Source: Bdellovibrionales bacterium Ga0074139
GTDB lineage: Bacteria; Bdellovibrionota; Bdellovibrionia; Bdellovibrionales; Bdellovibrionaceae
Direction of reading: 5' to 3'
Assembly (NCBI GenBank): GCA_001464795.1
Contig: LNEB01000014.1
Span: forward strand, 248,001 to 312,000
Length of the DNA stretch: 64,000 nucleotides
Below, piece after piece: positions 1 to 64,000 of the stretch. The number at the start of each line of letters is the position of its first letter. Positions within the stretch are counted from its first letter, which is position 1. The position numbers and the translations under genes are program-made. Under the pieces are notes generated by a model. The model worked only from the letters and a program-made list of their open reading frames with translations, was not told the origin of the DNA and did no database searches.

Positions 1-135
1 GGTGGCTGATTCAGCAGAAGCGGCTGCTTTAGGCTGACTAATATTAACTGGAATGGACTCTTCTGAAGGAACTTCAGTCGAAAAACCAAGAACCGGCATA
101 AAACTGAATAATAAAATTAAAGTCCACTTTTTCAT
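1..135 (-). CDS. N-terminus of exported or membrane protein, fliO position (partial)
   Basis: Only the first 45 codons lie in the window; the gene continues past base 1. It starts with ATG at 135 behind a good AGGAG ribosome site, 10 bases after the fliN stop. The first 18 or so residues (MKKWTLILLFSFMPVLGFS) are a signal peptide or first membrane segment, followed by an Ala/Ser-rich stretch. In many bacteria fliO, a poorly conserved membrane component of the flagellar export gate, follows fliN, so fliO is the best guess from position alone. There is too little sequence to recognise a domain. Confidence 0.6.
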   Translation of the reverse strand, partial: MKKWTLILLFSFMPVLGFSTEVPSEESIPVNISQPKAAASAESAT

Positions 136-145
136 TTCAAAACTC

Positions 146-523
146 CTACTTTAAAGATTCAACGCGCTCTGTGGGAGAAATAATATCTGTCAGACGCACA
201 CCGAACTTTTCGTTCACGACAACAGCTTCACCTTTTGCAATCAGCTTATCGTTAACGTAAACCTCCATGGGTTCTCCAGCTAGTTTGCTGAGCTCGACAA
301 CACTTCCTTGAGTGAGATTAAGAAGCTCATTCACTGGCATTTTCGTTCGACCAAGCTCGACAGTCACCCGCAGCGGGATATCCAAAATCAAAGCTAAATT
401 GCGATCTTTTGCTGTGCCCAGAGAACTACTCATAGCTTCGGCTGCCTTTGAAGGAGCTTTTTCCATGGCAGCCGCTTCTTCAGCTAACTTGTCCGCGAGA
501 TTGTCTAGTGAGTCTTCTGACAT
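146..523 (-). CDS. fliN: Flagellar motor switch protein FliN
   Basis: 125 residues. The C-terminal SpoA (surface presentation of antigens) domain covers about residues 45-120 and is well conserved, with the typical run DIPLRVTVELGRTKMPVNEL and the later GEAVVVNEKFGVRLTDI. The N-terminal 40 residues are acidic and Ala-rich, as is common in FliN. The protein forms part of the C-ring at the cytoplasmic base of the flagellum, where it works with FliM and FliG in torque switching and docks the export ATPase complex. It follows fliM by 15 bases and is followed by the fliO-position gene, the usual switch operon order. Confidence 0.95.
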   Translation of the reverse strand: MSEDSLDNLADKLAEEAAAMEKAPSKAAEAMSSSLGTAKDRNLALILDIPLRVTVELGRTKMPVNELLNLTQGSVVELSKLAGEPMEVYVNDKLIAKGEAVVVNEKFGVRLTDIISPTERVESLK

Positions 524-538
524 AATTCCTCCAAAACT

Positions 539-1543
539 TTACTTTTCAATGGGACGTGTGATTTGCACAGCCACAGTTCCATGGTGGTTTCCATAATAGC
601 CCTTAAACTTTTTTACACTTTCGATTTGAATATCAAGTTCACCAGTTGCATCTTGCGTAAGAGGAATGACATCACCGTTTTTTAATTCCATGAGATCACT
701 CAGGCGAATTTCTGTTTCACCTAAATTGACTTTGATATCTAAGGATGTATCCAGAAGCTGTTCTTTAATAATTGCAGTCCACAATTTTTTATCTGTTTGA
801 TCAGACTCAATTTGAAAACCTGAAGAAAGTTTTTGCTTGATGGGCTCGATTGTTGCGTAGGGAACGACCATGGAAATGGTGCCAGTTGCATTTTCTAATT
901 CCACGTCAAAAGTTGATGCAATGACCACATCTGTTGGCGGGACGATACCAACAAACTGAGGATTTTGTTCTGTTCTAACAAAAGAGCATCCTATTTTTTC
1001 CACAGATGCCCAGGCTTGCTCGAGGTCACTGATGGCAAGTTCAACTACTTTTCTAACGATAGAAAGTTCGATGGGTGTAAATTCTTTTCCATCAATTTTA
1101 GTAAAAGGTCTTTCGGCTCCACCGAAAAAACTATCCACAAGTGCATAGGCCAGTTTGGACTCGATCACCATTAAAGCGGATCCACGTAAATTAACAAATC
1201 TAAGAACTGACATACATGTGGGCATCGGCAAAGTATTGATGAACTCACCGAATTTTAAGAATTCAGTGCTTGTTAAGGAAATGGAAGCTATTTTTCTGAG
1301 TGAAGAAGAAAGTGATACCCGAAAAGCTCGCATGAATTTTTCATAAATAACTTCAAGCTGTGGAAGTCTTCCACGAATAATTCGGTCTTGGCTTGTGAGA
1401 TCATAGGAAACCACTTTTTTATCATCAACTTTTACACTTCCATTATTAGCAGCACCACCACCATTGTCGGCGGTGGAAACATCACCGTCAGAAACAGCGG
1501 CTAAAAGTGCATCAACTTCGCTTTGTGATAAAACTTGATTCAT
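539..1543 (-). CDS. fliM: Flagellar motor switch protein FliM
   Basis: 334 residues, normal length. Residues 1-14 (MNQVLSQSEVDALL) are the conserved CheY-P binding peptide, followed by a low-complexity linker (about 17-40). The middle domain (about 45-240) carries the FliG-binding GGAERPF segment, and a C-terminal SpoA domain (about 255-330) pairs with FliN. This is the C-ring subunit that links the chemotaxis signal to rotor direction. It lies 9 bases after fliL and 15 bases before fliN. The intact CheY-binding peptide implies that chemotactic switching is used. Confidence 0.96.
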   Translation of the reverse strand: MNQVLSQSEVDALLAAVSDGDVSTADNGGGAANNGSVKVDDKKVVSYDLTSQDRIIRGRLPQLEVIYEKFMRAFRVSLSSSLRKIASISLTSTEFLKFGEFINTLPMPTCMSVLRFVNLRGSALMVIESKLAYALVDSFFGGAERPFTKIDGKEFTPIELSIVRKVVELAISDLEQAWASVEKIGCSFVRTEQNPQFVGIVPPTDVVIASTFDVELENATGTISMVVPYATIEPIKQKLSSGFQIESDQTDKKLWTAIIKEQLLDTSLDIKVNLGETEIRLSDLMELKNGDVIPLTQDATGELDIQIESVKKFKGYYGNHHGTVAVQITRPIEK

Positions 1544-1552
1544 ATTTAACCC

Positions 1553-2095
1553 CTAGTTGTAGATAAACTCTGTAAAGAAAACGTTTGAGATTTTTCCAGT
1601 GGTTAAAAATGAATTGATACGGTCACGGATTTCACTTCTTAAATCATCTTTACCATCGCGAGAGGAGACCTCATCAAAAGTCTTAGATGATAGAATGATG
1701 ATGATAACATCACGGATTTGTGCTTTACGTTGCTCAATTTCACCAGCGACTTTAGACTCTTCAGATGTGTCTTTGAGTTCGAATTCCATGTTCACTTTTG
1801 CAATTCGTCGTCCTTTAGAACCTGCTAAATTAATAATGAAGGTCTCCATCGGAATGATTTTCCCGACAAAGGATTTTGGTGCTGCATTTTCAGCATCAGT
1901 GGTGGCTTTTTCACCCGCAATCACTTGATCAACTGTGGGTCTAGCTGCTTCTTTCTTTTTTCCTAAATAGAGAAAGGCTCCGACGGCTGCAACAACAACC
2001 ATGTTAACAACTGCCAAAATAATAAAGAGCAAAGGCTTTTGACCTTGACCTGTTTGTGCTGCTGCTGGACTCTCTGCTGCTTTTTCTTCAGCCAC
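1553..2095 (-). CDS. fliL: Flagellar basal body-associated protein FliL
   Basis: 180 residues. A short Ala/Glu-rich cytoplasmic tail is followed by one membrane segment (about 21-43) and a periplasmic FliL domain (about 75-180) with the typical PMETFIINLAGSKGRRIAKVNMEFEL and SSKTFDEVSSRDGKDDLRSEI stretches. FliL surrounds the stator and supports torque. I chose the GTG start at 2095 because a GGGAGG ribosome site lies 7 bases upstream and no better ATG exists before the membrane segment. It is the first gene of the fliL-fliM-fliN operon and sits about 30 bases downstream of the transcription start predicted from the sigma-54 site at 2137-2151. Confidence 0.93.
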   Translation of the reverse strand: MAEEKAAESPAAAQTGQGQKPLLFIILAVVNMVVVAAVGAFLYLGKKKEAARPTVDQVIAGEKATTDAENAAPKSFVGKIIPMETFIINLAGSKGRRIAKVNMEFELKDTSEESKVAGEIEQRKAQIRDVIIIILSSKTFDEVSSRDGKDDLRSEIRDRINSFLTTGKISNVFFTEFIYN

Positions 2096-2135
2096 CCTAG
2101 ACCTCCCGTGACGGACTCATTCGAAGACATTACTA

Positions 2136-2152
2136 AGCAACCAAAATGCCAA
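2136..2152 (-). promoter_or_regulatory. Sigma-54 (RpoN) promoter of the fliLMN operon
   Basis: Read on the minus strand the bases are TGGCATTTTGGTTGCT. This matches the sigma-54 consensus TGGCACG-N4-TTGCT at both invariant doublets, GG and GC, with the required 10-base spacing. The predicted start is near 2125, giving a leader of about 30 bases before the fliL GTG. A second site with the same spacing precedes the other flagellar operon (53846-53860), which supports both. Confidence 0.8.
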
Positions 2153-2168
2153 CAGGACTTTCGAAGGG

Positions 2169-2222
2169 TGAATTGAATTCAAGTCGGCAATATTGTAATA
2201 GAGGTGCGCTGAATTCAATTCA
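2169..2222. repeat. 13-bp AT-rich inverted repeat upstream of fliL
   Basis: TGAATTGAATTCA at 2169-2181 is the exact reverse complement of TGAATTCAATTCA at 2210-2222. The 28 bases between them include no coding sequence. The arms lie 20-70 bases upstream of the predicted sigma-54 start region and downstream of the monophosphatase gene. They could be an activator (enhancer) site for the sigma-54 promoter or a hairpin in the transcript coming from the upstream gene. There is no T-run, so it is not a standard terminator. Confidence 0.5.
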
Positions 2223-2271
2223 ATTGCGTCAACTTCATGTGAATAACAAGATTCTGACGTCATGGTTTTGA

Positions 2272-3096
2272 CTATGGGTTTATAATTTTAAGTAGTGAAG
2301 GACTTAAATACTGGTTGGTTGCGATGATGTATTGATCATAGGGAGAATGTTTAACTCCACTTCGGTTAACAACTTTTCCACCCGCTTCTTCAACCAATAA
2401 TTGGCCAGCAGCCACATCCCAAGGCTTCAAGTTAGGCTCCCAAAATCCATCAAAAGATCCTTGTGCTACCATACATAAATCATAGGCAGCGGCACCCGCT
2501 CTGCGAATACCTCGAGTTTTTTTGATGAGCTCAGAAAAAACTTTTAATTGATCGAGCAAAGCCTCCTGATTGTCAGGAAAAAAACCCGTGGCAAGTAAAC
2601 TATCTTGAAGCTGTTGAGTTTGACTGGTCTTTATTTTTTTTCCGTTCCTAAAGGCACCTTGCCCACGAATAGCTGTGAAGGTTTCATTGGTCATAGGACA
2701 ATCAATGACAGCCAATTGAAGCTGACCTTCCCACTCGAGAGCCAGTGAAATACAAAAAATTGGAAACTGATGAATGTAATTTGTCGTTCCATCAAGAGGA
2801 TCTAAAATCCACCGAGGTTTTGAACCTGGTTTTAGATTTTTATCTCCTGTTAAAAAGCTTTCCTCTTCACCAAGAAATTCCCAACTGGAATCAATCAATG
2901 AAAGCCCTGTTTTTATGAGCTTTTCACTTTCACGGTCGGCTTCGCTAACTAGACCTGCATGAAGTTTACTTTCAACATGGTTGAGGTGGCCGTAGTAGCT
3001 CAGAAGCAGCTCTCGACCACTACGAACAGTTGATAAAGTCTTTTTCAAGACTTCAGTCCAATTTATTTGACCATTTTTCTGTGCCACAGGTACCAT
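2272..3096 (-). CDS. Inositol monophosphatase family protein (SuhB-like)
   Basis: 274 residues from the ATG at 3096. Family metal-binding motifs are in order: GEEES (metal-binding glutamates), WILDPLDGTTNY (motif A, catalytic aspartates) and WDVAAGQLLVEEAGG (motif B). The family hydrolyses phosphate monoesters such as inositol-1-phosphate, PAP or fructose-1,6-bisphosphate with Mg2+; substrate cannot be told here. The open frame continues upstream to 3417, but that part runs antisense to the SPOR gene and has the composition of a shadow frame, so I trimmed it. No strong ribosome site is visible before 3096, so a start at 3129 remains possible. Confidence 0.88.
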   Translation of the reverse strand: MVPVAQKNGQINWTEVLKKTLSTVRSGRELLLSYYGHLNHVESKLHAGLVSEADRESEKLIKTGLSLIDSSWEFLGEEESFLTGDKNLKPGSKPRWILDPLDGTTNYIHQFPIFCISLALEWEGQLQLAVIDCPMTNETFTAIRGQGAFRNGKKIKTSQTQQLQDSLLATGFFPDNQEALLDQLKVFSELIKKTRGIRRAGAAAYDLCMVAQGSFDGFWEPNLKPWDVAAGQLLVEEAGGKVVNRSGVKHSPYDQYIIATNQYLSPSLLKIINP

Positions 3097-3127
3097 ATAA
3101 GAATAGGTTAAACAAAAAGGATAAGAC

Positions 3128-3853
3128 ATGGCAGGAAAATCAGAAACTTTTATAAAACTTGGACTCGTTTTCTTTATCTCATTACTTTCTTTTGCAATTG
3201 GCACATTGGTCGGAAAAGAATACAGCGATCGACAGTACAAACTTGCACAGCTTGAACCTTCTGAAAATAAGCTTGCAAATACGCGCTCAATCGCAAGCAG
3301 TGAAAAAGAATCCAACAAGCTAAGTGATGAAGAAATCGCAAAATTAGCAGAAGAATTTGTCACTGATGATGCCGTAGAAATTGCAAAAGAAAATAACCCA
3401 AAAGAAGTCCCCGACATTGAAACAGGACTACCTGTTCAAGCGTCTCAAGAGTTTGAAGAAATGAATGATGAGGCACTTGCTGCTGCACAAAAAATTATTG
3501 AAAATAAGCTTCCAACGGCAGCTTCACAAAGGAAGCTAGCAGCTACAGAAACTGAAAAACCAAAAACAACACCACTCACACAAATTATGCCTAAAAATGC
3601 AGCTCAAGAAGATGCGGGCAAATACACTGTACAGGTCGGATCCTACGCAAAAGAAGAAGAAGCGAAAGTCCGAGCTGAGGCCTTGAAATCAAAAGGATAC
3701 ACTGCTTTTTACATTCCTGGAGTTGTTGAAGGAAAAACATTTTACCGCGTGAATGTAGGAACCTACGCTACCTTATCTGATGCAAAAAAAGCTATTGAAA
3801 AGCTTGCTGCTGAAAACAAAGGCGAAAAGGGTTTCATAAAAGAACTTCGCTAG
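3128..3853 (+). CDS. SPOR-domain membrane protein
   Basis: 241 residues. A single N-terminal membrane anchor (about residues 10-28, LGLVFFISLLSFAIGTLVG) is followed by a charged, Glu/Lys/Ala-rich periplasmic linker and a C-terminal SPOR domain (about 165-241, starting KYTVQVGSYAKEEEAKVRAE). SPOR domains bind denuded glycan strands of septal peptidoglycan, so the protein probably localises to division or remodelling sites, like FtsN or DedD. An AGGA ribosome site precedes ATG 3128. It is divergent from the monophosphatase gene with about 30 bases between them, so their promoters must overlap. Confidence 0.9.
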   Translation: MAGKSETFIKLGLVFFISLLSFAIGTLVGKEYSDRQYKLAQLEPSENKLANTRSIASSEKESNKLSDEEIAKLAEEFVTDDAVEIAKENNPKEVPDIETGLPVQASQEFEEMNDEALAAAQKIIENKLPTAASQRKLAATETEKPKTTPLTQIMPKNAAQEDAGKYTVQVGSYAKEEEAKVRAEALKSKGYTAFYIPGVVEGKTFYRVNVGTYATLSDAKKAIEKLAAENKGEKGFIKELR

Positions 3854-4384
3854 TTAAAACATCCAACCAGCTCGAACAAAAAATTCGGGCTGCGGGTTGG
3901 GATCAAAATTTTCAGCCATTAAGACTCTAATACCTGATGATAATAAAAAGCCAAGATCAAAGGGCTTCCATCTTAATTCTCCAGCAATTCCAGTTAGCAT
4001 TTCTTGCTCAGATTCTGAGCGATTAGAAATCAACCCTACTGTTGTAGTTATTTTTTCTTGGTAAGTTCCAATGCCACCTGAAGTCACTAAATCTAATTCT
4101 TCAAGCAATTTAAAATGATAGCCTAACCACAAGATGGAATCCTCATACTTTTCTTTTATAAATATGTTTCCCTCTTCAGAGCTGGAATCGAATTCAGTAC
4201 GGCCAAATTCCAGTGACCAAGATTGAATTTGCAAAGCTAATGAAAATTGCTGAGCCGATTGAAACTGAGTGTTTTGAAACTCATCACGGTCAGTTCTTAA
4301 GGAATAGACGGCTGGCCAAAGAGTGATAGCACCCAGGCTTATTCTTGCAGAAAATAAAATAAGAAAAATTAAAAACTTAGACAT
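3854..4384 (-). CDS. Small exported beta-barrel-like protein, unknown function
   Basis: 176 residues. The first 18 residues are a signal peptide (MSKFLIFLILFSARISLGA). The rest alternates polar and hydrophobic residues in short strands separated by turns, ends in an aromatic residue (GWMF) and lacks cysteines, as expected for a small outer-membrane barrel. I do not recognise a named family. The start overlaps the end of the upstream metallopeptidase-like lipoprotein gene by 16 bases, implying translational coupling and a shared envelope role. Its 3' end abuts the convergent SPOR gene with no spacer. Confidence 0.7.
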   Translation of the reverse strand: MSKFLIFLILFSARISLGAITLWPAVYSLRTDRDEFQNTQFQSAQQFSLALQIQSWSLEFGRTEFDSSSEEGNIFIKEKYEDSILWLGYHFKLLEELDLVTSGGIGTYQEKITTTVGLISNRSESEQEMLTGIAGELRWKPFDLGFLLSSGIRVLMAENFDPNPQPEFFVRAGWMF

Positions 4385-5499
4385 ATTTGATTTTTTATTT
4401 CTTCAGTTTTAATAGCATTTTTTAAAATCTTACAACTTTCATCAGACAGCGAATCAAATAAACCAGCCCATTCAACTAATAAGCTTTCAAAATCTAATTC
4501 TTTTTTAAGATTCAGGCTGTTCAATTGTTCTAAAAGAAGAAATATTTTTTTAGCTTTATCTTCTTGAGTTAAATTCTGACGAGTTAAAAAATCTTTGAGT
4601 GTTCGTGCCAGGGCTGTCCCGTTTGAATAAGCTAAACCCAGTGTCAGTTGATCAGCAGAATTGCACCAAGAAAGACGCTTGCATTCTTGTTCAACAAGAT
4701 TCAGATCTGATTCCATATCTTTTTTTGTTTTTAATACAGGCTTTCTGAAAAATGAGGGCTGCTCTAGCTTTCTGGGTCCAGCCAGATCTGGTAACGATAA
4801 AGAAATAAAATCGGGATTATCGCTGTAAATCCAACCCCAAACATCAGCCAGGCCTTCATTGATCGATTTTAAAAAATAGTCCTCTATTGGTAGCACATCA
4901 GAAGCTAAACTTTTTTGCAAAATGCTGTAGGAAAAATAACTATGAAAATGCTCGTGCGCAATAATTCCACCGTTAAGAGGAAGTGGAAGTTCCTGATCCA
5001 CGTAAGGCACAAAAAACATAACATCCAGTTTGTTGTTATAAAAAGCATTATTAAAACGAGTCTCCGCACTATTAGTTTTAACTTGTAAACCAATTTTGCG
5101 TGGCCACTTCACAAAGGTTTTACCTAAACTTTGGATCTCTAATTTTTTGAGTGCCTGCATATGGTAATAAAGACTGACCATTTGTAAGGATAAACTGTTC
5201 GTAGGTATAAATACGCCCTCTGAGTTTTGAATAAATTTTGCCACAGCATGGGGACCTACAAGCTCAGAATTTTGCTCTCCTGGAGCCAAGTAAAATTCAA
5301 CGACTTCACCTTCCAGTGTTTTTTGGTTTTGTACACCCTCAAGCTCTACGATTTGAAATTGAAGACCTGTGGCACTGCCTACAACAATTTGAGTCTTAAA
5401 TGGCTTTGATGAGTTCCAAGCTTCCGGTGTTTTTTGACACCCAGTGGACATGGCTGCCACAAGAAAACATAGAAACAAATGTGTAAGAACTGACGGCAT
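4369..5499 (-). CDS. Lipoprotein with HExxH metallopeptidase motif
   Basis: 376 residues from ATG 5499, preceded by a GGGGGG ribosome site; a TTG four codons earlier (5511) is less likely. The N-terminus is a lipoprotein signal with lipobox STGC, so the mature protein is lipid-anchored. Residues about 182-186 are HEHFH in the context GGIIAHEHFHSYF, an HExxH zinc site, and a glutamate about 30 residues later (NEGLADVWGW) fits the third ligand of gluzincin-type peptidases. I cannot name the family. It may act on envelope or prey proteins. The downstream barrel gene overlaps it by 16 bases. Confidence 0.75.
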   Translation of the reverse strand: MPSVLTHLFLCFLVAAMSTGCQKTPEAWNSSKPFKTQIVVGSATGLQFQIVELEGVQNQKTLEGEVVEFYLAPGEQNSELVGPHAVAKFIQNSEGVFIPTNSLSLQMVSLYYHMQALKKLEIQSLGKTFVKWPRKIGLQVKTNSAETRFNNAFYNNKLDVMFFVPYVDQELPLPLNGGIIAHEHFHSYFSYSILQKSLASDVLPIEDYFLKSINEGLADVWGWIYSDNPDFISLSLPDLAGPRKLEQPSFFRKPVLKTKKDMESDLNLVEQECKRLSWCNSADQLTLGLAYSNGTALARTLKDFLTRQNLTQEDKAKKIFLLLEQLNSLNLKKELDFESLLVEWAGLFDSLSDESCKILKNAIKTEEIKNQICLSF

Positions 5500-5578
5500 G
5501 GATCCCCCCAATGACGTAAGGCGTTAATCTACATTGGTGGATGATTATTCTCAAGGATTTCGTTAGCTTGCACAACTT

Positions 5579-7834
5579 ATGGACATTCTTGAAGTGCTTA
5601 CAAAAAAGCTGAATTCTCCGCAGGCTGATGCTGTATTAACAGCGCAAGGTCCTCTGTTGATTTTGGCGGGTGCAGGATCAGGTAAAACCCGGGTACTGAC
5701 CCACCGAATGGCGGCTTTGATTGCTTCCGGTAAGTGTGCTCCTGAAGAAATTTTATGTGTTACTTTTACAAATAAAGCCGCCAGAGAAATGGAAAGCCGC
5801 ATTTACCATTTGTTAACTGAAATAGGCGCCACCGTTCGCACTCAACTTTGGATCAGCACTTTTCATAGTTTTTGTTTACGAGTTTTAAAAAAACACATCA
5901 CCTTACTTGATTACAAACCAGGATTCTCGATATTTGATCCAGGCGATCAATTGGCGCAAATTAAAAAAGTCATGGCCGCACAAAACATCAATGATAAAAT
6001 TCATCCCGCTAAAAATTTTCAATCTCGAATTTCCACTGCAAAAATGATGGGACTTAGCCCCGATAAAGTTCAAAAGTCCACAGGCATGACCTTAATGGAT
6101 CCTAAAAGTTTAGAAGTTTATACTCAGTATGAAGTCGAAATGAAACGCAACAACGCTTTAGACTTCGATGATTTATTGCTTAAAACCTATGAACTGTTTC
6201 AAATGTATCCCGCCGTTGTTGAAGAACTGCAAGATCATTTCCGCTACATCATGGTAGATGAGTACCAAGACACCAATCACATTCAATACTTAATCGTGCA
6301 AAAGCTAGCAGAAAAACATCGTAATATTTGTGTTGTGGGTGATGAAGATCAGTCCATTTATAGCTGGCGAGGTGCTGATATTCGAAATATCTTAGATTTC
6401 GAAAAAGATTTTCCAGAGGCTAAGATAATCAAACTCGAAGAAAATTATCGCTCCACTAAAAATATAGTCACTGCAGCAACCCATGTGATTAAAAATAATT
6501 CTTTAAGAAAAGATAAAACTCTATTCACTCAAAATCATGATGGTGATCCCATCCGTATCATCGAAGAAAGAAATGAATACGAAGAAGCCAGGTACATTGT
6601 AAAAACAATTTTGAAACTTTCTGCTGAAGGCGAAGGACAATATTCCGATTTTGCTGTTTTTTATAGAACGAACGCCCAATCGCGTGTCCTGGAAGAGCAA
6701 CTCAGAACCCAATCCGTTCCTTATAAAATTGTAGGCGGGGTAAGATTCTTTGAACGTATGGAAATCAAAGACATGATCTGCTACATGAAGCTTTGCATGA
6801 ACCCGGCTGATGATATGGCTTTCAAACGAGTGATTAATGTTCCTACCCGTGGAATTGGTAAAACCACTGTTGAAAAATTAGAAGAATTAAGTGCCGAACA
6901 TAAAAAACCTTTGCTGGCTTGCTTACCACTAGCCATCGATCAAAAACATTTTAATTCCGGAACAACTGCAAAACTAAGACGGTTTTTAGATCTTGCAACC
7001 GAGCTTAGATCTGATGCGCAAAATTTTAAACTTTCTGATTTCTATCATATTTTGCTTGAAAAAACGGGTTACGCATTGGGCCTCAAAAAAGAAGACACTC
7101 CAGAATCCTTAGCCCGCCTCGAAAACTTAGAAGAGTTCGACAATGCCATTGCTCAGTTTGAACAAGAACGTAGTGATGAATCCTCTTTGCAAACTTTCTT
7201 GGAAGAAATGGCTTTAGTTTCCGATCAGGATTCATTAAAAGAACAAGTCAATTCCGTCACCATGATGACATTGCATATTTCAAAAGGCTTAGAATATCCT
7301 TTTGTTTTTATCGTGGGTATGGAGGAAAATCTTTTTCCAAGTCGCGTGGATCCTTCAGATCTGGGATCTGATGATTTAGAAGAAGAGCGCCGTCTAGCTT
7401 ATGTAGGAATGACTCGAGCCAGACAAAAACTTTGGCTGACATACGCTAAGACCAGAAAAGTTTGGGGCCAAGAGCAGATGAATCCACCCTCTCGGTTTAT
7501 AAAAGAAATTCCACAGGAACTTGTTGAATTTAAAAGCTTTGCCAATTTTTCAACTGCCGGGTTTGCCAACAGATTTATTACTCAGGCTCAGACTTCTAAA
7601 CCAAAATACCGTGACGACTTTGATCAATCTTTTCCAGATTATGATTCTGATTCACAGGTGGATCCTGGAAGCGCTCTTTACTCAAAGGGTCAAAAGGTCA
7701 AGCACCCCACCTTTGGCACAGGCACAGTGTTTACAGTTGAAGGCAGTGGAGATCAAACAAAAGTCAGTGTCTTATTTGCTGATCAGACAATTAAAAAATT
7801 TGTTGTCAAATACGCAAGACTTGAACGAGTCTAG
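5579..7834 (+). CDS. pcrA: ATP-dependent 3'-5' DNA helicase UvrD/PcrA
   Basis: 751 residues, superfamily 1A. All helicase motifs are visible in order: Walker A GAGSGKT (about 31-37), TFTNKAAREM (Ia), MVDEYQDTN (II), GDEDQSIYSWRGAD (III), NYRST (IV), TLHISKGLEYPFVFIVGMEE (V) and EERRLAYVGMTRARQKL (VI). The last 50 residues form the small KGQKVKHPTFGTGTV domain known in PcrA, which contacts RNA polymerase. It unwinds DNA in nucleotide excision and mismatch repair and clears stalled complexes. It begins about 80 bases after the divergent lipoprotein gene and is a full-length, monocistronic-looking gene. Confidence 0.95.
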   Translation: MDILEVLTKKLNSPQADAVLTAQGPLLILAGAGSGKTRVLTHRMAALIASGKCAPEEILCVTFTNKAAREMESRIYHLLTEIGATVRTQLWISTFHSFCLRVLKKHITLLDYKPGFSIFDPGDQLAQIKKVMAAQNINDKIHPAKNFQSRISTAKMMGLSPDKVQKSTGMTLMDPKSLEVYTQYEVEMKRNNALDFDDLLLKTYELFQMYPAVVEELQDHFRYIMVDEYQDTNHIQYLIVQKLAEKHRNICVVGDEDQSIYSWRGADIRNILDFEKDFPEAKIIKLEENYRSTKNIVTAATHVIKNNSLRKDKTLFTQNHDGDPIRIIEERNEYEEARYIVKTILKLSAEGEGQYSDFAVFYRTNAQSRVLEEQLRTQSVPYKIVGGVRFFERMEIKDMICYMKLCMNPADDMAFKRVINVPTRGIGKTTVEKLEELSAEHKKPLLACLPLAIDQKHFNSGTTAKLRRFLDLATELRSDAQNFKLSDFYHILLEKTGYALGLKKEDTPESLARLENLEEFDNAIAQFEQERSDESSLQTFLEEMALVSDQDSLKEQVNSVTMMTLHISKGLEYPFVFIVGMEENLFPSRVDPSDLGSDDLEEERRLAYVGMTRARQKLWLTYAKTRKVWGQEQMNPPSRFIKEIPQELVEFKSFANFSTAGFANRFITQAQTSKPKYRDDFDQSFPDYDSDSQVDPGSALYSKGQKVKHPTFGTGTVFTVEGSGDQTKVSVLFADQTIKKFVVKYARLERV

Positions 7835-7865
7835 TTTTCTATCAATTTAATCAAGGAGAACTTCT

Positions 7866-8423
7866 ATGAAATTTTTAATTTCAGCCATTTGCCTCGTGTT
7901 CGCAAGTCATGCACAAGCTCAATATAAAAAAACTCAAGTGACTAAAGCTCCTGTTTCATTTGCATCAAGTGTGCAACATGAAGCCGAACTGACGCTAGGA
8001 AAGCTTAGCGTTGAATCCTATGAAGATTTTTCTGGTGATAAAAATACTGCTGTTACAATTTACGGTGCTTATCATCAAAACTGGAAAAATAATATGCAAT
8101 GGGGCTTTGAAGGTGGAGTTTTACCTGTGCTTGAAGGCGACGGTGGCACTGAATCAAAGTTCGCAGCCCTCGGAACTTTGACTTTCAATTTGGATTCTAA
8201 CTTTCGTGATTCCTTTTTTGCCATCGGTGGAGCCGGTCTTTATCCTGCTTACGATGACGGTGACCGTGAATACGATTCTGCATTTGCATTCTTTGGTGGA
8301 TTTGGAAAGCGAATGGAAGTTTGGGGTAAAGTGAACTACAAGCCTTATTTCAGAATCACGAAGCGTGGCAATGAAGATGTTCGCATTGAAATCCAAGCCT
8401 TAAACTTCAGTATTTTCTACTAA
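7866..8423 (+). CDS. Small outer-membrane protein, unknown function
   Basis: 185 residues with a clear signal peptide (MKFLISAICLVFASHAQAQ). The mature part is rich in aromatic and glycine residues in alternating strands (for example NWKNNMQWGFEGGVLPVL, FGGFGKRMEVWGKVNYKPYFRI) and ends in FSIFY, a terminal aromatic typical of outer-membrane barrels recognised by BamA. A good AAGGAG site precedes ATG 7866, 32 bases after the helicase stop. Residues resemble the pagP/OmpW-like small-barrel fold only in composition; I do not assign a family. The convergent aminomutase gene begins on the next base. Confidence 0.7.
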   Translation: MKFLISAICLVFASHAQAQYKKTQVTKAPVSFASSVQHEAELTLGKLSVESYEDFSGDKNTAVTIYGAYHQNWKNNMQWGFEGGVLPVLEGDGGTESKFAALGTLTFNLDSNFRDSFFAIGGAGLYPAYDDGDREYDSAFAFFGGFGKRMEVWGKVNYKPYFRITKRGNEDVRIEIQALNFSIFY

Positions 8424-9623
8424 TTATTTTTTAGAATTTTGAATTCGCAGCCACTCGTCAAGGTACAACTCCCAATCGAGTGGCTTTTTTATTTGTTCCG
8501 CAGGTGGACTGATATAATCTTCCTGAACCCCGTCCCAACCTTTAAATGTTCTGACATTTTCATTTTTTGAAATTTCAAAATTGGGAACTTTGTAGGCTTT
8601 TCCCCCACCATTGGGAATATCGATTGAATAGTGTGGCATTGCAAGCCCACTGAGGTGTCCCCAAAGTCGACTTTGAATCTCTAAAGAATCTTCTATGGAA
8701 TTTCTCAAATGATCGGTGCCCTCTGAAGGGTCACATTGAAACATATAATAAGGTTTTACTCTTAAATACAAAAGCCTACGGGATAAAGCCTGAACAATGG
8801 TTTCATGGTTATTCACCCCGTTCAACATGACCATTTGATTAAAAACGGGAACCCCGTGATCTACCAATCTTTCTAGGCCCTCAGCTGACTCATAAGTTAA
8901 TTCTCGAGGGTGATTAAAATGAGTCATCACAAAAACAGGTTTATGTTTACGTAAAACTTTTACCAATTCCGGAGTGATCCTTTGTGGGCAAACGACAGGC
9001 ATTCGAGTTCCGATGCGGATAATTTCCACACTGGGAATTTCCCTAAGCCGTGTCAACACACGATCCAACTGTTCATCAGAAACAGTCAGTGGATCACCAC
9101 CTGAAAGTATAACCTCACGAATACCTGGATGATTTTTAATATACTGAATGGAATTTTCTAATTCGTCTTGTTTTAAAAAGGCCTGTTCCTGACCCGTGAA
9201 ATGCTTGCGAGTGCAAAATCGGCAGTAAACACTGCACACATCAGTTATTAACAAAAGACAACGATCAGAATAACGGTGAATCACTCTGGCTGTAGGGTTG
9301 TTTTTCTTTTCTCCCAACGGATCTAACATTTGTTGCAGTCCTGTGACCTTTTCCAATTTGTGTGGCATCAGGATTTTTCGTATGGGATCTTCTGAAAACC
9401 TTTGATCTGCTAAGGTGGCGTAATACTGGGTCACACGCACATTAAAGGTATTGTCGATTCCATCAAATGCCGAGACTTCACTGTCATGCAGTTTAAAAAA
9501 AGCTTGAAAATCATTGAGACTTTTCAGACTGGTTCGCATTTGCCAATGCCAGTCTTTCCACTGAAGTTCGGTGGCTCCTGTCGCAACAGGGGTTTTTTTA
9601 AACTCAAACACGGCTCTGCTCAT
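8424..9623 (-). CDS. Radical SAM lysine 2,3-aminomutase family protein (KamA-like)
   Basis: 399 residues. The iron-sulfur motif CSVYCRFC lies at 130-137, followed by the SAM-binding GGDPL, and the C-terminal part has PNGGGKAY, where the PLP-binding lysine sits in lysine 2,3-aminomutases. The length matches KamA (about 400-420) better than EpmB (about 340), though the two are hard to separate without a tree. The reaction would interconvert alpha- and beta-lysine (osmolyte or EF-P modification). No epmA, efp or beta-lysine acetyltransferase is adjacent. It is convergent with the preceding outer-membrane gene with no spacer. Confidence 0.88.
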   Translation of the reverse strand: MSRAVFEFKKTPVATGATELQWKDWHWQMRTSLKSLNDFQAFFKLHDSEVSAFDGIDNTFNVRVTQYYATLADQRFSEDPIRKILMPHKLEKVTGLQQMLDPLGEKKNNPTARVIHRYSDRCLLLITDVCSVYCRFCTRKHFTGQEQAFLKQDELENSIQYIKNHPGIREVILSGGDPLTVSDEQLDRVLTRLREIPSVEIIRIGTRMPVVCPQRITPELVKVLRKHKPVFVMTHFNHPRELTYESAEGLERLVDHGVPVFNQMVMLNGVNNHETIVQALSRRLLYLRVKPYYMFQCDPSEGTDHLRNSIEDSLEIQSRLWGHLSGLAMPHYSIDIPNGGGKAYKVPNFEISKNENVRTFKGWDGVQEDYISPPAEQIKKPLDWELYLDEWLRIQNSKK

Positions 9624-9853
9624 GGGGACGTGTTACACCAGGAAGTGATTGAAATCACCTATGAATTATTCACTTCTCAGAATGGGGCACTAAGTTTTTG
9701 ACAGATTGAATGCTTTTGTTTCACCTTGAGATTCCTATAAAAACTAGCAGTTTCATATATTTAGACTCGATTCTAAAAGCCTCCGGTTTGGCTCGAGTCC
9801 AGCAATTGCATCAGGTGAGCACGGGATTGTGCTTACAACAGGAGGACAATTTT
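9624..9853. promoter_or_regulatory. Divergent promoter region with a leader hairpin next to a ribosome site
   Basis: This 230-base gap separates the divergent aminomutase gene and the exported-protein gene at 9854. GTGAGCAC (from about 9815) and GTGCTTAC (from about 9829) can pair as a hairpin with one G-U pair. It lies just upstream of the AGGAGGA ribosome site at 9839-9845, so it could tune translation. A TTGACA stands at about 9698, but I see no convincing -10 box at the right distance. No small gene is supported. Confidence 0.35.
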
Positions 9854-11386
9854 ATGAACAGAAACATTCTTATACTATCGGTGCTCATGGCACTGACACC
9901 CACAGCATTCACAAATGCTTCGGATCAAGCGGCGGCACCTGCAACAGCGCAAGCTGCAGCACCCGCAGGAACTACAGCTCCACAAGCACCTAAAGATGAT
10001 GTGAAAATCACTAAAGTGGATGGACGAGATATCATCAAAAATGATGATGGCTCTTTGGCTGCCTACATTTGTGTAACAGGAATGGACTGCCGTAAACAGG
10101 TCCTAACAACAAAATCAATTTCTGATACAGCTGCGATCAGCAAAGAAATTCAAGCTTCTATTGAAAAAGCGAATGCTGAAAAAGTAGCTAAAGTAGAGCC
10201 AAAAAAAGAAGAAGCCAAAAAAGATGAATTCGATGTAAAAGATTACACGAAAGATTTAATCACAGACTTAGAGGAATCCGTACTTGAACAATGTGATATC
10301 GAAACTCGATCAAGTCGAATCAGCCGCCGCGATGACGATGATCTTGATATCGATCGTCCCAGCTGGGCACGAGTTTCTTCAAGATCAAAAAATGAATCAA
10401 GAAGGCAATCAGTAGCATTAACCAATCGATTTAATTCAGTGGGAATAAGCGAGATGGGTATTGATCAAGCTAGCACTGACACTTACAAGTGTGCTGAAGC
10501 TTTTCAAGAAAAATTGGATGAACTCACTTCCAGCTTTGATGAAGACTTATTGGCGTTAGGACTCGAGGAAGAAGATCTCTATGATCTAGGAGAAATCTCT
10601 AAGAACCTCAATTCAATGATCAGAAAAGAAAAAGATCCAAAAAAGAAAGAGGCCTTAGAACTCGCATCTTCAAAATTGAAAGCTTTAAATAATAAAGTGA
10701 CAGCAACTCAAATCACGGCGCAAAAATTTGCTCGATCGAGTCTGTTGCCCCATGTAGAAAACGACCTAGCTCGCACGGCTGGATACGGTCATACCTATTT
10801 ACACGAGATGGTTGCAACAACGCCTGATTTTTTCAGTGGTGTTCGTAAAGAGGCTGCCACTTCAATTCTTGAAGTCTACCGTAAACAAATTAGATCACAC
10901 ATTTCACTGCGTGATGCTGGGAATTTACAAGAATCAACACGCATAGGATTACAAGCTTCCAATTACAACAGATATATGTCAGAACCCTTGTACATCGATC
11001 AAGCGACTGGAAGACGTGTGGGCCCATCCGCTGGACAGCAATTTTTAGCACGACATGCAAAAGCATCAGATTTAGATCCTGAATCAGTATTAAATGATGT
11101 TTACAGTGTGTACTCTCCTGCTTCTGCACAAATCCAAGATTATTTGGCTTCCACTGCAACAGGTGGAGCACAAAGTAAAGCGGTTCCATTGCCAGGAGTG
11201 CTTTCACAAAACGCACCCATGACAACCGAGGCAGGATTCACTTCAAATAGACTGCAGCCAAGTGCACAAACAGTGATACGCACATCAAGGTCACAAAATC
11301 AAATGGGCACGATGAACCAACCGCGCACAAGACTTTCTATTCCCGCGCCAAATGGTCCACCACGCTTGAGTCGTCAAGGCTTCTAA
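9854..11386 (+). CDS. Exported protein of unknown function
   Basis: 510 residues from ATG 9854, chosen because an AGGAGGA ribosome site lies 8 bases upstream and the first 22 residues (MNRNILILSVLMALTPTAFTNA) form a signal peptide; the frame is open upstream to 9710 but without these signals. After an Ala/Pro-rich stretch come a small cysteine-containing segment (YICVTGMDCRKQ), a Lys/Glu-rich section, an Arg/Ser/Asp-rich patch (about 190-225) and a largely helical C-terminal half. I recognise no family. It stands alone with its own terminator (11419-11440). Confidence 0.75.
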   Translation: MNRNILILSVLMALTPTAFTNASDQAAAPATAQAAAPAGTTAPQAPKDDVKITKVDGRDIIKNDDGSLAAYICVTGMDCRKQVLTTKSISDTAAISKEIQASIEKANAEKVAKVEPKKEEAKKDEFDVKDYTKDLITDLEESVLEQCDIETRSSRISRRDDDDLDIDRPSWARVSSRSKNESRRQSVALTNRFNSVGISEMGIDQASTDTYKCAEAFQEKLDELTSSFDEDLLALGLEEEDLYDLGEISKNLNSMIRKEKDPKKKEALELASSKLKALNNKVTATQITAQKFARSSLLPHVENDLARTAGYGHTYLHEMVATTPDFFSGVRKEAATSILEVYRKQIRSHISLRDAGNLQESTRIGLQASNYNRYMSEPLYIDQATGRRVGPSAGQQFLARHAKASDLDPESVLNDVYSVYSPASAQIQDYLASTATGGAQSKAVPLPGVLSQNAPMTTEAGFTSNRLQPSAQTVIRTSRSQNQMGTMNQPRTRLSIPAPNGPPRLSRQGF

Positions 11387-11418
11387 GTTTTGACTGAGAA
11401 AATTGAAACAGACCTCCG

Positions 11419-11444
11419 GGGTCCCAAGGATTTGGGGCCCTTTT
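11419..11444 (+). terminator. Intrinsic terminator of the 9854-11386 gene
   Basis: GGGTCCCAA (11419-11427) pairs with TTGGGGCCC (11432-11440) over 9 bp including one G-U pair, with a GGAT loop, followed at once by TTTT. It lies 33 bases after the stop codon. Confidence 0.85.
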
Positions 11445-11449
11445 GTCGT

Positions 11450-11486
11450 ATAAAAAAACCCGGAGATCTTTTCAGACCTCCGGGTT
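11450..11486 (-). terminator. Intrinsic terminator of the DUF507-groES-porin operon
   Basis: On the minus strand AACCCGGAG and CTCCGGGTT form a perfect 9-bp stem (arms 11478-11486 and 11457-11465) with a 12-base loop, followed by a run of seven T. It lies about 75 bases after the porin stop. It shares CAGACCTCCGGG with the neighbouring plus-strand terminator. Confidence 0.88.
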
Positions 11487-11561
11487 CCCGCTACCACCAT
11501 CCCTGATGTATTCTAAAGCCTTCCTTAGCTGCAAAATCTAAGATGTCTTCATTTGTTGTCG

Positions 11562-12986
11562 TCAAAAGCTGATGGCGGCCTTTGATGAAAATCCATAGGT
11601 CGTATCAGTTTCCAGATTAGCGGATCCATTCTTGAATGCTTCACCTGGCGATAACACACCAATTTCATTGATCCATTCCACATTCTTTCGTGGTTGATAA
11701 ATCAACTTCAAGTCTAACTCTAGACCCAGATCTTTCTTCATGTCACTTGTAGAATTAACTTTGTCCATTAATTGGGCATAGATAAGAGCTGTTGAAAATT
11801 TCCATTTTTCTTTCCAGTCATAGTGAGCACGGTAAGAAATATATGTGGCATTGCTGATGGCTTCGTCATCGTAGGTATTTCCTGAAGCAAGAAGTCCATT
11901 TTTAATCACATTTGTTCTTAAAAAATCCTGCTGACCCAATCGATGATTAAATAAAAGCATAGCCACATCGTAGTTACGGTCAAATTGAAAACCTTCAAAC
12001 TTTGTAGAGCTCGGGTTGTCACCAGAAGCCACACCTGCCCAAACCGAGTGGGATAATTTGGAATCTTTTGGAGTGAATTCAAATTCAGTGGCAATTCCAT
12101 AGCCGTTGATTTCAATATTCTCGCCTATGGTTTTTGCATAACCCGTATTGCCTTTTTCGAAAGCTGCTTCCACTTGAAAAGAAAAGGTTTCCCACTTTCG
12201 ACCTAACAAAAAGCTTGTTCTTTCTGTTTCAAATTTTCCCACAGCAATAGGTGCCACACCGTTATTGATGGCTGCTGCATAAGAATCATTAACAGAGCTT
12301 TGTACAACTGACTGAGAAGCATTTTTTCTTTCGATCAAAAATCCAATTTTTGCACCGGCATCTTTATTGTCATAAACAATCTCGATGAGTTGTTCTTGAT
12401 TCATTTCTCCAGTCGAGGGTCCACCATCGTAAGACCTGGATACCATCGGCATGAAACTCATGTTACCGACATAAAATTTGTAGGCCACTAAATCCCTTGT
12501 ATCGAACCAATGATCAAAAGGATCAAGCCCTGCATTGTGAGTCATTCCCAAACCGAATTCAAAGGGTGCACGACCTAAAAGCAAAGCCCCGTACTCTTCT
12601 TCCACTTTCAAATACATTTCACGAATTTTCACATTCGTGTTGATTTGTTGGCTGCGAGTCACATTGTTAACGCCGCCGTTTCCGTTATAGGATTTTCCGT
12701 AATCTTCGCCGCCCCAAGTTTGACCAATTTGTGAATTGGCGTAATCAATACTTTTATTAGATAGGAAATCTAAACGCGTAAAAATATTTATTCCGTCATT
12801 CACAATAATTTTAGGCCTGACTGAAAGAAAATGAATGCCGTAGCTTTTACTTTCTTTATTTCCATCATCTAATGAATTTTGCCCAAAATCGGCGTATTCA
12901 AAACGGTAAACTCCCGACCAATCAATATCAGCAGCTATTGAGTTAACAGAAAAAAGGAAAAGGAAAGCGAGAGTTAAATTTTTCAT
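11562..12986 (-). CDS. Porin-like outer-membrane protein
   Basis: 474 residues. A signal peptide (MKNLTLAFLFLFSVNSIAA) precedes a long alternating-strand region rich in Tyr, Trp and Phe with many GxxxxxxS/T turns, ending TTYGFSSKAAISF with the C-terminal phenylalanine typical of barrels inserted by Bam. The segment EEYGALLLGRAPFEFGLGM is typical of porin-like barrels with a trans-membrane strand pair. The channel specificity cannot be read. Its ATG lies one base after the groES-like stop, and its ribosome site AAGGA is inside that gene, so the two are translationally coupled. Confidence 0.8.
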   Translation of the reverse strand: MKNLTLAFLFLFSVNSIAADIDWSGVYRFEYADFGQNSLDDGNKESKSYGIHFLSVRPKIIVNDGINIFTRLDFLSNKSIDYANSQIGQTWGGEDYGKSYNGNGGVNNVTRSQQINTNVKIREMYLKVEEEYGALLLGRAPFEFGLGMTHNAGLDPFDHWFDTRDLVAYKFYVGNMSFMPMVSRSYDGGPSTGEMNQEQLIEIVYDNKDAGAKIGFLIERKNASQSVVQSSVNDSYAAAINNGVAPIAVGKFETERTSFLLGRKWETFSFQVEAAFEKGNTGYAKTIGENIEINGYGIATEFEFTPKDSKLSHSVWAGVASGDNPSSTKFEGFQFDRNYDVAMLLFNHRLGQQDFLRTNVIKNGLLASGNTYDDEAISNATYISYRAHYDWKEKWKFSTALIYAQLMDKVNSTSDMKKDLGLELDLKLIYQPRKNVEWINEIGVLSPGEAFKNGSANLETDTTYGFSSKAAISF

Positions 12987-12987
12987 T

Positions 12988-13524
12988 CTAATCCTTATTA
13001 ACGACGCCCATGACGTCCGTTTCTCGAATAATTTTAAGATCTACAGATTGGTAACTGATTTTAGCACCAGACACAGAACTAAATAAGACTTGATCTCCTA
13101 CTTTTACATCCATGGGACGCATACGACCTTTAGCATCCCGATGACCACGACCTACAGCTAAAATAACACCTTTAAAATAAGTTCTGGCATCTTCAATTGT
13201 ATCAGGAATATAAAGCCCACCTGCTGTCATACGGTCTTCATTTTCGACTTGTACAATGATTCTATCATCTAATGGAGTGACAAAGTTTTTGAGATCACTG
13301 GCTTTCACTTTTACAGCCGCTTGAACTTTTATAACTGGCTTTGCGGCTGCTTTTGCAACAGGCTTAGTTTTTTTAGCAGCAGACTTTGTTTTCTTTGCTA
13401 TCGCTTTGGGTTTTGCTTTCGCTTTCACCTTAGGCTTTGCTTGAGTTTTGACTTTTGCTTTAACTTTAGATTTTGCTTTTGGTTTTGCCATAATCACTTT
13501 TTTAATTTTCGTTTTCTTAGCCAC
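12988..13524 (-). CDS. Co-chaperonin GroES with a lysine-rich N-terminal extension
   Basis: 178 residues, against about 95 for normal GroES. Residues 1-75 are a basic repeat-like tail of KPKAKxKVKAK type, with about 29 lysines and many Ala, Pro and Val. Residues 78-176 are a complete GroES fold: start FVTPLDDRIIVQ, mobile loop GGLYIPDT (102-109), then VKVGDQVLFSS and IIRETDVMGVV. The tail resembles histone-H1-like or HupN-type DNA or RNA binding tails, so a nucleic-acid or membrane tether is possible. An internal start at Met12 would leave most of the tail. No groEL is in the window, so I leave the symbol blank. Confidence 0.9.
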   Translation of the reverse strand: MAKKTKIKKVIMAKPKAKSKVKAKVKTQAKPKVKAKAKPKAIAKKTKSAAKKTKPVAKAAAKPVIKVQAAVKVKASDLKNFVTPLDDRIIVQVENEDRMTAGGLYIPDTIEDARTYFKGVILAVGRGHRDAKGRMRPMDVKVGDQVLFSSVSGAKISYQSVDLKIIRETDVMGVVNKD

Positions 13525-13786
13525 GTTTGTTAAGCTCCTCTTCGTAATACTTTTTATAAAGAATATCCCACTCGGGTGTACCTTCCAGAACTCCCCGCTT
13601 CAGACTTGCCACTTTTGCCTTTGCTTTTTGATCCACATCTTCGTGGCTTTGCACATACTGAGCTATGGCTTTTTTGGCCGTCTTCAACGCTTGGTCTTCG
13701 TCGGTGTAGTCGATTAAATCGTCATGCCAAATACCGTCTGTCAATAAATGGGCCCAATGACTTTGGCGATCTTCGGATAAAATCAT
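13517..13786 (-). CDS. DUF507 family protein (second copy)
   Basis: 89 residues, matching the DUF507 pattern: an N-terminal LSEDRQSHWAHLLTDGIWHDDLIDYTDEDQALKTAKKAI and a C-terminal basic helix. No catalytic motif is visible and the family has no established biochemical role. Its start overlaps the upstream DUF507 gene by 4 bases and its end overlaps the groES-like start by 8 bases, so it belongs to a tightly coupled operon. Tandem DUF507 genes are a habit of deltaproteobacteria-type genomes. Confidence 0.82.
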   Translation of the reverse strand: MILSEDRQSHWAHLLTDGIWHDDLIDYTDEDQALKTAKKAIAQYVQSHEDVDQKAKAKVASLKRGVLEGTPEWDILYKKYYEEELNKRG

Positions 13787-14061
13787 AAAATAATTTTTCT
13801 TTCTTTTGCCAATTGTTTGCGAATTAATGGGTACATTTTGTATCTTTGAAATTCACCAGAATTTGTTTTTTCAAGCTGATCCAGCATTTTATTAACGTCT
13901 GTTTCTAGATCTAATTCTTTTTGATAATCAGCTTTTATGATTTCAATCATTCTTAACAAAACTTTTTTTTCATCATCTTTAAAAATGATGACGTTTTGTT
14001 TTTTCCAAGCTTCTAAGACTTGGGAGGCTAAAGAGTGCAGCTGACCAGTTGTTAATTTCAT
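13783..14061 (-). CDS. DUF507 family protein (first copy)
   Basis: 92 residues. It has the same size and overall pattern as the next gene (MKLTTGQLHSLASQVLEAWKKQ, then a mixed-charge helical part and a basic C-terminus) but the sequences differ clearly, so the duplication is old. It is the first gene of the four-gene operon DUF507-DUF507-groES-porin; the gap to the divergent penicillin-binding protein gene is only 24 bases. No function is known for the family. Confidence 0.78.
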   Translation of the reverse strand: MKLTTGQLHSLASQVLEAWKKQNVIIFKDDEKKVLLRMIEIIKADYQKELDLETDVNKMLDQLEKTNSGEFQRYKMYPLIRKQLAKERKIIL

Positions 14062-14085
14062 AATTATATGCCAGTGTTTTGATAT

Positions 14086-16380
14086 ATGTTATGGACCCGA
14101 TTAAACATGCTTTCCGTTTGTATTACAATCGCTATGGCGCTAGGGGTCGAGCCCTCTGAGGCCTACAGCCTGAATCCCGTCACTCTTGCTCAGGAATTAC
14201 AGCAAAAATTAAACGAAAAAAACTTTCTTCCAACAACTGAATATTATGTGGCGCAAAAATGGCTTCGTGTTCATGGAAAGTTGGCATCCACCGATTTAAG
14301 AGAGCCTTTATTACAGCTCGGCTTTCAAGAAAACTTAAAAACCACAGCACTTTTGGAAGGTCAATTTCGCCAATTGTCCAATGAGGAATGCAAGATTAAC
14401 AATCCAGAAACGGAATCTCCACAGAGTTGTTGGCTGGTTCGAGAATGGGATTTGATCAAACTCAACTTTGAAAATCAAATTTTGATTGTGACAGAAAATT
14501 TAGATACCGAGAATATTCAAGTCACTAAAATCATGACTTATGAAGACAAAAAAATTCAAACAGCTTGGCCTTTGAAGCCACAGCTTTTTGCACAAACTGT
14601 TGGCTCTCAACCCATCATGCAAAAAAAGCGTCAGCTTCATGAAATGCCTGCCGCTTGCCTTCAAGCTGTCTTAGCCATCGAAGACACAGCCTTTCTTGAG
14701 CATGGTGGCGTTTCAGTGACAGGAACCTTTCGAGCCTTGGTGAAAAATATCACTTCAGGGCGTAAAGCCCAGGGCGGCAGCACGATTACTCAGCAATTGG
14801 TAAAAAATTATTTTTTAACCTCTGAAAGAACCTATAAAAGGAAATTTCAAGAAATTATTTTATCCGTTTTGCTGGAATCTCAATTTACAAAAGATGAAAT
14901 TTTAGAAACCTATTTAAATATTATTTATATGGCACAGAATGGGGCCTACCAAGTGATTGGCTTTCCTGCTGCCTCTGAATTTTATTTTGGTGAACCCATC
15001 GAAAAATTAAAAGTCGATCAATGTGCATTACTAGCTGCTGTTTTAAATGGACCCGGTGTTTTCAGTCCCTTTCGCAACCCCGATAAAGCTTTAGCTAGAC
15101 GCAACCGGGTTCTAGAAAAAATGAAAGAACAAGGTTTTATAACACAAAATCAATTGGACACTGCTTTAACAGCTGCCTTGCCAACAAAAATGCCTGTGCA
15201 AGCCACAGAAACTTCCCCTTATTTCATTGATGCCGCCCGTTCCGAGCTTCTTGCCAATGATGTGAGCTTAGAAAATAAAAAAGTTTTACTAACATTGGAT
15301 CTTGAGTCTCAAACAACGGCACAAAATGCACTGCAAAATCATTTAAAATTTTTAGAAAGTGAAAACAAATCAGTAAAAAAAATTAAAGAAACTTTGAAAA
15401 AAAATTTGGAAGGGATACTGCTGACAGCTGATTATTCAGGCCGAATTATGGCTGCCGTTGGTGGTCGGAATTTTAGACAAAGTCAATTCAACAGAATTAC
15501 AAAAAGCCAGCGACAAATAGGCTCACTCATTAAACCCTTTGTTTACTTAGCAGCCATTGAAAAACTAAAATTAAATCCTCTTTCTATCATTCAAGATGAA
15601 AAGCTTAGTATTAAAATTGGCAAAAAAAATTGGTCACCTGAAAATTATGATAGAAAATTTTTAGGACCTGTTCCTTTGTATTATGCTTTAAAAATGAGCC
15701 TCAACGCAGCGACTACGGGGTTAGCAGTTGAAATGGAAATACCTTACCTTGTTGAAACTTTAAATAAGCTAGGAATTACAAAAAAAATAGAGCCACACCC
15801 TTCTCTAGCCCTAGGAGCACTAGAGCTCAGCCCTTTAGAAATTTTAAGTCCTTATTTGCAAATTTCCCAAATGGGTCGGTCTATAAAGCCCACTTTTATT
15901 GAATCCATTTGGTCTCGTGATAATGTTCAATTTATTATTGAACCAAAGGTTATCAGCAATGAAAGTCTATCTGAATCTGATATTGCCTTACTGATCGGGA
16001 TGATGAAACAAACTTTAATCTCTGGAACAGCCGCCTCTGCTAATGCTTCCCAATTATCGGGTCTCTGGGCCGGTAAAACGGGTACAACCAGTGATAACAA
16101 AGACGCTTGGTTTGTGGGCTTTAGTGCTCAAGAATCAACTTTGACTTGGGTTGGATATGACGACAACACCAATTCCAAACTCACAGGCTCCAGCGGAGCT
16201 GTTCCCATTTGGATTAACTACACAAAGCAAGCAGCTGAAAAATGGAACGGATCTGATTTTAAATTTCCCAACACAGTTGAGAAAAAAATTATTTCTCAAG
16301 ATGACCTTCAAAAACTCAATTTTTTGTTAGAAAAACAAAATGAACTCGAACTTGTTTTCAAAAAATCTTTTTTTGATTAA
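14086..16380 (+). CDS. Class A penicillin-binding protein, PBP1b-like
   Basis: 764 residues, bifunctional. A short hydrophobic N-terminal segment (about 7-24) acts as signal or anchor, followed by a UB2H-like region. The glycosyltransferase domain has the catalytic glutamate in EDTAFLEHGG (199-208) and GGSTITQQLVKN. The transpeptidase domain has SxxK as S480-L-I-K483, SxN as S538-L-N540 and KTG at 664-666. It polymerises and crosslinks peptidoglycan on the outer face of the inner membrane. Unlike E. coli PBP1b there is almost no cytoplasmic tail. It overlaps the convergent hydrolase gene by 4 bases. Confidence 0.92.
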   Translation: MLWTRLNMLSVCITIAMALGVEPSEAYSLNPVTLAQELQQKLNEKNFLPTTEYYVAQKWLRVHGKLASTDLREPLLQLGFQENLKTTALLEGQFRQLSNEECKINNPETESPQSCWLVREWDLIKLNFENQILIVTENLDTENIQVTKIMTYEDKKIQTAWPLKPQLFAQTVGSQPIMQKKRQLHEMPAACLQAVLAIEDTAFLEHGGVSVTGTFRALVKNITSGRKAQGGSTITQQLVKNYFLTSERTYKRKFQEIILSVLLESQFTKDEILETYLNIIYMAQNGAYQVIGFPAASEFYFGEPIEKLKVDQCALLAAVLNGPGVFSPFRNPDKALARRNRVLEKMKEQGFITQNQLDTALTAALPTKMPVQATETSPYFIDAARSELLANDVSLENKKVLLTLDLESQTTAQNALQNHLKFLESENKSVKKIKETLKKNLEGILLTADYSGRIMAAVGGRNFRQSQFNRITKSQRQIGSLIKPFVYLAAIEKLKLNPLSIIQDEKLSIKIGKKNWSPENYDRKFLGPVPLYYALKMSLNAATTGLAVEMEIPYLVETLNKLGITKKIEPHPSLALGALELSPLEILSPYLQISQMGRSIKPTFIESIWSRDNVQFIIEPKVISNESLSESDIALLIGMMKQTLISGTAASANASQLSGLWAGKTGTTSDNKDAWFVGFSAQESTLTWVGYDDNTNSKLTGSSGAVPIWINYTKQAAEKWNGSDFKFPNTVEKKIISQDDLQKLNFLLEKQNELELVFKKSFFD

Positions 16381-17357
16381 AGTTTAACTTCCATGCCTTC
16401 ATGGGCAAAGTCCCATTGAACTCGCGGTAAGTCTTCTTGCTTTTCTTGAGCTTTTTGTAATCGATAATTGTAGTAATTTTCTGTTTGCTCTTTGAGATCC
16501 TGCAATGTCTGGCTGGTAGCCCCTGGATCATGGTGAGCAAACAAAAGTTTATCTACTTTTTCACGAAATGCGATATCAAGACCGATTTGTGCAGCACTGT
16601 GCCCCCAATTGGCTTTTTCTGCCAATTCAGGAAAAGTATATTGAGCATCAAAATACATCAGATTCACATTCTGATAAAGTGGCAAGTCTTCACCAATCTC
16701 TTCGCGGCTGACTCTGGTGGCTTCTGTGTCCACACAGTGAGAATAAACTTTTCCTTCAGCTTCTACACGGTATCCCCAGCATGGATCTGGATGATCAAGT
16801 TTATAAGGTGTAATATTTAAATCATCCACTTTGATGGTTTTTCGAGGCTCTAGTACATGAAAATGAACCTTGGCCTGTAAAGCTTCGAAAGCAACTGGGA
16901 AATACGGTTTCATAAATACACCGCGTACTAATTTTTCTAATTCGGGTTGCACAGCGTAGTAGTGAATCACTGTACCCGGCAAAAAATGCGGTGTGAAAAA
17001 AGGAAGTCCAATGACATGGTCCCAATGAAAATGAGTCATAAAAATATGATAGGGGCCACGGCCACGACCGTAGGATCCACTCATTATTCTTTCTGATAAA
17101 CTACGAATTCCACTGCCACCATCGATGATGATATTTGAACCAGCACTTGAAACTTCCACACATGTGGTTGCAGTTCCATATCCACCGACCAGTGGAACAT
17201 TGAGGCTGCCTAAATACTTGGAAATCTGTGAAGCATCCTTGTAACCAAGTGCAAAAAAATTTCTCATCACACTTTCAATATGCTGACCCCAACCCTCAGG
17301 ATCACTGGAGGAAGGAATCGAACCACGTACGCCCCAAAATTTGACTGTCATTGCCAT
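16377..17357 (-). CDS. Metallo-beta-lactamase-fold hydrolase
   Basis: 326 residues from the ATG at 17357 (MAMTVKFWGVRGSIP); a GTG at 17390 is possible but has no better ribosome site and family members start close to the WGVRGSIP motif. Zinc ligands are visible in THFHWDH, with further histidines in KLDHPD and FAHHDP. The family (PhnP/RNase Z-like and cyclic-phosphodiester hydrolases) acts on phosphodiesters; the substrate is not evident. The insertion between GSIP and GYGTATTC is longer than usual. It ends overlapping the penicillin-binding gene by 4 bases. Confidence 0.85.
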   Translation of the reverse strand: MAMTVKFWGVRGSIPSSSDPEGWGQHIESVMRNFFALGYKDASQISKYLGSLNVPLVGGYGTATTCVEVSSAGSNIIIDGGSGIRSLSERIMSGSYGRGRGPYHIFMTHFHWDHVIGLPFFTPHFLPGTVIHYYAVQPELEKLVRGVFMKPYFPVAFEALQAKVHFHVLEPRKTIKVDDLNITPYKLDHPDPCWGYRVEAEGKVYSHCVDTEATRVSREEIGEDLPLYQNVNLMYFDAQYTFPELAEKANWGHSAAQIGLDIAFREKVDKLLFAHHDPGATSQTLQDLKEQTENYYNYRLQKAQEKQEDLPRVQWDFAHEGMEVKL

Positions 17358-17439
17358 ATTGATATCGTGATCAATTGAAGAAGATCTCACAATTAAATTA
17401 TCTTTAGGTTCGTCCTTTATCGACTTTTATCGAGTCAGC

Positions 17440-17455
17440 TGGCCCCTTGATTGCT
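17440..17455 (+). promoter_or_regulatory. Sigma-54-like promoter of the radical SAM-peptide-kinase operon
   Basis: TGGCCCCTTGATTGCT matches TGGCACG-N4-TTGCT with both invariant doublets (GG and GC) at the correct 10-base spacing and the full TTGCT element. The predicted start is near 17466, giving a leader of about 24 bases before ATG 17490. The operon itself encodes an NtrC-family activator (20786-22273), so autoregulation is plausible. Upstream, TTTATCGA occurs twice (about 17416-17432) and may be part of an activator site. Confidence 0.6.
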
Positions 17456-17486
17456 TAGTAATGCTCTGGATGAAAATTAAGGGGCC
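17441..17486 (+). repeat. 12-bp inverted repeat over the promoter and ribosome site of the radical SAM gene
   Basis: GGCCCCTTGATT (17441-17452) and AATTAAGGGGCC (17475-17486) pair over 12 positions with one G-U pair and a 22-base loop. The right arm contains the ribosome site AAGGGG, 5 bases before ATG 17490. If transcription starts upstream, the hairpin would hide the ribosome site. If it starts at the predicted sigma-54 start (17466), the left arm is not transcribed and the repeat would act in DNA or be chance. Confidence 0.6.
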
Positions 17487-17489
17487 AAA

Positions 17490-18821
17490 ATGAACCATGA
17501 ACACAACACAGAAATTCGTCGTCATCGACATGTTGTAGCCTTTAAAAAAGGTCTTGGTCCCGCATACGCCTATCATTCTAAAAACTTGCAAGTGGCTGAA
17601 ATTTCAGATGATCTTTGGAATCAAATGCCTGTGGCAGATTTTTCCAAGGCTGAAGAGTTGGAAATTTCTGACAGCCAAATTTCTCAAGAATCCCAGGATC
17701 TGAAGTCCTGGAGCCAGTTTGAAACTCCTGTCGAATCTTTGGTTAAACCTGAAAATAAGTTCAATTTGACACTGAATATTACTCAGCTTTGCAATCTGCA
17801 TTGCCACTACTGTGCTGCCGGTGGAGATGGCACTTACGGGGATCCTGTTCGACAAATTTCTGTGGAAAAAACACTTCCCCAAATAGCGATGCTGATGAAA
17901 AGGCTCAAACCTGGGGGACAGTTTAATATCACATTCCTTGGCGGAGAACCCTTAATGTACCCACTGGCCATTCAAGCCATCGGTCTTTTTACGAAAAAAT
18001 TAGCCGCCGAAAATAATATAAAAGCAGAGTTTCAAATTATCACAAATGCAACTTTGATTAACGATTCTGTTCTTGATGTGATTAGCCCCATTCGCCCAAC
18101 GATCACAGTCAGCATCGATGGCCCACCTGAAATTAATGATCGCCAGCGCCCTCAAAAAAATGGCCTCAAATCATCTGACCAAGCTATTCAAGGCCTACAA
18201 AGTCTTTTGAAAAGAAAAGATCAATTTGGCCCCTTATTATTGCATGCAGTTTTCAATAAAAACCATACCGATGTGGAAAAAGTGTGGGAATACTTCCAAC
18301 AGTTTCCTGTTGATAAAATGGAATTCACTTTTGACGTGACTGAAAAATCTGAAGAGGCCAACAGGTCTTTTACGGAAAGCCTCAAGAAAGCCGCAGCTCT
18401 TGCCTTTGCTAAAGGACAAGAAAAAGAACTTCGTAGAATTCAATTTTTTGATATTTATTTTTCTCAGCTGGACTCTCAAACTCGCCGCGAAAATCATTGC
18501 GGCAGTGGAAAGTCCTTACTCAGCCTCGACTCGCGAAATCAAATTTATCAGTGTCCATTGGAAGTTTCATTTAAGACTCGAGTTGTAGGAATCGATGACC
18601 AAATCAATTGGGGTCTACTAAAACCTCTCGAGAAGCCCTTGATTGAACTGAATAACTGCCAGTCCTGCTGGGCCAAGCACCTATGCGGCGGAGGCTGCAT
18701 GTTTAACCATGAAAGTTTAACAGGCGACAAGCACACGAAACATCCAACGTATTGCTTCCGAACTCGGCACTTGCTGAGTGAGGTCATTATGTATTATAAA
18801 CAAACTAGGGAATTGGAGTAA
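17490..18821 (+). CDS. Radical SAM/SPASM peptide-maturase-like enzyme
   Basis: 443 residues. The radical SAM core begins with CNLHCHYC (C101, C105, C108), then FLGGEPL, TNATLI and SIDGPPE. The C-terminal SPASM domain has C337, C355, C390, C393, C399, C403 and C422, the typical CxxCx5Cx3C arrangement for two extra iron-sulfur clusters. Residues 1-95 may be a substrate-recognition domain. SPASM enzymes of this size modify ribosomal peptides (thioether or carbon-carbon links) or act as sulfatase-maturing enzymes; no sulfatase is nearby, while a 35-residue peptide gene follows after 3 bases. Its specific family is not one I can name. Confidence 0.9.
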   Translation: MNHEHNTEIRRHRHVVAFKKGLGPAYAYHSKNLQVAEISDDLWNQMPVADFSKAEELEISDSQISQESQDLKSWSQFETPVESLVKPENKFNLTLNITQLCNLHCHYCAAGGDGTYGDPVRQISVEKTLPQIAMLMKRLKPGGQFNITFLGGEPLMYPLAIQAIGLFTKKLAAENNIKAEFQIITNATLINDSVLDVISPIRPTITVSIDGPPEINDRQRPQKNGLKSSDQAIQGLQSLLKRKDQFGPLLLHAVFNKNHTDVEKVWEYFQQFPVDKMEFTFDVTEKSEEANRSFTESLKKAAALAFAKGQEKELRRIQFFDIYFSQLDSQTRRENHCGSGKSLLSLDSRNQIYQCPLEVSFKTRVVGIDDQINWGLLKPLEKPLIELNNCQSCWAKHLCGGGCMFNHESLTGDKHTKHPTYCFRTRHLLSEVIMYYKQTRELE

Positions 18822-18824
18822 TTC

Positions 18825-18932
18825 ATGAAAAGTTCTACCACTCAAAAAACAAAAAGCATTAAAATTGTAAAAGCATTACCTGCGACTACAACGACAGTGC
18901 AAGGTCCCCGTGACTGCTTCCCCTTAGGCTAA
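18825..18932 (+). CDS. 35-residue candidate substrate peptide of the radical SAM enzyme
   Basis: This short frame has ATG 18825, a GGAG ribosome site inside the end of the radical SAM gene, and a TAA 4 bases before the kinase start. The peptide has a Lys/Thr/Ser-rich leader-like half (MKSSTTQKTKSIKIV) and a core-like half KALPATTTTVQGPRDCFPLG with four threonines and a single cysteine near the C-terminus. A thioether link from Cys31 to a threonine or other residue would fit known SPASM chemistry, but this is inference. There is no signal peptide and no Gly-Gly or similar processing site apart from the terminal Gly. It matches no precursor family that I know. Confidence 0.65.
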   Translation: MKSSTTQKTKSIKIVKALPATTTTVQGPRDCFPLG

Positions 18933-18936
18933 GCCT

Positions 18937-20763
18937 TTGCTTCCCAATAGAAAAGTCTCATTTCGTTTCTGGATTTTAAAAATTATTTTTGCAGTCACTG
19001 CCTCTGTTTTGCTTAATTATTTTGAGCTCGAATCCACAGAATCCTGGCTCTATGACCTCAGAGTCAGACTCACCCCGACCACTGAAACATCCAACATCTT
19101 TGAACTTGTTTTAATCAACGAAGATTCCTTCAAGGAAAAACAAAAATTTCCTTCCATCTCGGATTTACAAAAAAATCTTGAAAAAATACTTCTCGCTGAA
19201 CCTCGAGCCATCATGATTACATTTTCGCCTCAAGACTTAGAAGGTCTGGATAGTGAAAAATTGCAATTTGCTAGACGCTTTGAAGGCGAAAAAAATCTTT
19301 ATTTCACTCGTGATGAGTTAAGACCCGAAAATGAATTTCAAACTTCTTTTTTTCCTGCTCCCTTTGAGAACTTACCCGTGGGCTTTGCACCCAAAACCCA
19401 CGACCGCAAATCATTTGCCAAAGATGGAGTCACCAGACGTTTAATTTTAAGCTACCAAGGTCAAGCCATGTTGACGAAACAATTGGCCATGCTGTGGAAC
19501 CCAGAGCTCGTGAATGAATCCAAATTAAATGGTGTCTTTGATTTCTTCGGAGCCAACCAAACCTATGTGGATTTTAGACCTTCAGGTTCCTATTCAAAAA
19601 ATAACTTTCATGAAGTAGTCAATTTGCCGATTGAAAAGTGGACCAATAAAATTGTGATTTTGGGCTTTGATGCGCAAAGAAAATTTGATGACTACATCAT
19701 GACGCCGCATTCACGGCAAGCCACCTATATGCATCTTCCTGAAATGCAAGCCAACATGATTGATACTTTGGTACAAGGCACTTGGCCTGTTCGCTTTTCA
19801 GAAACACTTAACTTTCTACTGACGTTTTTAATTTCACTGATCACCATTCATGGTGTTTTAGTTCTTAGGCCATCACAGGGTCTTATTTTACTTGGTGGCT
19901 TAGTTTTAGGTTATACTTTGTGGACCTGGGGTCTGTTTGCAGCATTTCGCTGGTGGTGGCCTCTGGCTCACCCCTTGATCGCAGTATTTTTATGTTATTA
20001 CTTCTTCATTCCCTACCGCTTGATTATGGAAAATCGAAAAAGTTGGGAGTACTATCAAAAAAATCAACTTTTGAAACAAGTTGAAGAGCTAAAAACCAAT
20101 TTCATTTCTATGATGTCACACGATTTGAAAACTCCCATTGCTCGCATCCAGGGCATGACTGATGTAATTCAGAAAGATGCAAGCCCTATCAGTCACCAAC
20201 AACGTGAAGCTTTAGACACAATCAAAAATTCCAGTGATGAATTGCTGAAGTTTATCAATTCCATTCTGAATTACGCTAAAATGCAGTCCGATGGGGTTGA
20301 GCTTCATAAGACTGCAAAGGATATCAATCAAATCATTGAAGATGTTTTAACCAAACATGAATTCTTAGCAAGAGTGAAAAAAATCAAATTTCACGCAGAG
20401 CTAGAACCTTTATTTCCCATTCATGTAGATCCTGATTTAGTTCGGCAGATTCTCTCTAATTTGATTGAAAATGCGATTAAATACAGTCCTGAAGAAACTC
20501 AAATTAAAATTAATTCTCAGGAAAAAGATGGTTTTGTTTGTATCCAAGTTCAAGATCATGGAGGCGGCATTCCTGAGGATGAACTTCCTCATGTGTTCTC
20601 TCAGTTCTTTAGAAGTAAAAATGCCAAAATCTCGCCGATCAAAGGATCGGGTTTGGGGCTGCATTTAGCTAAATATTTCACTGAACTTCATGGTGGAGAG
20701 CTGTTTGTAGAATCTACATATGGTAAAGGCAGCACCTTTACGGTAAAACTCCCTAGTCAGTAA
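18937..20763 (+). CDS. CHASE2-domain sensor histidine kinase
   Basis: 608 residues from TTG 18937, 4 bases after the peptide stop. One membrane helix (about 9-27) precedes a periplasmic CHASE2 domain (about 30-285, opening with ESWLYDLRVRL), then three membrane helices (about 286-352), a HisKA dimerisation domain with phospho-acceptor His395 in SHDLKTPIARIQG, and an HATPase domain with N box NLIENAIKYSPE, DHGGGIPE and GSGLGLHLAKYF. CHASE2 is an extracytoplasmic sensor domain of unknown ligands. Being sandwiched between the peptide and the response regulator suggests it senses the modified peptide or its effect. Confidence 0.92.
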   Translation: MLPNRKVSFRFWILKIIFAVTASVLLNYFELESTESWLYDLRVRLTPTTETSNIFELVLINEDSFKEKQKFPSISDLQKNLEKILLAEPRAIMITFSPQDLEGLDSEKLQFARRFEGEKNLYFTRDELRPENEFQTSFFPAPFENLPVGFAPKTHDRKSFAKDGVTRRLILSYQGQAMLTKQLAMLWNPELVNESKLNGVFDFFGANQTYVDFRPSGSYSKNNFHEVVNLPIEKWTNKIVILGFDAQRKFDDYIMTPHSRQATYMHLPEMQANMIDTLVQGTWPVRFSETLNFLLTFLISLITIHGVLVLRPSQGLILLGGLVLGYTLWTWGLFAAFRWWWPLAHPLIAVFLCYYFFIPYRLIMENRKSWEYYQKNQLLKQVEELKTNFISMMSHDLKTPIARIQGMTDVIQKDASPISHQQREALDTIKNSSDELLKFINSILNYAKMQSDGVELHKTAKDINQIIEDVLTKHEFLARVKKIKFHAELEPLFPIHVDPDLVRQILSNLIENAIKYSPEETQIKINSQEKDGFVCIQVQDHGGGIPEDELPHVFSQFFRSKNAKISPIKGSGLGLHLAKYFTELHGGELFVESTYGKGSTFTVKLPSQ

Positions 20764-20785
20764 ATTCCATTCCGGGGGGAATGAT

Positions 20786-22273
20786 ATGCTTAAAGTTCTT
20801 GTCGTTGATGATGATGCAGGATTAAGACTTTCGCTCAAAACAGCACTTTCTGCCAATCCCAGATTACATATTGAAGAAGCTTTCGACGGTATCAACGCCT
20901 TAGAAAAATACGAAGCCTCAGAGCCTAAGTTTGACATCGTGATTCTTGATGTGGATATGCCTCGCTTGAATGGATTAGAAACTTTAAAACGTTTAAAAGA
21001 AAAAGATCCAGGTCTTATAGTTTTGATGCTGACAGCTCATGCTACAGTTCAAGATGCAGTTTTAGCAGTTAAAGATGGGGCCTATAACTTTTTATCTAAA
21101 CCTGTTGCTGGTGAAGAACTTTTGCATCTTTTAGACAAAGCAGTGGAAGCTCACCGCCTGATTTCTTCCATTGCAGCCAGTTCTCCAGTTCTTCTAGAAG
21201 AAGGTCGAAAGATCATCGGTTCTAATTCTCAGATGCAGAAGGTTTTTAACATTATCCACAAGCTAGCAAAAGTGGAAACTCCAGTGCTGATCCGTGGAGC
21301 TTCAGGAACTGGAAAAGAACTAGTCGCCCGTGCCATCCATTTTAACTCAGCTCGAAAAGATGGAAAGTTTGTTGCTATCAACTGTTCTGCTATTCCAGAG
21401 AACTTATTTGAAAGTGAACTTTTTGGTCACGAAAAGGGATCTTTCACCGGTGCCGATCAAAGAAAAATTGGAAAATTTCAATACGCTGAAGGCGGAACTT
21501 TATTTTTAGATGAAATCGGCGATATGCCAGCCCTGATGCAGGTTAAAATTTTACGTGTCTTACAAGAAAAAATGTTTACACCTGTTGGATCCAACCGCGA
21601 ATTTCCAACTAACGTAAGAATTATTGCAGCCACTAACCGTCCACTGGAAGAAATGATTTTAAAAAATACTTTCCGTGAAGATTTATTTTATCGTTTAAAC
21701 GTGGTGCCTATATTTTTACCTTCTTTGTGCGAGCGTAAAGATGACATCGACCGCATGGTACAAAACTTTATTAAAAAGTTTAACGAGACACACAAAAAAT
21801 CCATTCGTGGAATCAGTCCCGATGCCATGAATATTCTAAAAAAGCACAACTGGCCTGGAAATATTCGAGAGCTTGAAAACGTCATAGAACATTCATTTGT
21901 TCTTGAATCCACTCATGTGATTTCACCTGCCTCACTTCCAGAATCACTTTTGGAAACTGTCGGTGTTGATCTTGTTACTTTGCCTCCGCAACAGGAAACC
22001 ACTGGATCCATTCGTTTTCAGTCTTTAGATGCGGACATCGAAGAATCAGAGGATTTAAGTGTGGATGATTTAGAAGATCCTATTGAAGTGGATCCCAATC
22101 AGACCTTTGATTTCAATGCGCAAAAAGAAGCTTTTGAAAAAGAATTTATTTTAAAAGCATTGAAAGCTTTTAAAGGGCGCATCAATCAAACAGCTTTACA
22201 CGCCAATATTCCTAAAAAGACACTTTTAAGGAAGATCGAAAAGTACGGCATTGTTGCCAAAGATTTTCAATAA
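20786..22273 (+). CDS. NtrC-family sigma-54 response regulator
   Basis: 495 residues. The receiver domain has DDD near the start and phospho-acceptor Asp55 (ILDVDMP). The AAA+ domain has Walker A GASGTGKE, GSFTGA (218-223; a Ser variant of the GAFTGA loop that contacts sigma-54), Walker B LFLDEIGD and the R-finger region. A Fis-type helix-turn-helix is at the end (ALKAFKGRINQTALHANIPKKTLLRKIEKYG), preceded by an acidic linker (about 415-445). A GGGGGA ribosome site precedes ATG 20786. It is the partner of the CHASE2 kinase and the likely activator of sigma-54 promoters such as the one at 17440. Confidence 0.95.
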   Translation: MLKVLVVDDDAGLRLSLKTALSANPRLHIEEAFDGINALEKYEASEPKFDIVILDVDMPRLNGLETLKRLKEKDPGLIVLMLTAHATVQDAVLAVKDGAYNFLSKPVAGEELLHLLDKAVEAHRLISSIAASSPVLLEEGRKIIGSNSQMQKVFNIIHKLAKVETPVLIRGASGTGKELVARAIHFNSARKDGKFVAINCSAIPENLFESELFGHEKGSFTGADQRKIGKFQYAEGGTLFLDEIGDMPALMQVKILRVLQEKMFTPVGSNREFPTNVRIIAATNRPLEEMILKNTFREDLFYRLNVVPIFLPSLCERKDDIDRMVQNFIKKFNETHKKSIRGISPDAMNILKKHNWPGNIRELENVIEHSFVLESTHVISPASLPESLLETVGVDLVTLPPQQETTGSIRFQSLDADIEESEDLSVDDLEDPIEVDPNQTFDFNAQKEAFEKEFILKALKAFKGRINQTALHANIPKKTLLRKIEKYGIVAKDFQ

Positions 22274-22292
22274 AATAAGCCGCTTATTTTTT
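22272..22292 (+). terminator. Intrinsic terminator after the response regulator
   Basis: AAAATAAG and CTTATTTT pair perfectly over 8 bp with a CCG loop, followed by TT, directly at the stop codon of the response regulator. It marks the 3' end of the radical SAM-peptide-kinase-regulator operon. Confidence 0.7.
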
Positions 22293-22313
22293 CAGCAGAA
22301 TATCACTTTTTTG

Positions 22314-22347
22314 AAGCCTCATCGTTGACTCGATGGGGCTTTCCTTT
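22314..22347 (+). terminator. Second intrinsic terminator
   Basis: AAGCCTCATCG (22314-22324) pairs with CGATGGGGCTT (22331-22341) over 11 bp with one G-U pair and a 6-base loop, followed by TCCTTTT. A tandem terminator here insulates the signalling operon from the ileS operon. Confidence 0.8.
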
Positions 22348-22362
22348 TAGCTTCTCCAACTC

Positions 22363-22836
22363 ATGACTTTGGACTACTACCCACCTCAAGCCTATACTAA
22401 AGAAACTCTTCTTAAAGCCTACAATTGGCTTCAAGATCAGTCAGAGGCCGTACGTGATGTGGCCACCACACCGGATCAACTTGTAAGTCTCTACTTAAAA
22501 GCGATTCGTGGTGCGTCTCCTGAGTCCTTGGAAAGACCAAGCCTTCAAAGCTTTAAATCAGAATTAAAAAATTTAGCTGGAATGATGGGTGGTTTAGAAA
22601 AAAAACCAGAACCGGAAGCTCCCTCTCAGCAGCAGCATCAACAACCGCAACAGCATGCACCTTCTCACCAACAGCAGCCGCCCACTCAACCCGTAGTCGC
22701 TAAGCCCTCATTGGATGATTTGACTCAAAGCTTGATTCGCGAAGTCAAAAGTGAGCTCAATTTATCCTCTGATCAAGAGGCTTTGCGCATGCTTGTGAAA
22801 ATAGGCTACCAAAAAGTCAAATCTCTCTATAAATAA
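22363..22836 (+). CDS. Hypothetical protein with Gln/His/Pro-rich linker
   Basis: 157 residues. An N-terminal helical part (about 1-85, opening MTLDYYPPQAYTKETLLKAYNWLQDQ) is joined by a Gln/Pro/His-rich linker (about 88-118) to a C-terminal helical part (KPSLDDLTQSLIREVKSELNL through YQKVKSLYK). There is no signal peptide or membrane segment. I recognise no family. It ends 5 bases before ileS, so it is the first gene of the ileS-lspA operon; a role in translation or RNA handling would be a guess. Confidence 0.7.
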   Translation: MTLDYYPPQAYTKETLLKAYNWLQDQSEAVRDVATTPDQLVSLYLKAIRGASPESLERPSLQSFKSELKNLAGMMGGLEKKPEPEAPSQQQHQQPQQHAPSHQQQPPTQPVVAKPSLDDLTQSLIREVKSELNLSSDQEALRMLVKIGYQKVKSLYK

Positions 22837-22841
22837 TTGGA

Positions 22842-25595
22842 ATGACTGAAAAACCAGATTACAAAGCCAGTGTCCGATTACCTGTGACCGATTTTCCTAT
22901 GAAGGGAAATCTCAACGTTAAAGAACCAGAAATCATTAAAAACTGGCAAACAACGAATCTCTATAAAAAGATCTTCGATCAAAATAAAGGTCGTCCCACT
23001 TTTTCATTACCTGACGGTCCCCCTTACGCCAACGCATCCATTCACATGGGTCACACTTTGAATAAAGTTTTAAAGGACATGATCATTAAGTATAAAAACT
23101 TAAAAGGTTTTCAAGCTCCATTTATTCCTGGTTGGGATTGCCATGGCCTTCCCATCGAACACACAATTTTAAAAGATCTTAAAGAAAAAAAGAAAGTGGC
23201 CACTGATCCAGAAATTTTGAATCTGTGCCGAGAGTACGCCCAAAAATGGGTGGATCATCAATCCGGTCAATTCGAAAGATTAGGAGTGATCGCCGATTGG
23301 AAAAATCCCTATCTGACAATGTCGAAGGATTACGAAGCAGAAACCATTCGTGAACTCGCACGAATGTTTAAAAAAGATTTGATTTATCAAGGTGTAAAAC
23401 CCGTTTATTGGAATTGGACTTTAAAAACAGCTCTAGCCGATGCTGAAGTGGAATACCATCCTCACAAAAGTCCTTCTATATATGTGAAGTTTGCCATCCA
23501 AGATTCGGCCACCTTAAAAAAGCTAGGCTCTCCAAAGGATCCCACATCACTGGTGATTTGGACAACGACACCTTGGACATTACCCTCTAATACAGGTGTT
23601 TGTTTACACCCTGACTTTGAATATGGTGTTTACTCTACTGGATCCGAAAATTTCATCATCGCCAAATCATTAAAAGAAGCTTTTGAAAAAGAAAATAGTT
23701 TAAGTCTTAGCTTGTTATCCACTTTTAAAGGCTCTGATCTTGAAAAAGGATTGGCTCAGCATCCTTTTATTGATCGAACATCTTTGATTGTCCTCGGTGA
23801 TCATGTCACCCAAGAAACTGGAACCGGCTGTGTACACACAGCTCCTGGACATGGACCTGACGATTACAAAGTAGGTTTGAAATATAATTTGCCAGTCTTA
23901 TGCCCTGTTAATGAATCAGGGGCCTTCACTGATGAAGTGAGTGAATGGGCTGGGATGAATATTTTTAAAGCCAATCCTTTGATTGTAGAAAAATTGCAAG
24001 CAAATGGAAAATTAGTTTCAGTCAAACAAATCGAACATTCCTATCCTCATTGCTGGAGAAGTAAAACGCCTTTGATTTACCGAACCACTCCGCAGTGGTT
24101 TTTAGGTCTTGATCAGGATCACAGTCGCTTGCGCCACAAAACACTCGAAAGCTTAAAAAAAGTGGGCTTCTATCCTGAATGGGGAAGAGCTCGTTTTGTA
24201 TCCATGATGGAAGGTCGTCCTGATTGGTGCGTCAGTCGTCAAAGAATTTGGGGCGTTCCCATTCCGATTTTCTATTGCATTAAAACTGGTAAGCCCCTAG
24301 TTGATGTCGACATTATGCTTCGAGTGGCAGATGTGGTGGAAAAAGGCGGAGTCGAAGCCTACCATCTGACTGAACCCAAAGAAATGATTGGAAACTTCAC
24401 ACCAAAAGGTGATTTTGGCTCTGAAGGTTTTCGTCATGGAAAAGATATTTTAGATGTGTGGTTTGATTCCGGAATCTGCCATGCCATGATTTTAAAACGC
24501 CGAGAAGGCATGAGCTTCCCAGCGGATCTTTACTTGGAAGGTTCTGATCAGCACCGCGGTTGGTTTAATACCTCCATGCTAGCTTCAATGGCTGTCAACG
24601 GTGAGCCCCCTTATAAAAATTTACTGACCCATGGATTTGTAACGGACTCAAAGGGCTACAAAATGAGTAAGTCCATGGGGAATGGTGTGGATCCCATGAC
24701 CATTGCGGAACAAAACGGAGCCGAGATTTTACGGTTGTGGGTTTCATCTGCTGATTACGGTCAAGATGTTCCCTATGGAAAAGAAGATCTTGCTCGTGTC
24801 ACCGAAGTTTACCGACGTTTCCGAAATACTTATAAATACTTACTTGGCAGTTTACATGATTTCGATCCAAAAAAAGATTCTGTGCCATTTGATAGAATGA
24901 CAGATTTGGATCAATGGGCCCTTCATCAGCTGGCTGTATTAACTGAAACCGTAACGGAAGCCTACGAAACTTATGAGTTTCATAAGGTTTATCATGCCTT
25001 GAATCAGTTCTTCACTGTTACTTTATCAAGTGTTTATCTCGATGTTCTTAAAGATCGGCTTTACACCTGGAAATTTGATGGTGATGCCAGACGAGGATCT
25101 CAAACTGTATTGTATGAGATGACTTCTGTACTTCTAAAAATAATGGCCCCCATCACAACATTTCTAAGTGAAGAGGCCTACGGCTACTTTAAGGGAAAAT
25201 CAAAAGACAGCATCTTTTTAGAAAGTTATCCTACTTTACCTTCCAATTGGAAAAATGAAGCTTTAGCTAAAAACTTTGAAACCTGTTTAAAAGTGCGAAG
25301 TGATGTGCAAAAAAAATTAGAAGAATTGCGATCCAGTAAAATCATTGGTGCTAGTTTAGAAGGTTTTGTGGAAATCTCTGCAGAGACTGAAACATTAGCA
25401 GCTTTAAAAAAGCTTCAAGATATTCGCGAGTTTTTTATTGTTTCGAAAGTGAACTTGAAACAAGGGCCTTATGAAGTGAGTGTTAAAAAAGCAGAAGGTG
25501 AAAAGTGCGAGCGCTGCTGGACTTATTCCACAGAGATCGGTCAAAAACCTGAGTTACCTGGTGTGTGTCCAAAATGTGTGGAGGCTTTAACATGA
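22842..25595 (+). CDS. ileS: Isoleucine-tRNA ligase
   Basis: 917 residues, bacterial type. The class I signature PYANASIHMGHTLNK carries the HIGH-like HMGH, and KMSKSMGN is the KMSKS loop. The editing (CP1) domain is present, with TTTPWTLPSNT and the GTGCVHTAPGHGPDD motif. The C-terminal zinc finger is complete (CERCW...CPKC). It charges tRNA-Ile with isoleucine in the cytoplasm. The stop overlaps the lspA ATG (ATGA), so lspA is translationally coupled to it. Confidence 0.97.
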   Translation: MTEKPDYKASVRLPVTDFPMKGNLNVKEPEIIKNWQTTNLYKKIFDQNKGRPTFSLPDGPPYANASIHMGHTLNKVLKDMIIKYKNLKGFQAPFIPGWDCHGLPIEHTILKDLKEKKKVATDPEILNLCREYAQKWVDHQSGQFERLGVIADWKNPYLTMSKDYEAETIRELARMFKKDLIYQGVKPVYWNWTLKTALADAEVEYHPHKSPSIYVKFAIQDSATLKKLGSPKDPTSLVIWTTTPWTLPSNTGVCLHPDFEYGVYSTGSENFIIAKSLKEAFEKENSLSLSLLSTFKGSDLEKGLAQHPFIDRTSLIVLGDHVTQETGTGCVHTAPGHGPDDYKVGLKYNLPVLCPVNESGAFTDEVSEWAGMNIFKANPLIVEKLQANGKLVSVKQIEHSYPHCWRSKTPLIYRTTPQWFLGLDQDHSRLRHKTLESLKKVGFYPEWGRARFVSMMEGRPDWCVSRQRIWGVPIPIFYCIKTGKPLVDVDIMLRVADVVEKGGVEAYHLTEPKEMIGNFTPKGDFGSEGFRHGKDILDVWFDSGICHAMILKRREGMSFPADLYLEGSDQHRGWFNTSMLASMAVNGEPPYKNLLTHGFVTDSKGYKMSKSMGNGVDPMTIAEQNGAEILRLWVSSADYGQDVPYGKEDLARVTEVYRRFRNTYKYLLGSLHDFDPKKDSVPFDRMTDLDQWALHQLAVLTETVTEAYETYEFHKVYHALNQFFTVTLSSVYLDVLKDRLYTWKFDGDARRGSQTVLYEMTSVLLKIMAPITTFLSEEAYGYFKGKSKDSIFLESYPTLPSNWKNEALAKNFETCLKVRSDVQKKLEELRSSKIIGASLEGFVEISAETETLAALKKLQDIREFFIVSKVNLKQGPYEVSVKKAEGEKCERCWTYSTEIGQKPELPGVCPKCVEALT

Positions 25596-26101
25596 AATTT
25601 AAACTTTACGTCACTTTATTAGTCGTCTCGATTCTTGTGGCACTTGATCAATTGACTAAAAATTTAGTATTGGCTCAATTTCGGTTGGGTGAATCCCTGG
25701 TTATTGTTGAAAACTTTTTTAATCTTACATTTGTTAAAAATTACGGTGCCGCTTTTGGATTTTTGTCACAGTCCCATCCTGAATTTAGAGAAATCTTTTT
25801 CTTAACGATGCCACCTGTGGCGATGGTCGTGATTGGCTTTTTATTGAAACAGGCACCCGATAAGGACAAGCTTCAGATATTAGCCCTCAGTGGTATCTTG
25901 GGCGGAGCTTTAGGAAATTACATTGATCGATTACGTTTTCGCTACGTGGTGGATTTCTTAGATTTTCATTGGTACAATCAATACTCATGGCCTGCTTTTA
26001 ATATTGCTGATTCCGCCATCGTCTTGGGTGTCATGATTTTAATTTATCAGATGATTTTAGAAGCAAAAAAAGCAAAACAAGAAGCTAGTCAAAATAAGTA
26101 A
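25592..26101 (+). CDS. lspA: Lipoprotein signal peptidase II
   Basis: 169 residues from ATG 25592, which overlaps the ileS stop; the frame continues upstream inside ileS but that part is not lspA. Four membrane segments and the two catalytic-aspartate motifs, GNYIDRLRFRYVVDFLDF and FNIADSAIV, are visible, along with NYGAAFGF. It cleaves the signal peptide of diacylglyceryl-modified prolipoproteins, downstream of Lgt encoded at 27029. The gene end overlaps the convergent ATPase-fold gene by 17 bases. Confidence 0.96.
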   Translation: MKFKLYVTLLVVSILVALDQLTKNLVLAQFRLGESLVIVENFFNLTFVKNYGAAFGFLSQSHPEFREIFFLTMPPVAMVVIGFLLKQAPDKDKLQILALSGILGGALGNYIDRLRFRYVVDFLDFHWYNQYSWPAFNIADSAIVLGVMILIYQMILEAKKAKQEASQNK

Positions 26102-26951
26102 AGCTCAGCTGGGGATTTCCACCAAATGGATTTTCCTTTTGCCAAAAGTAGCTGACGACACGAGTTTTTACTCCTCGTTTCACTTGAAAAACAGTCAGAT
26201 CAGAATTTTCCACAATTTGATGAAGGCCACGGCCAGCGCCACCCTTACCGGTGGCTTCATTGAGCTCTCCGGCACGGCCAGAATAACAGGATTCAAGATA
26301 ATCCACCAAAGTGTCTTTAGTGAGTGCGCCAAAGGGATCTGTCACGGCCACAGCAGCGATTTTACCCTGGGCTCCGTACTCAAAGGTTGAAGTTTGAGCC
26401 GCTTGAAGAAAAATATCATCTCTGCGGGACATATGATTATATAAAGATTTGCCCGAACTAGGATCTGTGGGTGCATCGTAAATTGCATTCATCAGCATCT
26501 CTTCAGCCACTAAAAAACAACGGTCCGAAATAGTGGTTCTGACTTTGAGCTTTTTCATGAAGCTCACCATATTGTCTTTTAAATCATGTCTTTGTTTAGC
26601 TGATGTCACGCTAACAAGCTCTGTAGAGTCTGATGATTGAAGAAGGGATCCCAGAGTTTCAAATTTTTCATGGGAAATATCTTTCAGAAGCTCTGCTAAA
26701 AGAGGCCATGATTCTTTCGAAAAAAGCCCTTCACAAATGATGGACTCATATTTTTCATTATTCATTTTAAACTGGCTGAGACGATCTTTCACTGGTGCGT
26801 TGAATGCCAAAACTTTTCGAGAAGGATTCGAAAGATTTGTGACCTCATGATTGAGTGTCACTCCGTGGGATCTCATAAATTCACAAAGCTCGTCCCAAGG
26901 TTCGGGTCGATTACCAACAATAGTAAGCTCTGAATTCGGACTTGAAGACAT
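26085..26951 (-). CDS. GHKL ATPase-fold regulatory protein (anti-sigma/kinase-like)
   Basis: 288 residues from ATG 26951, with an AGGA about 11 bases upstream; starts at 26960 and 26978 are also in frame. The N-terminal half (about 1-120) is unrecognised. The C-terminal half has HATPase_c_2-type motifs: N box EEMLMNAIYDAP, G1 VTDPFGALTKD and glycine-rich G2 GKGGAGRGLHQIVENSDL. This resembles RsbW/SpoIIAB-type serine kinases rather than histidine kinases, as no HisKA domain is present. No anti-anti-sigma partner is next to it. The role is probably regulatory; its 3' end overlaps lspA convergently. Confidence 0.75.
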   Translation of the reverse strand: MSSSPNSELTIVGNRPEPWDELCEFMRSHGVTLNHEVTNLSNPSRKVLAFNAPVKDRLSQFKMNNEKYESIICEGLFSKESWPLLAELLKDISHEKFETLGSLLQSSDSTELVSVTSAKQRHDLKDNMVSFMKKLKVRTTISDRCFLVAEEMLMNAIYDAPTDPSSGKSLYNHMSRRDDIFLQAAQTSTFEYGAQGKIAAVAVTDPFGALTKDTLVDYLESCYSGRAGELNEATGKGGAGRGLHQIVENSDLTVFQVKRGVKTRVVSYFWQKENPFGGNPQLSFTYFD

Positions 26952-27028
26952 AGCTAACATTATCCTGATCAGTTGCATTAATTGTCATCTCGTCAAGAGT
27001 CTAGTTTCTACTAAAAGTCCTGAATCAC

Positions 27029-27727
27029 TTGGATTTTCAAAGCTATGATAAGCTTACTTTGGAAAGCCTCTACTATTTTGCATGGATCAGTTTACTGGTC
27101 ACAGCGCTTATTTATTACTCTGCAAAAAGAGCTGAATCCTTAGGCTTTCCACAAGCTCTGAACTTTAAAGTCATTGGTTGGCTGCTTATCACAATACCCA
27201 TCGGAGCCAGACTGGTTCATATTTTTTATGAAGAGCCAGGATATTATCTAGCTTCACCATTTAGAATGCTCGAGTTCTGGAAAGGTGGCTTTGTTTATTA
27301 TGGCGGACTGGTTTCAGCTGTCTTTGGTATTGGCTTTCTTTTTTTCTACAAAAAACAAGACCGAAGCTTCTTTCAAACCGCTGACTTTTTTACTCCCATT
27401 TTCATTTTGGGCACAGGACTTGGACGTGTGGCTTGCTACATTCAAGGATGTTGTTTTGGCCGAGATGGACATCCCACTCAACTTTATATGCTTGGATGGG
27501 AAATGATTTTATTTTTTGTCTTTATCAAGTGGGAGAAAAAAAATGATCACAGACCAGGAGTTTATTTTTTATCCTGGCTAGTCGCTAGTGCCATCGGAAG
27601 GTTTGCAGTGGAATTCTTCCGAGCTGACTTTCGCGGAGCTCTCCTGCTAGGTCTTTCGATCTCGCAGGTGATTGCTTTTATGATTGTTTTAGTTAGCACC
27701 GCTTTCATTGTTCGTCGATTACGATAA
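27029..27727 (+). CDS. lgt: Prolipoprotein diacylglyceryl transferase
   Basis: 232 residues from a TTG start at 27029, somewhat short for Lgt (often 250-290). It has about seven membrane segments and the Lgt signature GRVACYIQGCCFGRDGHPTQLY, with the later GRFAVEFFRADFR typical of the family's arginine-rich C-terminal loop. Lgt adds diacylglycerol to the lipobox cysteine of prolipoproteins at the inner membrane. In the motif around 27280-27320 the residues are GGFVYYGGLV, with Tyr where E. coli Lgt has the His of its HGG motif. The many lipoproteins in this window are its likely substrates. Confidence 0.92.
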   Translation: MDFQSYDKLTLESLYYFAWISLLVTALIYYSAKRAESLGFPQALNFKVIGWLLITIPIGARLVHIFYEEPGYYLASPFRMLEFWKGGFVYYGGLVSAVFGIGFLFFYKKQDRSFFQTADFFTPIFILGTGLGRVACYIQGCCFGRDGHPTQLYMLGWEMILFFVFIKWEKKNDHRPGVYFLSWLVASAIGRFAVEFFRADFRGALLLGLSISQVIAFMIVLVSTAFIVRRLR

Positions 27728-27731
27728 CGGT

Positions 27732-28106
27732 CTATCTAGGATATCCGTAGGGGAAGTAACCATAGGGATATTGACCATAATTACCGTAGTTATAACCATA
27801 AGGATACTGACCGTAGTTATACTGAGTGTAGGGATTTACGTAGCCATGTTGATTAATCAATATTTTCGAGGCCACACACATATTATTATAAAAACCGAAA
27901 CCTTCAGGGCATGGTCCTTTTTCTAAACAACCATAAGGAGTCTCAACAACCTCAACAGGGCATGTGGGTGGATTTGCTTGTACACACTGATTATTATCTA
28001 AGTGATAACCTTCTGGGCAAACAGCTTTTTGATCTAAGTTCACATTCTCAGAGGCTAATGCCGTTAGTGAAGAAAAAAGCACGAGTACGCAAAGATAAAA
28101 TTTCAT
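27732..28106 (-). CDS. Secreted Cys-rich, Tyr/Gly-rich protein, unknown function
   Basis: 124 residues. Signal peptide MKFYLCVLVLFSSLTALAS is followed by a cysteine-rich part with repeated CPEGYHLDNNQC-like units (CxxGxxxxNNxC), and then a low-complexity tail from about residue 85 made of Tyr, Gly, Asn, Gln and Pro (NYGQYPYGYNYGNYGQYPYG). The tail resembles Tyr/Gly-rich adhesive or structural surface proteins, and the Cys units look like small disulfide knots. The gene is convergent with lgt, 4 bases apart. I recognise no named family. Confidence 0.7.
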   Translation of the reverse strand: MKFYLCVLVLFSSLTALASENVNLDQKAVCPEGYHLDNNQCVQANPPTCPVEVVETPYGCLEKGPCPEGFGFYNNMCVASKILINQHGYVNPYTQYNYGQYPYGYNYGNYGQYPYGYFPYGYPR

Positions 28107-28429
28107 AAATAACTCCTATAGTAAATAAAATCTGATTTTATGCGAGCTTCGGTGAAATCACCATTTTGTTTTTTAAATTAAAAACTCTTCAAAGAGTGTT
28201 CAAATATTAGATGCATTCGACAGCACTGTCTCACCTTGGCACATGAATGTTTTAGACCACTGAGTGGGTGTGTAGCTCGTCTCAATTCGAGACCGTAGGC
28301 CTGATTGGGCTCAGTGACAAAAAAATAGACACTCACCTGCACCACCTTTGATTCTAGAAAATCAGTGCCTGGCACATTCCGTGTAATAACTAATATCAGA
28401 CAGAGGCCTTTGGCCCGAAAGGAATTCAC
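28107..28429. other. 323-base intergenic region with small inverted repeats
   Basis: No gene is visible. It holds the promoter of the minus-strand gene and of the lipoprotein at 28430. Small dyads include ACTCTT-CA-AAGAGT (about 28185), GTCTC-AATTC-GAGAC (about 28281) and the perfect GTGCCTGGCAC (28365-28375). The last overlaps a weak sigma-54-like TGGCAC with a GT instead of GC at the -12 position. GTGCCTGGCAC matches 9 of 11 bases of GTACCTGTCAC in the repeat at 38331 and 60246. Confidence 0.5.
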
Positions 28430-29155
28430 ATGAGACACACAAAACGCTTTTTGAAACTAACGATGGTTGTTTCTAGCATTTTCGCGAGTCTGATCTTATC
28501 GGGCTGTGGAAGTAAAAAAACATCAAACTCTTCTACTGCAGGGGTTTACGGTCCTGATGCTAGCGGATACTACGGTGGTATTTTAAACAGTTCAGGCAGT
28601 GCCGGTTACTTAGGTGACAACTTTGCTTGGAAGAACATGAACATTACAGACGGTGCTACTTTCAAAGCTTTCTTGAAAAAAGCTCAAGGATTATGTGATC
28701 AAGCTTACTATACTGGTGGAATTTACAGCTGTGACTCTTGGACAAATAGTTACTTCAGAATTATCTATCAAGCTTCAAGCACATCACAGGCTCAATCACG
28801 AATCATGTTCATGACTTACCCACAAAATACAAATGGTGGCTCATGGTATGGCTACCAACTTCCTTCTTGGAATCAGTTTTTCATGGGAAGCCTTGGCTTC
28901 CCCGTGCCCCAGAATGTTGGTGCTACGCGAAATCCTGTTGCACTTGATATGACAACTTCTTTGATCAACAACTCACAAGGTTTCGAATCACGTGCTTACG
29001 GTGCTCAAGATACATTGGCTAACAAAAGTTTGATTCAATTTATGGTTCGCCAAGGAAAAGTGTTAGATCAAGCTGTGAATTTTGAGATCTTCTTCGAAGG
29101 TAAATCCTTTGCCTCAGGATCACTGTACCGTTGCAATTTTGCTGATTGTCGGTAA
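28430..29155 (+). CDS. Lipoprotein of unknown function
   Basis: 241 residues. The signal ends with the lipobox LSGC (about residue 26) and the mature protein begins with a Ser/Thr/Asn-rich stretch. The rest is rich in Ser, Gly, Tyr and Asn, with segments such as DGATFKAFLKKAQGLCDQAYYTG and SYFRIIYQASSTSQAQSR, and has five or so cysteines after the lipobox. I recognise no family. It has its own gap upstream and precedes yacG by 11 bases, but the two probably do not work together. Confidence 0.75.
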   Translation: MRHTKRFLKLTMVVSSIFASLILSGCGSKKTSNSSTAGVYGPDASGYYGGILNSSGSAGYLGDNFAWKNMNITDGATFKAFLKKAQGLCDQAYYTGGIYSCDSWTNSYFRIIYQASSTSQAQSRIMFMTYPQNTNGGSWYGYQLPSWNQFFMGSLGFPVPQNVGATRNPVALDMTTSLINNSQGFESRAYGAQDTLANKSLIQFMVRQGKVLDQAVNFEIFFEGKSFASGSLYRCNFADCR

Positions 29156-29166
29156 TATTTTAAAGT

Positions 29167-29370
29167 ATGACTTTAACTACTCGTAAAGTGAAATGCCCAC
29201 AGTGTGGGCTTTTTACGTTATATTCACTGGAAAATAAATCCCGCCCCTTTTGTTCTGATCGCTGCAAATTGATCGATCTCGGTGCATGGGCTGATGAAAA
29301 ATTTAAGGTCCCTACTCAGGAACACGCTGACTTTGTGCATCCTGATCAAGAAGATAAAAACGAAAATTGA
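29167..29370 (+). CDS. yacG: DNA gyrase inhibitor YacG
   Basis: 67 residues, typical size. The zinc-binding pattern CPQCG-x16-CSDRC followed by KLIDLGAWADEKFKVP matches the YacG family. YacG binds GyrB and inhibits gyrase activity in E. coli. Here it lies downstream of a lipoprotein gene and upstream of HU, without coaE or zapD neighbours. Confidence 0.93.
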   Translation: MTLTTRKVKCPQCGLFTLYSLENKSRPFCSDRCKLIDLGAWADEKFKVPTQEHADFVHPDQEDKNEN

Positions 29371-29388
29371 TTTGATTTTTTGTTGACG

Positions 29389-29416
29389 TATGTCGAAAAA
29401 AGCCTTGTGATCGCAC
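29389..29416 (+). promoter_or_regulatory. Candidate sigma-70-type promoter of the HU gene
   Basis: TTGACG near 29391 is followed after 17 bases by TGTGAT near 29414, about 45 bases before the HU ATG and an AAGGAG site. The -10 is poor. Confidence 0.3.
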
Positions 29417-29461
29417 TTGTCAGAGGATGACAAACCTTAACTTACTCAAAAAGGAGTACAT

Positions 29462-29734
29462 ATGAATAAGGCACAATTGATCGAAAAGATCGCAACTGAA
29501 GCAAATGTTTCTAAAGCTCAAGCTGAAAACATTTTGGATTGCACACTTAACAACATCAAAAAATCTGTTAAAAAAGGTGATGATGTTAAGCTAGTAGGAT
29601 TTGGAACTTTCACAAAAGCAAAGCGTAAAGCTCGCATGGGTCGCAACCCACAAACTGGCAAAGCGATTAAAATTCCTGCTGCATGGACTCCTAAGTTCCG
29701 CGCTGGTGCTGAATTTAAAGCAATGGTTAAGTAA
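29462..29734 (+). CDS. hup: DNA-binding protein HU
   Basis: 90 residues, the usual HU length. It carries the helical N-terminal MNKAQLIEKIATEANVSKAQAE and the DNA-binding beta arm with GRNPQTGKAIKIPA, the conserved HU arm. It coats and bends DNA as a dimer. A strong AAAGGAG ribosome site and a good terminator just behind suggest high expression. Confidence 0.96.
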   Translation: MNKAQLIEKIATEANVSKAQAENILDCTLNNIKKSVKKGDDVKLVGFGTFTKAKRKARMGRNPQTGKAIKIPAAWTPKFRAGAEFKAMVK

Positions 29735-29761
29735 TTTTTTGACATTGCTCAAATAAAGAAA

Positions 29762-29792
29762 AAAGCTGGAAGAGATTCCAGCTTTTTTTTTA
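29762..29792 (+). terminator. Intrinsic terminator of the HU gene
   Basis: AAAGCTGGAA (29762-29771) pairs with TTCCAGCTTT (29776-29785) with a GAGA loop, followed by TTTTTT. Directly after it comes the AGGAG ribosome site of pfkA, so pfkA is read from terminator read-through or from an undetected promoter. Confidence 0.92.
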
Positions 29793-29801
29793 GGAGAAAT
29801 C

Positions 29802-30770
29802 ATGAAACGAATTGGTGTTCTGACAAGTGGTGGTGATGCTCCTGGAATGAATGCTTGCTTGCGTGCTGTAGTAAGAACTGCAAAAGCAAGAGGCTTGGAA
29901 GTTTGGGGAATCGAAAAGGGCTACACAGGTATGCTAGAAGACTTGATTCGCCCACTGGAAGCCCGTGATATGGCCAATATTATTCAGCGCGGCGGCACCG
30001 TATTAAAAACAGGACGCTGTCTTGAATTCTTAAAACCTGAATACCGTGCTCAAGCCGCTGAAAAATTAAAAGCAAAAAATATTGATGGTGTTGTATGCAT
30101 TGGTGGAGACGGATCCTTTCGCGGAGCTATGGCTTTGTGGCGTGAACATCAGATTCCAGTAGTTGGTGCTCCTGGTACCATTGATAATGATCTTTTTGGC
30201 ACAGATGTCACAATTGGTTTTGATACTGCTGTGAATACAGCGCTTAGTGCGATTGATAAAATTCGTGATACAGCTGATAGCCATGATCGACTTTTTATTG
30301 TCGAAGTCATGGGACGAAATTCAGGCCATATTGCCTCTTATGTGGGATTGGCGTGCGGCGCTGAGGAAGTTTTCACACCAGAAATTAACACCACTGTTGA
30401 TAAAGCTGTTGATAAAATATTAGAGGCTCAAAAAAAGGGAAAAAAATCCAGTATCATCGTAACCGCAGAGGGACAAAAGCCAGGCCGGGCCTATGATCTA
30501 GCCGAAGCCATCAGAAAAAAAACTGGAATCGACGCGAAAGTCTGTATTTTAGGTCACATTCAGCGAGGTGGAAGTCCCACTGCCAGTGATCGAATCATTG
30601 CTAGTCGCATGGGATCTGCAGCAGTTGATGCCTTAATAAAGGGTGAGCACGATGTGATGATTGGAATAGAAAAAAACGATCTTAGATCTGTTCCTTTTGA
30701 ACTTGCCACTCAGAGAGATAAAAAGACCTCTTTAGACTTTGTTAAACTATCGAATCTCCTTGCCTTTTAG
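29802..30770 (+). CDS. pfkA: 6-phosphofructokinase
   Basis: 322 residues, the bacterial ATP-type length. Motifs are GVLTSGGDAPGMNACLRAVV at the N-terminus, the GGDGS loop, GAPGTIDNDL with the catalytic Asp, and GHIQRGGSPT. It phosphorylates fructose-6-phosphate to the 1,6-bisphosphate, the committed step of glycolysis. The PfkA glycine at the ATP site (GGDGS) indicates ATP dependence. It lies between HU and the liv operon with a TAG stop at 30770. Confidence 0.96.
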   Translation: MKRIGVLTSGGDAPGMNACLRAVVRTAKARGLEVWGIEKGYTGMLEDLIRPLEARDMANIIQRGGTVLKTGRCLEFLKPEYRAQAAEKLKAKNIDGVVCIGGDGSFRGAMALWREHQIPVVGAPGTIDNDLFGTDVTIGFDTAVNTALSAIDKIRDTADSHDRLFIVEVMGRNSGHIASYVGLACGAEEVFTPEINTTVDKAVDKILEAQKKGKKSSIIVTAEGQKPGRAYDLAEAIRKKTGIDAKVCILGHIQRGGSPTASDRIIASRMGSAAVDALIKGEHDVMIGIEKNDLRSVPFELATQRDKKTSLDFVKLSNLLAF

Positions 30771-30808
30771 CTAGCTCTTTGCAAAAGTTTTTTCATCAGG
30801 AGATCTCA

Positions 30809-31939
30809 ATGAAAAAACTTTTCTCGAGTGCATTATTAGGTTTATTAATTATCCTTCCCTTCTCGGGCTGCACAAAAAAAACGGATGAAATTCTGATCGG
30901 TGAATTTGGAACTTTAACTGGCAGTGAGGCCACCTTTGGACAATCGACAAATAAAGGTCTTCGCATGGCTTTTGACGAAATCAACGCAGCTGGTGGCATC
31001 AAGGGAAAAAAAATCAAACTCATCACCTATGACAATCAAGGTAAACCTGACGAATCAGCTGCCGTTGTTAAACGACTTATTACCCAAGATAAAGTACTCG
31101 CTATCATCGGGGAAGTGGCATCAAGCCGCTCATTAGCGGCAGCACCCATTGCTCAACAGTACAAGGTCCCTATGATTTCACCCTCTTCCACAAGTCCAAA
31201 GGTAACAGAAGTTGGTGATTATATTTTCCGAATTTGTTTTATTGATCCTTTTCAAGGCGCAGTGATGGCCAAATTCATGCTTGATAATTTGAAGCTTAAA
31301 AAAGTGGCTGTTTTACGAGACGTAAAAAATGAATACTCTGTGGGTCTTGCTGATACTTTCATACAAGAAGTGAAAGCTCGCGGCGGAGAAGTTTTGATTG
31401 ATGTCAGTTATCAGGCTAACGACATTGATTTCAAAGCTCAGCTCACTCAAATAAAATCAAAAAATCCAGAGGTTATTTTTGTTCCTGGATATTACACAGA
31501 TGCAGGACTTATTACAGTGCAAGCTCGGCAACTGGGAATCAAGTCTGTGTTTTTAGGTGGCGACGGATGGGATTCCCCCAAATTGCATGAAATTGCTAAA
31601 GAAGCTGCAAGTGGAAGTTACTTTTCGAATCACTACGCAACGGACAGCACTGAAACCATTGTTCAAGAGTTCATTCAAAAGTACAAAGCTCAATTCAATG
31701 AACTACCAGATGCGATGGCAGCGTTAGGTTATGATGCAGGTAAAGTGTTAGCTCAGGCGATAACAAATGCTTCTGAATTAAAACCTGAACTTGTTAAAAA
31801 TGAGCTCGCTAAAATTAAAGATTTTCCGGGTGTTACTGGTGTTATCACTATCGACGAGAAAAGAAATGCAATTAAAAGCGCTGTTATTGTTAAAGTCGAA
31901 GGCAATGACAAGAAGTTCGTAACGAAAATGACCCCATGA
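30809..31939 (+). CDS. livJ: ABC transporter substrate-binding lipoprotein, branched-chain amino acid type
   Basis: 376 residues from ATG 30809 with CAGGAG upstream; the frame opens earlier without support. The N-terminus has lipobox PFSGC. The mature part matches the Leu/Ile/Val-binding periplasmic family: GEFGTLTGSEATFGQSTNKGLRMAFDEINAAGGIKGKKI and later DGWDSPK and AALGYDAGKVL. It captures the substrate (branched-chain amino acids, or an amide or urea by family) and hands it to the permeases encoded downstream. The stop overlaps livH by 4 bases (ATGA). Confidence 0.92.
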   Translation: MKKLFSSALLGLLIILPFSGCTKKTDEILIGEFGTLTGSEATFGQSTNKGLRMAFDEINAAGGIKGKKIKLITYDNQGKPDESAAVVKRLITQDKVLAIIGEVASSRSLAAAPIAQQYKVPMISPSSTSPKVTEVGDYIFRICFIDPFQGAVMAKFMLDNLKLKKVAVLRDVKNEYSVGLADTFIQEVKARGGEVLIDVSYQANDIDFKAQLTQIKSKNPEVIFVPGYYTDAGLITVQARQLGIKSVFLGGDGWDSPKLHEIAKEAASGSYFSNHYATDSTETIVQEFIQKYKAQFNELPDAMAALGYDAGKVLAQAITNASELKPELVKNELAKIKDFPGVTGVITIDEKRNAIKSAVIVKVEGNDKKFVTKMTP

Positions 31940-32850
31940 TCCCAGAATCCTCTGATTTTTTTCAACATCTTGTAAATGGTCTTAGCTTAGGAAGCATCTA
32001 TGCTTTGATCGCTTTAGGATACACCATGGTTTATGGCGTTCTTCAGCTGATCAATTTCGCCCATGCAGATATTTATATGATGGGAGCCTTTGCCTCTTAT
32101 TATGTTTCCAGATGGATGGGCCTTGAAATCGAGCCGGGCTTTTACGCACTCACCATGGCACTGTTAACATCGATGCTAGCCTGTGCAGTACTTGGAATTT
32201 TAATTGAACGCTTAGCTTATCGGCCATTAAGGCGAGCTCCAAAATTGAATATTTTAATTACTGCCATTGGTGTTAGTCTTTTATTGCAGTTCGGTGCACA
32301 AGTTATGTTTGGTGCCGATCCCAAAGTATTTCCCACATTGATTGTGGATCAATCTTTAATTGAAACTCCTTTTTTAATTTTGAAAACTTTGGATGTGACT
32401 GTTTTTGCTGTGACCTTGCTGGCCTTACTCGCTTTGCATTATTTAGTTTACCACACGAAAATGGGTAAATCCATGCGAGCTGTTTCCCACAGCACTGTCA
32501 GTGCTAGCTTACTTGGTATCAACGTTAACCGTGTTATCGTTTTCACATTTGTATTAGGAAGTTGTTTAGCTGGGATCGGCAGTGTCCTCGTGGGACTTAA
32601 GTATCCTAAAATTGAGCCACTGATGGGTGTGATGATCGGACTTAAAGCCTTTGTTGCTGCCGTGCTTGGTGGCATTGGTAGCATGAGTGGAGCCGTATTA
32701 GGGGCTATGATCATGGGCTTGTCAGAAGAATTTGTTGTGGCTTATTTATCATCCACATTGCGTGACGCTTTAGCTTTTGGACTGCTGATTGGAATTTTAA
32801 TTTGGAAGCCTTCAGGACTGATGGGTAAAAATACCATCGAGAAGGTTTAA
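31936..32850 (+). CDS. livH: Branched-chain amino-acid ABC permease LivH
   Basis: 304 residues with eight or so membrane segments and LivH motifs: LVNGLSLGSIYALIALGYTMVYG and GILIERLAYRPLRRA, then the EAA-like loop near LGGIGSMSGAVLGAM. It forms half of the channel in the inner membrane. Overlaps livJ by 4 bases, and its stop shares a base with the livM start. Confidence 0.94.
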   Translation: MIPESSDFFQHLVNGLSLGSIYALIALGYTMVYGVLQLINFAHADIYMMGAFASYYVSRWMGLEIEPGFYALTMALLTSMLACAVLGILIERLAYRPLRRAPKLNILITAIGVSLLLQFGAQVMFGADPKVFPTLIVDQSLIETPFLILKTLDVTVFAVTLLALLALHYLVYHTKMGKSMRAVSHSTVSASLLGINVNRVIVFTFVLGSCLAGIGSVLVGLKYPKIEPLMGVMIGLKAFVAAVLGGIGSMSGAVLGAMIMGLSEEFVVAYLSSTLRDALAFGLLIGILIWKPSGLMGKNTIEKV

Positions 32851-33842
32851 TGAACCCAAAAATCAGAAACCCACTTCTACTAGTTGTTGGCATTGTAATA
32901 GTGGGTGTGGTTTTGCAATTTTCTATTAATGCCTACATTCAAATCTTAATTTTGCAAATTATGATGTATTCAATTGCTGCCATGGGACTCAATCTAGTCA
33001 ATGGTTACACGGGACAATTTTCATTAGGTCACGCTGGCTTTATGGCTGTTGGTGCTTATACGAGCGCTTACTTATCACAAATTTTTCCAGGTTTCTTAGA
33101 GTCCACTCATTTACTAGGATTTTTTCTTTTTTCAATTTTATCAGGATGTTTAGCTGCAGTCTTCGGATATGCCGTGGGCCTTCCATCCCTTAGACTTAAG
33201 GGCGACTACTTGGCGATCGTAACTTTAGGTTTTGGTGAAATTTTACGTGTCACTTTACTTAATATCGATACTCTTGGTGCAGCTCGTGGAATTACAGGAA
33301 TCGTACCCTATCCAGAGCTTGGTTTTCTAGATCGCTTTTGGGTCAGCTTTGTCTATATTTCCATCTGGTTTTTTATTTCTTTGTATGCCGTCTGGAGACT
33401 GACTCGTGGTCGTCATGGCCGCCAGTTCTTAAGTGTGCGTGAAGATGAGGTGGCGGCTCTAAGTTTGGGACTGAATACGACTCATATTAAAGTGAAATCA
33501 TTTGTTATTGCGTCCTTCTTAGCAGGAATTGCCGGTTCCATTTACGCTCATCTGATTAGTATTGTATCCCCCAGTGTTTTTGGATTCATGATGAGCGTGA
33601 ACATTGTGGTCATGGTTGTACTCGGTGGAATGGGAAGTTTTTCTGGATGTATTCTGGCAGCTGCCTTTGTGACAGTGGCTCCTGAACTTTTACGATCACT
33701 ACAATCCATCACGGGATTTGATCTTCGTATGGTTTTGTTTTCTTTAAGTCTCATTCTAATTATGATTTTTCGCCCACAGGGTCTTTTTGGATCCAAAGAA
33801 ATTCCTGATCTGTGGCGTTCATGGAAAGCCAAAAAACTATGA
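32850..33842 (+). CDS. livM: Branched-chain amino-acid ABC permease LivM
   Basis: 330 residues, hydrophobic throughout, with family motifs LNLVNGYTGQFSLGHAGFMAVGAY, YLAIVTLGFGEI and VLGGMGSFSG. It is the second channel subunit. Its ATG coincides with the livH stop, and the livG ATG overlaps its TGA. Confidence 0.94.
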   Translation: MNPKIRNPLLLVVGIVIVGVVLQFSINAYIQILILQIMMYSIAAMGLNLVNGYTGQFSLGHAGFMAVGAYTSAYLSQIFPGFLESTHLLGFFLFSILSGCLAAVFGYAVGLPSLRLKGDYLAIVTLGFGEILRVTLLNIDTLGAARGITGIVPYPELGFLDRFWVSFVYISIWFFISLYAVWRLTRGRHGRQFLSVREDEVAALSLGLNTTHIKVKSFVIASFLAGIAGSIYAHLISIVSPSVFGFMMSVNIVVMVVLGGMGSFSGCILAAAFVTVAPELLRSLQSITGFDLRMVLFSLSLILIMIFRPQGLFGSKEIPDLWRSWKAKKL

Positions 33843-34612
33843 ATCCATTATTAAAAGCTCAAGCTTTGTCGATTCATTTTGGTGGCCTAAAAGCAGTGGA
33901 CCAAGTGGATCTTGAAATTCAAAAGGGTGATTTATTTGGTCTTATCGGTCCTAATGGCGCAGGTAAAACGACTTTTTTTAATTTACTGACAGGTGTTTAC
34001 AAGCCCACTTCAGGGAAATTGTTTTTGAATGGAAAAGACATCACACGATATTCAACGCCTAAGCGCAGTGAAATTGGAATTCGCCGTACTTTTCAAAATA
34101 TTCGACTTTTTAAAGAACTGACTGTTCTAGAAAATGCTTTAATCGCAACTGATCAAACCTTATCTTATAATTATTTTGATTCTTTATTCATCACTGAAAA
34201 GTATTTAAGCCAAGAAAAGTTAGCGAAAGAAAAAGCCCTAGAACTTTTGACACTTTTTAAACTTGAAAATTTCATCAATGAAAAAGCTGTCAACTTGTCC
34301 TATGGTTCCCAGAGAAAACTAGAAATTATACGAACTCTGATGTCGGGGCCCAAGCTTATTTTACTTGATGAACCAGCAGCAGGAATGAATCACTCGGAAA
34401 CTCAAGAACTCACAAAGTTAATCAGACAAATTCGCGATCAGTTTCAACTCACTGTTTTATTAATCGAACATGACATGAAACTTGTGATGGGTGTCTGTGA
34501 AAAGATTGCTGTTCTGGATCATGGAATTAAAATAGCAGATGGAAAACCTGCTGAAATCAGAACAAATCCAAAAGTGATTGAAGCTTATCTAGGAACTGAG
34601 GCCACTCCATGA
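33839..34612 (+). CDS. livG: Branched-chain amino-acid ABC transporter ATPase LivG
   Basis: 257 residues from ATG 33839, which overlaps the livM stop in the usual ATGA; a start 27 bases earlier is in frame but would overlap livM more. It has Walker A GPNGAGKTT, signature LSYGSQRK (the LivG form), Walker B LILLDEPAAGMN and the switch histidine in IEHDMK. One of two nucleotide-binding subunits that power uptake. Confidence 0.95.
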   Translation: MNPLLKAQALSIHFGGLKAVDQVDLEIQKGDLFGLIGPNGAGKTTFFNLLTGVYKPTSGKLFLNGKDITRYSTPKRSEIGIRRTFQNIRLFKELTVLENALIATDQTLSYNYFDSLFITEKYLSQEKLAKEKALELLTLFKLENFINEKAVNLSYGSQRKLEIIRTLMSGPKLILLDEPAAGMNHSETQELTKLIRQIRDQFQLTVLLIEHDMKLVMGVCEKIAVLDHGIKIADGKPAEIRTNPKVIEAYLGTEATP

Positions 34613-35328
34613 GCCGAAACCAACAATTATTAAAAGTTGAAAATTTAAGCCTTTCTTATGGCTCTATCCAAGCCGTTAGAAAAATTAGTTTCGAAATTTT
34701 CTCTGGTGAAATTGTGTCATTAATCGGTTCCAACGGTGCTGGAAAATCTTCCACACTTCGGGGTTTATCAGGGCTTTTGCCAAACAATGGGCTCGTTAAT
34801 TTTATGGGTCGTGATATTACAAAAGTAGAACCGCATCAGCGTGTCAGCCTTGGTCTTGTTCATTGCCCTGAAGGACGTGGTCTTTTTCCTCAGATGTCAG
34901 TGAAAGAAAATTTAGAACTGGGAACCTTTCAGCGTTTAGATCGGGCCAATATTTCAGCTGACTACGATTTATGTTTCAAACTTTTTCCCAGAGTTAAAGA
35001 GCGTTTGAATCAATTGGCTGGTACTCTTTCAGGTGGCGAACAACAAATGGTTGCTATTTGTAGAGCATTACTGGGACAACCCAAACTACTTTTACTTGAT
35101 GAGCCTTCACTTGGCTTAGCTCCCATTATTGTAGCTCAGATATTTTCTGTGATTAAACAGCTGAATCAGCGGGGGACTAGTATTTTGTTAGTTGAACAGA
35201 ATGCGAAACAGGCATTAAAGATTTCTCACCGTGCTTATGTTCTGGAAACTGGTGAAATTAAATTCTCTGGAACTGGTTCAGAGCTTTTAAATAATGATGA
35301 AATTCAAAAAAGTTACTTAGGTTTTTAA
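34609..35328 (+). CDS. livF: Branched-chain amino-acid ABC transporter ATPase LivF
   Basis: 239 residues, second nucleotide-binding subunit. Walker A GSNGAGKSS, signature LSGGEQQM, Walker B LLLLDEPSLGLAP and VEQNAKQAL are complete. Overlaps livG by 4 bases and the convergent lipoprotein gene by 4 bases. It closes the five-gene livJHMGF operon. Confidence 0.95.
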   Translation: MSRNQQLLKVENLSLSYGSIQAVRKISFEIFSGEIVSLIGSNGAGKSSTLRGLSGLLPNNGLVNFMGRDITKVEPHQRVSLGLVHCPEGRGLFPQMSVKENLELGTFQRLDRANISADYDLCFKLFPRVKERLNQLAGTLSGGEQQMVAICRALLGQPKLLLLDEPSLGLAPIIVAQIFSVIKQLNQRGTSILLVEQNAKQALKISHRAYVLETGEIKFSGTGSELLNNDEIQKSYLGF

Positions 35329-36227
35329 GGCACAACTAAAATATGTTCAGGAGTATTTAAAACTCCATCACCAATTACATTTACAAACGTTCCACTCGAA
35401 GTGATCTCAACGATGTAGTGTAAGACACGATCAACAATTAATAAATTTCCATTTGATCTTTGAGCAATCGCACCTGGAGTGGATAAAATGCTGGTATCAC
35501 TGAAACTAGCCACAGTAGAACCTAGATTAGCACTGTAAATACGAACCGTGTCCGTGGTGCCTGACCAAACAGCAGCAATATTTCCATCGTTCATTTCTAA
35601 ACATCCAGTGGCATCATTGGTAGTGGCAATACCTGAAGAAACCGTAAAGACTTGTGTTCCTGCTGCATTATAGGTTCTGACCACATCAGTCCCAGTGGAG
35701 CAATGGACAAACCCACCGTTGGATTGCTTATTAATGTCAGTCGCCGTTGTTTGAAGGGCTCTGGGCCATCCGCCCGTGGTAATTCTTGATCCCACAGAAC
35801 TAAATTTTTCAACGTTGCTTGTTTCAACGACAAGTACCTCACCGGAAGTCAGCTGAGTAATACCTCGTAAATTTCCCGTTAAATTTGCATCTGCAATAAA
35901 GGTTCTTGAGCTGCAATCGGCTGCACTAACTGCCACAACCCGGTCGGCTCCATCAACAGCAACTAAAAGCTCACCTGCCTGTGACCAAGTAATTCCATAA
36001 ACTGTTTCAGCAATGTTTGAAACATTGAAGGCAATATTTTTATAAAATCCGTTTGCATCTAAAACAAGAACCACGTCAGAGGCACTGTTAGATACAATGA
36101 TATCCCCAGATGAAATGCAAGCATCAGCACCGCTTCCATCACTATCTGATTTGTTAGGTGTGCAAGAAGTCACAGAAACAAACAACAAGGCTATCAATAA
36201 AAAAGAAAGGTTAAAAATTTTCAACAT
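35325..36227 (-). CDS. Propeller-like lipoprotein of unknown function
   Basis: 300 residues. Signal with lipobox VTSC is followed by a Ser/Asp/Gly-rich spacer. The body has repeated blocks of the type GDIIVSNSASDVVLVLDANG, GELLVAVDGADRVVAV and GNLLIVDRVLHYIVEI (about 40-50 residues each), the pattern of NHL/YVTN-type beta-propeller repeats. No catalytic motif is seen, so it may be a binding or surface scaffold protein. It is divergent from the barrel gene at 36331 and shares 4 bases with livF at its end. Confidence 0.78.
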   Translation of the reverse strand: MLKIFNLSFLLIALLFVSVTSCTPNKSDSDGSGADACISSGDIIVSNSASDVVLVLDANGFYKNIAFNVSNIAETVYGITWSQAGELLVAVDGADRVVAVSAADCSSRTFIADANLTGNLRGITQLTSGEVLVVETSNVEKFSSVGSRITTGGWPRALQTTATDINKQSNGGFVHCSTGTDVVRTYNAAGTQVFTVSSGIATTNDATGCLEMNDGNIAAVWSGTTDTVRIYSANLGSTVASFSDTSILSTPGAIAQRSNGNLLIVDRVLHYIVEITSSGTFVNVIGDGVLNTPEHILVVP

Positions 36228-36330
36228 TGCTATAAGACTCTTCGGTTTGTTTTAAAATAAATTAACCTTTTTGATACACTCTAGACTTTAGACCGAAAAC
36301 TTTAAAAACAGATCGACCGATAGGTCTGAT

Positions 36331-36924
36331 GTGAAGCTAGCTTCTGTTTTCATTATTATTTTACTATTTACCACATATGTTCGTGGTCAGACACCGCCTA
36401 CAACAAAAATTCATTTAGTTCAGGAACTGTTTTCAGGAGAAAAGAATAAGACCTTTGACCAGGACAATACTGCTAGCGGTATTATGATGATCTTGAGTTC
36501 AAAAAATCCCACTTTTAATTACTACACAAAAGGGAAGTTCATCACTGCTTCAGGGAATCAAGAATTTCTTGATGATGGCAATGAAGTGGACTCTGATTTT
36601 ACCTATTATAAAAGCAGCCTTGAAGTAGGCGGAAATATTTATCCCATCTCTAGGAAGGCTAAACAGCCCAATTTGTATTTGGGCGTGGCAGGCGTAATGA
36701 GCTACAACTACCTCGCTTTAGACTCTGATGAATTCACAAAAATTAAATCTAGCTACCAAACCATGAGTTTTGGCTACGTAGGAACCATGGGGTTTGAATG
36801 GCAAGTTCTTGGTCGTTATGCAATTACGGCCGAGATCTCTCAGTATTTTGAGACTGCAGATTTAGTCGAAGTTTCCAATTTTAGCCTTAACACTTTTTCC
36901 TTTTCCTTAGGCATGGGCTGGTAA
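36331..36924 (+). CDS. Small outer-membrane beta-barrel protein, unknown function
   Basis: 197 residues from GTG 36331. Signal peptide (to about residue 20, ending VRG), then an alternating-strand region with many Tyr and Phe residues, ending SFSLGMGW with a terminal Trp that fits Bam-dependent barrels. No ribosome site of note precedes the GTG, so the start is provisional. The gene is 103 bases away from the divergent propeller gene and 65 bases before the phospholipase-D-like gene. Confidence 0.7.
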   Translation: MKLASVFIIILLFTTYVRGQTPPTTKIHLVQELFSGEKNKTFDQDNTASGIMMILSSKNPTFNYYTKGKFITASGNQEFLDDGNEVDSDFTYYKSSLEVGGNIYPISRKAKQPNLYLGVAGVMSYNYLALDSDEFTKIKSSYQTMSFGYVGTMGFEWQVLGRYAITAEISQYFETADLVEVSNFSLNTFSFSLGMGW

Positions 36925-36941
36925 TTAATGAATAATAACCT

Positions 36942-36971
36942 GTAAATTATGTATTTTACGTATTTATAATA
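36942..36971 (+). promoter_or_regulatory. Candidate promoter of the PLD-like gene
   Basis: A perfect TATAAT stands at 36965-36970 in a very AT-rich gap, 20 bases before ATG 36990. The possible -35 (TGTAAA near 36941) is weak. Confidence 0.4.
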
Positions 36972-36989
36972 ATCTCATATATCAATTTT

Positions 36990-38291
36990 ATGAAAAAATT
37001 GATTTTATTATCCCTTATTGTTTCAAGAATAACTTTTGGAAGTGTGCAAGTCATGTTTCACCCTCATGACCCTACACTTGCATCGATCGCACAAACATTT
37101 ATGCAAGCTCGCAAGTCAGCACAAATCGTTCTTTATAATATTGATGTGACAAAAGAAAACCCTGTCATTCAAGCCATTCAGTCCGATGCTTTTAAAAAGA
37201 AACTGGCTCAAGGCTTTCAAGTTCAAATGATTTATGAAGGTTATGGTACAGCTGAAGAAAAGCACAAAAGAATGCAAGATCTTGAAAGTTTAGGAATTGA
37301 CGTTCGATACCTCGGATCGAGTAAGAAAATTCATCATAAATTTGCAGTGTTTGACTCAGGACTTCCAACTGAAAGGCTGATCACTGGTTCAGCCAATTGG
37401 TCCATGGGATCTTTTCGAAATTATGATGAAAATATTCTGTTTATTGAAAATGAGCCTGGCATCATTTCACAATTCGCTCAAGAATTCACACTTCTATGGA
37501 CTCAATCTCAAGAGTATGGATCGAGTTGGTTTCCAGAAGTTCAAAATGTCAAACAAAGTCGACTAAAAGGAGACCTGCATAGTTTTTTTAATTCACCCAA
37601 TTTCATTTGGACACGAAAAGGTCCACAAAATCCTCAAGAGATGAATCCATTGTTAACAAAAACAGTTGTTGCATCGATTGAACATGCCAAAAAAACAATC
37701 GAAGTGGCCTCTGCTAGAATCAAACTTGCACCTATTCATGCTGCCCTCGTGCGAGCCGCTCAGCGTGGTGTAAAAATTCGAATCGTTGTCAGTCAGGCTG
37801 AATATACAGGCTCTTCATCACGTGAGAAAATACAACTTCGAGATTGTGGAAATGATCTGTTTCATTCGAAATGTTCTGTTGGAGTCAATTTTTCACCGCT
37901 ATTGGATCCAAGCTCAACTGGTTTTGAGAACATGCAGCTTCGATTGAAGTTCTTCAACTTAGATTTGGCTAACAACATCACTCATCAAATGCATAACAAA
38001 TACATGATTATTGATGGTCGTTGGATTTTAAGTGGCTCATTTAATTGGTCAAACTCTTCTGAATGGCAACATATTGAAAATGTTGTGGTGATTGATGGCT
38101 CTGTTCACAAGCAGGTTCGGAATCGATTTTTAAATAACTTCAATTACTTATGGAATATGAACCGCGAACAAAGAAGTCTTCAAAGCCTTGTTTCTGGTGG
38201 ATGTTTTATAAAACCGACGATGCTGACTTTTCAAGAAATTGATACTTTAAGAAAATCAGCTCGTGCGATGGGGTCTTGTATAAAAAAATAG
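36990..38291 (+). CDS. Secreted phospholipase D-like protein with two HKD motifs
   Basis: 433 residues. Signal peptide MKKLILLSLIVSRITFGS. Two HxKx4D motifs: HHKFAVFD followed by TGSANWS, and HNKYMIID followed by SGSFNWS. Each repeat carries the catalytic His and Lys of the PLD/nuclease superfamily, so both half-sites are intact and one active site is expected. Substrate may be a phospholipid or DNA; secretion to the periplasm or outside suits a predator or scavenger. It starts 65 bases after a barrel gene and ends 9 bases before a strong bidirectional terminator. Confidence 0.88.
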   Translation: MKKLILLSLIVSRITFGSVQVMFHPHDPTLASIAQTFMQARKSAQIVLYNIDVTKENPVIQAIQSDAFKKKLAQGFQVQMIYEGYGTAEEKHKRMQDLESLGIDVRYLGSSKKIHHKFAVFDSGLPTERLITGSANWSMGSFRNYDENILFIENEPGIISQFAQEFTLLWTQSQEYGSSWFPEVQNVKQSRLKGDLHSFFNSPNFIWTRKGPQNPQEMNPLLTKTVVASIEHAKKTIEVASARIKLAPIHAALVRAAQRGVKIRIVVSQAEYTGSSSREKIQLRDCGNDLFHSKCSVGVNFSPLLDPSSTGFENMQLRLKFFNLDLANNITHQMHNKYMIIDGRWILSGSFNWSNSSEWQHIENVVVIDGSVHKQVRNRFLNNFNYLWNMNREQRSLQSLVSGGCFIKPTMLTFQEIDTLRKSARAMGSCIKK

Positions 38292-38300
38292 TTTTTAAAA

Positions 38301-38330
38301 AACAAAAGGGGCTGTTAAGCCCCTTTTGTT
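38301..38330. terminator. Bidirectional terminator between the PLD-like gene and flgE
   Basis: AACAAAAGGGGCT (38301-38313) and AGCCCCTTTTGTT (38318-38330) form a perfect 13-bp stem with a GTTA loop, and A- and T-rich flanks serve both strands. It closes the PLD-like gene and the 15-kb minus-strand flagellar operon. Confidence 0.9.
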
Positions 38331-38365
38331 GACGCGTCGTCACGAATTACGTACCTGTCACATTA
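38331..38365. repeat. 35-bp dispersed intergenic repeat, copy 1
   Basis: This segment starts GACGCGTCGTCACGAAT and continues to GTACCTGTCACAT. It matches 60246-60280 at 31 of 35 positions (differences at positions 4, 18, 19 and 34). It lies between the terminator and the flgE stop codon. Both copies are outside coding sequence. Inside, GTCAC occurs twice. Confidence 0.8.
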
Positions 38366-38368
38366 AGA

Positions 38369-39652
38369 TTATCTCTTCAACTGAATCACTTCGTTTAAAA
38401 GTTCATCTGTTGTTGTGATCGTCTTCGCATTCGCTTGGAATGATCTTTGGTTTTGAATCATCGCTACGAATTCAGTTGCTAAGTCCACAGTTGATTTCTC
38501 TAAAGACTTGGCAAAGATAGATCCACGACCAGCCGCTTTCGGTGCTCCCATTGAAGGCTCACCAGAATCTCTGGATTCACGAAGTCTATTGTTACCCACT
38601 TTAAACATGGCTTCTGCATTTTCAAACTTAGCGATCGCGATCTGCGCTAAATCCTGGGCCTGTCCATTTGAATAAACAGCTGTCAACATTCCCTCGTCGT
38701 TAAACGAAAGACCTGTGATCGTACCTGCAGCGGCTCCATTTTGATTCCAGCTGATCAGATCTGAAGACTTACCGTATTGCTTAGTGCCTTCGATACCTTT
38801 TCCACCTTCGTCAATGGCATCACCAAATCTTAACTTAATTTGCTGATTTTGAAGAGCTCCACCTTTGAAGTTCAAATTCATATCTGTGACTTCTTGGCTT
38901 TTTAATTTTCCATCCACTGTAAATTCAAGTCTTCCACCGATCACTTGTTCGAGTGCTCCTTCTTCAGCACCAGTCACTGCTTTACCGTCAGCCATACCTT
39001 TAAATTCCCAGACACGGTCAGCCACTTTATTAAAGAACATACTAACAAGTTGCTTATTACCTTGAGAGTCATAAATTTCGATACCAGTTGAGTAATGTGA
39101 GGTTTGATAAGGATCCTTAGCATCAAACTTTTTAGTCGCTTCAACCCGGGAATCCAAGTTCAAGTCTAACTTAATTTCAGTTGTTCCTTTTGCAGGAATC
39201 AATGCTCGAGGGAATTTAATATCTTCAATTTTATTGACGATATTACCTTTTTCATCAGCAGTGAAACCTTGCACACGTTGTTTATCTTTTGTAACTAGAT
39301 ATCCTTCACGGTCAAAGAAGAAAGATCCGTCACGAGTAAATGTTTCTCCGTCACTGCCTTTAACTTTGAAATATCCATCTCCTGAAATCGCTAAATCTGT
39401 CGCGCGCTCTGTTGCATCCGTGTTACCTTGAGTGAGGATCGGATTAACTGCACCGATTTTTGTACCACGACCGATTTGGTTACCACCTAAAATACCTTTT
39501 AAATTCTTTGCTATGATATCTTGAAACTCAGCTCGGCTTGCTTTGAAACCGATAGTGTTGGCATTGGCAATGTTATCACCGATTACTTGTAACGCTTCAC
39601 CTTGCGCTGTCATACCGGATACACCAGTATACAAAGAAGAAAGAACTCCCAT
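38369..39652 (-). CDS. flgE: Flagellar hook protein FlgE
   Basis: 427 residues from ATG 39652, chosen for the GGAGG site upstream; a longer frame to 39685 is unsupported. The N-terminal GVLSSLYTGVSGMTAQGEALQVIGDNIANANTIGFKAS and the C-terminal FVAMIQNQRSFQANAKTITTTDELLNEVIQLKR are the rod/hook coiled-coil halves common to FlgE/FlgF/FlgG, and the long central part with FDREGYLVTKDKQRVQG is FlgE. It polymerises into the hook after FlgD capping. Last gene of the operon, 107 bases after the flg_new-family gene, so it may also have its own promoter. Confidence 0.95.
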   Translation of the reverse strand: MGVLSSLYTGVSGMTAQGEALQVIGDNIANANTIGFKASRAEFQDIIAKNLKGILGGNQIGRGTKIGAVNPILTQGNTDATERATDLAISGDGYFKVKGSDGETFTRDGSFFFDREGYLVTKDKQRVQGFTADEKGNIVNKIEDIKFPRALIPAKGTTEIKLDLNLDSRVEATKKFDAKDPYQTSHYSTGIEIYDSQGNKQLVSMFFNKVADRVWEFKGMADGKAVTGAEEGALEQVIGGRLEFTVDGKLKSQEVTDMNLNFKGGALQNQQIKLRFGDAIDEGGKGIEGTKQYGKSSDLISWNQNGAAAGTITGLSFNDEGMLTAVYSNGQAQDLAQIAIAKFENAEAMFKVGNNRLRESRDSGEPSMGAPKAAGRGSIFAKSLEKSTVDLATEFVAMIQNQRSFQANAKTITTTDELLNEVIQLKR

Positions 39653-39759
39653 TATGACCTCCATGTCACCGACGACTTCAATCAATCCATCGTCATTTGT
39701 TGGAGGGCTCCCTCAAAGAGGACCAGCCCTAATATTTAATTTTTCGAACCACTTACTTT

Positions 39760-40188
39760 TTACATTACAATCGTTGAGTCAATATTGGTAAAAACGTTTT
39801 CTTTTAAAGCCGCTTTATCCATCACTGTCACAACCGTTTTATTCTTCACACTGACGATTAGTGCTGAGTCCTTCATCAGAATCAAAGAGTCTTTTGATCC
39901 TTTAGAAGCAGCCCTGTTGACCGCATCATTCAAGCGCGTCACATCTTCAGGTGTGAAAGAGATTCCCCGGGTCCGCATGCGATCCAACGCGTGGTTGGAA
40001 AACTTAACGGAATCAAGAGAACCACTTTGAGCAGGTGAAAGTTTCGAGGTCTCATTCCCTTTTGACAAAGTATCTTTCAACGTATCTTTGAAAGATGGTC
40101 CTTGTGTCACACCACCCAGGCCTTGCGGCTTTGATGTTGTGGGTTGGGGAACTAGGCTCTCAAAACTTTGAAGCTTTTTGAGATCCAT
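39760..40188 (-). CDS. Flagellar operon protein, flg_new (TIGR02530) family
   Basis: 142 residues. The C-terminal half (from about residue 55) has the highly conserved VKFSNHALDRMRTRGISF, KGSKDSLILMKDSALIVSVKNKTVVTVMD and ENVFTNIDSTIVM characteristic of this family, which occurs next to flgD and flgE in many deltaproteobacteria and Firmicutes. Its role is not established. The N-terminal half is low-complexity. Its ATG overlaps the flgD stop by one base. Confidence 0.88.
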   Translation of the reverse strand: MDLKKLQSFESLVPQPTTSKPQGLGGVTQGPSFKDTLKDTLSKGNETSKLSPAQSGSLDSVKFSNHALDRMRTRGISFTPEDVTRLNDAVNRAASKGSKDSLILMKDSALIVSVKNKTVVTVMDKAALKENVFTNIDSTIVM

Positions 40189-41219
40189 TATATTTGTGTC
40201 TCCTTCACAACTCGATCTTTCATTTCACTGGACATTCCCACTGACTCCATCAGGTTTTGTTGTAACCTGAGAGGTTCATCGGGAGCACCAGGAACAACAG
40301 ATTCTGTTGTTGTTGATTCACCTTGCTTAGTATCAGTTTGATTCACTGCACCTTCTTTTTTCAAGTTAGACTCGACTACAGAATTCACTTTCTGGTCGTT
40401 CTTCATAAGACTCGGGTCTTGGATCTTCTTAATATCAGCAAGACGAACAGATTGATTGCCCACCATTAGGACAGGGCCTTCATTGGAATAATTCACTCCT
40501 GTGATGACTCCTTCAAAATCTGTTTTAATTTCGAGCTTTCTTTCATTTCCATCAAAGGCATCAGCAAAAAACTGATAGGAACCAGCAGGTGCGGGTTGCC
40601 CCTTGTCGTTTAATCCGTTCCAAGAAAATTTATTGTCACCTTCTTTTGCATTTTGCAGAGTGATTTTTCGAACAGTTTCACCCGTATCATTATTTCTGAC
40701 ACGAATTTCTAAACGAGTTGCAGGAGATTTCAGATCAAATTTAAAATCGTGCTCTTTGTCTCCGCGGATACGATTAATTTTTGAACTGTCTCCGGCCACT
40801 GCTTTACCAATGAAGTTCAGTGCTTGAAACTGCTCCATAGGTTTTTGACCGTTTTTCATTTCACTGAGTGTTGTGTTCATGTTTTGCATTTGCTCGAGAC
40901 CCGAAAAGCTGGCCAACTGAGCTGCCATTTCATGGGACTTCAATGGATTTGTAGGATCCTGACTTTTAATTTGTGCAAGCATCAATTTAAAGAAAGCATC
41001 CTTATCAAGTTTGTCACTTCCTGCTGTACGAACTTTTTTAGATGGGTCTGTCCAATTGGGGTCTGAAATTTTATTCAGTAACTCACCAACGTTATCGGCA
41101 CCTAATTTTTTCATTTCGTCAGTTGAAAGATTAGAAGCTTTACCCCCGCGATCAACAGGTGCTGAAGCATCCACATTGGCAAACGCTTTTGTTGTTTTCC
41201 CTACATTGATTGCTGACAT
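40188..41219 (-). CDS. flgD: Flagellar hook assembly (cap) protein FlgD
   Basis: 343 residues. The conserved N-terminal core MKLGADNVGELL...KDAFFKLMLAQIKSQDPTNPLKSHEMAAQLASFSGLEQM is the FlgD signature, followed by the Fn3/Tudor-like FlgD_ig domain (about 125-225, GETVRKITLQNAKEGDNKFSWNGLNDKG). The C-terminal 90 residues are low-complexity and unusual. It caps the growing hook. Neighbours are fliK upstream and flg_new downstream. Confidence 0.93.
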   Translation of the reverse strand: MSAINVGKTTKAFANVDASAPVDRGGKASNLSTDEMKKLGADNVGELLNKISDPNWTDPSKKVRTAGSDKLDKDAFFKLMLAQIKSQDPTNPLKSHEMAAQLASFSGLEQMQNMNTTLSEMKNGQKPMEQFQALNFIGKAVAGDSSKINRIRGDKEHDFKFDLKSPATRLEIRVRNNDTGETVRKITLQNAKEGDNKFSWNGLNDKGQPAPAGSYQFFADAFDGNERKLEIKTDFEGVITGVNYSNEGPVLMVGNQSVRLADIKKIQDPSLMKNDQKVNSVVESNLKKEGAVNQTDTKQGESTTTESVVPGAPDEPLRLQQNLMESVGMSSEMKDRVVKETQI

Positions 41220-41243
41220 AAAACTTCTCCTTGTTTCAAATCA

Positions 41244-42953
41244 CTAAGCCACTAAATTGAGACTTCGACCTCGGTTGCCTTCAAGCTTTCGCGGTGCTGA
41301 GCTTTCTTGAAATCCTGGTAATTTTTGCTCACGCATTCCTGTTCTGATATTTTGTGCATCAAAATAACTTTCACGGGCCTGCCTGTTACCAAAGTTTTCA
41401 TTAAACTGCTGCCAAAACTGACGATTACCATCTCGTTGTTGCTGATTCATAAAATCATTCATTTGATTCTGTAAATCTTGCCTCACCTCTGATGATCCCA
41501 CAGTTGGCGCCACCACATCAACACGAACTTGATCTACAATTAACTTATGAGCTGATAAAGAGTTTTTGAGGTCTTGAATGGAATTTTCCAGGACCTTTTT
41601 CACTTCTTTATTTTCAGCTGACAGTTGCAACTCGACCTTTCCACCTTGAACTTTAAGCTTCATTTCGACAGATCCCATGCCCTCGGGAGACATTTGGATT
41701 TTCATTTCACCGCCACCTTTTTGAATCAGCACTTGAGCCTGATTCAAAAGCTGTTGGTTATTCTGAACTTTGTCGGCCGGGCTTAAATTCACCACGGGTT
41801 GTGCTGGTAAAGGTGCTGTCACTTGCTGATCACGTGAAAGCTGTGGTTGCTGAGTAAGACCTAAATTCTGTGAATCAAGACTCAAAGAATTAGTACTGTC
41901 CTCAGCCGTTTTGCTTTGTTGTTCTAAATTGGTGTCAGCCGATTCTAAACCCATCACTTTTTGAAGAATCGATAAGCCTTCAGGGCTCATCGGTTTTTCG
42001 ATACCACCTTCCGGTGACAAAAATGATAGTGCATCATCTGTGCGCTTCTCAGAGAGCTTCTGAAGCTGATCTGATTGAGGCATCATAGCTTTCATCCCCG
42101 CAACCATGGGTGCCCAAGTTTTTATTTCTTGGATATCCAGACTTTGAGGATCGACTTCACCACTTTCAATTTTACTTTGCACAACCTGCATCAAATCTTC
42201 CAGTGTCATTTGGGGTGACGCTTTCATCACCTCGGTCTTTATTTCAGGAGCTTGAAACTGAAATTGATCTTGCAGCATAGTGAGGGCCTGATTCATATCT
42301 TCGGTTGGAAGAGACTCAAGGGCTTGCGCCAATTCTGGTGTAGCCACTTCTGGTGCTTTCATCCAAAACTTCTGATTCAGTTGACCCACTTGCTGGGTTG
42401 TCACATCTTTTTTTATTTGAGCCACTTGCAATCGATCAGCCGATAGCTGACTCAAGAGTTGATCTGTTGATACAGGCAACTCTGACCTAGCTTCGATTTG
42501 ATTCAATTGATCAAGAAGTCCCACATACATCTGCTTCACTTGCACGCTTTGCTGCGGCTTCAAGTCTAATTTTTCAATGACTTGATTCACCGTTGCTTCA
42601 GGCGTCTTTTCAAGATCCACCGCTTGTAGTTGAGTCATAGCGTCCACCATCTTCTGTGGTGGTACTCCGAATTCACCCTCTAAAGAGTCCATGAATTTTC
42701 GGATCGCTCGCTCTTTCTGTGAGCGTACTTTCAAGTCCCCTGTTTTCTTCACCGGCGCTTCTGCCGTGGGCTCTTGAACTTCTGCTTCGACTTTTCCCTT
42801 CTCGGGTTTTAAATCCTGGGGTTTATTGATGTCTTTACTTTTCAAAACATCGGTAAATCCCTTTGATTCTTTTAAGTCAGATTCAAAGTTCTGTGCCTCC
42901 AGAAGTGGTGGCTGCATAACAGGTGGACTCGATCCTGCGAGTCCTTTTAACAA
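41244..42953 (-). CDS. fliK: Flagellar hook-length control protein FliK
   Basis: 569 residues from TTG 42953, with an AGAGG site 6 bases upstream. N-terminal two thirds are Gln-, Pro- and Glu-rich and poorly structured. The conserved Flg_hook C-terminal domain lies near 395-480 (LLNQAQVLIQKGGGEMKIQMSPEGMGSVEMKLKVQGGKVELQLSAENKEVKKVLE). FliK measures hook length and switches the export gate to filament substrates. The length is above average. It starts 15 bases before the end of the motE-like gene on this strand. Confidence 0.92.
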   Translation of the reverse strand: MLKGLAGSSPPVMQPPLLEAQNFESDLKESKGFTDVLKSKDINKPQDLKPEKGKVEAEVQEPTAEAPVKKTGDLKVRSQKERAIRKFMDSLEGEFGVPPQKMVDAMTQLQAVDLEKTPEATVNQVIEKLDLKPQQSVQVKQMYVGLLDQLNQIEARSELPVSTDQLLSQLSADRLQVAQIKKDVTTQQVGQLNQKFWMKAPEVATPELAQALESLPTEDMNQALTMLQDQFQFQAPEIKTEVMKASPQMTLEDLMQVVQSKIESGEVDPQSLDIQEIKTWAPMVAGMKAMMPQSDQLQKLSEKRTDDALSFLSPEGGIEKPMSPEGLSILQKVMGLESADTNLEQQSKTAEDSTNSLSLDSQNLGLTQQPQLSRDQQVTAPLPAQPVVNLSPADKVQNNQQLLNQAQVLIQKGGGEMKIQMSPEGMGSVEMKLKVQGGKVELQLSAENKEVKKVLENSIQDLKNSLSAHKLIVDQVRVDVVAPTVGSSEVRQDLQNQMNDFMNQQQRDGNRQFWQQFNENFGNRQARESYFDAQNIRTGMREQKLPGFQESSAPRKLEGNRGRSLNLVA

Positions 42954-42967
42954 GAGATCCTCTCTTT

Positions 42968-43747
42968 CTATGGCTTATCTTCAGCCATGCTTGCATCATC
43001 CGCGGTCGTTGATGCTGTTTTTCGTTTATATCCTGCAAAACTTTCAGTAAACATTTGTGCTTTTTCAGCTTTCATTAAATTAAGAATGTCAGCTGCATTT
43101 TTCTTTTTCATGCGCCCTAAAATTTGCACAGCCAAATCTTCATCGATGGTTTCAAATATTTTAGCCGCCTGTGGAGGCTTCATATTGGAATAAAATTGAA
43201 CAAGTGTTTCAAGTTTTTGCTCATCAGCTTTTACACGGTCTTCTAGTAATGTGGAAATTGACCCACGCATTTTTTCTAATTCTGCTAAGCGCTTTTGCAG
43301 TTCTGCTTTTTGCTCGTTGATAGCCGATTCAACACGGTTAAGTTCCTCTTCCCGTGCATCCAATTCTTTTTTTCTCTCAACCAATTTCATTAGGTGATTC
43401 AATTCATCCCCAGTGGGCTCTGCTGCCACTGCAGGAGTAGGATTTGTTATCACAGCTGGGGTTGTGGCAGGAACTTGCGAGGCCTGTGCTGAAGCCTCAG
43501 GGAAAAAACTCACTTCAACTGCATTTAATACTTTCAGTAAGTGATCTTGATTCTCAAAGAAATACAAAGCACTTCCAAGTCCTACTAAACAAGTAAACAG
43601 TGCACCCACAGGAAAGGGTGCTGATTTCTTTTTTTTCTGCAATGAAGGTTTTATTTCTGAAATTGATTTCTTAGGCTGAGGTGATTGACCACCAGCTGCT
43701 GCTTTTCGTGCTTGTTTAAAAAATTGATCATATCCATTTTTATTCAT
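42968..43747 (-). CDS. MotE-family flagellar motor chaperone-like protein
   Basis: 259 residues from ATG 43747, overlapping the fliJ stop by 8 bases. A basic cytoplasmic N-terminus is followed by one membrane segment (about 45-63), a Pro/Ala linker, a coiled coil (about 110-170) and a C-terminal MgtE-N-like helical domain (about 185-235, YSNMKPPQAAKIFETIDEDLAVQILGRMKKKNAADILNLM). This layout matches the MotE/FlaA1-type flagellar proteins in epsilon- and deltaproteobacteria, needed for motor assembly through MotC stability. Exact equivalence is inferred from layout and context. Confidence 0.8.
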   Translation of the reverse strand: MNKNGYDQFFKQARKAAAGGQSPQPKKSISEIKPSLQKKKKSAPFPVGALFTCLVGLGSALYFFENQDHLLKVLNAVEVSFFPEASAQASQVPATTPAVITNPTPAVAAEPTGDELNHLMKLVERKKELDAREEELNRVESAINEQKAELQKRLAELEKMRGSISTLLEDRVKADEQKLETLVQFYSNMKPPQAAKIFETIDEDLAVQILGRMKKKNAADILNLMKAEKAQMFTESFAGYKRKTASTTADDASMAEDKP

Positions 43748-44204
43748 GTGGACCCTGATCCTCAATTTTTATAAATCTCATACTCACCATTTCGTCAGTT
43801 TCTTTTTGCTCATTGCGGCGTTCTTCATCTAAATGATCTAAACGCTTCTTTTCCTTGAGCCTCTCTATTATTTTCTTATCCATTGCCTTTTGCCGCAATA
43901 TTTCCTGACGTGCCTCGACCAAATTTTTTGCTTCTACGATCTGTTCTTGTTTTCTAGCTATTCGAATGTCCTGAAGTTTGATGAATTCATGTATTTGTTT
44001 CACGCTTTCAACAGCACCTGGACCCGACTGGACCTCAAGCTTTTCCGCTCTAGCACGGGATTCAACGACTTTTAATAACATCTCACTCAGTTCATTTTGT
44101 TTCTGATTAAGTACCGAAAGGGCTTCTTGATAATCTCTTTGAGAAAGATCTTCTAAAATTTGTCGATGTTTTAAAACTTTCTCAAGTGAAAATTTAAATT
44201 TCAT
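43740..44204 (-). CDS. fliJ: Flagellar export chaperone FliJ
   Basis: 154 residues, almost all charged helix (KFSLEKVLKHRQILEDLSQRDYQEALSVLNQKQNELSE at the start), the long antiparallel coiled coil of FliJ, which sits in the FliI hexamer centre and couples it to FlhA. It follows fliI by no bases (44205 ends fliI) and overlaps the motE-like gene by 8 bases. Sequence conservation is low in this family, so the call leans on fold and place. Confidence 0.85.
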   Translation of the reverse strand: MKFKFSLEKVLKHRQILEDLSQRDYQEALSVLNQKQNELSEMLLKVVESRARAEKLEVQSGPGAVESVKQIHEFIKLQDIRIARKQEQIVEAKNLVEARQEILRQKAMDKKIIERLKEKKRLDHLDEERRNEQKETDEMVSMRFIKIEDQGPHE

Positions 44205-45530
44205 CTAGGAGCTCGCAATAATTTTTTGCATAAGTCTTAATGTGTTTTGAAAATGGGTGGGATCATCCACATTTTGCCTTAAAAAATCATTCACCAATTC
44301 GATGGATTTAATAGCTTGATCAATTTTAGGATTACTTCCTTGTTTGTAAGCTCCAATATTAATCAGATCCTCTGCATCTTTATACACAGCCAAAATTTCA
44401 CGAATTTTTTGTGCCCATTTAATTTGCTCGGGCCTGACAACACTTTTCATAACGCGGCTTGAACTTTGTAAAACATCAATGGCAGGGTAATGGGCTTTAT
44501 GGGCCAAATGCCTTGATAAAACAATGTGACCATCCACTATGGATCTCACAGCGTCACCAATGGGATCATTATTATCATCGGCTTCGACAAGCGTTGTGTA
44601 AAGACCGGTGATACTTCCTTCATTCTCAAAGGATCCTGCACGCTCAAGCAATTTAGGTAACGCAGCATAAACGCTGGGTGTGTATCCTTTTGTTGAAGGG
44701 GGCTCGCCCACACTCAGACCAATTTCACGCTGAGCCATTGCAAAGCGAGTGACAGAATCCATCATCAGTAAAACATTTTTTCCTTGAGCACTGAAAAATT
44801 CAGCTAAAGCGGTGGCAATGAAAGCACCACGCATACGAATCAAGGGGCTTTGATCGCTGGTTACACAAACCACTACGGACCTACTTAAACCCTCAGGGCC
44901 TAAATCATTTTCAATGAATTCTCGAACCTCACGGCCACGCTCTCCGATCAAGGCAATGACATTGACATCAGCGATGGTATTTTTCGCCATCATTCCTAGC
45001 AAAACTGATTTACCCACACCAGAGCCTGCCATGATAGATAGTCTTTGGCCTTTTCCCACTGTCAGTAAACCATTGATGGCTCGGATACCTAGATCTAAGG
45101 GCTCCCTGATGGGTCTTCTTTCTAGTGGGTTTCTGACATCTTTATAAAGTGGACAATCTTGAAAGTTTTCAATTTCTGGTCCTTGATCAATCGGGAGTCC
45201 CAGTCCATCGATGACTCTTCCTAGTAGTTCATTGGATGCTCTGACCGTTGCGATGGATCTCGCTAAAATAACTTTAGATCCCATGGCAACACCACGCATA
45301 TCACCCAATGCCATCATCAAAACATTAGTGTCTTGGAATCCAACAACTTCAGCTAAAAAAGATCGGTCTTGGCCTTGAGGAAATATTTCCACCAAAGATC
45401 CAAGGCTAGCCCCTGGCAAGTGGCCTTTGATAAGAAGACCTTTTACTTCCGTAATTTTTCCACTGTCACGTGATAAGTGAACAGTATCCAGAAGCTTATG
45501 ATACTTTTTGAGGTCCAAATCAAATGACAT
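44205..45530 (-). CDS. fliI: Flagellar export ATPase FliI
   Basis: 441 residues, normal length. Walker A AGSGVGKS is followed by GERGREVREFI, Walker B MMDSVTRFAMAQREIGLSVGEPPSTKGYTPSVYAALPKLLERAG, all typical of the F1-beta-like type III export ATPase. It energises flagellar protein export together with FliH and FliJ. Its start shares a base with the fliH stop. Confidence 0.97.
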   Translation of the reverse strand: MSFDLDLKKYHKLLDTVHLSRDSGKITEVKGLLIKGHLPGASLGSLVEIFPQGQDRSFLAEVVGFQDTNVLMMALGDMRGVAMGSKVILARSIATVRASNELLGRVIDGLGLPIDQGPEIENFQDCPLYKDVRNPLERRPIREPLDLGIRAINGLLTVGKGQRLSIMAGSGVGKSVLLGMMAKNTIADVNVIALIGERGREVREFIENDLGPEGLSRSVVVCVTSDQSPLIRMRGAFIATALAEFFSAQGKNVLLMMDSVTRFAMAQREIGLSVGEPPSTKGYTPSVYAALPKLLERAGSFENEGSITGLYTTLVEADDNNDPIGDAVRSIVDGHIVLSRHLAHKAHYPAIDVLQSSSRVMKSVVRPEQIKWAQKIREILAVYKDAEDLINIGAYKQGSNPKIDQAIKSIELVNDFLRQNVDDPTHFQNTLRLMQKIIASS

Positions 45531-46327
45531 TATTCACTCGCAATTTTTGTTTTTACTCGAGGCATATTTTCTTTTAAGTGAGTCCAAAGACTTTCAACTC
45601 TTTGCTCGATCTGGGCGTCCACTTCACCGTAATTGGTTTCCACAATGCAACCACCAGGAGAAATGGATTCATTGGCTATGATTTTTACTTTTTCCAAGAA
45701 ATCAAATTCAACTTTAGCTTCTGATTTTAATTTTTCTAAAAATTCGATTTGTTTTGTTGAAACATGAATCACAACATTTTCTTCTTCTTGAGCCAATGTC
45801 AGTGCAGATTTGATGGTGTTTAATAATGGCTCTGTATCAAATTCCAGCTGAGCTTGTGCAAGCTTACTTGAGAGGTGAAAAAGAAGTTGAATGATATGGG
45901 ACTCATTATGACTTAAAAGCTCTTTTTTCATATTTCCAAAAGCTTCAATCAAAGCTTTCATTTCAGATAAACGATCTGTAATTTCCTGAGAATAAGTTTC
46001 AAAAGCTTTCTTCTGGCCTTCAAATTGACCTAGATCATAACCTTCTTTATAAGCTGACTCTTGAATAATTTTTAACTTTTCTAAAGCCCGATCTTCAATT
46101 CTTTGCTCATCCGTTTCTAATTCTAATTCTTCCACGCCTGTTTGTTGGCGAACCACATCACTGAGGCGAAAATCAGATCCTTGTTTTTTTGCTTCGATGT
46201 AATTAAGGGCCTGAGTTGGTGTGCCCAACTGAAACTGCGTGGGGCTGTACTCAAGAACTTGAGCACTGGCCTCTGATTTTTTAAGAATTGTTTTAGACCA
46301 TTGCGTCTTCAGAACCACCTCTTGCAA
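45530..46327 (-). CDS. fliH: Flagellar assembly protein FliH
   Basis: 265 residues from TTG 46327 (AAGGA upstream; a GTG at 46318 is possible). It has the FliH pattern: N-terminal low-complexity part, a helical central region with heptad repeats (about 95-160) and a C-terminal domain of V-type ATPase subunit E-like fold, ending in GGCIVETNYGEVDAQIEQRVESLWTHL. It forms a stator-like complex with FliI. Its start overlaps the fliG end by 35 bases. Confidence 0.88.
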   Translation of the reverse strand: MQEVVLKTQWSKTILKKSEASAQVLEYSPTQFQLGTPTQALNYIEAKKQGSDFRLSDVVRQQTGVEELELETDEQRIEDRALEKLKIIQESAYKEGYDLGQFEGQKKAFETYSQEITDRLSEMKALIEAFGNMKKELLSHNESHIIQLLFHLSSKLAQAQLEFDTEPLLNTIKSALTLAQEEENVVIHVSTKQIEFLEKLKSEAKVEFDFLEKVKIIANESISPGGCIVETNYGEVDAQIEQRVESLWTHLKENMPRVKTKIASE

Positions 46328-47333
46328 TCAAGATTTTTCCTTCGGCTTCAAGTCTTCGGGCTGCATTCACAATTTCCTGTTGAGCTCCCTCTACGTCTGA
46401 CAACCTTGAAGGTCCCATGTTAGATAAATCTTCCCGAAGCATTTCAGCGGCACGCTGAGAAAGATTCTTGAAAAACTTAGCTTTAATTTCTTCACTTGCT
46501 GTCTTAAGGGCAAGAAGAAGTTTATCGTTTGCCACTTCTTTAAGAAGAGCCTGAATTCCACGGTCATCAATTTTAATAATGTCATCAAAGACGAACATCA
46601 ATTTTCTAATTTCTTCAGCAAGCAATGGATCTTTTTCTTCTAATCTGGACATGATAGAAGATTCTGTATTTTTATCCATGACGTTCAGCATTTCGGCCAC
46701 AGGCTGCACACCACCTAAAGTTCCTTGCTCCACACTGGCTGTGTTCGCGAGTTGATTTTTCAAAACCTTATCAATTTCAGCAATTAAAATGGGATCCACA
46801 TGCTCGAGGTTAGCCATACGTAAAACCACTTCGGCTTGTAAAGCTTCCGGTAAACGTTTAAGTACCTCACCTTTTTTCTCGGGCTCGAGGTGTGCTAAAA
46901 TAACAGCTACCGTTTGTGGATGTTCGCTCACTAAGAATGTCGCGAGTGATTTTGCGTCCACCATTTCAAGTGATTCAAGACTTCTCGCGGCTCCGGAGGC
47001 AATATTTAGACCTCCCAGGATTCCACGGGCCCGGTCTTCACCCAGGGCATCTACAATCATATCTTTACTGGCCACAGATTCAGAGAAAATATACTCTTCG
47101 GCCTCTGAGATCATTTCATAATACTCTTCTAAAACACGTTTCGTGACATGTATGGGAACAACTCGGTATTTATTCATGACACTTAATAATTTTCGGATAT
47201 CACCATCATCCATTCTTTTAAGAAGAACTTTAACAGCGTTGGAACCCAAATAATTAATAAGAATGGCTGCTTTATCAAAGCCTTTCAAAGATTCATAATC
47301 AAGATTTTCAACTTTATAAATTTTGATCGACAT
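46293..47333 (-). CDS. fliG: Flagellar motor switch protein FliG
   Basis: 346 residues. All three FliG domains are present: N-terminal (GFDKAAILINYLGSNAVKVLLKRMDD), middle with EHPQTVAVILAHLEPEKKGEVLKRLP, and C-terminal with the charged torque helix (MFVFDDIIKIDDRGIQALLKEVANDKLLLALKTASEEIKAKFFKNLSQRAAEMLRED). It couples the MS ring to the stators. Overlaps fliH at its 3' end and follows fliF by 3 bases. Confidence 0.96.
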   Translation of the reverse strand: MSIKIYKVENLDYESLKGFDKAAILINYLGSNAVKVLLKRMDDGDIRKLLSVMNKYRVVPIHVTKRVLEEYYEMISEAEEYIFSESVASKDMIVDALGEDRARGILGGLNIASGAARSLESLEMVDAKSLATFLVSEHPQTVAVILAHLEPEKKGEVLKRLPEALQAEVVLRMANLEHVDPILIAEIDKVLKNQLANTASVEQGTLGGVQPVAEMLNVMDKNTESSIMSRLEEKDPLLAEEIRKLMFVFDDIIKIDDRGIQALLKEVANDKLLLALKTASEEIKAKFFKNLSQRAAEMLREDLSNMGPSRLSDVEGAQQEIVNAARRLEAEGKILIARGGSEDAMV

Positions 47334-47336
47334 AGT

Positions 47337-48986
47337 TTAAGTGTCCTTCCTAACAAGCCACATTCCGAAAGCATTCGCTGCTTTTTCTTCATCAGAATTC
47401 ATAATTCCTAAGATTCTATCTTTGAGTAATTCACTCTCTGCTTTTTCTGGATCAATGGACTCTTGCAATACAGGCAGAGCTGAGCTCATTCCTGGTAAAG
47501 TGCTATCCACGGACTGAAGCTCTTCAAGTTCTTCGATGGTACGAGGAAGCATTTCATCCACAGTGTCTTGGAAGCTGTCCGTGATCCATTGCATGAAAGG
47601 ACGCACAACGATGAAGAAAAATAGAGCAAGTGAAAAACCTAACAAAGCCCATTTAAATAATGCATGTAAAAGTTTTCTTCTTTCGAGGTTAGTAAGAAGT
47701 CTTTCAGCTTCAGAAAAGTCTTCCGGTTGAAATTGAATGTTTTCAATTTTAACTGAATCCCCACGGCCGGGATTAAAACCAATAGAGTTCTTAATTAGAT
47801 TTTCATACTTAGCCAATTCTTCAGCTGATCTTGGTGACCACTTTTGTTCAACTGTTCCATCTTCTTTTGTTGTGGTTGAAAAAACTCCATCAACGACGAC
47901 AGCCACACTTAATTTCTCCACATTACCGGCCGACTCTTTGATGTTTTTAATCGTTTTAGGTACATCAAAGTTAGTGGTCTTGATTTCTTTTTTTACATCT
48001 TGCTTGAAACCAATTTGGCTTGCATCTTCGGCACCAGGCAAGTTCGCACGTGAACCCGGAACACCAGCGGGATTAATTCTTGAACCATCCAATGATTCTT
48101 CTTCCGATTGCTGACTGCGAATGGCCGTTTTTTCAGGATCCACAGATTCTTCCACAGAGGAAATGGTTCTATGTTGTAAAGTGGCTTCCACTTTTGCAAC
48201 CACATTGGCCTGACCGACGACTTTACCTAAGATTGTTTCAATTCGGTTTTCTAATTCTGATTCTACTTTTCTTTTGAGATCCAAGATTTCATCAGAGCCA
48301 GCCGTCATTCCATTATTTTCACGGGTCAGTACTTTACCTCGCTCGTCCATAACAGCCACGCGGTCAGGATCCATACCTTCAACGGCATTGGCAACGAGGT
48401 ACCGAATACCTCGAGTTTGATCCGCCGAAAGTTCTTTTCCTTGATGAATTTCAACTATTACTGAAGCTGAAGGTTTTCCACCCTCTTCAAGGAATGTTTT
48501 CTTATTAGGTAAAGCTAAAATAACTTTAGATTGTTTAACTGCCGTCAAAGTATTGATTGCACGCATCAGCTCGCCCTGTAGGGCTCGTTGAAAATTGATT
48601 TTCTGAGCATAGGAATTGGTTCCGAAATCTTGCTTATCAAACATTTCAAGGCCCAGATTTCCCATTTTAGGAGAACCGATTTCAGCCATTAATGTCATTT
48701 GCGTGGAATGCAGCAAGTCTTTAGGAACTGAAATGGTTTTACCTTCATCACGAAGTTGATAGGGAATGTTTTTTTCATTGAGTTTTGTCACTATCGTCGC
48801 CACTTGATCACTGGGAATATTTGTAAAAAGTGGTGAAAAATCACGACCTGAAATCATCAGCACCATGGTTGCAATGGCAGCCATTGCAATCACGCTGACA
48901 GCTAGAACCGAAAGTCTTTTTGTTGGGCCTAAGTTCTTAAAGAACTCACGAAATTGAAGAACCAAGCCACCTAGTATTTTATCCAC
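47337..48986 (-). CDS. fliF: Flagellar MS-ring protein FliF
   Basis: 549 residues. Two membrane helices (about 25-45 and 437-458) flank a large periplasmic part with the two ring-building motifs, ending in the cytoplasmic FliG-binding tail (ILGIMNSDEEKAANAFGMWLV). Segment GRDFSPLFTNIPSDQVATIVTKLNEKNIPYQLRDEGKTISVPKD is the YscJ/FliF fold. It is the first-built scaffold of the basal body. 12 bases separate it from fliE. Confidence 0.96.
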   Translation of the reverse strand: MDKILGGLVLQFREFFKNLGPTKRLSVLAVSVIAMAAIATMVLMISGRDFSPLFTNIPSDQVATIVTKLNEKNIPYQLRDEGKTISVPKDLLHSTQMTLMAEIGSPKMGNLGLEMFDKQDFGTNSYAQKINFQRALQGELMRAINTLTAVKQSKVILALPNKKTFLEEGGKPSASVIVEIHQGKELSADQTRGIRYLVANAVEGMDPDRVAVMDERGKVLTRENNGMTAGSDEILDLKRKVESELENRIETILGKVVGQANVVAKVEATLQHRTISSVEESVDPEKTAIRSQQSEEESLDGSRINPAGVPGSRANLPGAEDASQIGFKQDVKKEIKTTNFDVPKTIKNIKESAGNVEKLSVAVVVDGVFSTTTKEDGTVEQKWSPRSAEELAKYENLIKNSIGFNPGRGDSVKIENIQFQPEDFSEAERLLTNLERRKLLHALFKWALLGFSLALFFFIVVRPFMQWITDSFQDTVDEMLPRTIEELEELQSVDSTLPGMSSALPVLQESIDPEKAESELLKDRILGIMNSDEEKAANAFGMWLVRKDT

Positions 48987-48998
48987 TCAAATTCTCCC

Positions 48999-49328
48999 TT
49001 AAACTTGCATTCTCATGATTTCGTTGTAAGCATCGATCACTTTATTTCGAACTTGCACCATCACTCGCATGGCAATGTCTGCTTTTTCTGCAGTGATCAT
49101 GACGTCTGCCACGTTGTCAGTTCGACCCACTGATAAGTCTTGCATCTTTTTATTTGAAACTTGTTGAAGCTCGTTCACTTGATTGATGGCATTTTTTAAA
49201 GTGTCAGCAAAACTGGCATCGCCAGCGGCACCCGAAGGTGAGGGCATCTCAAGTTGGGCGGCACCGGATGATTTGATACTTCCTGTATCCAAAAACCGGT
49301 TGGCATTTTTTATCGTAAAACCTTCCAT
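48999..49328 (-). CDS. fliE: Flagellar hook-basal body protein FliE
   Basis: 109 residues, with the FliE C-terminal motif KKMQDLSVGRTDNVADVMITAEKADIAMRVMVQVRNKVIDAYNEIMRMQV. It links the MS ring to the rod. It lies between flgC (76-base gap) and fliF. Confidence 0.93.
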   Translation of the reverse strand: MEGFTIKNANRFLDTGSIKSSGAAQLEMPSPSGAAGDASFADTLKNAINQVNELQQVSNKKMQDLSVGRTDNVADVMITAEKADIAMRVMVQVRNKVIDAYNEIMRMQV

Positions 49329-49404
49329 GGTCTCACCTTTCGCTGGCTACTTACATTGTAGCGTCAAAATTCGTACAAGAACAAAATCCAGTTAATAATC
49401 AGTT

Positions 49405-49848
49405 CTAACGTCCTATTTCGAGAGCACTTAGAGCCATGTCTTTACTTGCCTGCATGGCCGTCACGTTGGCTTCGTAGGCCCGAGACGCCTGTATCATATT
49501 GGTCATCTCTTCCATCATATTGATATTAGGATAGGCCACAAAGCCTTCTGGGTTAGCGTCGGGGTGATTCGGTTGATATTTCATCAGCGGAGCTTTTGTA
49601 TCCGATATGACGTCAACGACCTGGACCCGTTGCATCTGCCCCTTTGGATCACCTGAGGAAAAAATTTCACCAAAGGACTTCGCATCGGGCATGGATTCGA
49701 AAACCACATCTTTTCTGCGGTAGGGTCCCCCCTCAGGAGTTTGAGTCGTATTAATGTTGGCTAAATTCGAAGAAATGGTATTCAGCCGCATTCTTTGTGC
49801 GGCCATTCCCGAACTTGAAATTCTCATGCCTGTTATAAAATCAGCCAT
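49405..49848 (-). CDS. flgC: Flagellar basal-body rod protein FlgC
   Basis: 147 residues. N-terminal MRISSSGMAAQRMRLNTISSNLANINTTQTPEGGPYRRKDVVFE and C-terminal MEEMTNMIQASRAYEANVTAMQASKDMALSALEIGR match rod proteins. It builds the proximal rod with FlgB. 7 bases follow flgB. Confidence 0.95.
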   Translation of the reverse strand: MADFITGMRISSSGMAAQRMRLNTISSNLANINTTQTPEGGPYRRKDVVFESMPDAKSFGEIFSSGDPKGQMQRVQVVDVISDTKAPLMKYQPNHPDANPEGFVAYPNINMMEEMTNMIQASRAYEANVTAMQASKDMALSALEIGR

Positions 49849-49855
49849 TTAATTC

Positions 49856-50260
49856 CTACCTTCCATCCGAAGCAGCATACTTCAGAGCTGCTAATTTTTT
49901 ATTGATCAATTGCAAAGCTGCTTTGTACATGATGGCATTCTCTGACAAAGTGGCCATTTCTTTTTCCATGTCCACCGTGTTGCCGTCATTACTGACAGTT
50001 CCATCAGGATTATTAAAAATTTCAGGCCGAACCTTGGCTGAGTGACCACCCACTGTCATATGATCCGAATGAGTGGTGCTCATGCCTCTCAAGCCATCAA
50101 GATCTAAAGCTCTTTCCAAAGATTTTTCAAAATCCAATTTTTGGGCCTGATAACCTGGAGTTTCTGCGTTCGCAATATTGGATGAGGTCACACTGTGTCT
50201 CAGTTGTCTCATCCCAAGTGATGTTTGAAGCCCATTGACTGTTTTATCAAACAAGCTCAT
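49856..50260 (-). CDS. flgB: Flagellar basal-body rod protein FlgB
   Basis: 134 residues. N-terminal part LRHSVTSSNIANAETPGYQAQKLDFEKSLE and C-terminal TVDMEKEMATLSENAIMYKAALQLINKKLAALKYA are the FlgB pattern. Proximal rod protein. It overlaps the degenerate regulator by 14 bases. Confidence 0.94.
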   Translation of the reverse strand: MSLFDKTVNGLQTSLGMRQLRHSVTSSNIANAETPGYQAQKLDFEKSLERALDLDGLRGMSTTHSDHMTVGGHSAKVRPEIFNNPDGTVSNDGNTVDMEKEMATLSENAIMYKAALQLINKKLAALKYAASDGR

Positions 50261-51077
50261 GAGTTCTCCCTTCTTGATATTCGTTCAGTTTATTTCTTAA
50301 AGTTCGAATACTAATTCCTAAAATTCGAGCCGCTTGGGTTTTATTCGATGAAGTCAGATGAAGAGTTTGTAAAATTAACTTTTTTTCCATCTCAGCTAAT
50401 GTCAGGCCCGCTTGAAGATAAGAAATTTCCTCTGAAGCTTGATCAAATAAAATATGCTCAGGCTTTAAAATTGTCGTTTGAAAGCTCACTGATCTTTCCA
50501 AGGTCATAATAAATTCTGACCAGCCCCCAGACCAATCCGCATCATTCAATTTTTGAAATGCCTCAGTGCTGATTTCAGGAACTGAACGACCTAGAACTAA
50601 ACAATGAACCTTCAGCCAAAAATCAACAATAGCTTTGAAATCGAATTTACATTCAGTCACATCAGGGATGGAAATTTTTCGAGTCGCAAGCCTGAAATAA
50701 AGTTGTGGTGACAACATTTGAAAGCCAGGGCCTGATGTTGTCACAATTCGAGACCTAACAGATTCATCTTTTGCAATTGCAATCATCAAAGAATTTCTTT
50801 GAATTTCAGACCACATATCAATGTTATCAAGAAGCAATTGAGTTTGGGCATGAAACTGAAAACAGTTTTTCCACTCACGACTGGATTTGGGAGCATTTTC
50901 AAAATTAAGTGAAAAATAATTTCCTCGGGCTTTTAAAACAATTTCAGCCCAAGAAGATTTTCCAGTTCCTCGGGCCCCTTCAAACAGTAGGGGGCAGCGA
51001 AGATCCATAACAGAATGGATATTTTTTTGAACAGAATTAAGAACTTCTGATTCAAAGGGGAAATGCAATAATTCCAT
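50247..51077 (-). CDS. Degenerate NtrC/FleQ-type regulator without receiver and GAFTGA
   Basis: 276 residues. An AAA-like domain has an intact Walker A, GARGTGKS (34-41), but Walker B is LLLDNID (81-87) with Asn where Glu normally stands. The part that should hold the GAFTGA sigma-54 loop is absent: the domain is short. A Fis-type helix-turn-helix is intact at the C-terminus (SNKTQAARILGISIRTLRNKLNEYQ). It resembles an NtrC-family flagellar activator that has lost the ability to open sigma-54 promoters, so it may be a modulator or anti-activator of the flagellar cascade. It sits between the AMIN/TPR gene and flgB. Confidence 0.82.
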   Translation of the reverse strand: MELLHFPFESEVLNSVQKNIHSVMDLRCPLLFEGARGTGKSSWAEIVLKARGNYFSLNFENAPKSSREWKNCFQFHAQTQLLLDNIDMWSEIQRNSLMIAIAKDESVRSRIVTTSGPGFQMLSPQLYFRLATRKISIPDVTECKFDFKAIVDFWLKVHCLVLGRSVPEISTEAFQKLNDADWSGGWSEFIMTLERSVSFQTTILKPEHILFDQASEEISYLQAGLTLAEMEKKLILQTLHLTSSNKTQAARILGISIRTLRNKLNEYQEGRTHELV

Positions 51078-53804
51078 TTAGTTCGCCCCCTCTTGACTCA
51101 TGGCAGGTATTCTATTTTTATATTTTTTGTAATCACTGTTCCATGACTCGCTGGACACATTTTCTGCAGCTAAATTGCGCCAAAAGTCTGACCCAGGCCC
51201 TGTAAACCCAGCCCAAATTTCCTCTGCTTTTTTCATCTGGCCTCTGGCTGCTAATATTTGTCCCCACTTATAACGAACAGATGCAACCGGCTTTGTTTGC
51301 TCATAATTTTTAAGGATTTTTTCTGCAGCTGAAATGACTTCTTCAGATCTACCCAACTGGTTAGCAAGTTCAAATCTTTTTTCTAACGAGCTAAAGTGAG
51401 TATCATTAGGACTTGACTGAGTATCCACAAACAGTTCATCAATTTTTTTCAGTGAATCGAAGGCTTCGTCATACTTTTTAGTTTTAATTTCAATTTCTGC
51501 TAGTCGTAAATAAGGCTGACTCATTTTTGAGGGCTCACCTTTCCAGGTTTTTAGAAGCTCTACTACAAATCTTTTGGCTGAATCATACTCCTCTTTTTCC
51601 ATCAGCAAATTGACAGCTAAAGAGACACGGTCAATTTGCTCTTGCTCATTAAGGCCCTCAAATCCTTTGATCTGCCTTAAAGAATCATAGGCCTCATGAA
51701 ACTTTTTTTGATTATATAAAGTTGTAGCAAGCCTTAAATGTAAAGTTTCAACAGACGGTAAGTTTTGAATGACTCGCAGTTCTTTTTCTTTATTTGTACC
51801 CTTGTATGACATCAGACGATTCAAAACCTCACGGTAGTATCCTTCAGCATCTTTAGGTGCACCTGCTTGTTCAAATGAGGCACCTAAGTAGTACCTTGTG
51901 TCCAATCGGTCTGAATCTTTAAGCCACACATCAAAGTACTTCTGATGAGTTTTTAATGCTGTGATAAAATCTTTTTGAGTGACTAACTCATCCATTTTTT
52001 TATTAATTGTAGAAACAATTCTTTTTTTGAATTGATCCGCTTGTGTCATCATGGGGTATTGCTGATAATAATCGATCAACAGTCCCAATGTTTTATCAAA
52101 CTCACCCCTGTCATTGAATCCCTCAGAAATTAAAATCGTCGCTAGTTTATCTGCATCGACAAAATTGATCTTCTTTGATAATTCAAAAATTTCTTTTACA
52201 GCCAGTTCCACTTCTTTTGGTTTCATGCTTTTCATTCGACTGGCTGTCATTCTAATTCGTGCCACTAATGCATTCGTATTTTCACCAAAACGAAAGTAAC
52301 TTTCTAAGTAAGCTCCCATAACTCGTGATTTATCAGCACCTAATATTTCTAAAGTCTCACCGATTCTAGTCAGCGCCAACGGCGCATGATTGTCGGAAGG
52401 AAATTTTTTAATATATTCTTTAAAGTCATCTAAGGATTGCTTGTAATTGGAAAGCCAAAACTGAGCCTCAGCCTTATTATAATAGGAACCTGGAAATCGT
52501 GACTGCGCACTCGCATAGTTTTTTTGTGCTAATTTGTACTGCTGTATGGCCTCGGGGTATTTTTTTGACTCTACATAAACATCACCAATTCTGTAGGCCA
52601 CTTCCTCTTTCATCTCCTGAAGCTTAGTAGTCGCCGCTAATTGCTCTAACTCTTTAAGTGATTCATCATATTTTTTAAGCTGCATGTAGCTTAATGCAAC
52701 TCCTAGGTGAGCCAAATCACGGGATAAGCTGGTGTCTTTAGAAAAATTGGAATTTTCTAGGTGTTGGTTGAAAGCCCGAAGCGAGGCCAAGTAATCATTG
52801 TTTTCATAAAGCTTAATGGCATTTTGTAAGGAGACTTTTTCAGCCATTGGGCTTTTGGGATACAGACTTACAGCTTCTCGGTAGGCTTGAATCGCTAAAT
52901 TGAAATCCTCAGGTTTTTTTGAATCTTGAAAAATTTTATTCCGAGTATCAGCCTTCATATAGGAAATCATTTCCTTATAAGATGACTCAGGGTATTTACT
53001 TAAAAACCACTCTGCTGTTTGCAAGAAAACTTGATTTCGATTTTTTGAAAATAGCTTTTCCAGTAATCGCATTTGCTTATTTTCATCATCAGTTCGCGGT
53101 TGGATTTGATAGATATTTTCTGACTTTAAAACTTCCTGCCATTTTTGAGGAGTTTCAAATAACCATGGAAAACGAATGTAAAATCGGTCTCGACTTTGAA
53201 TGATGGATTCATCTTTGATTTCATAATCCTTGATACTAAACCGCTCAAATTCAGGATCAGCTCCGTCAAATAATCCATATTTAGCTGTGGCCGAATTTTC
53301 AATATTAAGTGGTCCATTGGGATCTACAACCACAAATTCATTAGCTGGTTTACGAACAACTGGGTTAATATTCACACTTGGTGCAGGCTTTTTCGTTGAT
53401 GCTGCTTTTTTGGCTTCCTTAGCAACGGCCTCGGGACTGACATAAAAATCAATGATCAATCGTGATGGCTCATCTGTAAGATAGTCAAAAAACTCTATAT
53501 TACCTGATGATAATGTCATCTCGAGTGTGTCACGACCTGCAGGAATTCCTTTTTGATATTTTACAGCACTTACAATAGGGCTTTTAAACTTCGTCAGATT
53601 GGCTGCACTTTTAGAATCCAGAGGATCCACTTCTAATTTGACAGTGTTTTTTTGACGGTCAATTTGATATTTCCACTGACTTTGTCCGGTCAGTTCCAAA
53701 TGAACAGTGTCATTTTGAATATTTATATTGGCTTGAGTGTTTGCATAAACAATGGAAAACACAAATTGAGAACATAAAAAAAGGAATTTAAAACACTGGA
53801 CCAA
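51078..53804 (-). CDS. Large exported protein with AMIN-like and TPR repeats, head of the flagellar operon
   Basis: 908 residues from TTG 53804 with AAGGAG 8 bases upstream. A signal peptide (to about residue 22, ending YANT) is followed by an AMIN-like peptidoglycan/envelope domain (about 25-130, IQNDTVHLELTGQ...VKLEVDPLD) and a Pro/Ala linker. Residues about 250-890 are many TPR-like helical repeats (for example SKDTSLSRDLAHLGVALSYMQLKKYDESLKELEQLA). Probably periplasmic and concerned with placing the flagellar structure in the peptidoglycan, by analogy with AMIN and TPR proteins; not proved. Confidence 0.82.
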   Translation of the reverse strand: MVQCFKFLFLCSQFVFSIVYANTQANINIQNDTVHLELTGQSQWKYQIDRQKNTVKLEVDPLDSKSAANLTKFKSPIVSAVKYQKGIPAGRDTLEMTLSSGNIEFFDYLTDEPSRLIIDFYVSPEAVAKEAKKAASTKKPAPSVNINPVVRKPANEFVVVDPNGPLNIENSATAKYGLFDGADPEFERFSIKDYEIKDESIIQSRDRFYIRFPWLFETPQKWQEVLKSENIYQIQPRTDDENKQMRLLEKLFSKNRNQVFLQTAEWFLSKYPESSYKEMISYMKADTRNKIFQDSKKPEDFNLAIQAYREAVSLYPKSPMAEKVSLQNAIKLYENNDYLASLRAFNQHLENSNFSKDTSLSRDLAHLGVALSYMQLKKYDESLKELEQLAATTKLQEMKEEVAYRIGDVYVESKKYPEAIQQYKLAQKNYASAQSRFPGSYYNKAEAQFWLSNYKQSLDDFKEYIKKFPSDNHAPLALTRIGETLEILGADKSRVMGAYLESYFRFGENTNALVARIRMTASRMKSMKPKEVELAVKEIFELSKKINFVDADKLATILISEGFNDRGEFDKTLGLLIDYYQQYPMMTQADQFKKRIVSTINKKMDELVTQKDFITALKTHQKYFDVWLKDSDRLDTRYYLGASFEQAGAPKDAEGYYREVLNRLMSYKGTNKEKELRVIQNLPSVETLHLRLATTLYNQKKFHEAYDSLRQIKGFEGLNEQEQIDRVSLAVNLLMEKEEYDSAKRFVVELLKTWKGEPSKMSQPYLRLAEIEIKTKKYDEAFDSLKKIDELFVDTQSSPNDTHFSSLEKRFELANQLGRSEEVISAAEKILKNYEQTKPVASVRYKWGQILAARGQMKKAEEIWAGFTGPGSDFWRNLAAENVSSESWNSDYKKYKNRIPAMSQEGAN

Positions 53805-53844
53805 AGTTCACTCCTTGAACAATAAAGTCTTCCTAATATTAGTA

Positions 53845-53861
53845 AGCACGTCTAATGCCAG
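53845..53861 (-). promoter_or_regulatory. Sigma-54-type promoter of the 15-kb flagellar operon
   Basis: On the minus strand the sequence reads TGGCATTAGACGTGCT. The GG and GC doublets have the exact 10-base spacing, TGGCA matches fully and the -12 element is GTGCT instead of TTGCT. The predicted start is near 53834, giving a 30-base leader before the TTG of the first gene, the same layout as the fliLMN promoter at 2136. Confidence 0.7.
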
Positions 53862-53999
53862 TGCTCAGATTCAATACTTTTGAGACTAGGAAAAATTGGC
53901 ATAGCTGACATGACTGGACTGACAAAAAACTAACACTTTCAAAAGTCTGGTTCTGCAATTTAAGTCTCTTGAATCACAAGACTTTTCCGATAAGAAACT

Positions 54000-54482
54000 A
54001 TGGTTAACCACCTTTTGATTTTTTCATTATTTTTTCTTACATCGTGCATTTCTGTAAAAGTGCCGCTGGGACCGCTTGAAAAAATGAAAGATGTTAAATT
54101 TGAAGAACCCTCTCAACCTTACACAAAATTATTTACTGAAACATCTGACTTTTCTTGGATCAGTCAAAAAACTGGTAATACAATTGCCATGCTTAGCGAA
54201 TGCGAATCAACTCGCATGAGTCCTAAAGATCTGGCTATGGATACTGCTCAGGCCATAGATCAACTCGATATTTTAAAATCAGAACCTCATACGCACAAAA
54301 ATTTGCAAGGCCATTTACTGCACGTCAAAGGGATTGTGGACAATTCTGCAGTCGAGATGACAATTTTAACATTTCAAGATGCCAAATGCATTTTGACTCT
54401 GACTTACGGTGGCCTTGAAAAAAATTATGCCTCTGAATCGTCGATCTTTGAAAATTTCAAAGCCAGCTTGGTGTTTCCATGA
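54000..54482 (+). CDS. Lipoprotein of the Mla-like operon, unknown function
   Basis: 160 residues with lipobox LTSC (about residue 16). The mature protein is polar, with two or three cysteines and the segment SDFSWISQKTGNTIAMLSECES. No known family is recognised. The MlaE ATG overlaps its stop by 4 bases, so it works with the transporter, possibly as an outer-membrane or periplasmic lipid carrier in place of MlaA or MlaC. This is inference from the operon only. Confidence 0.72.
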   Translation: MVNHLLIFSLFFLTSCISVKVPLGPLEKMKDVKFEEPSQPYTKLFTETSDFSWISQKTGNTIAMLSECESTRMSPKDLAMDTAQAIDQLDILKSEPHTHKNLQGHLLHVKGIVDNSAVEMTILTFQDAKCILTLTYGGLEKNYASESSIFENFKASLVFP

Positions 54483-55261
54483 GTACCTACATTTTAGGTC
54501 AGTGGAAAAAAACCTACGCACTTTTTCTTTTCGCAGGTGGAATCGTTAATTTAAGTGGACAAATTATTAAAGAAACAGTTCGTGGTAAAATTTATTGGAA
54601 ATTACTGACTGAACAAATTGTTATTATGGGTTGGAAGTCTTTACCTTTAGTTATTATCACAGCTCTTAGTACTGGTATGGTCATGTCACTGCAGTATGGT
54701 TTGGGTTTAGAAAAATTTGGTGGAAAACTTTATGTTCCTAAACTTGTAGCTATCACAATCCTCAGAGAAATGGGTCCCGTATTTACAGCTCTTATGATTG
54801 CAGCTCGCGTAGGTGCTGGTATTGCTAGTGAAATTGGCTCGATGACAGTCACCCAGCAAATTGATGCCATCCGTGCCCTTGGCACCTCACCAATCAAAGT
54901 GATTGTGATTCCCCGAGTTTTGGCCTGCCTGATTGCACTTCCCCTACTAGTAGCTGTGGCTAACTTAGTTGGCAATGCCGGTGGACTTTATGTGGGTGCT
55001 GCTGAATTAAAATTAGATGCTCATTTTTATTACCAAAAAGTTGTTACCACTGTTGATTTCAATGACTACTTATCTGGAATTTTCAAAACTTACTTCTTTG
55101 CTTTGTTTATTACGATCCCTGCTTGCTATTACGGCTTGTCAGTGAAATCAGGAACGAAAGAAGTGGGCCAAGCCACCACTCGAGCTGTCGTGATGTCTTC
55201 AATCCTTATTCTTGTGGGTGATTATTTTTTATCAAAACTTTTCTGGGTGCTTGAGCGATGA
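54479..55261 (+). CDS. mlaE: MlaE-family ABC permease
   Basis: 260 residues with five membrane segments and the MlaE family motif GGKLYVPKLVAITILREMGPVFTALMIAARVGAGIASEIGSM. It is the inner-membrane channel of the phospholipid transport system that keeps the outer membrane asymmetric. Overlaps the lipoprotein and mlaF genes by 4 bases each. Confidence 0.94.
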   Translation: MSTYILGQWKKTYALFLFAGGIVNLSGQIIKETVRGKIYWKLLTEQIVIMGWKSLPLVIITALSTGMVMSLQYGLGLEKFGGKLYVPKLVAITILREMGPVFTALMIAARVGAGIASEIGSMTVTQQIDAIRALGTSPIKVIVIPRVLACLIALPLLVAVANLVGNAGGLYVGAAELKLDAHFYYQKVVTTVDFNDYLSGIFKTYFFALFITIPACYYGLSVKSGTKEVGQATTRAVVMSSILILVGDYFLSKLFWVLER

Positions 55262-55989
55262 GCATGATTAATATTAAAAACTTCAGAAAGACCTTTGGCT
55301 CAAAATTAGTCCACAAAGATGTTTCCTTTTATGTGCGAGAAGGCGAGTGCCTAGGCCTTGTTGGCGGCTCTGGTGTTGGTAAATCCGTGATTTTAAGAAG
55401 TTTGATTGGCCTTGAAAAACCCGATTCCGGTGAGATCGAAATTGATGGAATTCAAGTTCATAATCTGACCGAAGAAGAAATGGTGCCTTTGAGGCAAAAA
55501 GTCGCTTACGTATTTCAAGGTGGGGCCTTGTTTGATTCGATGACTGTTTTTGAAAATATGGCTTATCCATTACGCGAGCATTTTAAATTATCAGATGATG
55601 AAATTCAAAAAAAAATCACTGATACTTTAGATGAACTTGGACTTGCTGGGAATGAACAAAATCTTCCCTCTCAACTTTCTGGTGGAATGCAAAAACGCTT
55701 GGGCCTTGCAAGGGCCTTGATGATGAATCCAAAAGTTATTCTGTACGATGAACCCACCGCAGGACTTGATCCTTACAACACAAAAAAAATTCAAGATCAC
55801 ATTTTGAAGCTCAAAAAAAAGGGCGTTACGTCCATTCTAGTCACTCATGATATGCCAACAGCTTTAGCTGTTTGTGATAAAATGGTTTATTTACTTAATG
55901 GCGTTGTGACGAGCTCAGTCCTTACTAAAGATCTTTATTCAAACCCAAATGCAGAAATCATGAAATTCATCGAAGGAGATGTGGCATGA
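55258..55989 (+). CDS. mlaF: MlaF-family ABC ATPase
   Basis: 243 residues. Walker A GGSGVGKS, signature LSGGMQKRLGLARAL, Walker B ILYDEPTAGLDP and the switch His in LVTHDMPTAL are complete. It powers the Mla transporter at the cytoplasmic face. Overlaps mlaE and mlaD by 4 bases. Confidence 0.95.
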   Translation: MSMINIKNFRKTFGSKLVHKDVSFYVREGECLGLVGGSGVGKSVILRSLIGLEKPDSGEIEIDGIQVHNLTEEEMVPLRQKVAYVFQGGALFDSMTVFENMAYPLREHFKLSDDEIQKKITDTLDELGLAGNEQNLPSQLSGGMQKRLGLARALMMNPKVILYDEPTAGLDPYNTKKIQDHILKLKKKGVTSILVTHDMPTALAVCDKMVYLLNGVVTSSVLTKDLYSNPNAEIMKFIEGDVA

Positions 55990-56747
55990 ATCAGACAAAA
56001 TCAAGCACTGCCAGGTCTGGAGCCTTTCTTATCTTTGGAACCATCGTTGTTTTAATCACAATTATAATGCTCGGTGGAGATAAAAAGTTTTTTTCTAGTA
56101 GCGGCACTTTACATGTAGAATTTCCACAGGTGCAGGGCCTCAATATGGGGGCCGTGATTTCCTTAGCAGGTCTTCCCATCGGCAATGTTTCAGGGCTTAG
56201 TTACAATTCTGAAACAGGGAATGTTGATATCGAAATGAAAATCCACAAAAAAGATTTTTCAAATTTAGTTGAAGGAACGGAAGCCGAAATTCGCACTCAA
56301 GGAGCCCTGGGCGACAAGTTTATTTACCTGATCCCAGGTCCTGTCGGGAACAAACCCATTACCAGTGGCAGTAAAATCCAACCAGCTAAATCTTTAGATA
56401 TTATTAACATCATCAGCGAGCGCAGCGGTGAGGCTGGTAAAATTTTTGATATTATTAACCAAATTCATGTCATCACAAGAACCTTAAGTGAAGACAACAA
56501 ATTGGGACGTATTCTAAATAACTTAGACGAGGGTTCTACGACGCTTAAACGAGTCGCCAGTCAAACAGAACAGTCCTTTGTTAAATTTGACCGAGTCATT
56601 ACAAAAGTTGATAAAGCTGAGGGCACCCTTGGTGCACTGATTGCTGATCCTACCATTCATGATCAAATCAAAACCATGTTGGGTGGCTCGCAACGAAAGT
56701 CCAATGTTCGATCTTTGCTTAAAAAATCAGTGGAGCTAAAGGATTAG
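55986..56747 (+). CDS. mlaD: MlaD-family MCE-domain lipid-transfer protein
   Basis: 253 residues. One membrane segment (about 14-32) precedes an MCE domain (about 40-120, VQGLNMGAVISLAGLPIGNVSGL) and a helical tail with Ser-rich repeats (about 130-253), longer than E. coli MlaD. The domain forms the periplasmic lipid-binding ring docked on MlaE. No mlaC or mlaB follows. Confidence 0.93.
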   Translation: MNQTKSSTARSGAFLIFGTIVVLITIIMLGGDKKFFSSSGTLHVEFPQVQGLNMGAVISLAGLPIGNVSGLSYNSETGNVDIEMKIHKKDFSNLVEGTEAEIRTQGALGDKFIYLIPGPVGNKPITSGSKIQPAKSLDIINIISERSGEAGKIFDIINQIHVITRTLSEDNKLGRILNNLDEGSTTLKRVASQTEQSFVKFDRVITKVDKAEGTLGALIADPTIHDQIKTMLGGSQRKSNVRSLLKKSVELKD

Positions 56748-56751
56748 TTTT

Positions 56752-57486
56752 TTACTCAGATACCATTCCCAAATTACTTTGGATAAAAGTTAAATTTGAT
56801 GGTGATGTGATTGATGTTCCGGTACTTACTGTAAAAATATTCAATTGTGCTGACTGTTTAAGTGTGGTCGTTGTCATGACTCCGATAATTTTTTTACTTT
56901 TTTCGTCGGCTATTGGACCCCCTGAATCATTGGGTGCTACACTCGAAAAGGAACCTAAGGATTCACTTTCATTCTTAGTTTTGCCCTTGAAAAATAATAT
57001 ATCTCCCACCCTAATAAACTTATTCTTCCCTTGGCCCCGAAAATACTCCTTCTTAGTAGAATCAATCCTTCCGCAACCATAAAGTTGAATATTACCTGCA
57101 AATGCTGTGCTTGTTGCGAGCTGGAAATTATTCGCAAATTCTTTGTATTCTGTTGTTTTAATAAGCCCCACATCATGAGAGTGCCAAAACTGATTTTTAA
57201 AATCAGGGTGAGGTATTAACTTCACTTGCTTCACTTTAATTATTTTATCATTTTCCGACTGAACCTCTGAAAGTTGAGGTATCGGCACATCATCTCCAAA
57301 TGGCAGGCAATGGGCTGCCGTTAAGATTGTGAATTTATCCACATAAACACCCGTGCAGACCCAACCATTTGAGAATTTTAGCCTTACGACATCAGAATAG
57401 TTATCCATGGGTAATGCATTTGTTAAAGCTTGAGAATTTAAAACCCATGAAACTACTAGAAAAATTAAAATACTTTTGAACTGCAT
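56752..57486 (-). CDS. Secreted trypsin-like serine protease
   Basis: 244 residues. Signal peptide to about residue 22. The chymotrypsin-fold triad is visible: His59 (TAAHCLP), Asp105 (HDVGLIK) and Ser188 (NDSGGP), with two cysteines near the His (C44 and C60) that can form a disulfide. It probably digests protein outside the cell. It is convergent with mlaD with 4 bases between and divergent from the toxin gene. Confidence 0.9.
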   Translation of the reverse strand: MQFKSILIFLVVSWVLNSQALTNALPMDNYSDVVRLKFSNGWVCTGVYVDKFTILTAAHCLPFGDDVPIPQLSEVQSENDKIIKVKQVKLIPHPDFKNQFWHSHDVGLIKTTEYKEFANNFQLATSTAFAGNIQLYGCGRIDSTKKEYFRGQGKNKFIRVGDILFFKGKTKNESESLGSFSSVAPNDSGGPIADEKSKKIIGVMTTTTLKQSAQLNIFTVSTGTSITSPSNLTFIQSNLGMVSE

Positions 57487-57669
57487 AATTTAAATTATCT
57501 GAGCCTTTAATGATGGTCAGTAAGATAATTATCTGAAATCCGGATCTGCTTATCAATTAAATCCAAAAAAATTGACCCTATAATTTTTCTTCAAATTGCA
57601 GAAATCCAATCATCTAGGTCACTTAGTTTTATTCCTAAAGCTAACTAAATAGATGAAAAGAGATTTAAC
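57487..57669. promoter_or_regulatory. Divergent region with a 12-bp palindrome and a TATAAT
   Basis: AGATAATTATCT (57523-57534) is a perfect 12-bp palindrome. AATTATCTGA occurs at 57493-57502 and 57527-57536. A TATAAT stands at 57579-57584, about 85 bases before the toxin gene. The palindrome is a candidate operator for the HigA-like antitoxin or for the protease promoter, but it is also AT-rich and could be chance. Confidence 0.4.
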
Positions 57670-58035
57670 TTGAAACTATGTCCCAAATATGAGACAATAA
57701 AAAAAGGATTAAAGCCTGCTAAGTTTCATCCGCTGATGAAACCGACTCTTCGTGCATTTCCAGAGGAGATCCGACGTGTAATTGGAAAAGCCATTTTTGA
57801 TCTCCAAAGAGGTGAAAAATTGTTCATGCCCCTATCTCGTCCTATGCCTACAGTCGGAAGCAATGTCCATGAATTGAGGATTAAAAATCGGGACGGTTCT
57901 TGGCGTGTTTTTTACGTAACTGTCGCAGAGGATGGAATTTATGTTTTTCATGCATTTATGAAAAAGACACAGAAGACACCAAAAAAGGAAATTGATTTAG
58001 AAATCAAAAGATTAAAGGAGATGCTAATAAAATGA
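57670..58035 (+). CDS. HigB-like toxin (RelE superfamily, phage gp49-like)
   Basis: 121 residues. Matches the gp49-like/HigB pattern: RAFPEEIRRVIGKAIFDLQRGE, ELRIKNRDGSWRVFYV, then VFHAFMKKTQKTPKKEIDLEIKR. These are ribosome-dependent mRNA-cleaving toxins in the RelE fold. I keep the TTG at 57670 because the sequence preceding LRAFPEE aligns with the usual N-terminal extension, though no clear ribosome site is seen. The antitoxin ATG overlaps its stop (ATGA). Confidence 0.85.
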   Translation: MKLCPKYETIKKGLKPAKFHPLMKPTLRAFPEEIRRVIGKAIFDLQRGEKLFMPLSRPMPTVGSNVHELRIKNRDGSWRVFYVTVAEDGIYVFHAFMKKTQKTPKKEIDLEIKRLKEMLIK

Positions 58036-58331
58036 AGAATAAAAATAGAATTGAAACAAAAACTGCCCATGAACTTGCTCAATTTCTAGGTTTATCGCCG
58101 AACGATGGTATTGAGATCGAAATCCGCTCTGATATAAATTCAAAAATTATTGAAGTTGTGAAGACAAAGGGATTAACTCATGCAGAACTAGCCAAGTTAG
58201 CCCATACCTCTCGAACAAGAATAACAGCATTGCTCAATCGTAATACTGTTGAAATTTCCACAGATCTTATGCTTCGAGTCTTGGGTTCACTTGGATACAA
58301 AGCTAAGGTCACTTTTTCAAAGGCCTCTTAA
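58032..58331 (+). CDS. HigA-like antitoxin with Xre-type HTH
   Basis: 99 residues with an Xre/Cro-type helix-turn-helix (about 48-85, GLTHAELAKLAHTSRTRITALLNRNT). Overlap with the toxin gene by 4 bases is the HigBA order, toxin first. Its job is to bind HigB and repress the pair through an operator upstream. It ends one base before the TetR gene on the other strand. Confidence 0.88.
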   Translation: MKNKNRIETKTAHELAQFLGLSPNDGIEIEIRSDINSKIIEVVKTKGLTHAELAKLAHTSRTRITALLNRNTVEISTDLMLRVLGSLGYKAKVTFSKAS

Positions 58332-58332
58332 G

Positions 58333-58899
58333 TTACTCACCCATCAAGCGATGCAACTGAGTCAGCATTTGCTCACTGAGCTCTTCCATTGTCATCTTAC
58401 CACCAAGCACAGGATATTTTTCCATGGCCAAAGAAACCAGTCCGTGCATGGAGGTCCAACAAATCATGGCCATAATTTCTGCACTGTAATTTTTTAATTT
58501 TCCTTGAGATTGCAGTTCATGAATACAACCAAGTAAAACTTGAAAGGCGGCCACAGCTTCAGGTGTACGAACATTCTCAATTCCAGGTGAGCTTGTGAAC
58601 ATCACCCGAAACAGACCTTGATTTTTCATACAAAACTCAAAATACACTTCACCAATTTTTCTTAGTTTTAAGTAGGCAGATCCCCCATCGGGATTGTGCA
58701 AAGCTTCTTGCATCTTTTCGCTCAAATCACGAAAGCCTTGAGCTTTGACTTCACTCAGCAGAGCCGCCTTATCAGGAAAATAATGATAGGGAGCTTGGTG
58801 AGTCAGATTCAGCTGTTTAGCCACTTCACGCAAGCTAAGACCCTCAATTCCACTCGAACTGAGAATTTCGATGGTTTTGTTAAGTATATGATTTTTCAT
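58333..58899 (-). CDS. TetR-family transcriptional regulator
   Basis: 188 residues from ATG 58899 (a GTG at 58917 is in frame; neither has a clear ribosome site). The N-terminal HTH shows the TetR pattern (LSLREVAKQLNLTHQAPYHYFPDKAALL). The C-terminal part (PEAVAAFQVLLGC through YSAEIMAMICWTSMHGLVSLAME) is the ligand/dimer domain of the type called WHG or TetR_C_33. It is divergent from the hydrolase at 58976 and the two share the operator pair at 58939-58974. Confidence 0.88.
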   Translation of the reverse strand: MKNHILNKTIEILSSSGIEGLSLREVAKQLNLTHQAPYHYFPDKAALLSEVKAQGFRDLSEKMQEALHNPDGGSAYLKLRKIGEVYFEFCMKNQGLFRVMFTSSPGIENVRTPEAVAAFQVLLGCIHELQSQGKLKNYSAEIMAMICWTSMHGLVSLAMEKYPVLGGKMTMEELSEQMLTQLHRLMGE

Positions 58900-58938
58900 G
58901 GTTATTTTATTATTCACTGGACTAGTATCAAGGCTCTA

Positions 58939-58974
58939 CTTGACAATGTCAAGTTTATACCTGACACTGTCTAG
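58939..58974. promoter_or_regulatory. Two tandem TetR-type operator palindromes
   Basis: CTTGACAATGTCAAG (58939-58953) and CCTGACACTGTCTAG (58960-58974) match each other at 12 of 15 bases and are offset by 21 bases, two helical turns. The common form is CYTGACAMTGTCWAG. They lie between the divergent TetR gene and the hydrolase and overlap the start of the latter. A regulator acting on its own and its neighbour's promoter is the natural reading. Confidence 0.72.
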
Positions 58975-58975
58975 T

Positions 58976-59794
58976 ATGAGACAACTTATACCGGTCGCCT
59001 TTCAAATTTCTTCCCAAGTCGCCCCCTCCCTATCCGCTAAGTGGGCTCAAGAATTATTCTTAAGACCGCGAAGACTTCCTTACTCTCAAAAAGAAGAAGA
59101 CATTCTGAAATCCGCACAAACCGAAACTCTGCAATCGGGGCGAAAAGCCTATTTTTGGAATCAAAATTCAGGGGCTCCTTTAGTAACTCTGGTTCATGGA
59201 TGGGAATCACGGGCCAGTGCTTTTTATAAATGGATTCCCATTCTTGTGAATTCTGGTTTTCAAGTGATGGGTTGGGACGGACCCGCCCACGGATACTCAC
59301 CCGGAATAAAAACCAATGCTTACGAAGTCTCGAAAGCTTTGGCCTCTGATTTACAAGAACTGAATGTGACACCTTTTGGTGTTGTAGGTCACTCGCTGGG
59401 TGGAGTGGCCATTGGACTTTTGCATCGTCATATAGCACTACCTAAAAAAATGATTATCGTGTCAGCTCCGTCTAATATTTCCGGAGTTTTTGATCGCTAC
59501 TTGGACACGATAAAATTGGGTGGGCGAGCTCGCTCGATCTTTGTTAGAAGCTTTGAAAAATCAGCAGGGATCACTTTGCAAGAAGGCAGTCTTCAAAGTT
59601 TTGATATGAGCGAAAAATCTCACACCCTGGTGATTCATGATACCGAGGACCGTGAAGTTCCTTTTGAAGATTTTCATGACTTAAAAAAATCTTGGCCTAA
59701 GGCTCAGTTTTTGGCCACTGATGGATTAGGTCACAGAAGAATTTTGCGGGATGAGGCCGTTGGTTTTGAAATCGCAGAATTTTTAAAAAGTTAA
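58976..59794 (+). CDS. Alpha/beta hydrolase
   Basis: 272 residues from ATG 58976; the frame extends upstream into the operator region without support. It has the oxyanion motif LVHGWES, the nucleophile elbow GHSLGG (Ser140), and acid and base candidates in HDTEDREVP and GLGHRRIL. An esterase or lipase-type activity is likely, and the substrate is unknown. It is probably induced when the TetR regulator binds its ligand. Confidence 0.87.
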   Translation: MRQLIPVAFQISSQVAPSLSAKWAQELFLRPRRLPYSQKEEDILKSAQTETLQSGRKAYFWNQNSGAPLVTLVHGWESRASAFYKWIPILVNSGFQVMGWDGPAHGYSPGIKTNAYEVSKALASDLQELNVTPFGVVGHSLGGVAIGLLHRHIALPKKMIIVSAPSNISGVFDRYLDTIKLGGRARSIFVRSFEKSAGITLQEGSLQSFDMSEKSHTLVIHDTEDREVPFEDFHDLKKSWPKAQFLATDGLGHRRILRDEAVGFEIAEFLKS

Positions 59795-59796
59795 AA

Positions 59797-60180
59797 CTAT
59801 CTATTCATTTTCCTGATGAAATGTTGGGCTTCATCTTTCACAGTTCCATCTTTTGGCGTTTGTTTTCTGTCCAAAGTAAATTTCACATCTTTAATGGCCA
59901 GCTGAGGGTAGGCCTTCTGTACTGCTTGCAAAATATTTTGTTTTAAAAATTGCATTTGCTGCATCACTGTCGAGTGAGGAACCCAAATTAACAAAGTGTT
60001 CCACTGCCAACCCACTGGTTCAGTGTTTTTAGCCAAAGTGGGGCCCACGATTTCTTCCCACCGGGACCACATTTTCCAACGGATAAATTGCTCGGAGAGT
60101 GGGTTTTTACCGCTTTCAAACAGGCCCTGCAGAAGCTCCGTTCCTGATTTGAATTTAGTGTTGTAATCTTCGTCCCGCAT
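59797..60180 (-). CDS. DUF721 (DciA-like) family protein
   Basis: 127 residues. Central segment VRWEEIVGPTLAKNTEPVGWQWNTLLIWVPHSTVMQQMQFLKQNILQAVQKAYPQLAIKDVKF (here in the order WEEIVGP, LLIWVPHS, MQQMQFLK) fits the DUF721/DciA domain, related to the replicative-helicase operator DciA. A helicase loader role is possible but shown only in other groups. It is convergent with the hydrolase with 2 bases between, and divergent from trmFO. Confidence 0.75.
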   Translation of the reverse strand: MRDEDYNTKFKSGTELLQGLFESGKNPLSEQFIRWKMWSRWEEIVGPTLAKNTEPVGWQWNTLLIWVPHSTVMQQMQFLKQNILQAVQKAYPQLAIKDVKFTLDRKQTPKDGTVKDEAQHFIRKMNR

Positions 60181-60245
60181 AGAATTTCAGAACCTCGCAG
60201 CTTTCATGAATTTTTTCCACTACAATACCAGTTTTGCAGAAGTTT

Positions 60246-60280
60246 GACACGTCGTCACGAATAGCGTACCTGTCACATCA
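60246..60280. repeat. 35-bp dispersed intergenic repeat, copy 2
   Basis: Same element as 38331-38365 (31 of 35 matches), here ending exactly at the trmFO ATG. TTGACA (60244-60249) inside it is an attractive -35 but no -10 stands at the right distance. It lies in the intergenic space between DUF721 and trmFO. Confidence 0.8.
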
Positions 60281-61575
60281 TGATTTGTGTGGTGGGAGCC
60301 GGTTTGGCCGGTAGTGAATGTGCGTGGCAGCTCGCTCAAATGGGCTTTGAAGTCGAATTGATCGAAATGCGTCCCATTGAAAATACGCCTGCTCATAAAA
60401 CCGAGAAATTTGCAGAACTTGTGTGCTCCAATTCTTTTGGCAGCATGTCAGTCACCAGCGCCACAGCCCAACTCAAATGGGAAGCCGAAAAACTAGGCTC
60501 ATTGATTTTACAAAGTGCTAAAAAAGCTTACGTTCCCGCAGGCCAAGCTTTGGGTGTGGACAGGGAACAGTTCTCGGAGTTTGTGACAAAAGCCATTCAT
60601 GAACATCCGCGAATTAAAATATCAAAACGTGCCGTCAACAGTCTTGATGAATTACCAAGACCTTGTGTGATTGCAACAGGTCCTCTGACATCCCCTGGAT
60701 TATCAGAATCTATGCAGGCTCACTTTGGTGGAGATTTTCTTTATTTCTTTGATGCCATTGCACCCATTATTGATACGGATTCCATCAATATGGATATCGC
60801 CTGGAAAGCCGATCGCTATGACAAAGGCACACCCGATTACATCAACTGCCCTTTAGAAAAAAATCATTACAACCAATTGATCGAAGAAATCACTAAGGCT
60901 CGAAAAATTGAGCCCAAGCATTTTGAAATCACTCCTTTTTTTGAAGGCTGCATGCCCATCGAAGTGATGGTCGAGAGGGGTTTTCAAACCTTGAGATTTG
61001 GCCCCATGAAGCCTGTGGGTTTAACAAATCCGCGCACAGGCCGGTATCCTTTTGCAGCCGTTCAACTTCGCCAAGATAATAAAGAAGGCACGGCCTACAA
61101 TATGGTGGGTTTTCAAACCCGAATGGCCTACGGCGAACAAGAGCGAATTTTTCGAATGATCCCCGGCCTTGAAAATGCTGAATTTTTAAAACTAGGCAGC
61201 ATGCACAGAAATTTATTTATTAATACTCCACTTTTATTAAACAGAAATTTATCTTCTAAAAAAGATCCAGGTCTTTTCTTCGCAGGTCAAATCACAGGTG
61301 TTGAAGGTTATTTTGAATCCACCTGCATAGGACTTTTAGTCGCCCATTTCGTAAAGCAACAAATCCGCGGCGAAGTTCATTCAGAACCTCCCAGGCAGAC
61401 AGCTTTGGGATCTTTATTAGAATCCATCACTGATGAAACCAGGGCGGCTCACTTTCAGCCCACCAATATCAACTTTTCTTTGTTTCCCCATATGGAAATC
61501 ATCAATAAAGACAAAGCCCAGCGAAAGCAAAACCAGGTGGATTTGGCGCAAAAATCCTTTAGTAGCTGGATGTAG
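60280..61575 (+). CDS. trmFO: tRNA uracil-5-methyltransferase TrmFO (folate/FAD type)
   Basis: 431 residues. N-terminal FAD-binding GAGLAGSECAWQLAQMG and the typical IEMRPIENTPAHKTEKFAELVCSNSFGS and GVEGYFESTCIGLLVAH segments identify TrmFO. It methylates U54 in the T-loop of tRNA with methylene-tetrahydrofolate. It starts right after the second repeat copy, so its leader must be very short. Confidence 0.95.
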   Translation: MICVVGAGLAGSECAWQLAQMGFEVELIEMRPIENTPAHKTEKFAELVCSNSFGSMSVTSATAQLKWEAEKLGSLILQSAKKAYVPAGQALGVDREQFSEFVTKAIHEHPRIKISKRAVNSLDELPRPCVIATGPLTSPGLSESMQAHFGGDFLYFFDAIAPIIDTDSINMDIAWKADRYDKGTPDYINCPLEKNHYNQLIEEITKARKIEPKHFEITPFFEGCMPIEVMVERGFQTLRFGPMKPVGLTNPRTGRYPFAAVQLRQDNKEGTAYNMVGFQTRMAYGEQERIFRMIPGLENAEFLKLGSMHRNLFINTPLLLNRNLSSKKDPGLFFAGQITGVEGYFESTCIGLLVAHFVKQQIRGEVHSEPPRQTALGSLLESITDETRAAHFQPTNINFSLFPHMEIINKDKAQRKQNQVDLAQKSFSSWM

Positions 61576-61710
61576 ACAATATTTTGCTTAATAAACAAGC
61601 AAATTAATATGAGTCATTGCATTTCCTCAGACCTCACCACACAATTTTCTAAATAATTTATTCTTCGAAAAAGATTTTGAAGAAAAATAAAAACCAAAAC
61701 AGGGAGAGTT

Positions 61711-62190
61711 ATGAAATTGTTAAGAGCGCTTTTCGTAGTATGTGCACTAGTGGCCGTCAATCAAGCCCATGCACAAGGTAAAAAGAAACCATTGATCGAT
61801 TCAGCATCAGGTCAAGGATACGGTATGGCTGGTTGCGGTCTCGGTTCAGTTGTTTTCGGACAAAAAGGTGGATTCATCCAAATTTTTGCAGGAACTACGA
61901 ACGGTCTTTCTGGAAACCAAACTTTTGGTATTTCTTCAGGAACATTGAATTGTGGTGAGTCTGGTAAAATGGCTCAAACTGAGCAGTTTATTCAACTTAA
62001 CCAAGTTGCAATCGAAAACGATATGGCTCGTGGTCAAGGTGAAACAGTACAAGCTTTGTCACAAATCTTAGACTGCCAAAATAACAATTTTGCGCAAACT
62101 ATGAAGTCCAATTACAAAAATGCTTTCCCCCAAGGAAATGCATCTGCAAAACAAATCGAAGCTGTTGCCTACAAATCTTGCCAAATTTAA
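61711..62190 (+). CDS. DUF3015 family exported protein, copy 1
   Basis: 159 residues. Signal peptide (to about residue 22). The mature protein has the DUF3015 pattern: GYGMAGCGLGSVVFGQKGG, then SGNQTFGISSGTLNCGESGK and four or five cysteines. Function is unknown and the family is frequent in Bdellovibrionota and deltaproteobacteria. It has GGGAGAG as a ribosome site and the second copy follows 17 bases on. Confidence 0.85.
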   Translation: MKLLRALFVVCALVAVNQAHAQGKKKPLIDSASGQGYGMAGCGLGSVVFGQKGGFIQIFAGTTNGLSGNQTFGISSGTLNCGESGKMAQTEQFIQLNQVAIENDMARGQGETVQALSQILDCQNNNFAQTMKSNYKNAFPQGNASAKQIEAVAYKSCQI

Positions 62191-62207
62191 TTATTTAAAC
62201 GGAGTAA

Positions 62208-62645
62208 ATGAAAATGAAATTAACTATTATTGCACTATTGACTGTATTTTCTAATTTAGTTTTTGCTAAGCCTTACGGTGATGCAGGTTGTGGTCTTGGA
62301 AATCAAATCTTTGGAAAAGATGAAAACCAAGTTCTAGCAGCGACTACAAATGGTTCATCTTACACACAGCTTTTCGGAATTTTATCTGGAACATCTGGTT
62401 GCGTTGATGACGGAGCGATGGCTCAAAACAAGCAAGTTCCTGCATTTATCGAAGTGAATAAAGTGGCTTTGGCAACAGATTCTGCTCGTGGTGAAGGCGA
62501 AACATTGGCTGGTTTAGCTCAATTAATGGGCTGCTCTATGAACCAATTCGCACCTGCTATGAAAAAGAATTATAATAAGATTTTCGTTCAAACTGAAATG
62601 AACCCTGCTTCTATCGAAGCTGGCGCTCGTTCTGTTTGTTTGTAA
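62208..62645 (+). CDS. DUF3015 family exported protein, copy 2
   Basis: 145 residues, with signal peptide (MKMKLTIIALLTVFSNLVFA) and the same core as copy 1 (GDAGCGLGNQIFGKDENQ, TQLFGILSGTSGC, ARGEGETLAGLAQLMGC). The two are roughly half identical, so the duplication is not recent. A strong terminator follows. Confidence 0.86.
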   Translation: MKMKLTIIALLTVFSNLVFAKPYGDAGCGLGNQIFGKDENQVLAATTNGSSYTQLFGILSGTSGCVDDGAMAQNKQVPAFIEVNKVALATDSARGEGETLAGLAQLMGCSMNQFAPAMKKNYNKIFVQTEMNPASIEAGARSVCL

Positions 62646-62675
62646 TTTTGTAAGTTAAAAATATCAAATTTTATG

Positions 62676-62709
62676 AAGACACTGCAGTGCAACTGTAGTG
62701 TCTTTTTTT
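62676..62709 (+). terminator. Intrinsic terminator of the DUF3015 pair
   Basis: AAGACACTGCAG (62676-62687) and CTGTAGTGTCTT (62693-62704) pair over 12 bp with one G-U pair, TGCAA loop, then TTTTT. Confidence 0.9.
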
Positions 62710-62734
62710 ATTTTTGCGATTAGAAGTAAGTCCC

Positions 62735-64000
62735 ATGCGGTATCTATTCATTTTATTCTTTTTTTTAAACTTTTCTTCCTTTGTTTTGGCCGAGGCTACC
62801 AAGCCTGATCTGGTACAAGCTCTACAAATGGCCAAACAAAAAAAATTAAGTGGCCAACGTCAATGGCAAAAGCTTCTCCACTTTGAACCTCAATTACTGG
62901 GACTTAAAACCTACTCACAAATTGATTCTCAACGATTTTTTTTATCTCCCAACGGATCCACAGATTTAGACGCGGAACTAGAAGCCAACATAAAAGCGAT
63001 GTGGCAAGCTCCCGACAGTCCAGAAGAACTAATCCCGCAGTGCAATTACCCAGCTCGTTACCAGTTTATTAAAAAGCACTTAGCTCCTGAAATTTCTTCG
63101 TTTCCCGACCGAAAATGTCCTCGTTTTGAAAAGTACAAAAACGCGCTTCAGGGTGATTCTGTCTCTCTTGTGTTCTCGAGTTTTTATTTAAATAATCCCT
63201 CATCGGCCTTTGGCCACACTTTAATTCGCATCAATAAAGCTCCCTCAGCTGATGGAAAAAGATACGAGCTACTTGATTATGGATTGAATTATGCAGCTGA
63301 GGCTGACACTGGAAATGCTTTGTTTTACGCACTCAAGGGCTTGTTTGGGTTTTTTCCTGGAAAATTCACCAGTGTCCCCTATTACTACAAAGTCCGAGAG
63401 TACAGCCACGCAGAAGCCCGAGATCTTTGGGAGTATGAACTCAATGTCAATTCTGAAGCTGTCGCCATGATGATTGCCCATGTATGGGAATTGGGACCTG
63501 CCTATATTGATTATTGGTATCTCACTGAAAATTGTTCCTATCATATGTTTTCATTACTCGAGGCCGCCGATCCCAATATTGATATTATCTCTCGAGTTAA
63601 AAAATGGGTGATTCCATCTGACACAGTCAAAGATGCCTGGAATACTGATGGTCTTGTTAAAAATTTTCATTACCGCCCCTCAATCAGGACTGAATTTTTT
63701 CACAGGCTTAAGGCACTGGCAGATGAGGATCAAAAGGAATTAAAGAAATTAATTGAAGATAAAAAAATTCCAGCCAGCTTCACACAAAAAAGTGAACTTC
63801 AACAGCGAGACATCCTAGATGCCAGTATTGATTTCATGGATTTCAAATATGCCAAAGAAGTTCAAATGGAAGGTTGGCAAAAAGATTTCAAAACAAGTTT
63901 GTTAGTTTCAAGAAGTCAGATTTCGTTGCCAACTGCACCTTTGAAGATTTCACCTGAACAAAAAGACATGCCTCACTTAGGTCATGGCTCTAGAAGGCTG
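62735..64000 (+). CDS. DUF4105 (Lnb-like periplasmic domain) protein, partial
   Basis: 422 codons are in the window and the frame runs off its end. Signal peptide MRYLFILFFFLNFSSFVLA. The DUF4105 core includes SSFYLNNPSSAFGHTLIRINK, YELLDYGLNYAAEADTGNALFYALKGLFGFFPGKFTSVPYYYKVREYS and YWYLTENCSYHMFSLLEAA, with the Cys/His pair of this papain-like fold (NCSYHMF, FGHT). The family occurs in outer-membrane or periplasmic proteins of Gram-negatives, with no settled function. It is 30 bases after a strong terminator, so it has its own promoter. Confidence 0.88.
   Translation, partial: MRYLFILFFFLNFSSFVLAEATKPDLVQALQMAKQKKLSGQRQWQKLLHFEPQLLGLKTYSQIDSQRFFLSPNGSTDLDAELEANIKAMWQAPDSPEELIPQCNYPARYQFIKKHLAPEISSFPDRKCPRFEKYKNALQGDSVSLVFSSFYLNNPSSAFGHTLIRINKAPSADGKRYELLDYGLNYAAEADTGNALFYALKGLFGFFPGKFTSVPYYYKVREYSHAEARDLWEYELNVNSEAVAMMIAHVWELGPAYIDYWYLTENCSYHMFSLLEAADPNIDIISRVKKWVIPSDTVKDAWNTDGLVKNFHYRPSIRTEFFHRLKALADEDQKELKKLIEDKKIPASFTQKSELQQRDILDASIDFMDFKYAKEVQMEGWQKDFKTSLLVSRSQISLPTAPLKISPEQKDMPHLGHGSRRL

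Follow-up and report, generated by a model that had tools for sequence, protein, structure and literature searches.

A conserved short gene between a radical SAM/SPASM maturase and a sigma-54-linked sensor kinase probably encodes the precursor of an undescribed RiPP family in Bdellovibrionales

Several described radical SAM/SPASM systems offer points of comparison for the locus presented here, and the nearest with a solved structure is CteA/CteB, which makes the SCIFF thioether. CteB binds its leader by strand addition and has an open Aux I site, whereas Aux I of anaerobic sulfatase maturases (anSMEs) is fully ligated by Cys255, Cys261, Cys276 and Cys330 (PMC6231123). Other relatives are PapA/PapB, ranthipeptides with thioethers from Cys to Asp or Glu, and the maturases of Nif11-like peptides described by the NCBIfam model TIGR04064. 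Streptide/Rgg and SCIFF-ranthipeptide quorum sensing provide precedent for radical SAM RiPPs that are tied to signalling (PMC8326336). For Bdellovibrio, no description of a radical SAM RiPP was found in the open full-text literature.

Our analysis concerns a 64,000-nucleotide stretch of contig LNEB01000014.1 from Bdellovibrionales bacterium Ga0074139, termed the window. On its + strand, a gene for a 443-residue radical SAM/SPASM maturase (17490 to 18821) is separated by a slot of 115 nt (18822 to 18936) from a gene for a 608-residue CHASE2-HisKA-HATPase sensor kinase (18937 to 20763), which has hydrophobic helices at residues 7 to 25 and three between 291 and 364. A 495-residue NtrC-type sigma-54-dependent response regulator follows (20786 to 22273, + strand), assigned by domain matches and conserved gene order. 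The original prediction placed in the slot a missed peptide gene that fills it and has its own ribosome site inside the maturase gene, and the sequence bears this out. The frame (18825 to 18932, + strand) opens with an ATG at 18825, 3 bases past the maturase TAA, and its own TAA (18930 to 18932) is followed, after 4 bases, by the kinase TTG at 18937. A putative GGAG ribosome site (18815 to 18818, + strand), 6 nt ahead of the ATG, falls within the final codons of the maturase, and a Shine-Dalgarno-like sequence precedes the peptide start in most relatives. The predicted 35-residue product, MKSSTTQKTKSIKIVKALPATTTTVQGPRDCFPLG, has one Cys, C31. Its leader contains SIKIVKA (18855 to 18875, + strand), and its C-terminal core is GPRDCFPLG (18903 to 18929, + strand), which includes Cys31 (codon 18915 to 18917) and Pro33.

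Reading frames of 35 codons are common by chance, and it could be supposed that this one merely occupies a tight intergenic slot. Conservation makes such an explanation scarcely credible. A search for the maturase covered 144 genomes of the class, with duplicates merged before loci were counted, and detected it in 81 of them, in the GTDB families coded f1, f10 and part of f4. Family names rest on named records, mostly of Bdellovibrionaceae/Pseudobdellovibrionaceae, and the nearest named relative of the window is a Pseudobdellovibrionaceae MAG. All 72 readable maturase loci of the order Bdellovibrionales, that is, those with downstream DNA present, carry in this slot a short, homologous peptide; these loci come from Bdellovibrionaceae/Pseudobdellovibrionaceae and two further GTDB families. 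Apparent absences of the peptide in genomes G069 and G010 were rejected because their contigs end inside the kinase. The slot frames were initially chosen by motif rules, and a held-out profile served as an independent check: in a five-fold scheme, an HMM built from four fifths of the loci was used to rank each slot frame against all six-frame small ORFs. The slot frame ranks first in 72 of 72 held-out loci. The window's own peptide has an E-value of 9.4e-7; the weakest loci reach only about 0.1 to 2, and these are carried by rank rather than by E-value.

The codon pattern also speaks against a chance ORF. Synonymous change exceeds nonsynonymous change in most close pairs of peptide genes, and several moderately close pairs have pS of 0.33 to 0.63 versus pN of 0.03 to 0.16 (for example, 0.63 and 0.07 for loci L118 and L116). 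On this comparison, the peptide codons are under purifying selection. In the relatives, the frame is not broken and its codons are conserved, the two points on which the prediction could have failed. Judged from conservation in sequence, 18825 to 18932 is a genuine protein-coding gene tied to the maturase. As a separate observation, three close genomes (L121:9461-9574, L122:8917-9030 and L123:9875-9988) have zero synonymous differences in the peptide gene, and the adjacent maturase has a pS of 0.22 to 0.30; sites are few, and this hints at an extra DNA or RNA constraint.

The homologues are 27 to 78 residues long and share a layout of N-terminal (H)IKK(V/I)xPxK, a variable linker and a C-terminal GxG-C-x-P-x. 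Cys31 is the sole invariant column in 62 aligned peptides, and Pro33 is nearly so (at least 90%). The consensus about the Cys is G-x-G-C-I-P-[VI]-[RG]; Pro stands at +2 in 68 of 73 peptides, and the +3 and +4 positions are mostly V/I/T/L and G/R/K. All but two of the 73 peptides have one Cys, the two exceptions having two. Thus, of the residues that were expected to be conserved, the Cys, the Pro at +2 and the Gly at -3 and -1 are, together with an IKK leader motif, but the threonines are not. The peptide is almost always single copy and always directly follows the maturase; at locus L043, two tandem precursor genes (3473 to 3562 and 3591 to 3704) lie behind one maturase. No NCBIfam family matched the peptides, and a comparison of 62 of them with Pfam gave at most one chance-level match.

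The maturase has a predicted N-terminal RRE-like fold, a CNLHCHYC core and a seven-Cys SPASM domain. Pfam Radical_SAM is matched, and in 60 aligned rows the radical SAM triad (C101, C105 and C108) and the SPASM cysteines (C337, C355, C390, C393, C399, C403 and C422) are invariant. Among the 25 NCBIfam models listed, no curated cut-off is reached, so the chemistry has to be inferred from distant relatives, which among the matches listed include PapB, the SCIFF maturase and QhpD. The best score listed is 150.7 bits, to TIGR04064 over a near full-length alignment, but the cut-off of that model is 518.7 and the peptides fit no family in the same collection. PapB is second-best of those listed, with 147.7 bits against a cut-off of 340 (NF047865), and the peptide differs from PapA in having a single Cys followed by x-P-x rather than a repeated or spaced Cys/Asp(Glu) motif. 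The SCIFF-maturase model gives 120 bits against 425.

By structure, the likeness is greatest to CteB, which is both the best PDB sequence match (E = 3.5e-46) and the best fold match (5WGG, TM 0.74/0.80); both proteins have a radical SAM core, the maturase apparently resembles CteB in a SPASM domain that lacks the fourth Aux I Cys, and the N-terminal RRE of CteB would have its counterpart in the RRE-like fold. An AlphaFold model was made of the natural in-frame read-through of maturase and peptide, with the TAA as Gln and 60 alignment rows; rows of peptide only, which MAFFT had misplaced, were left out. The model has a mean pLDDT of 91 and a pTM of 0.91, with only seven naturally fused relatives in the alignment lending thin support to the peptide part. 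The only strand predicted in the peptide is I12-I14, with a block pLDDT of 87, within the window's counterpart of the (H)IKKVKPxK motif; a second fusion, from L107, places a strand on the matching I-K-K (block pLDDT 86). An RRE test gave predicted N-terminal strands and helices, a leader strand and a CteB-like fold, and its output does not name the partner of that strand. By analogy with CteA, which CteB binds as an added strand, we infer that the partner is the RRE-like domain of the maturase. The tail that carries the Cys has no ordered structure in the models (pLDDT below 50), and no docking of the Cys is visible. The original reading, of a precursor gene next to a SPASM maturase with a leader rich in Lys and one Cys in its core, is supported: co-occurrence with the maturase and the predicted leader strand favour the peptide as a maturase substrate. 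Differences from CteA/CteB are that SCIFF has six Cys in forty-five residues where the present peptide has one, that the host belongs to another phylum, and that a dedicated sigma-54 two-component system is present.

The C-x-P core also resembles the target motif of anSMEs, whose structures are the second-best fold family of the maturase and share a related SPASM fold. The maturase might therefore oxidise the conserved Cys to formylglycine, as anSMEs do at C-x-P-x-R, and 18 of 73 peptides have C-x-P-x-R. However, most peptides, that of the window included, lack the +4 Arg, and the putative substrate is a peptide of 27 to 78 residues rather than a sulfatase. Asp277 is the catalytic base of anSMEs; the HMM alignment places Pro at this position, after the second Aux I Cys of the maturase, and finds no Cys at the position of Cys261. 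Aux I thus appears not to be fully ligated, and the open site is the condition found in CteB (PMC6231123). A CteB-like Aux I that lacks the extra anSME Cys favours a thioether, which by this analogy is the likely chemistry, and makes formylglycine formation unlikely. No conserved crosslink acceptor is evident in the peptide.

Another use of such a peptide would be its consumption for a small redox cofactor, in the style of PQQ or mycofactocin, with the kinase-regulator pair serving only to control expression. The conserved C-terminal piece is very short (the chain ends 4 residues past the Cys in 34 of 73 peptides), no transporter or protease is encoded within the unit, and inheritance of the peptide unit is vertical and near-universal within the Bdellovibrio family, all but the missing protease being features that a cofactor pathway might show. 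Against this, the tail has no conserved aromatic residue across the 73 peptides, and no conserved protease or dehydrogenase partner appears within the neighbour set tested. We regard a cofactor role as improbable.

Gene order offers a further alternative, in which the short frame would serve to regulate or couple translation of the kinase, its product being no substrate of the maturase. The peptide stop lies within 10 nt of the kinase start in 28 of 73 loci, with a 4-nt overlap in four, and in the window the kinase gene starts with TTG and lacks a clear ribosome site. What makes this account quite improbable is that the Cys-x-Pro tail and IKK leader are conserved as protein, with an excess of synonymous change, and that the peptide tracks the maturase. 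The kinase is broader in distribution, occurring in 118 of 144 class genomes, and 20 kinase loci from genomes with no maturase match all retain kinase and regulator (60 to 66% identical). At these 20 loci there is no maturase, and a search upstream of their kinases gave no family peptide; therefore, the peptide belongs to the maturase and not to the kinase. Whole-genome matches to the peptide profile adjoin the maturase, and in 369 genomes of the phylum none lies outside the order at an E-value of 0.001. An apparent orphan peptide in genome G026 was rejected as antisense to another gene.

The order maturase-peptide-kinase-regulator is conserved across Bdellovibrionales, and distances among the three proteins other than the peptide are correlated (Mantel r of 0.83 to 0.87). 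About seven gains or losses are required to explain the distribution of the peptide-bearing unit on a tree of the regulator, so gain or loss was repeated. One high-quality family member, G008, lacks the unit: at its kinase locus (L148), maturase and peptide are absent, and an unrelated Gly/Pro/Asn-rich 42-residue ORF, MKKMNQENQAPSFAQSWNGNGKPPFNLDPNGNGGGGTKPPFT, occupies the slot, 200 to 71 nt before the kinase start. Many genomes have the kinase-regulator pair but no peptide; the RiPP is thus optional to the circuit, and in those genomes the pair cannot depend on the peptide as an obligatory ligand.

A sigma-54 (-24/-12) promoter, CTGGCCCCTTGATTGCT, is predicted at 17439 to 17455 (+ strand), 34 nt before the maturase ATG, and relatives have an equivalent site; this promoter and the order-wide conservation of the four-gene unit go beyond the original prediction. 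With weights hand-set from the textbook consensus after strict matches had been seen, a score of at least 9.5 is reached upstream of the maturase in 67 of 76 loci, versus 2 of 75 control windows of equal length that lie further upstream. The strict pattern occurs in 30 of 76 loci versus 2.8% of random 415-nt windows. The exact pattern has 2 matches in the window, where 1.08 are expected, which is not significant by itself; the promoter call carries weight because its position is conserved among relatives. The second exact match lies at 2136 to 2152 (- strand), where about one is expected by chance. With a wider window ahead of the kinase, 9 of the 20 maturase-less kinase loci also reach the score, versus 2 of 20 control stretches. 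In Bdellovibrio, a strongly conserved block, TGAAATAGTTTCCTTTTGCCCC, precedes the sigma-54 site by about 100 nt (L121:7985-8175; also L123, L118, L036 and others); it is a possible activator site and is not recognisable in the window.

The unit thus has both parts of a sigma-54 two-component system, with a -24/-12 promoter upstream and an NtrC-type activator inside, which implies autoregulation. Spacing and promoter suggest that the four genes form one operon, and the circuit seems to regulate itself and to be separable from the peptide. In the HD100 strain, equating the kinase with Bd3393/RagB was considered and not adopted: Bd3395 is flgE, the kinase of the window type is located some genes before that, and another RR/HK pair is nearby.

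In the mechanism that we propose, the leader would add a strand to the RRE-like domain of the maturase, as CteA does on CteB, and so deliver the peptide tail to the radical/SPASM centre, where, by family resemblance, a thioether would form from Cys31 to a near residue. All four genes, from the maturase to the NtrC-type activator, would be transcribed from the sigma-54 promoter as an autoregulated operon, the CHASE2 kinase would thereby set peptide output, and the mature peptide may be read by the extracytoplasmic CHASE2 domain of the kinase. That the ORF encodes, by this whole mechanism, the precursor of an undescribed radical SAM RiPP family of the order Bdellovibrionales has in our estimate a probability of roughly 0.7. 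Gene order and promoter make a signalling role for the peptide plausible; unlike the Streptide/Rgg and SCIFF-ranthipeptide systems, the partner here would be a CHASE2 kinase in the membrane, encoded in one unit with a sigma-54 activator. The fuller proposal is tentative and rather doubtful, namely that a single-Cys, C-x-P-tailed RiPP is the endogenous signal for a dedicated CHASE2 kinase, which acts through an NtrC-type activator to turn on the sigma-54 operon that encodes the kinase itself. If true, it would describe a RiPP-based autoinducer circuit.

The family would add to the radical SAM RiPPs a precursor type that is without a Pfam or NCBIfam model and near-universal in the Bdellovibrio family. 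With a short precursor and an adjoining enzyme, its chemistry should be accessible by co-expression, and the tie to a sigma-54 kinase circuit offers a concrete entry into the signalling of predatory bacteria. It appears that these predators and related bacteria produce a modified peptide, so far undescribed, that is wired to a sensor-kinase switch of its own.
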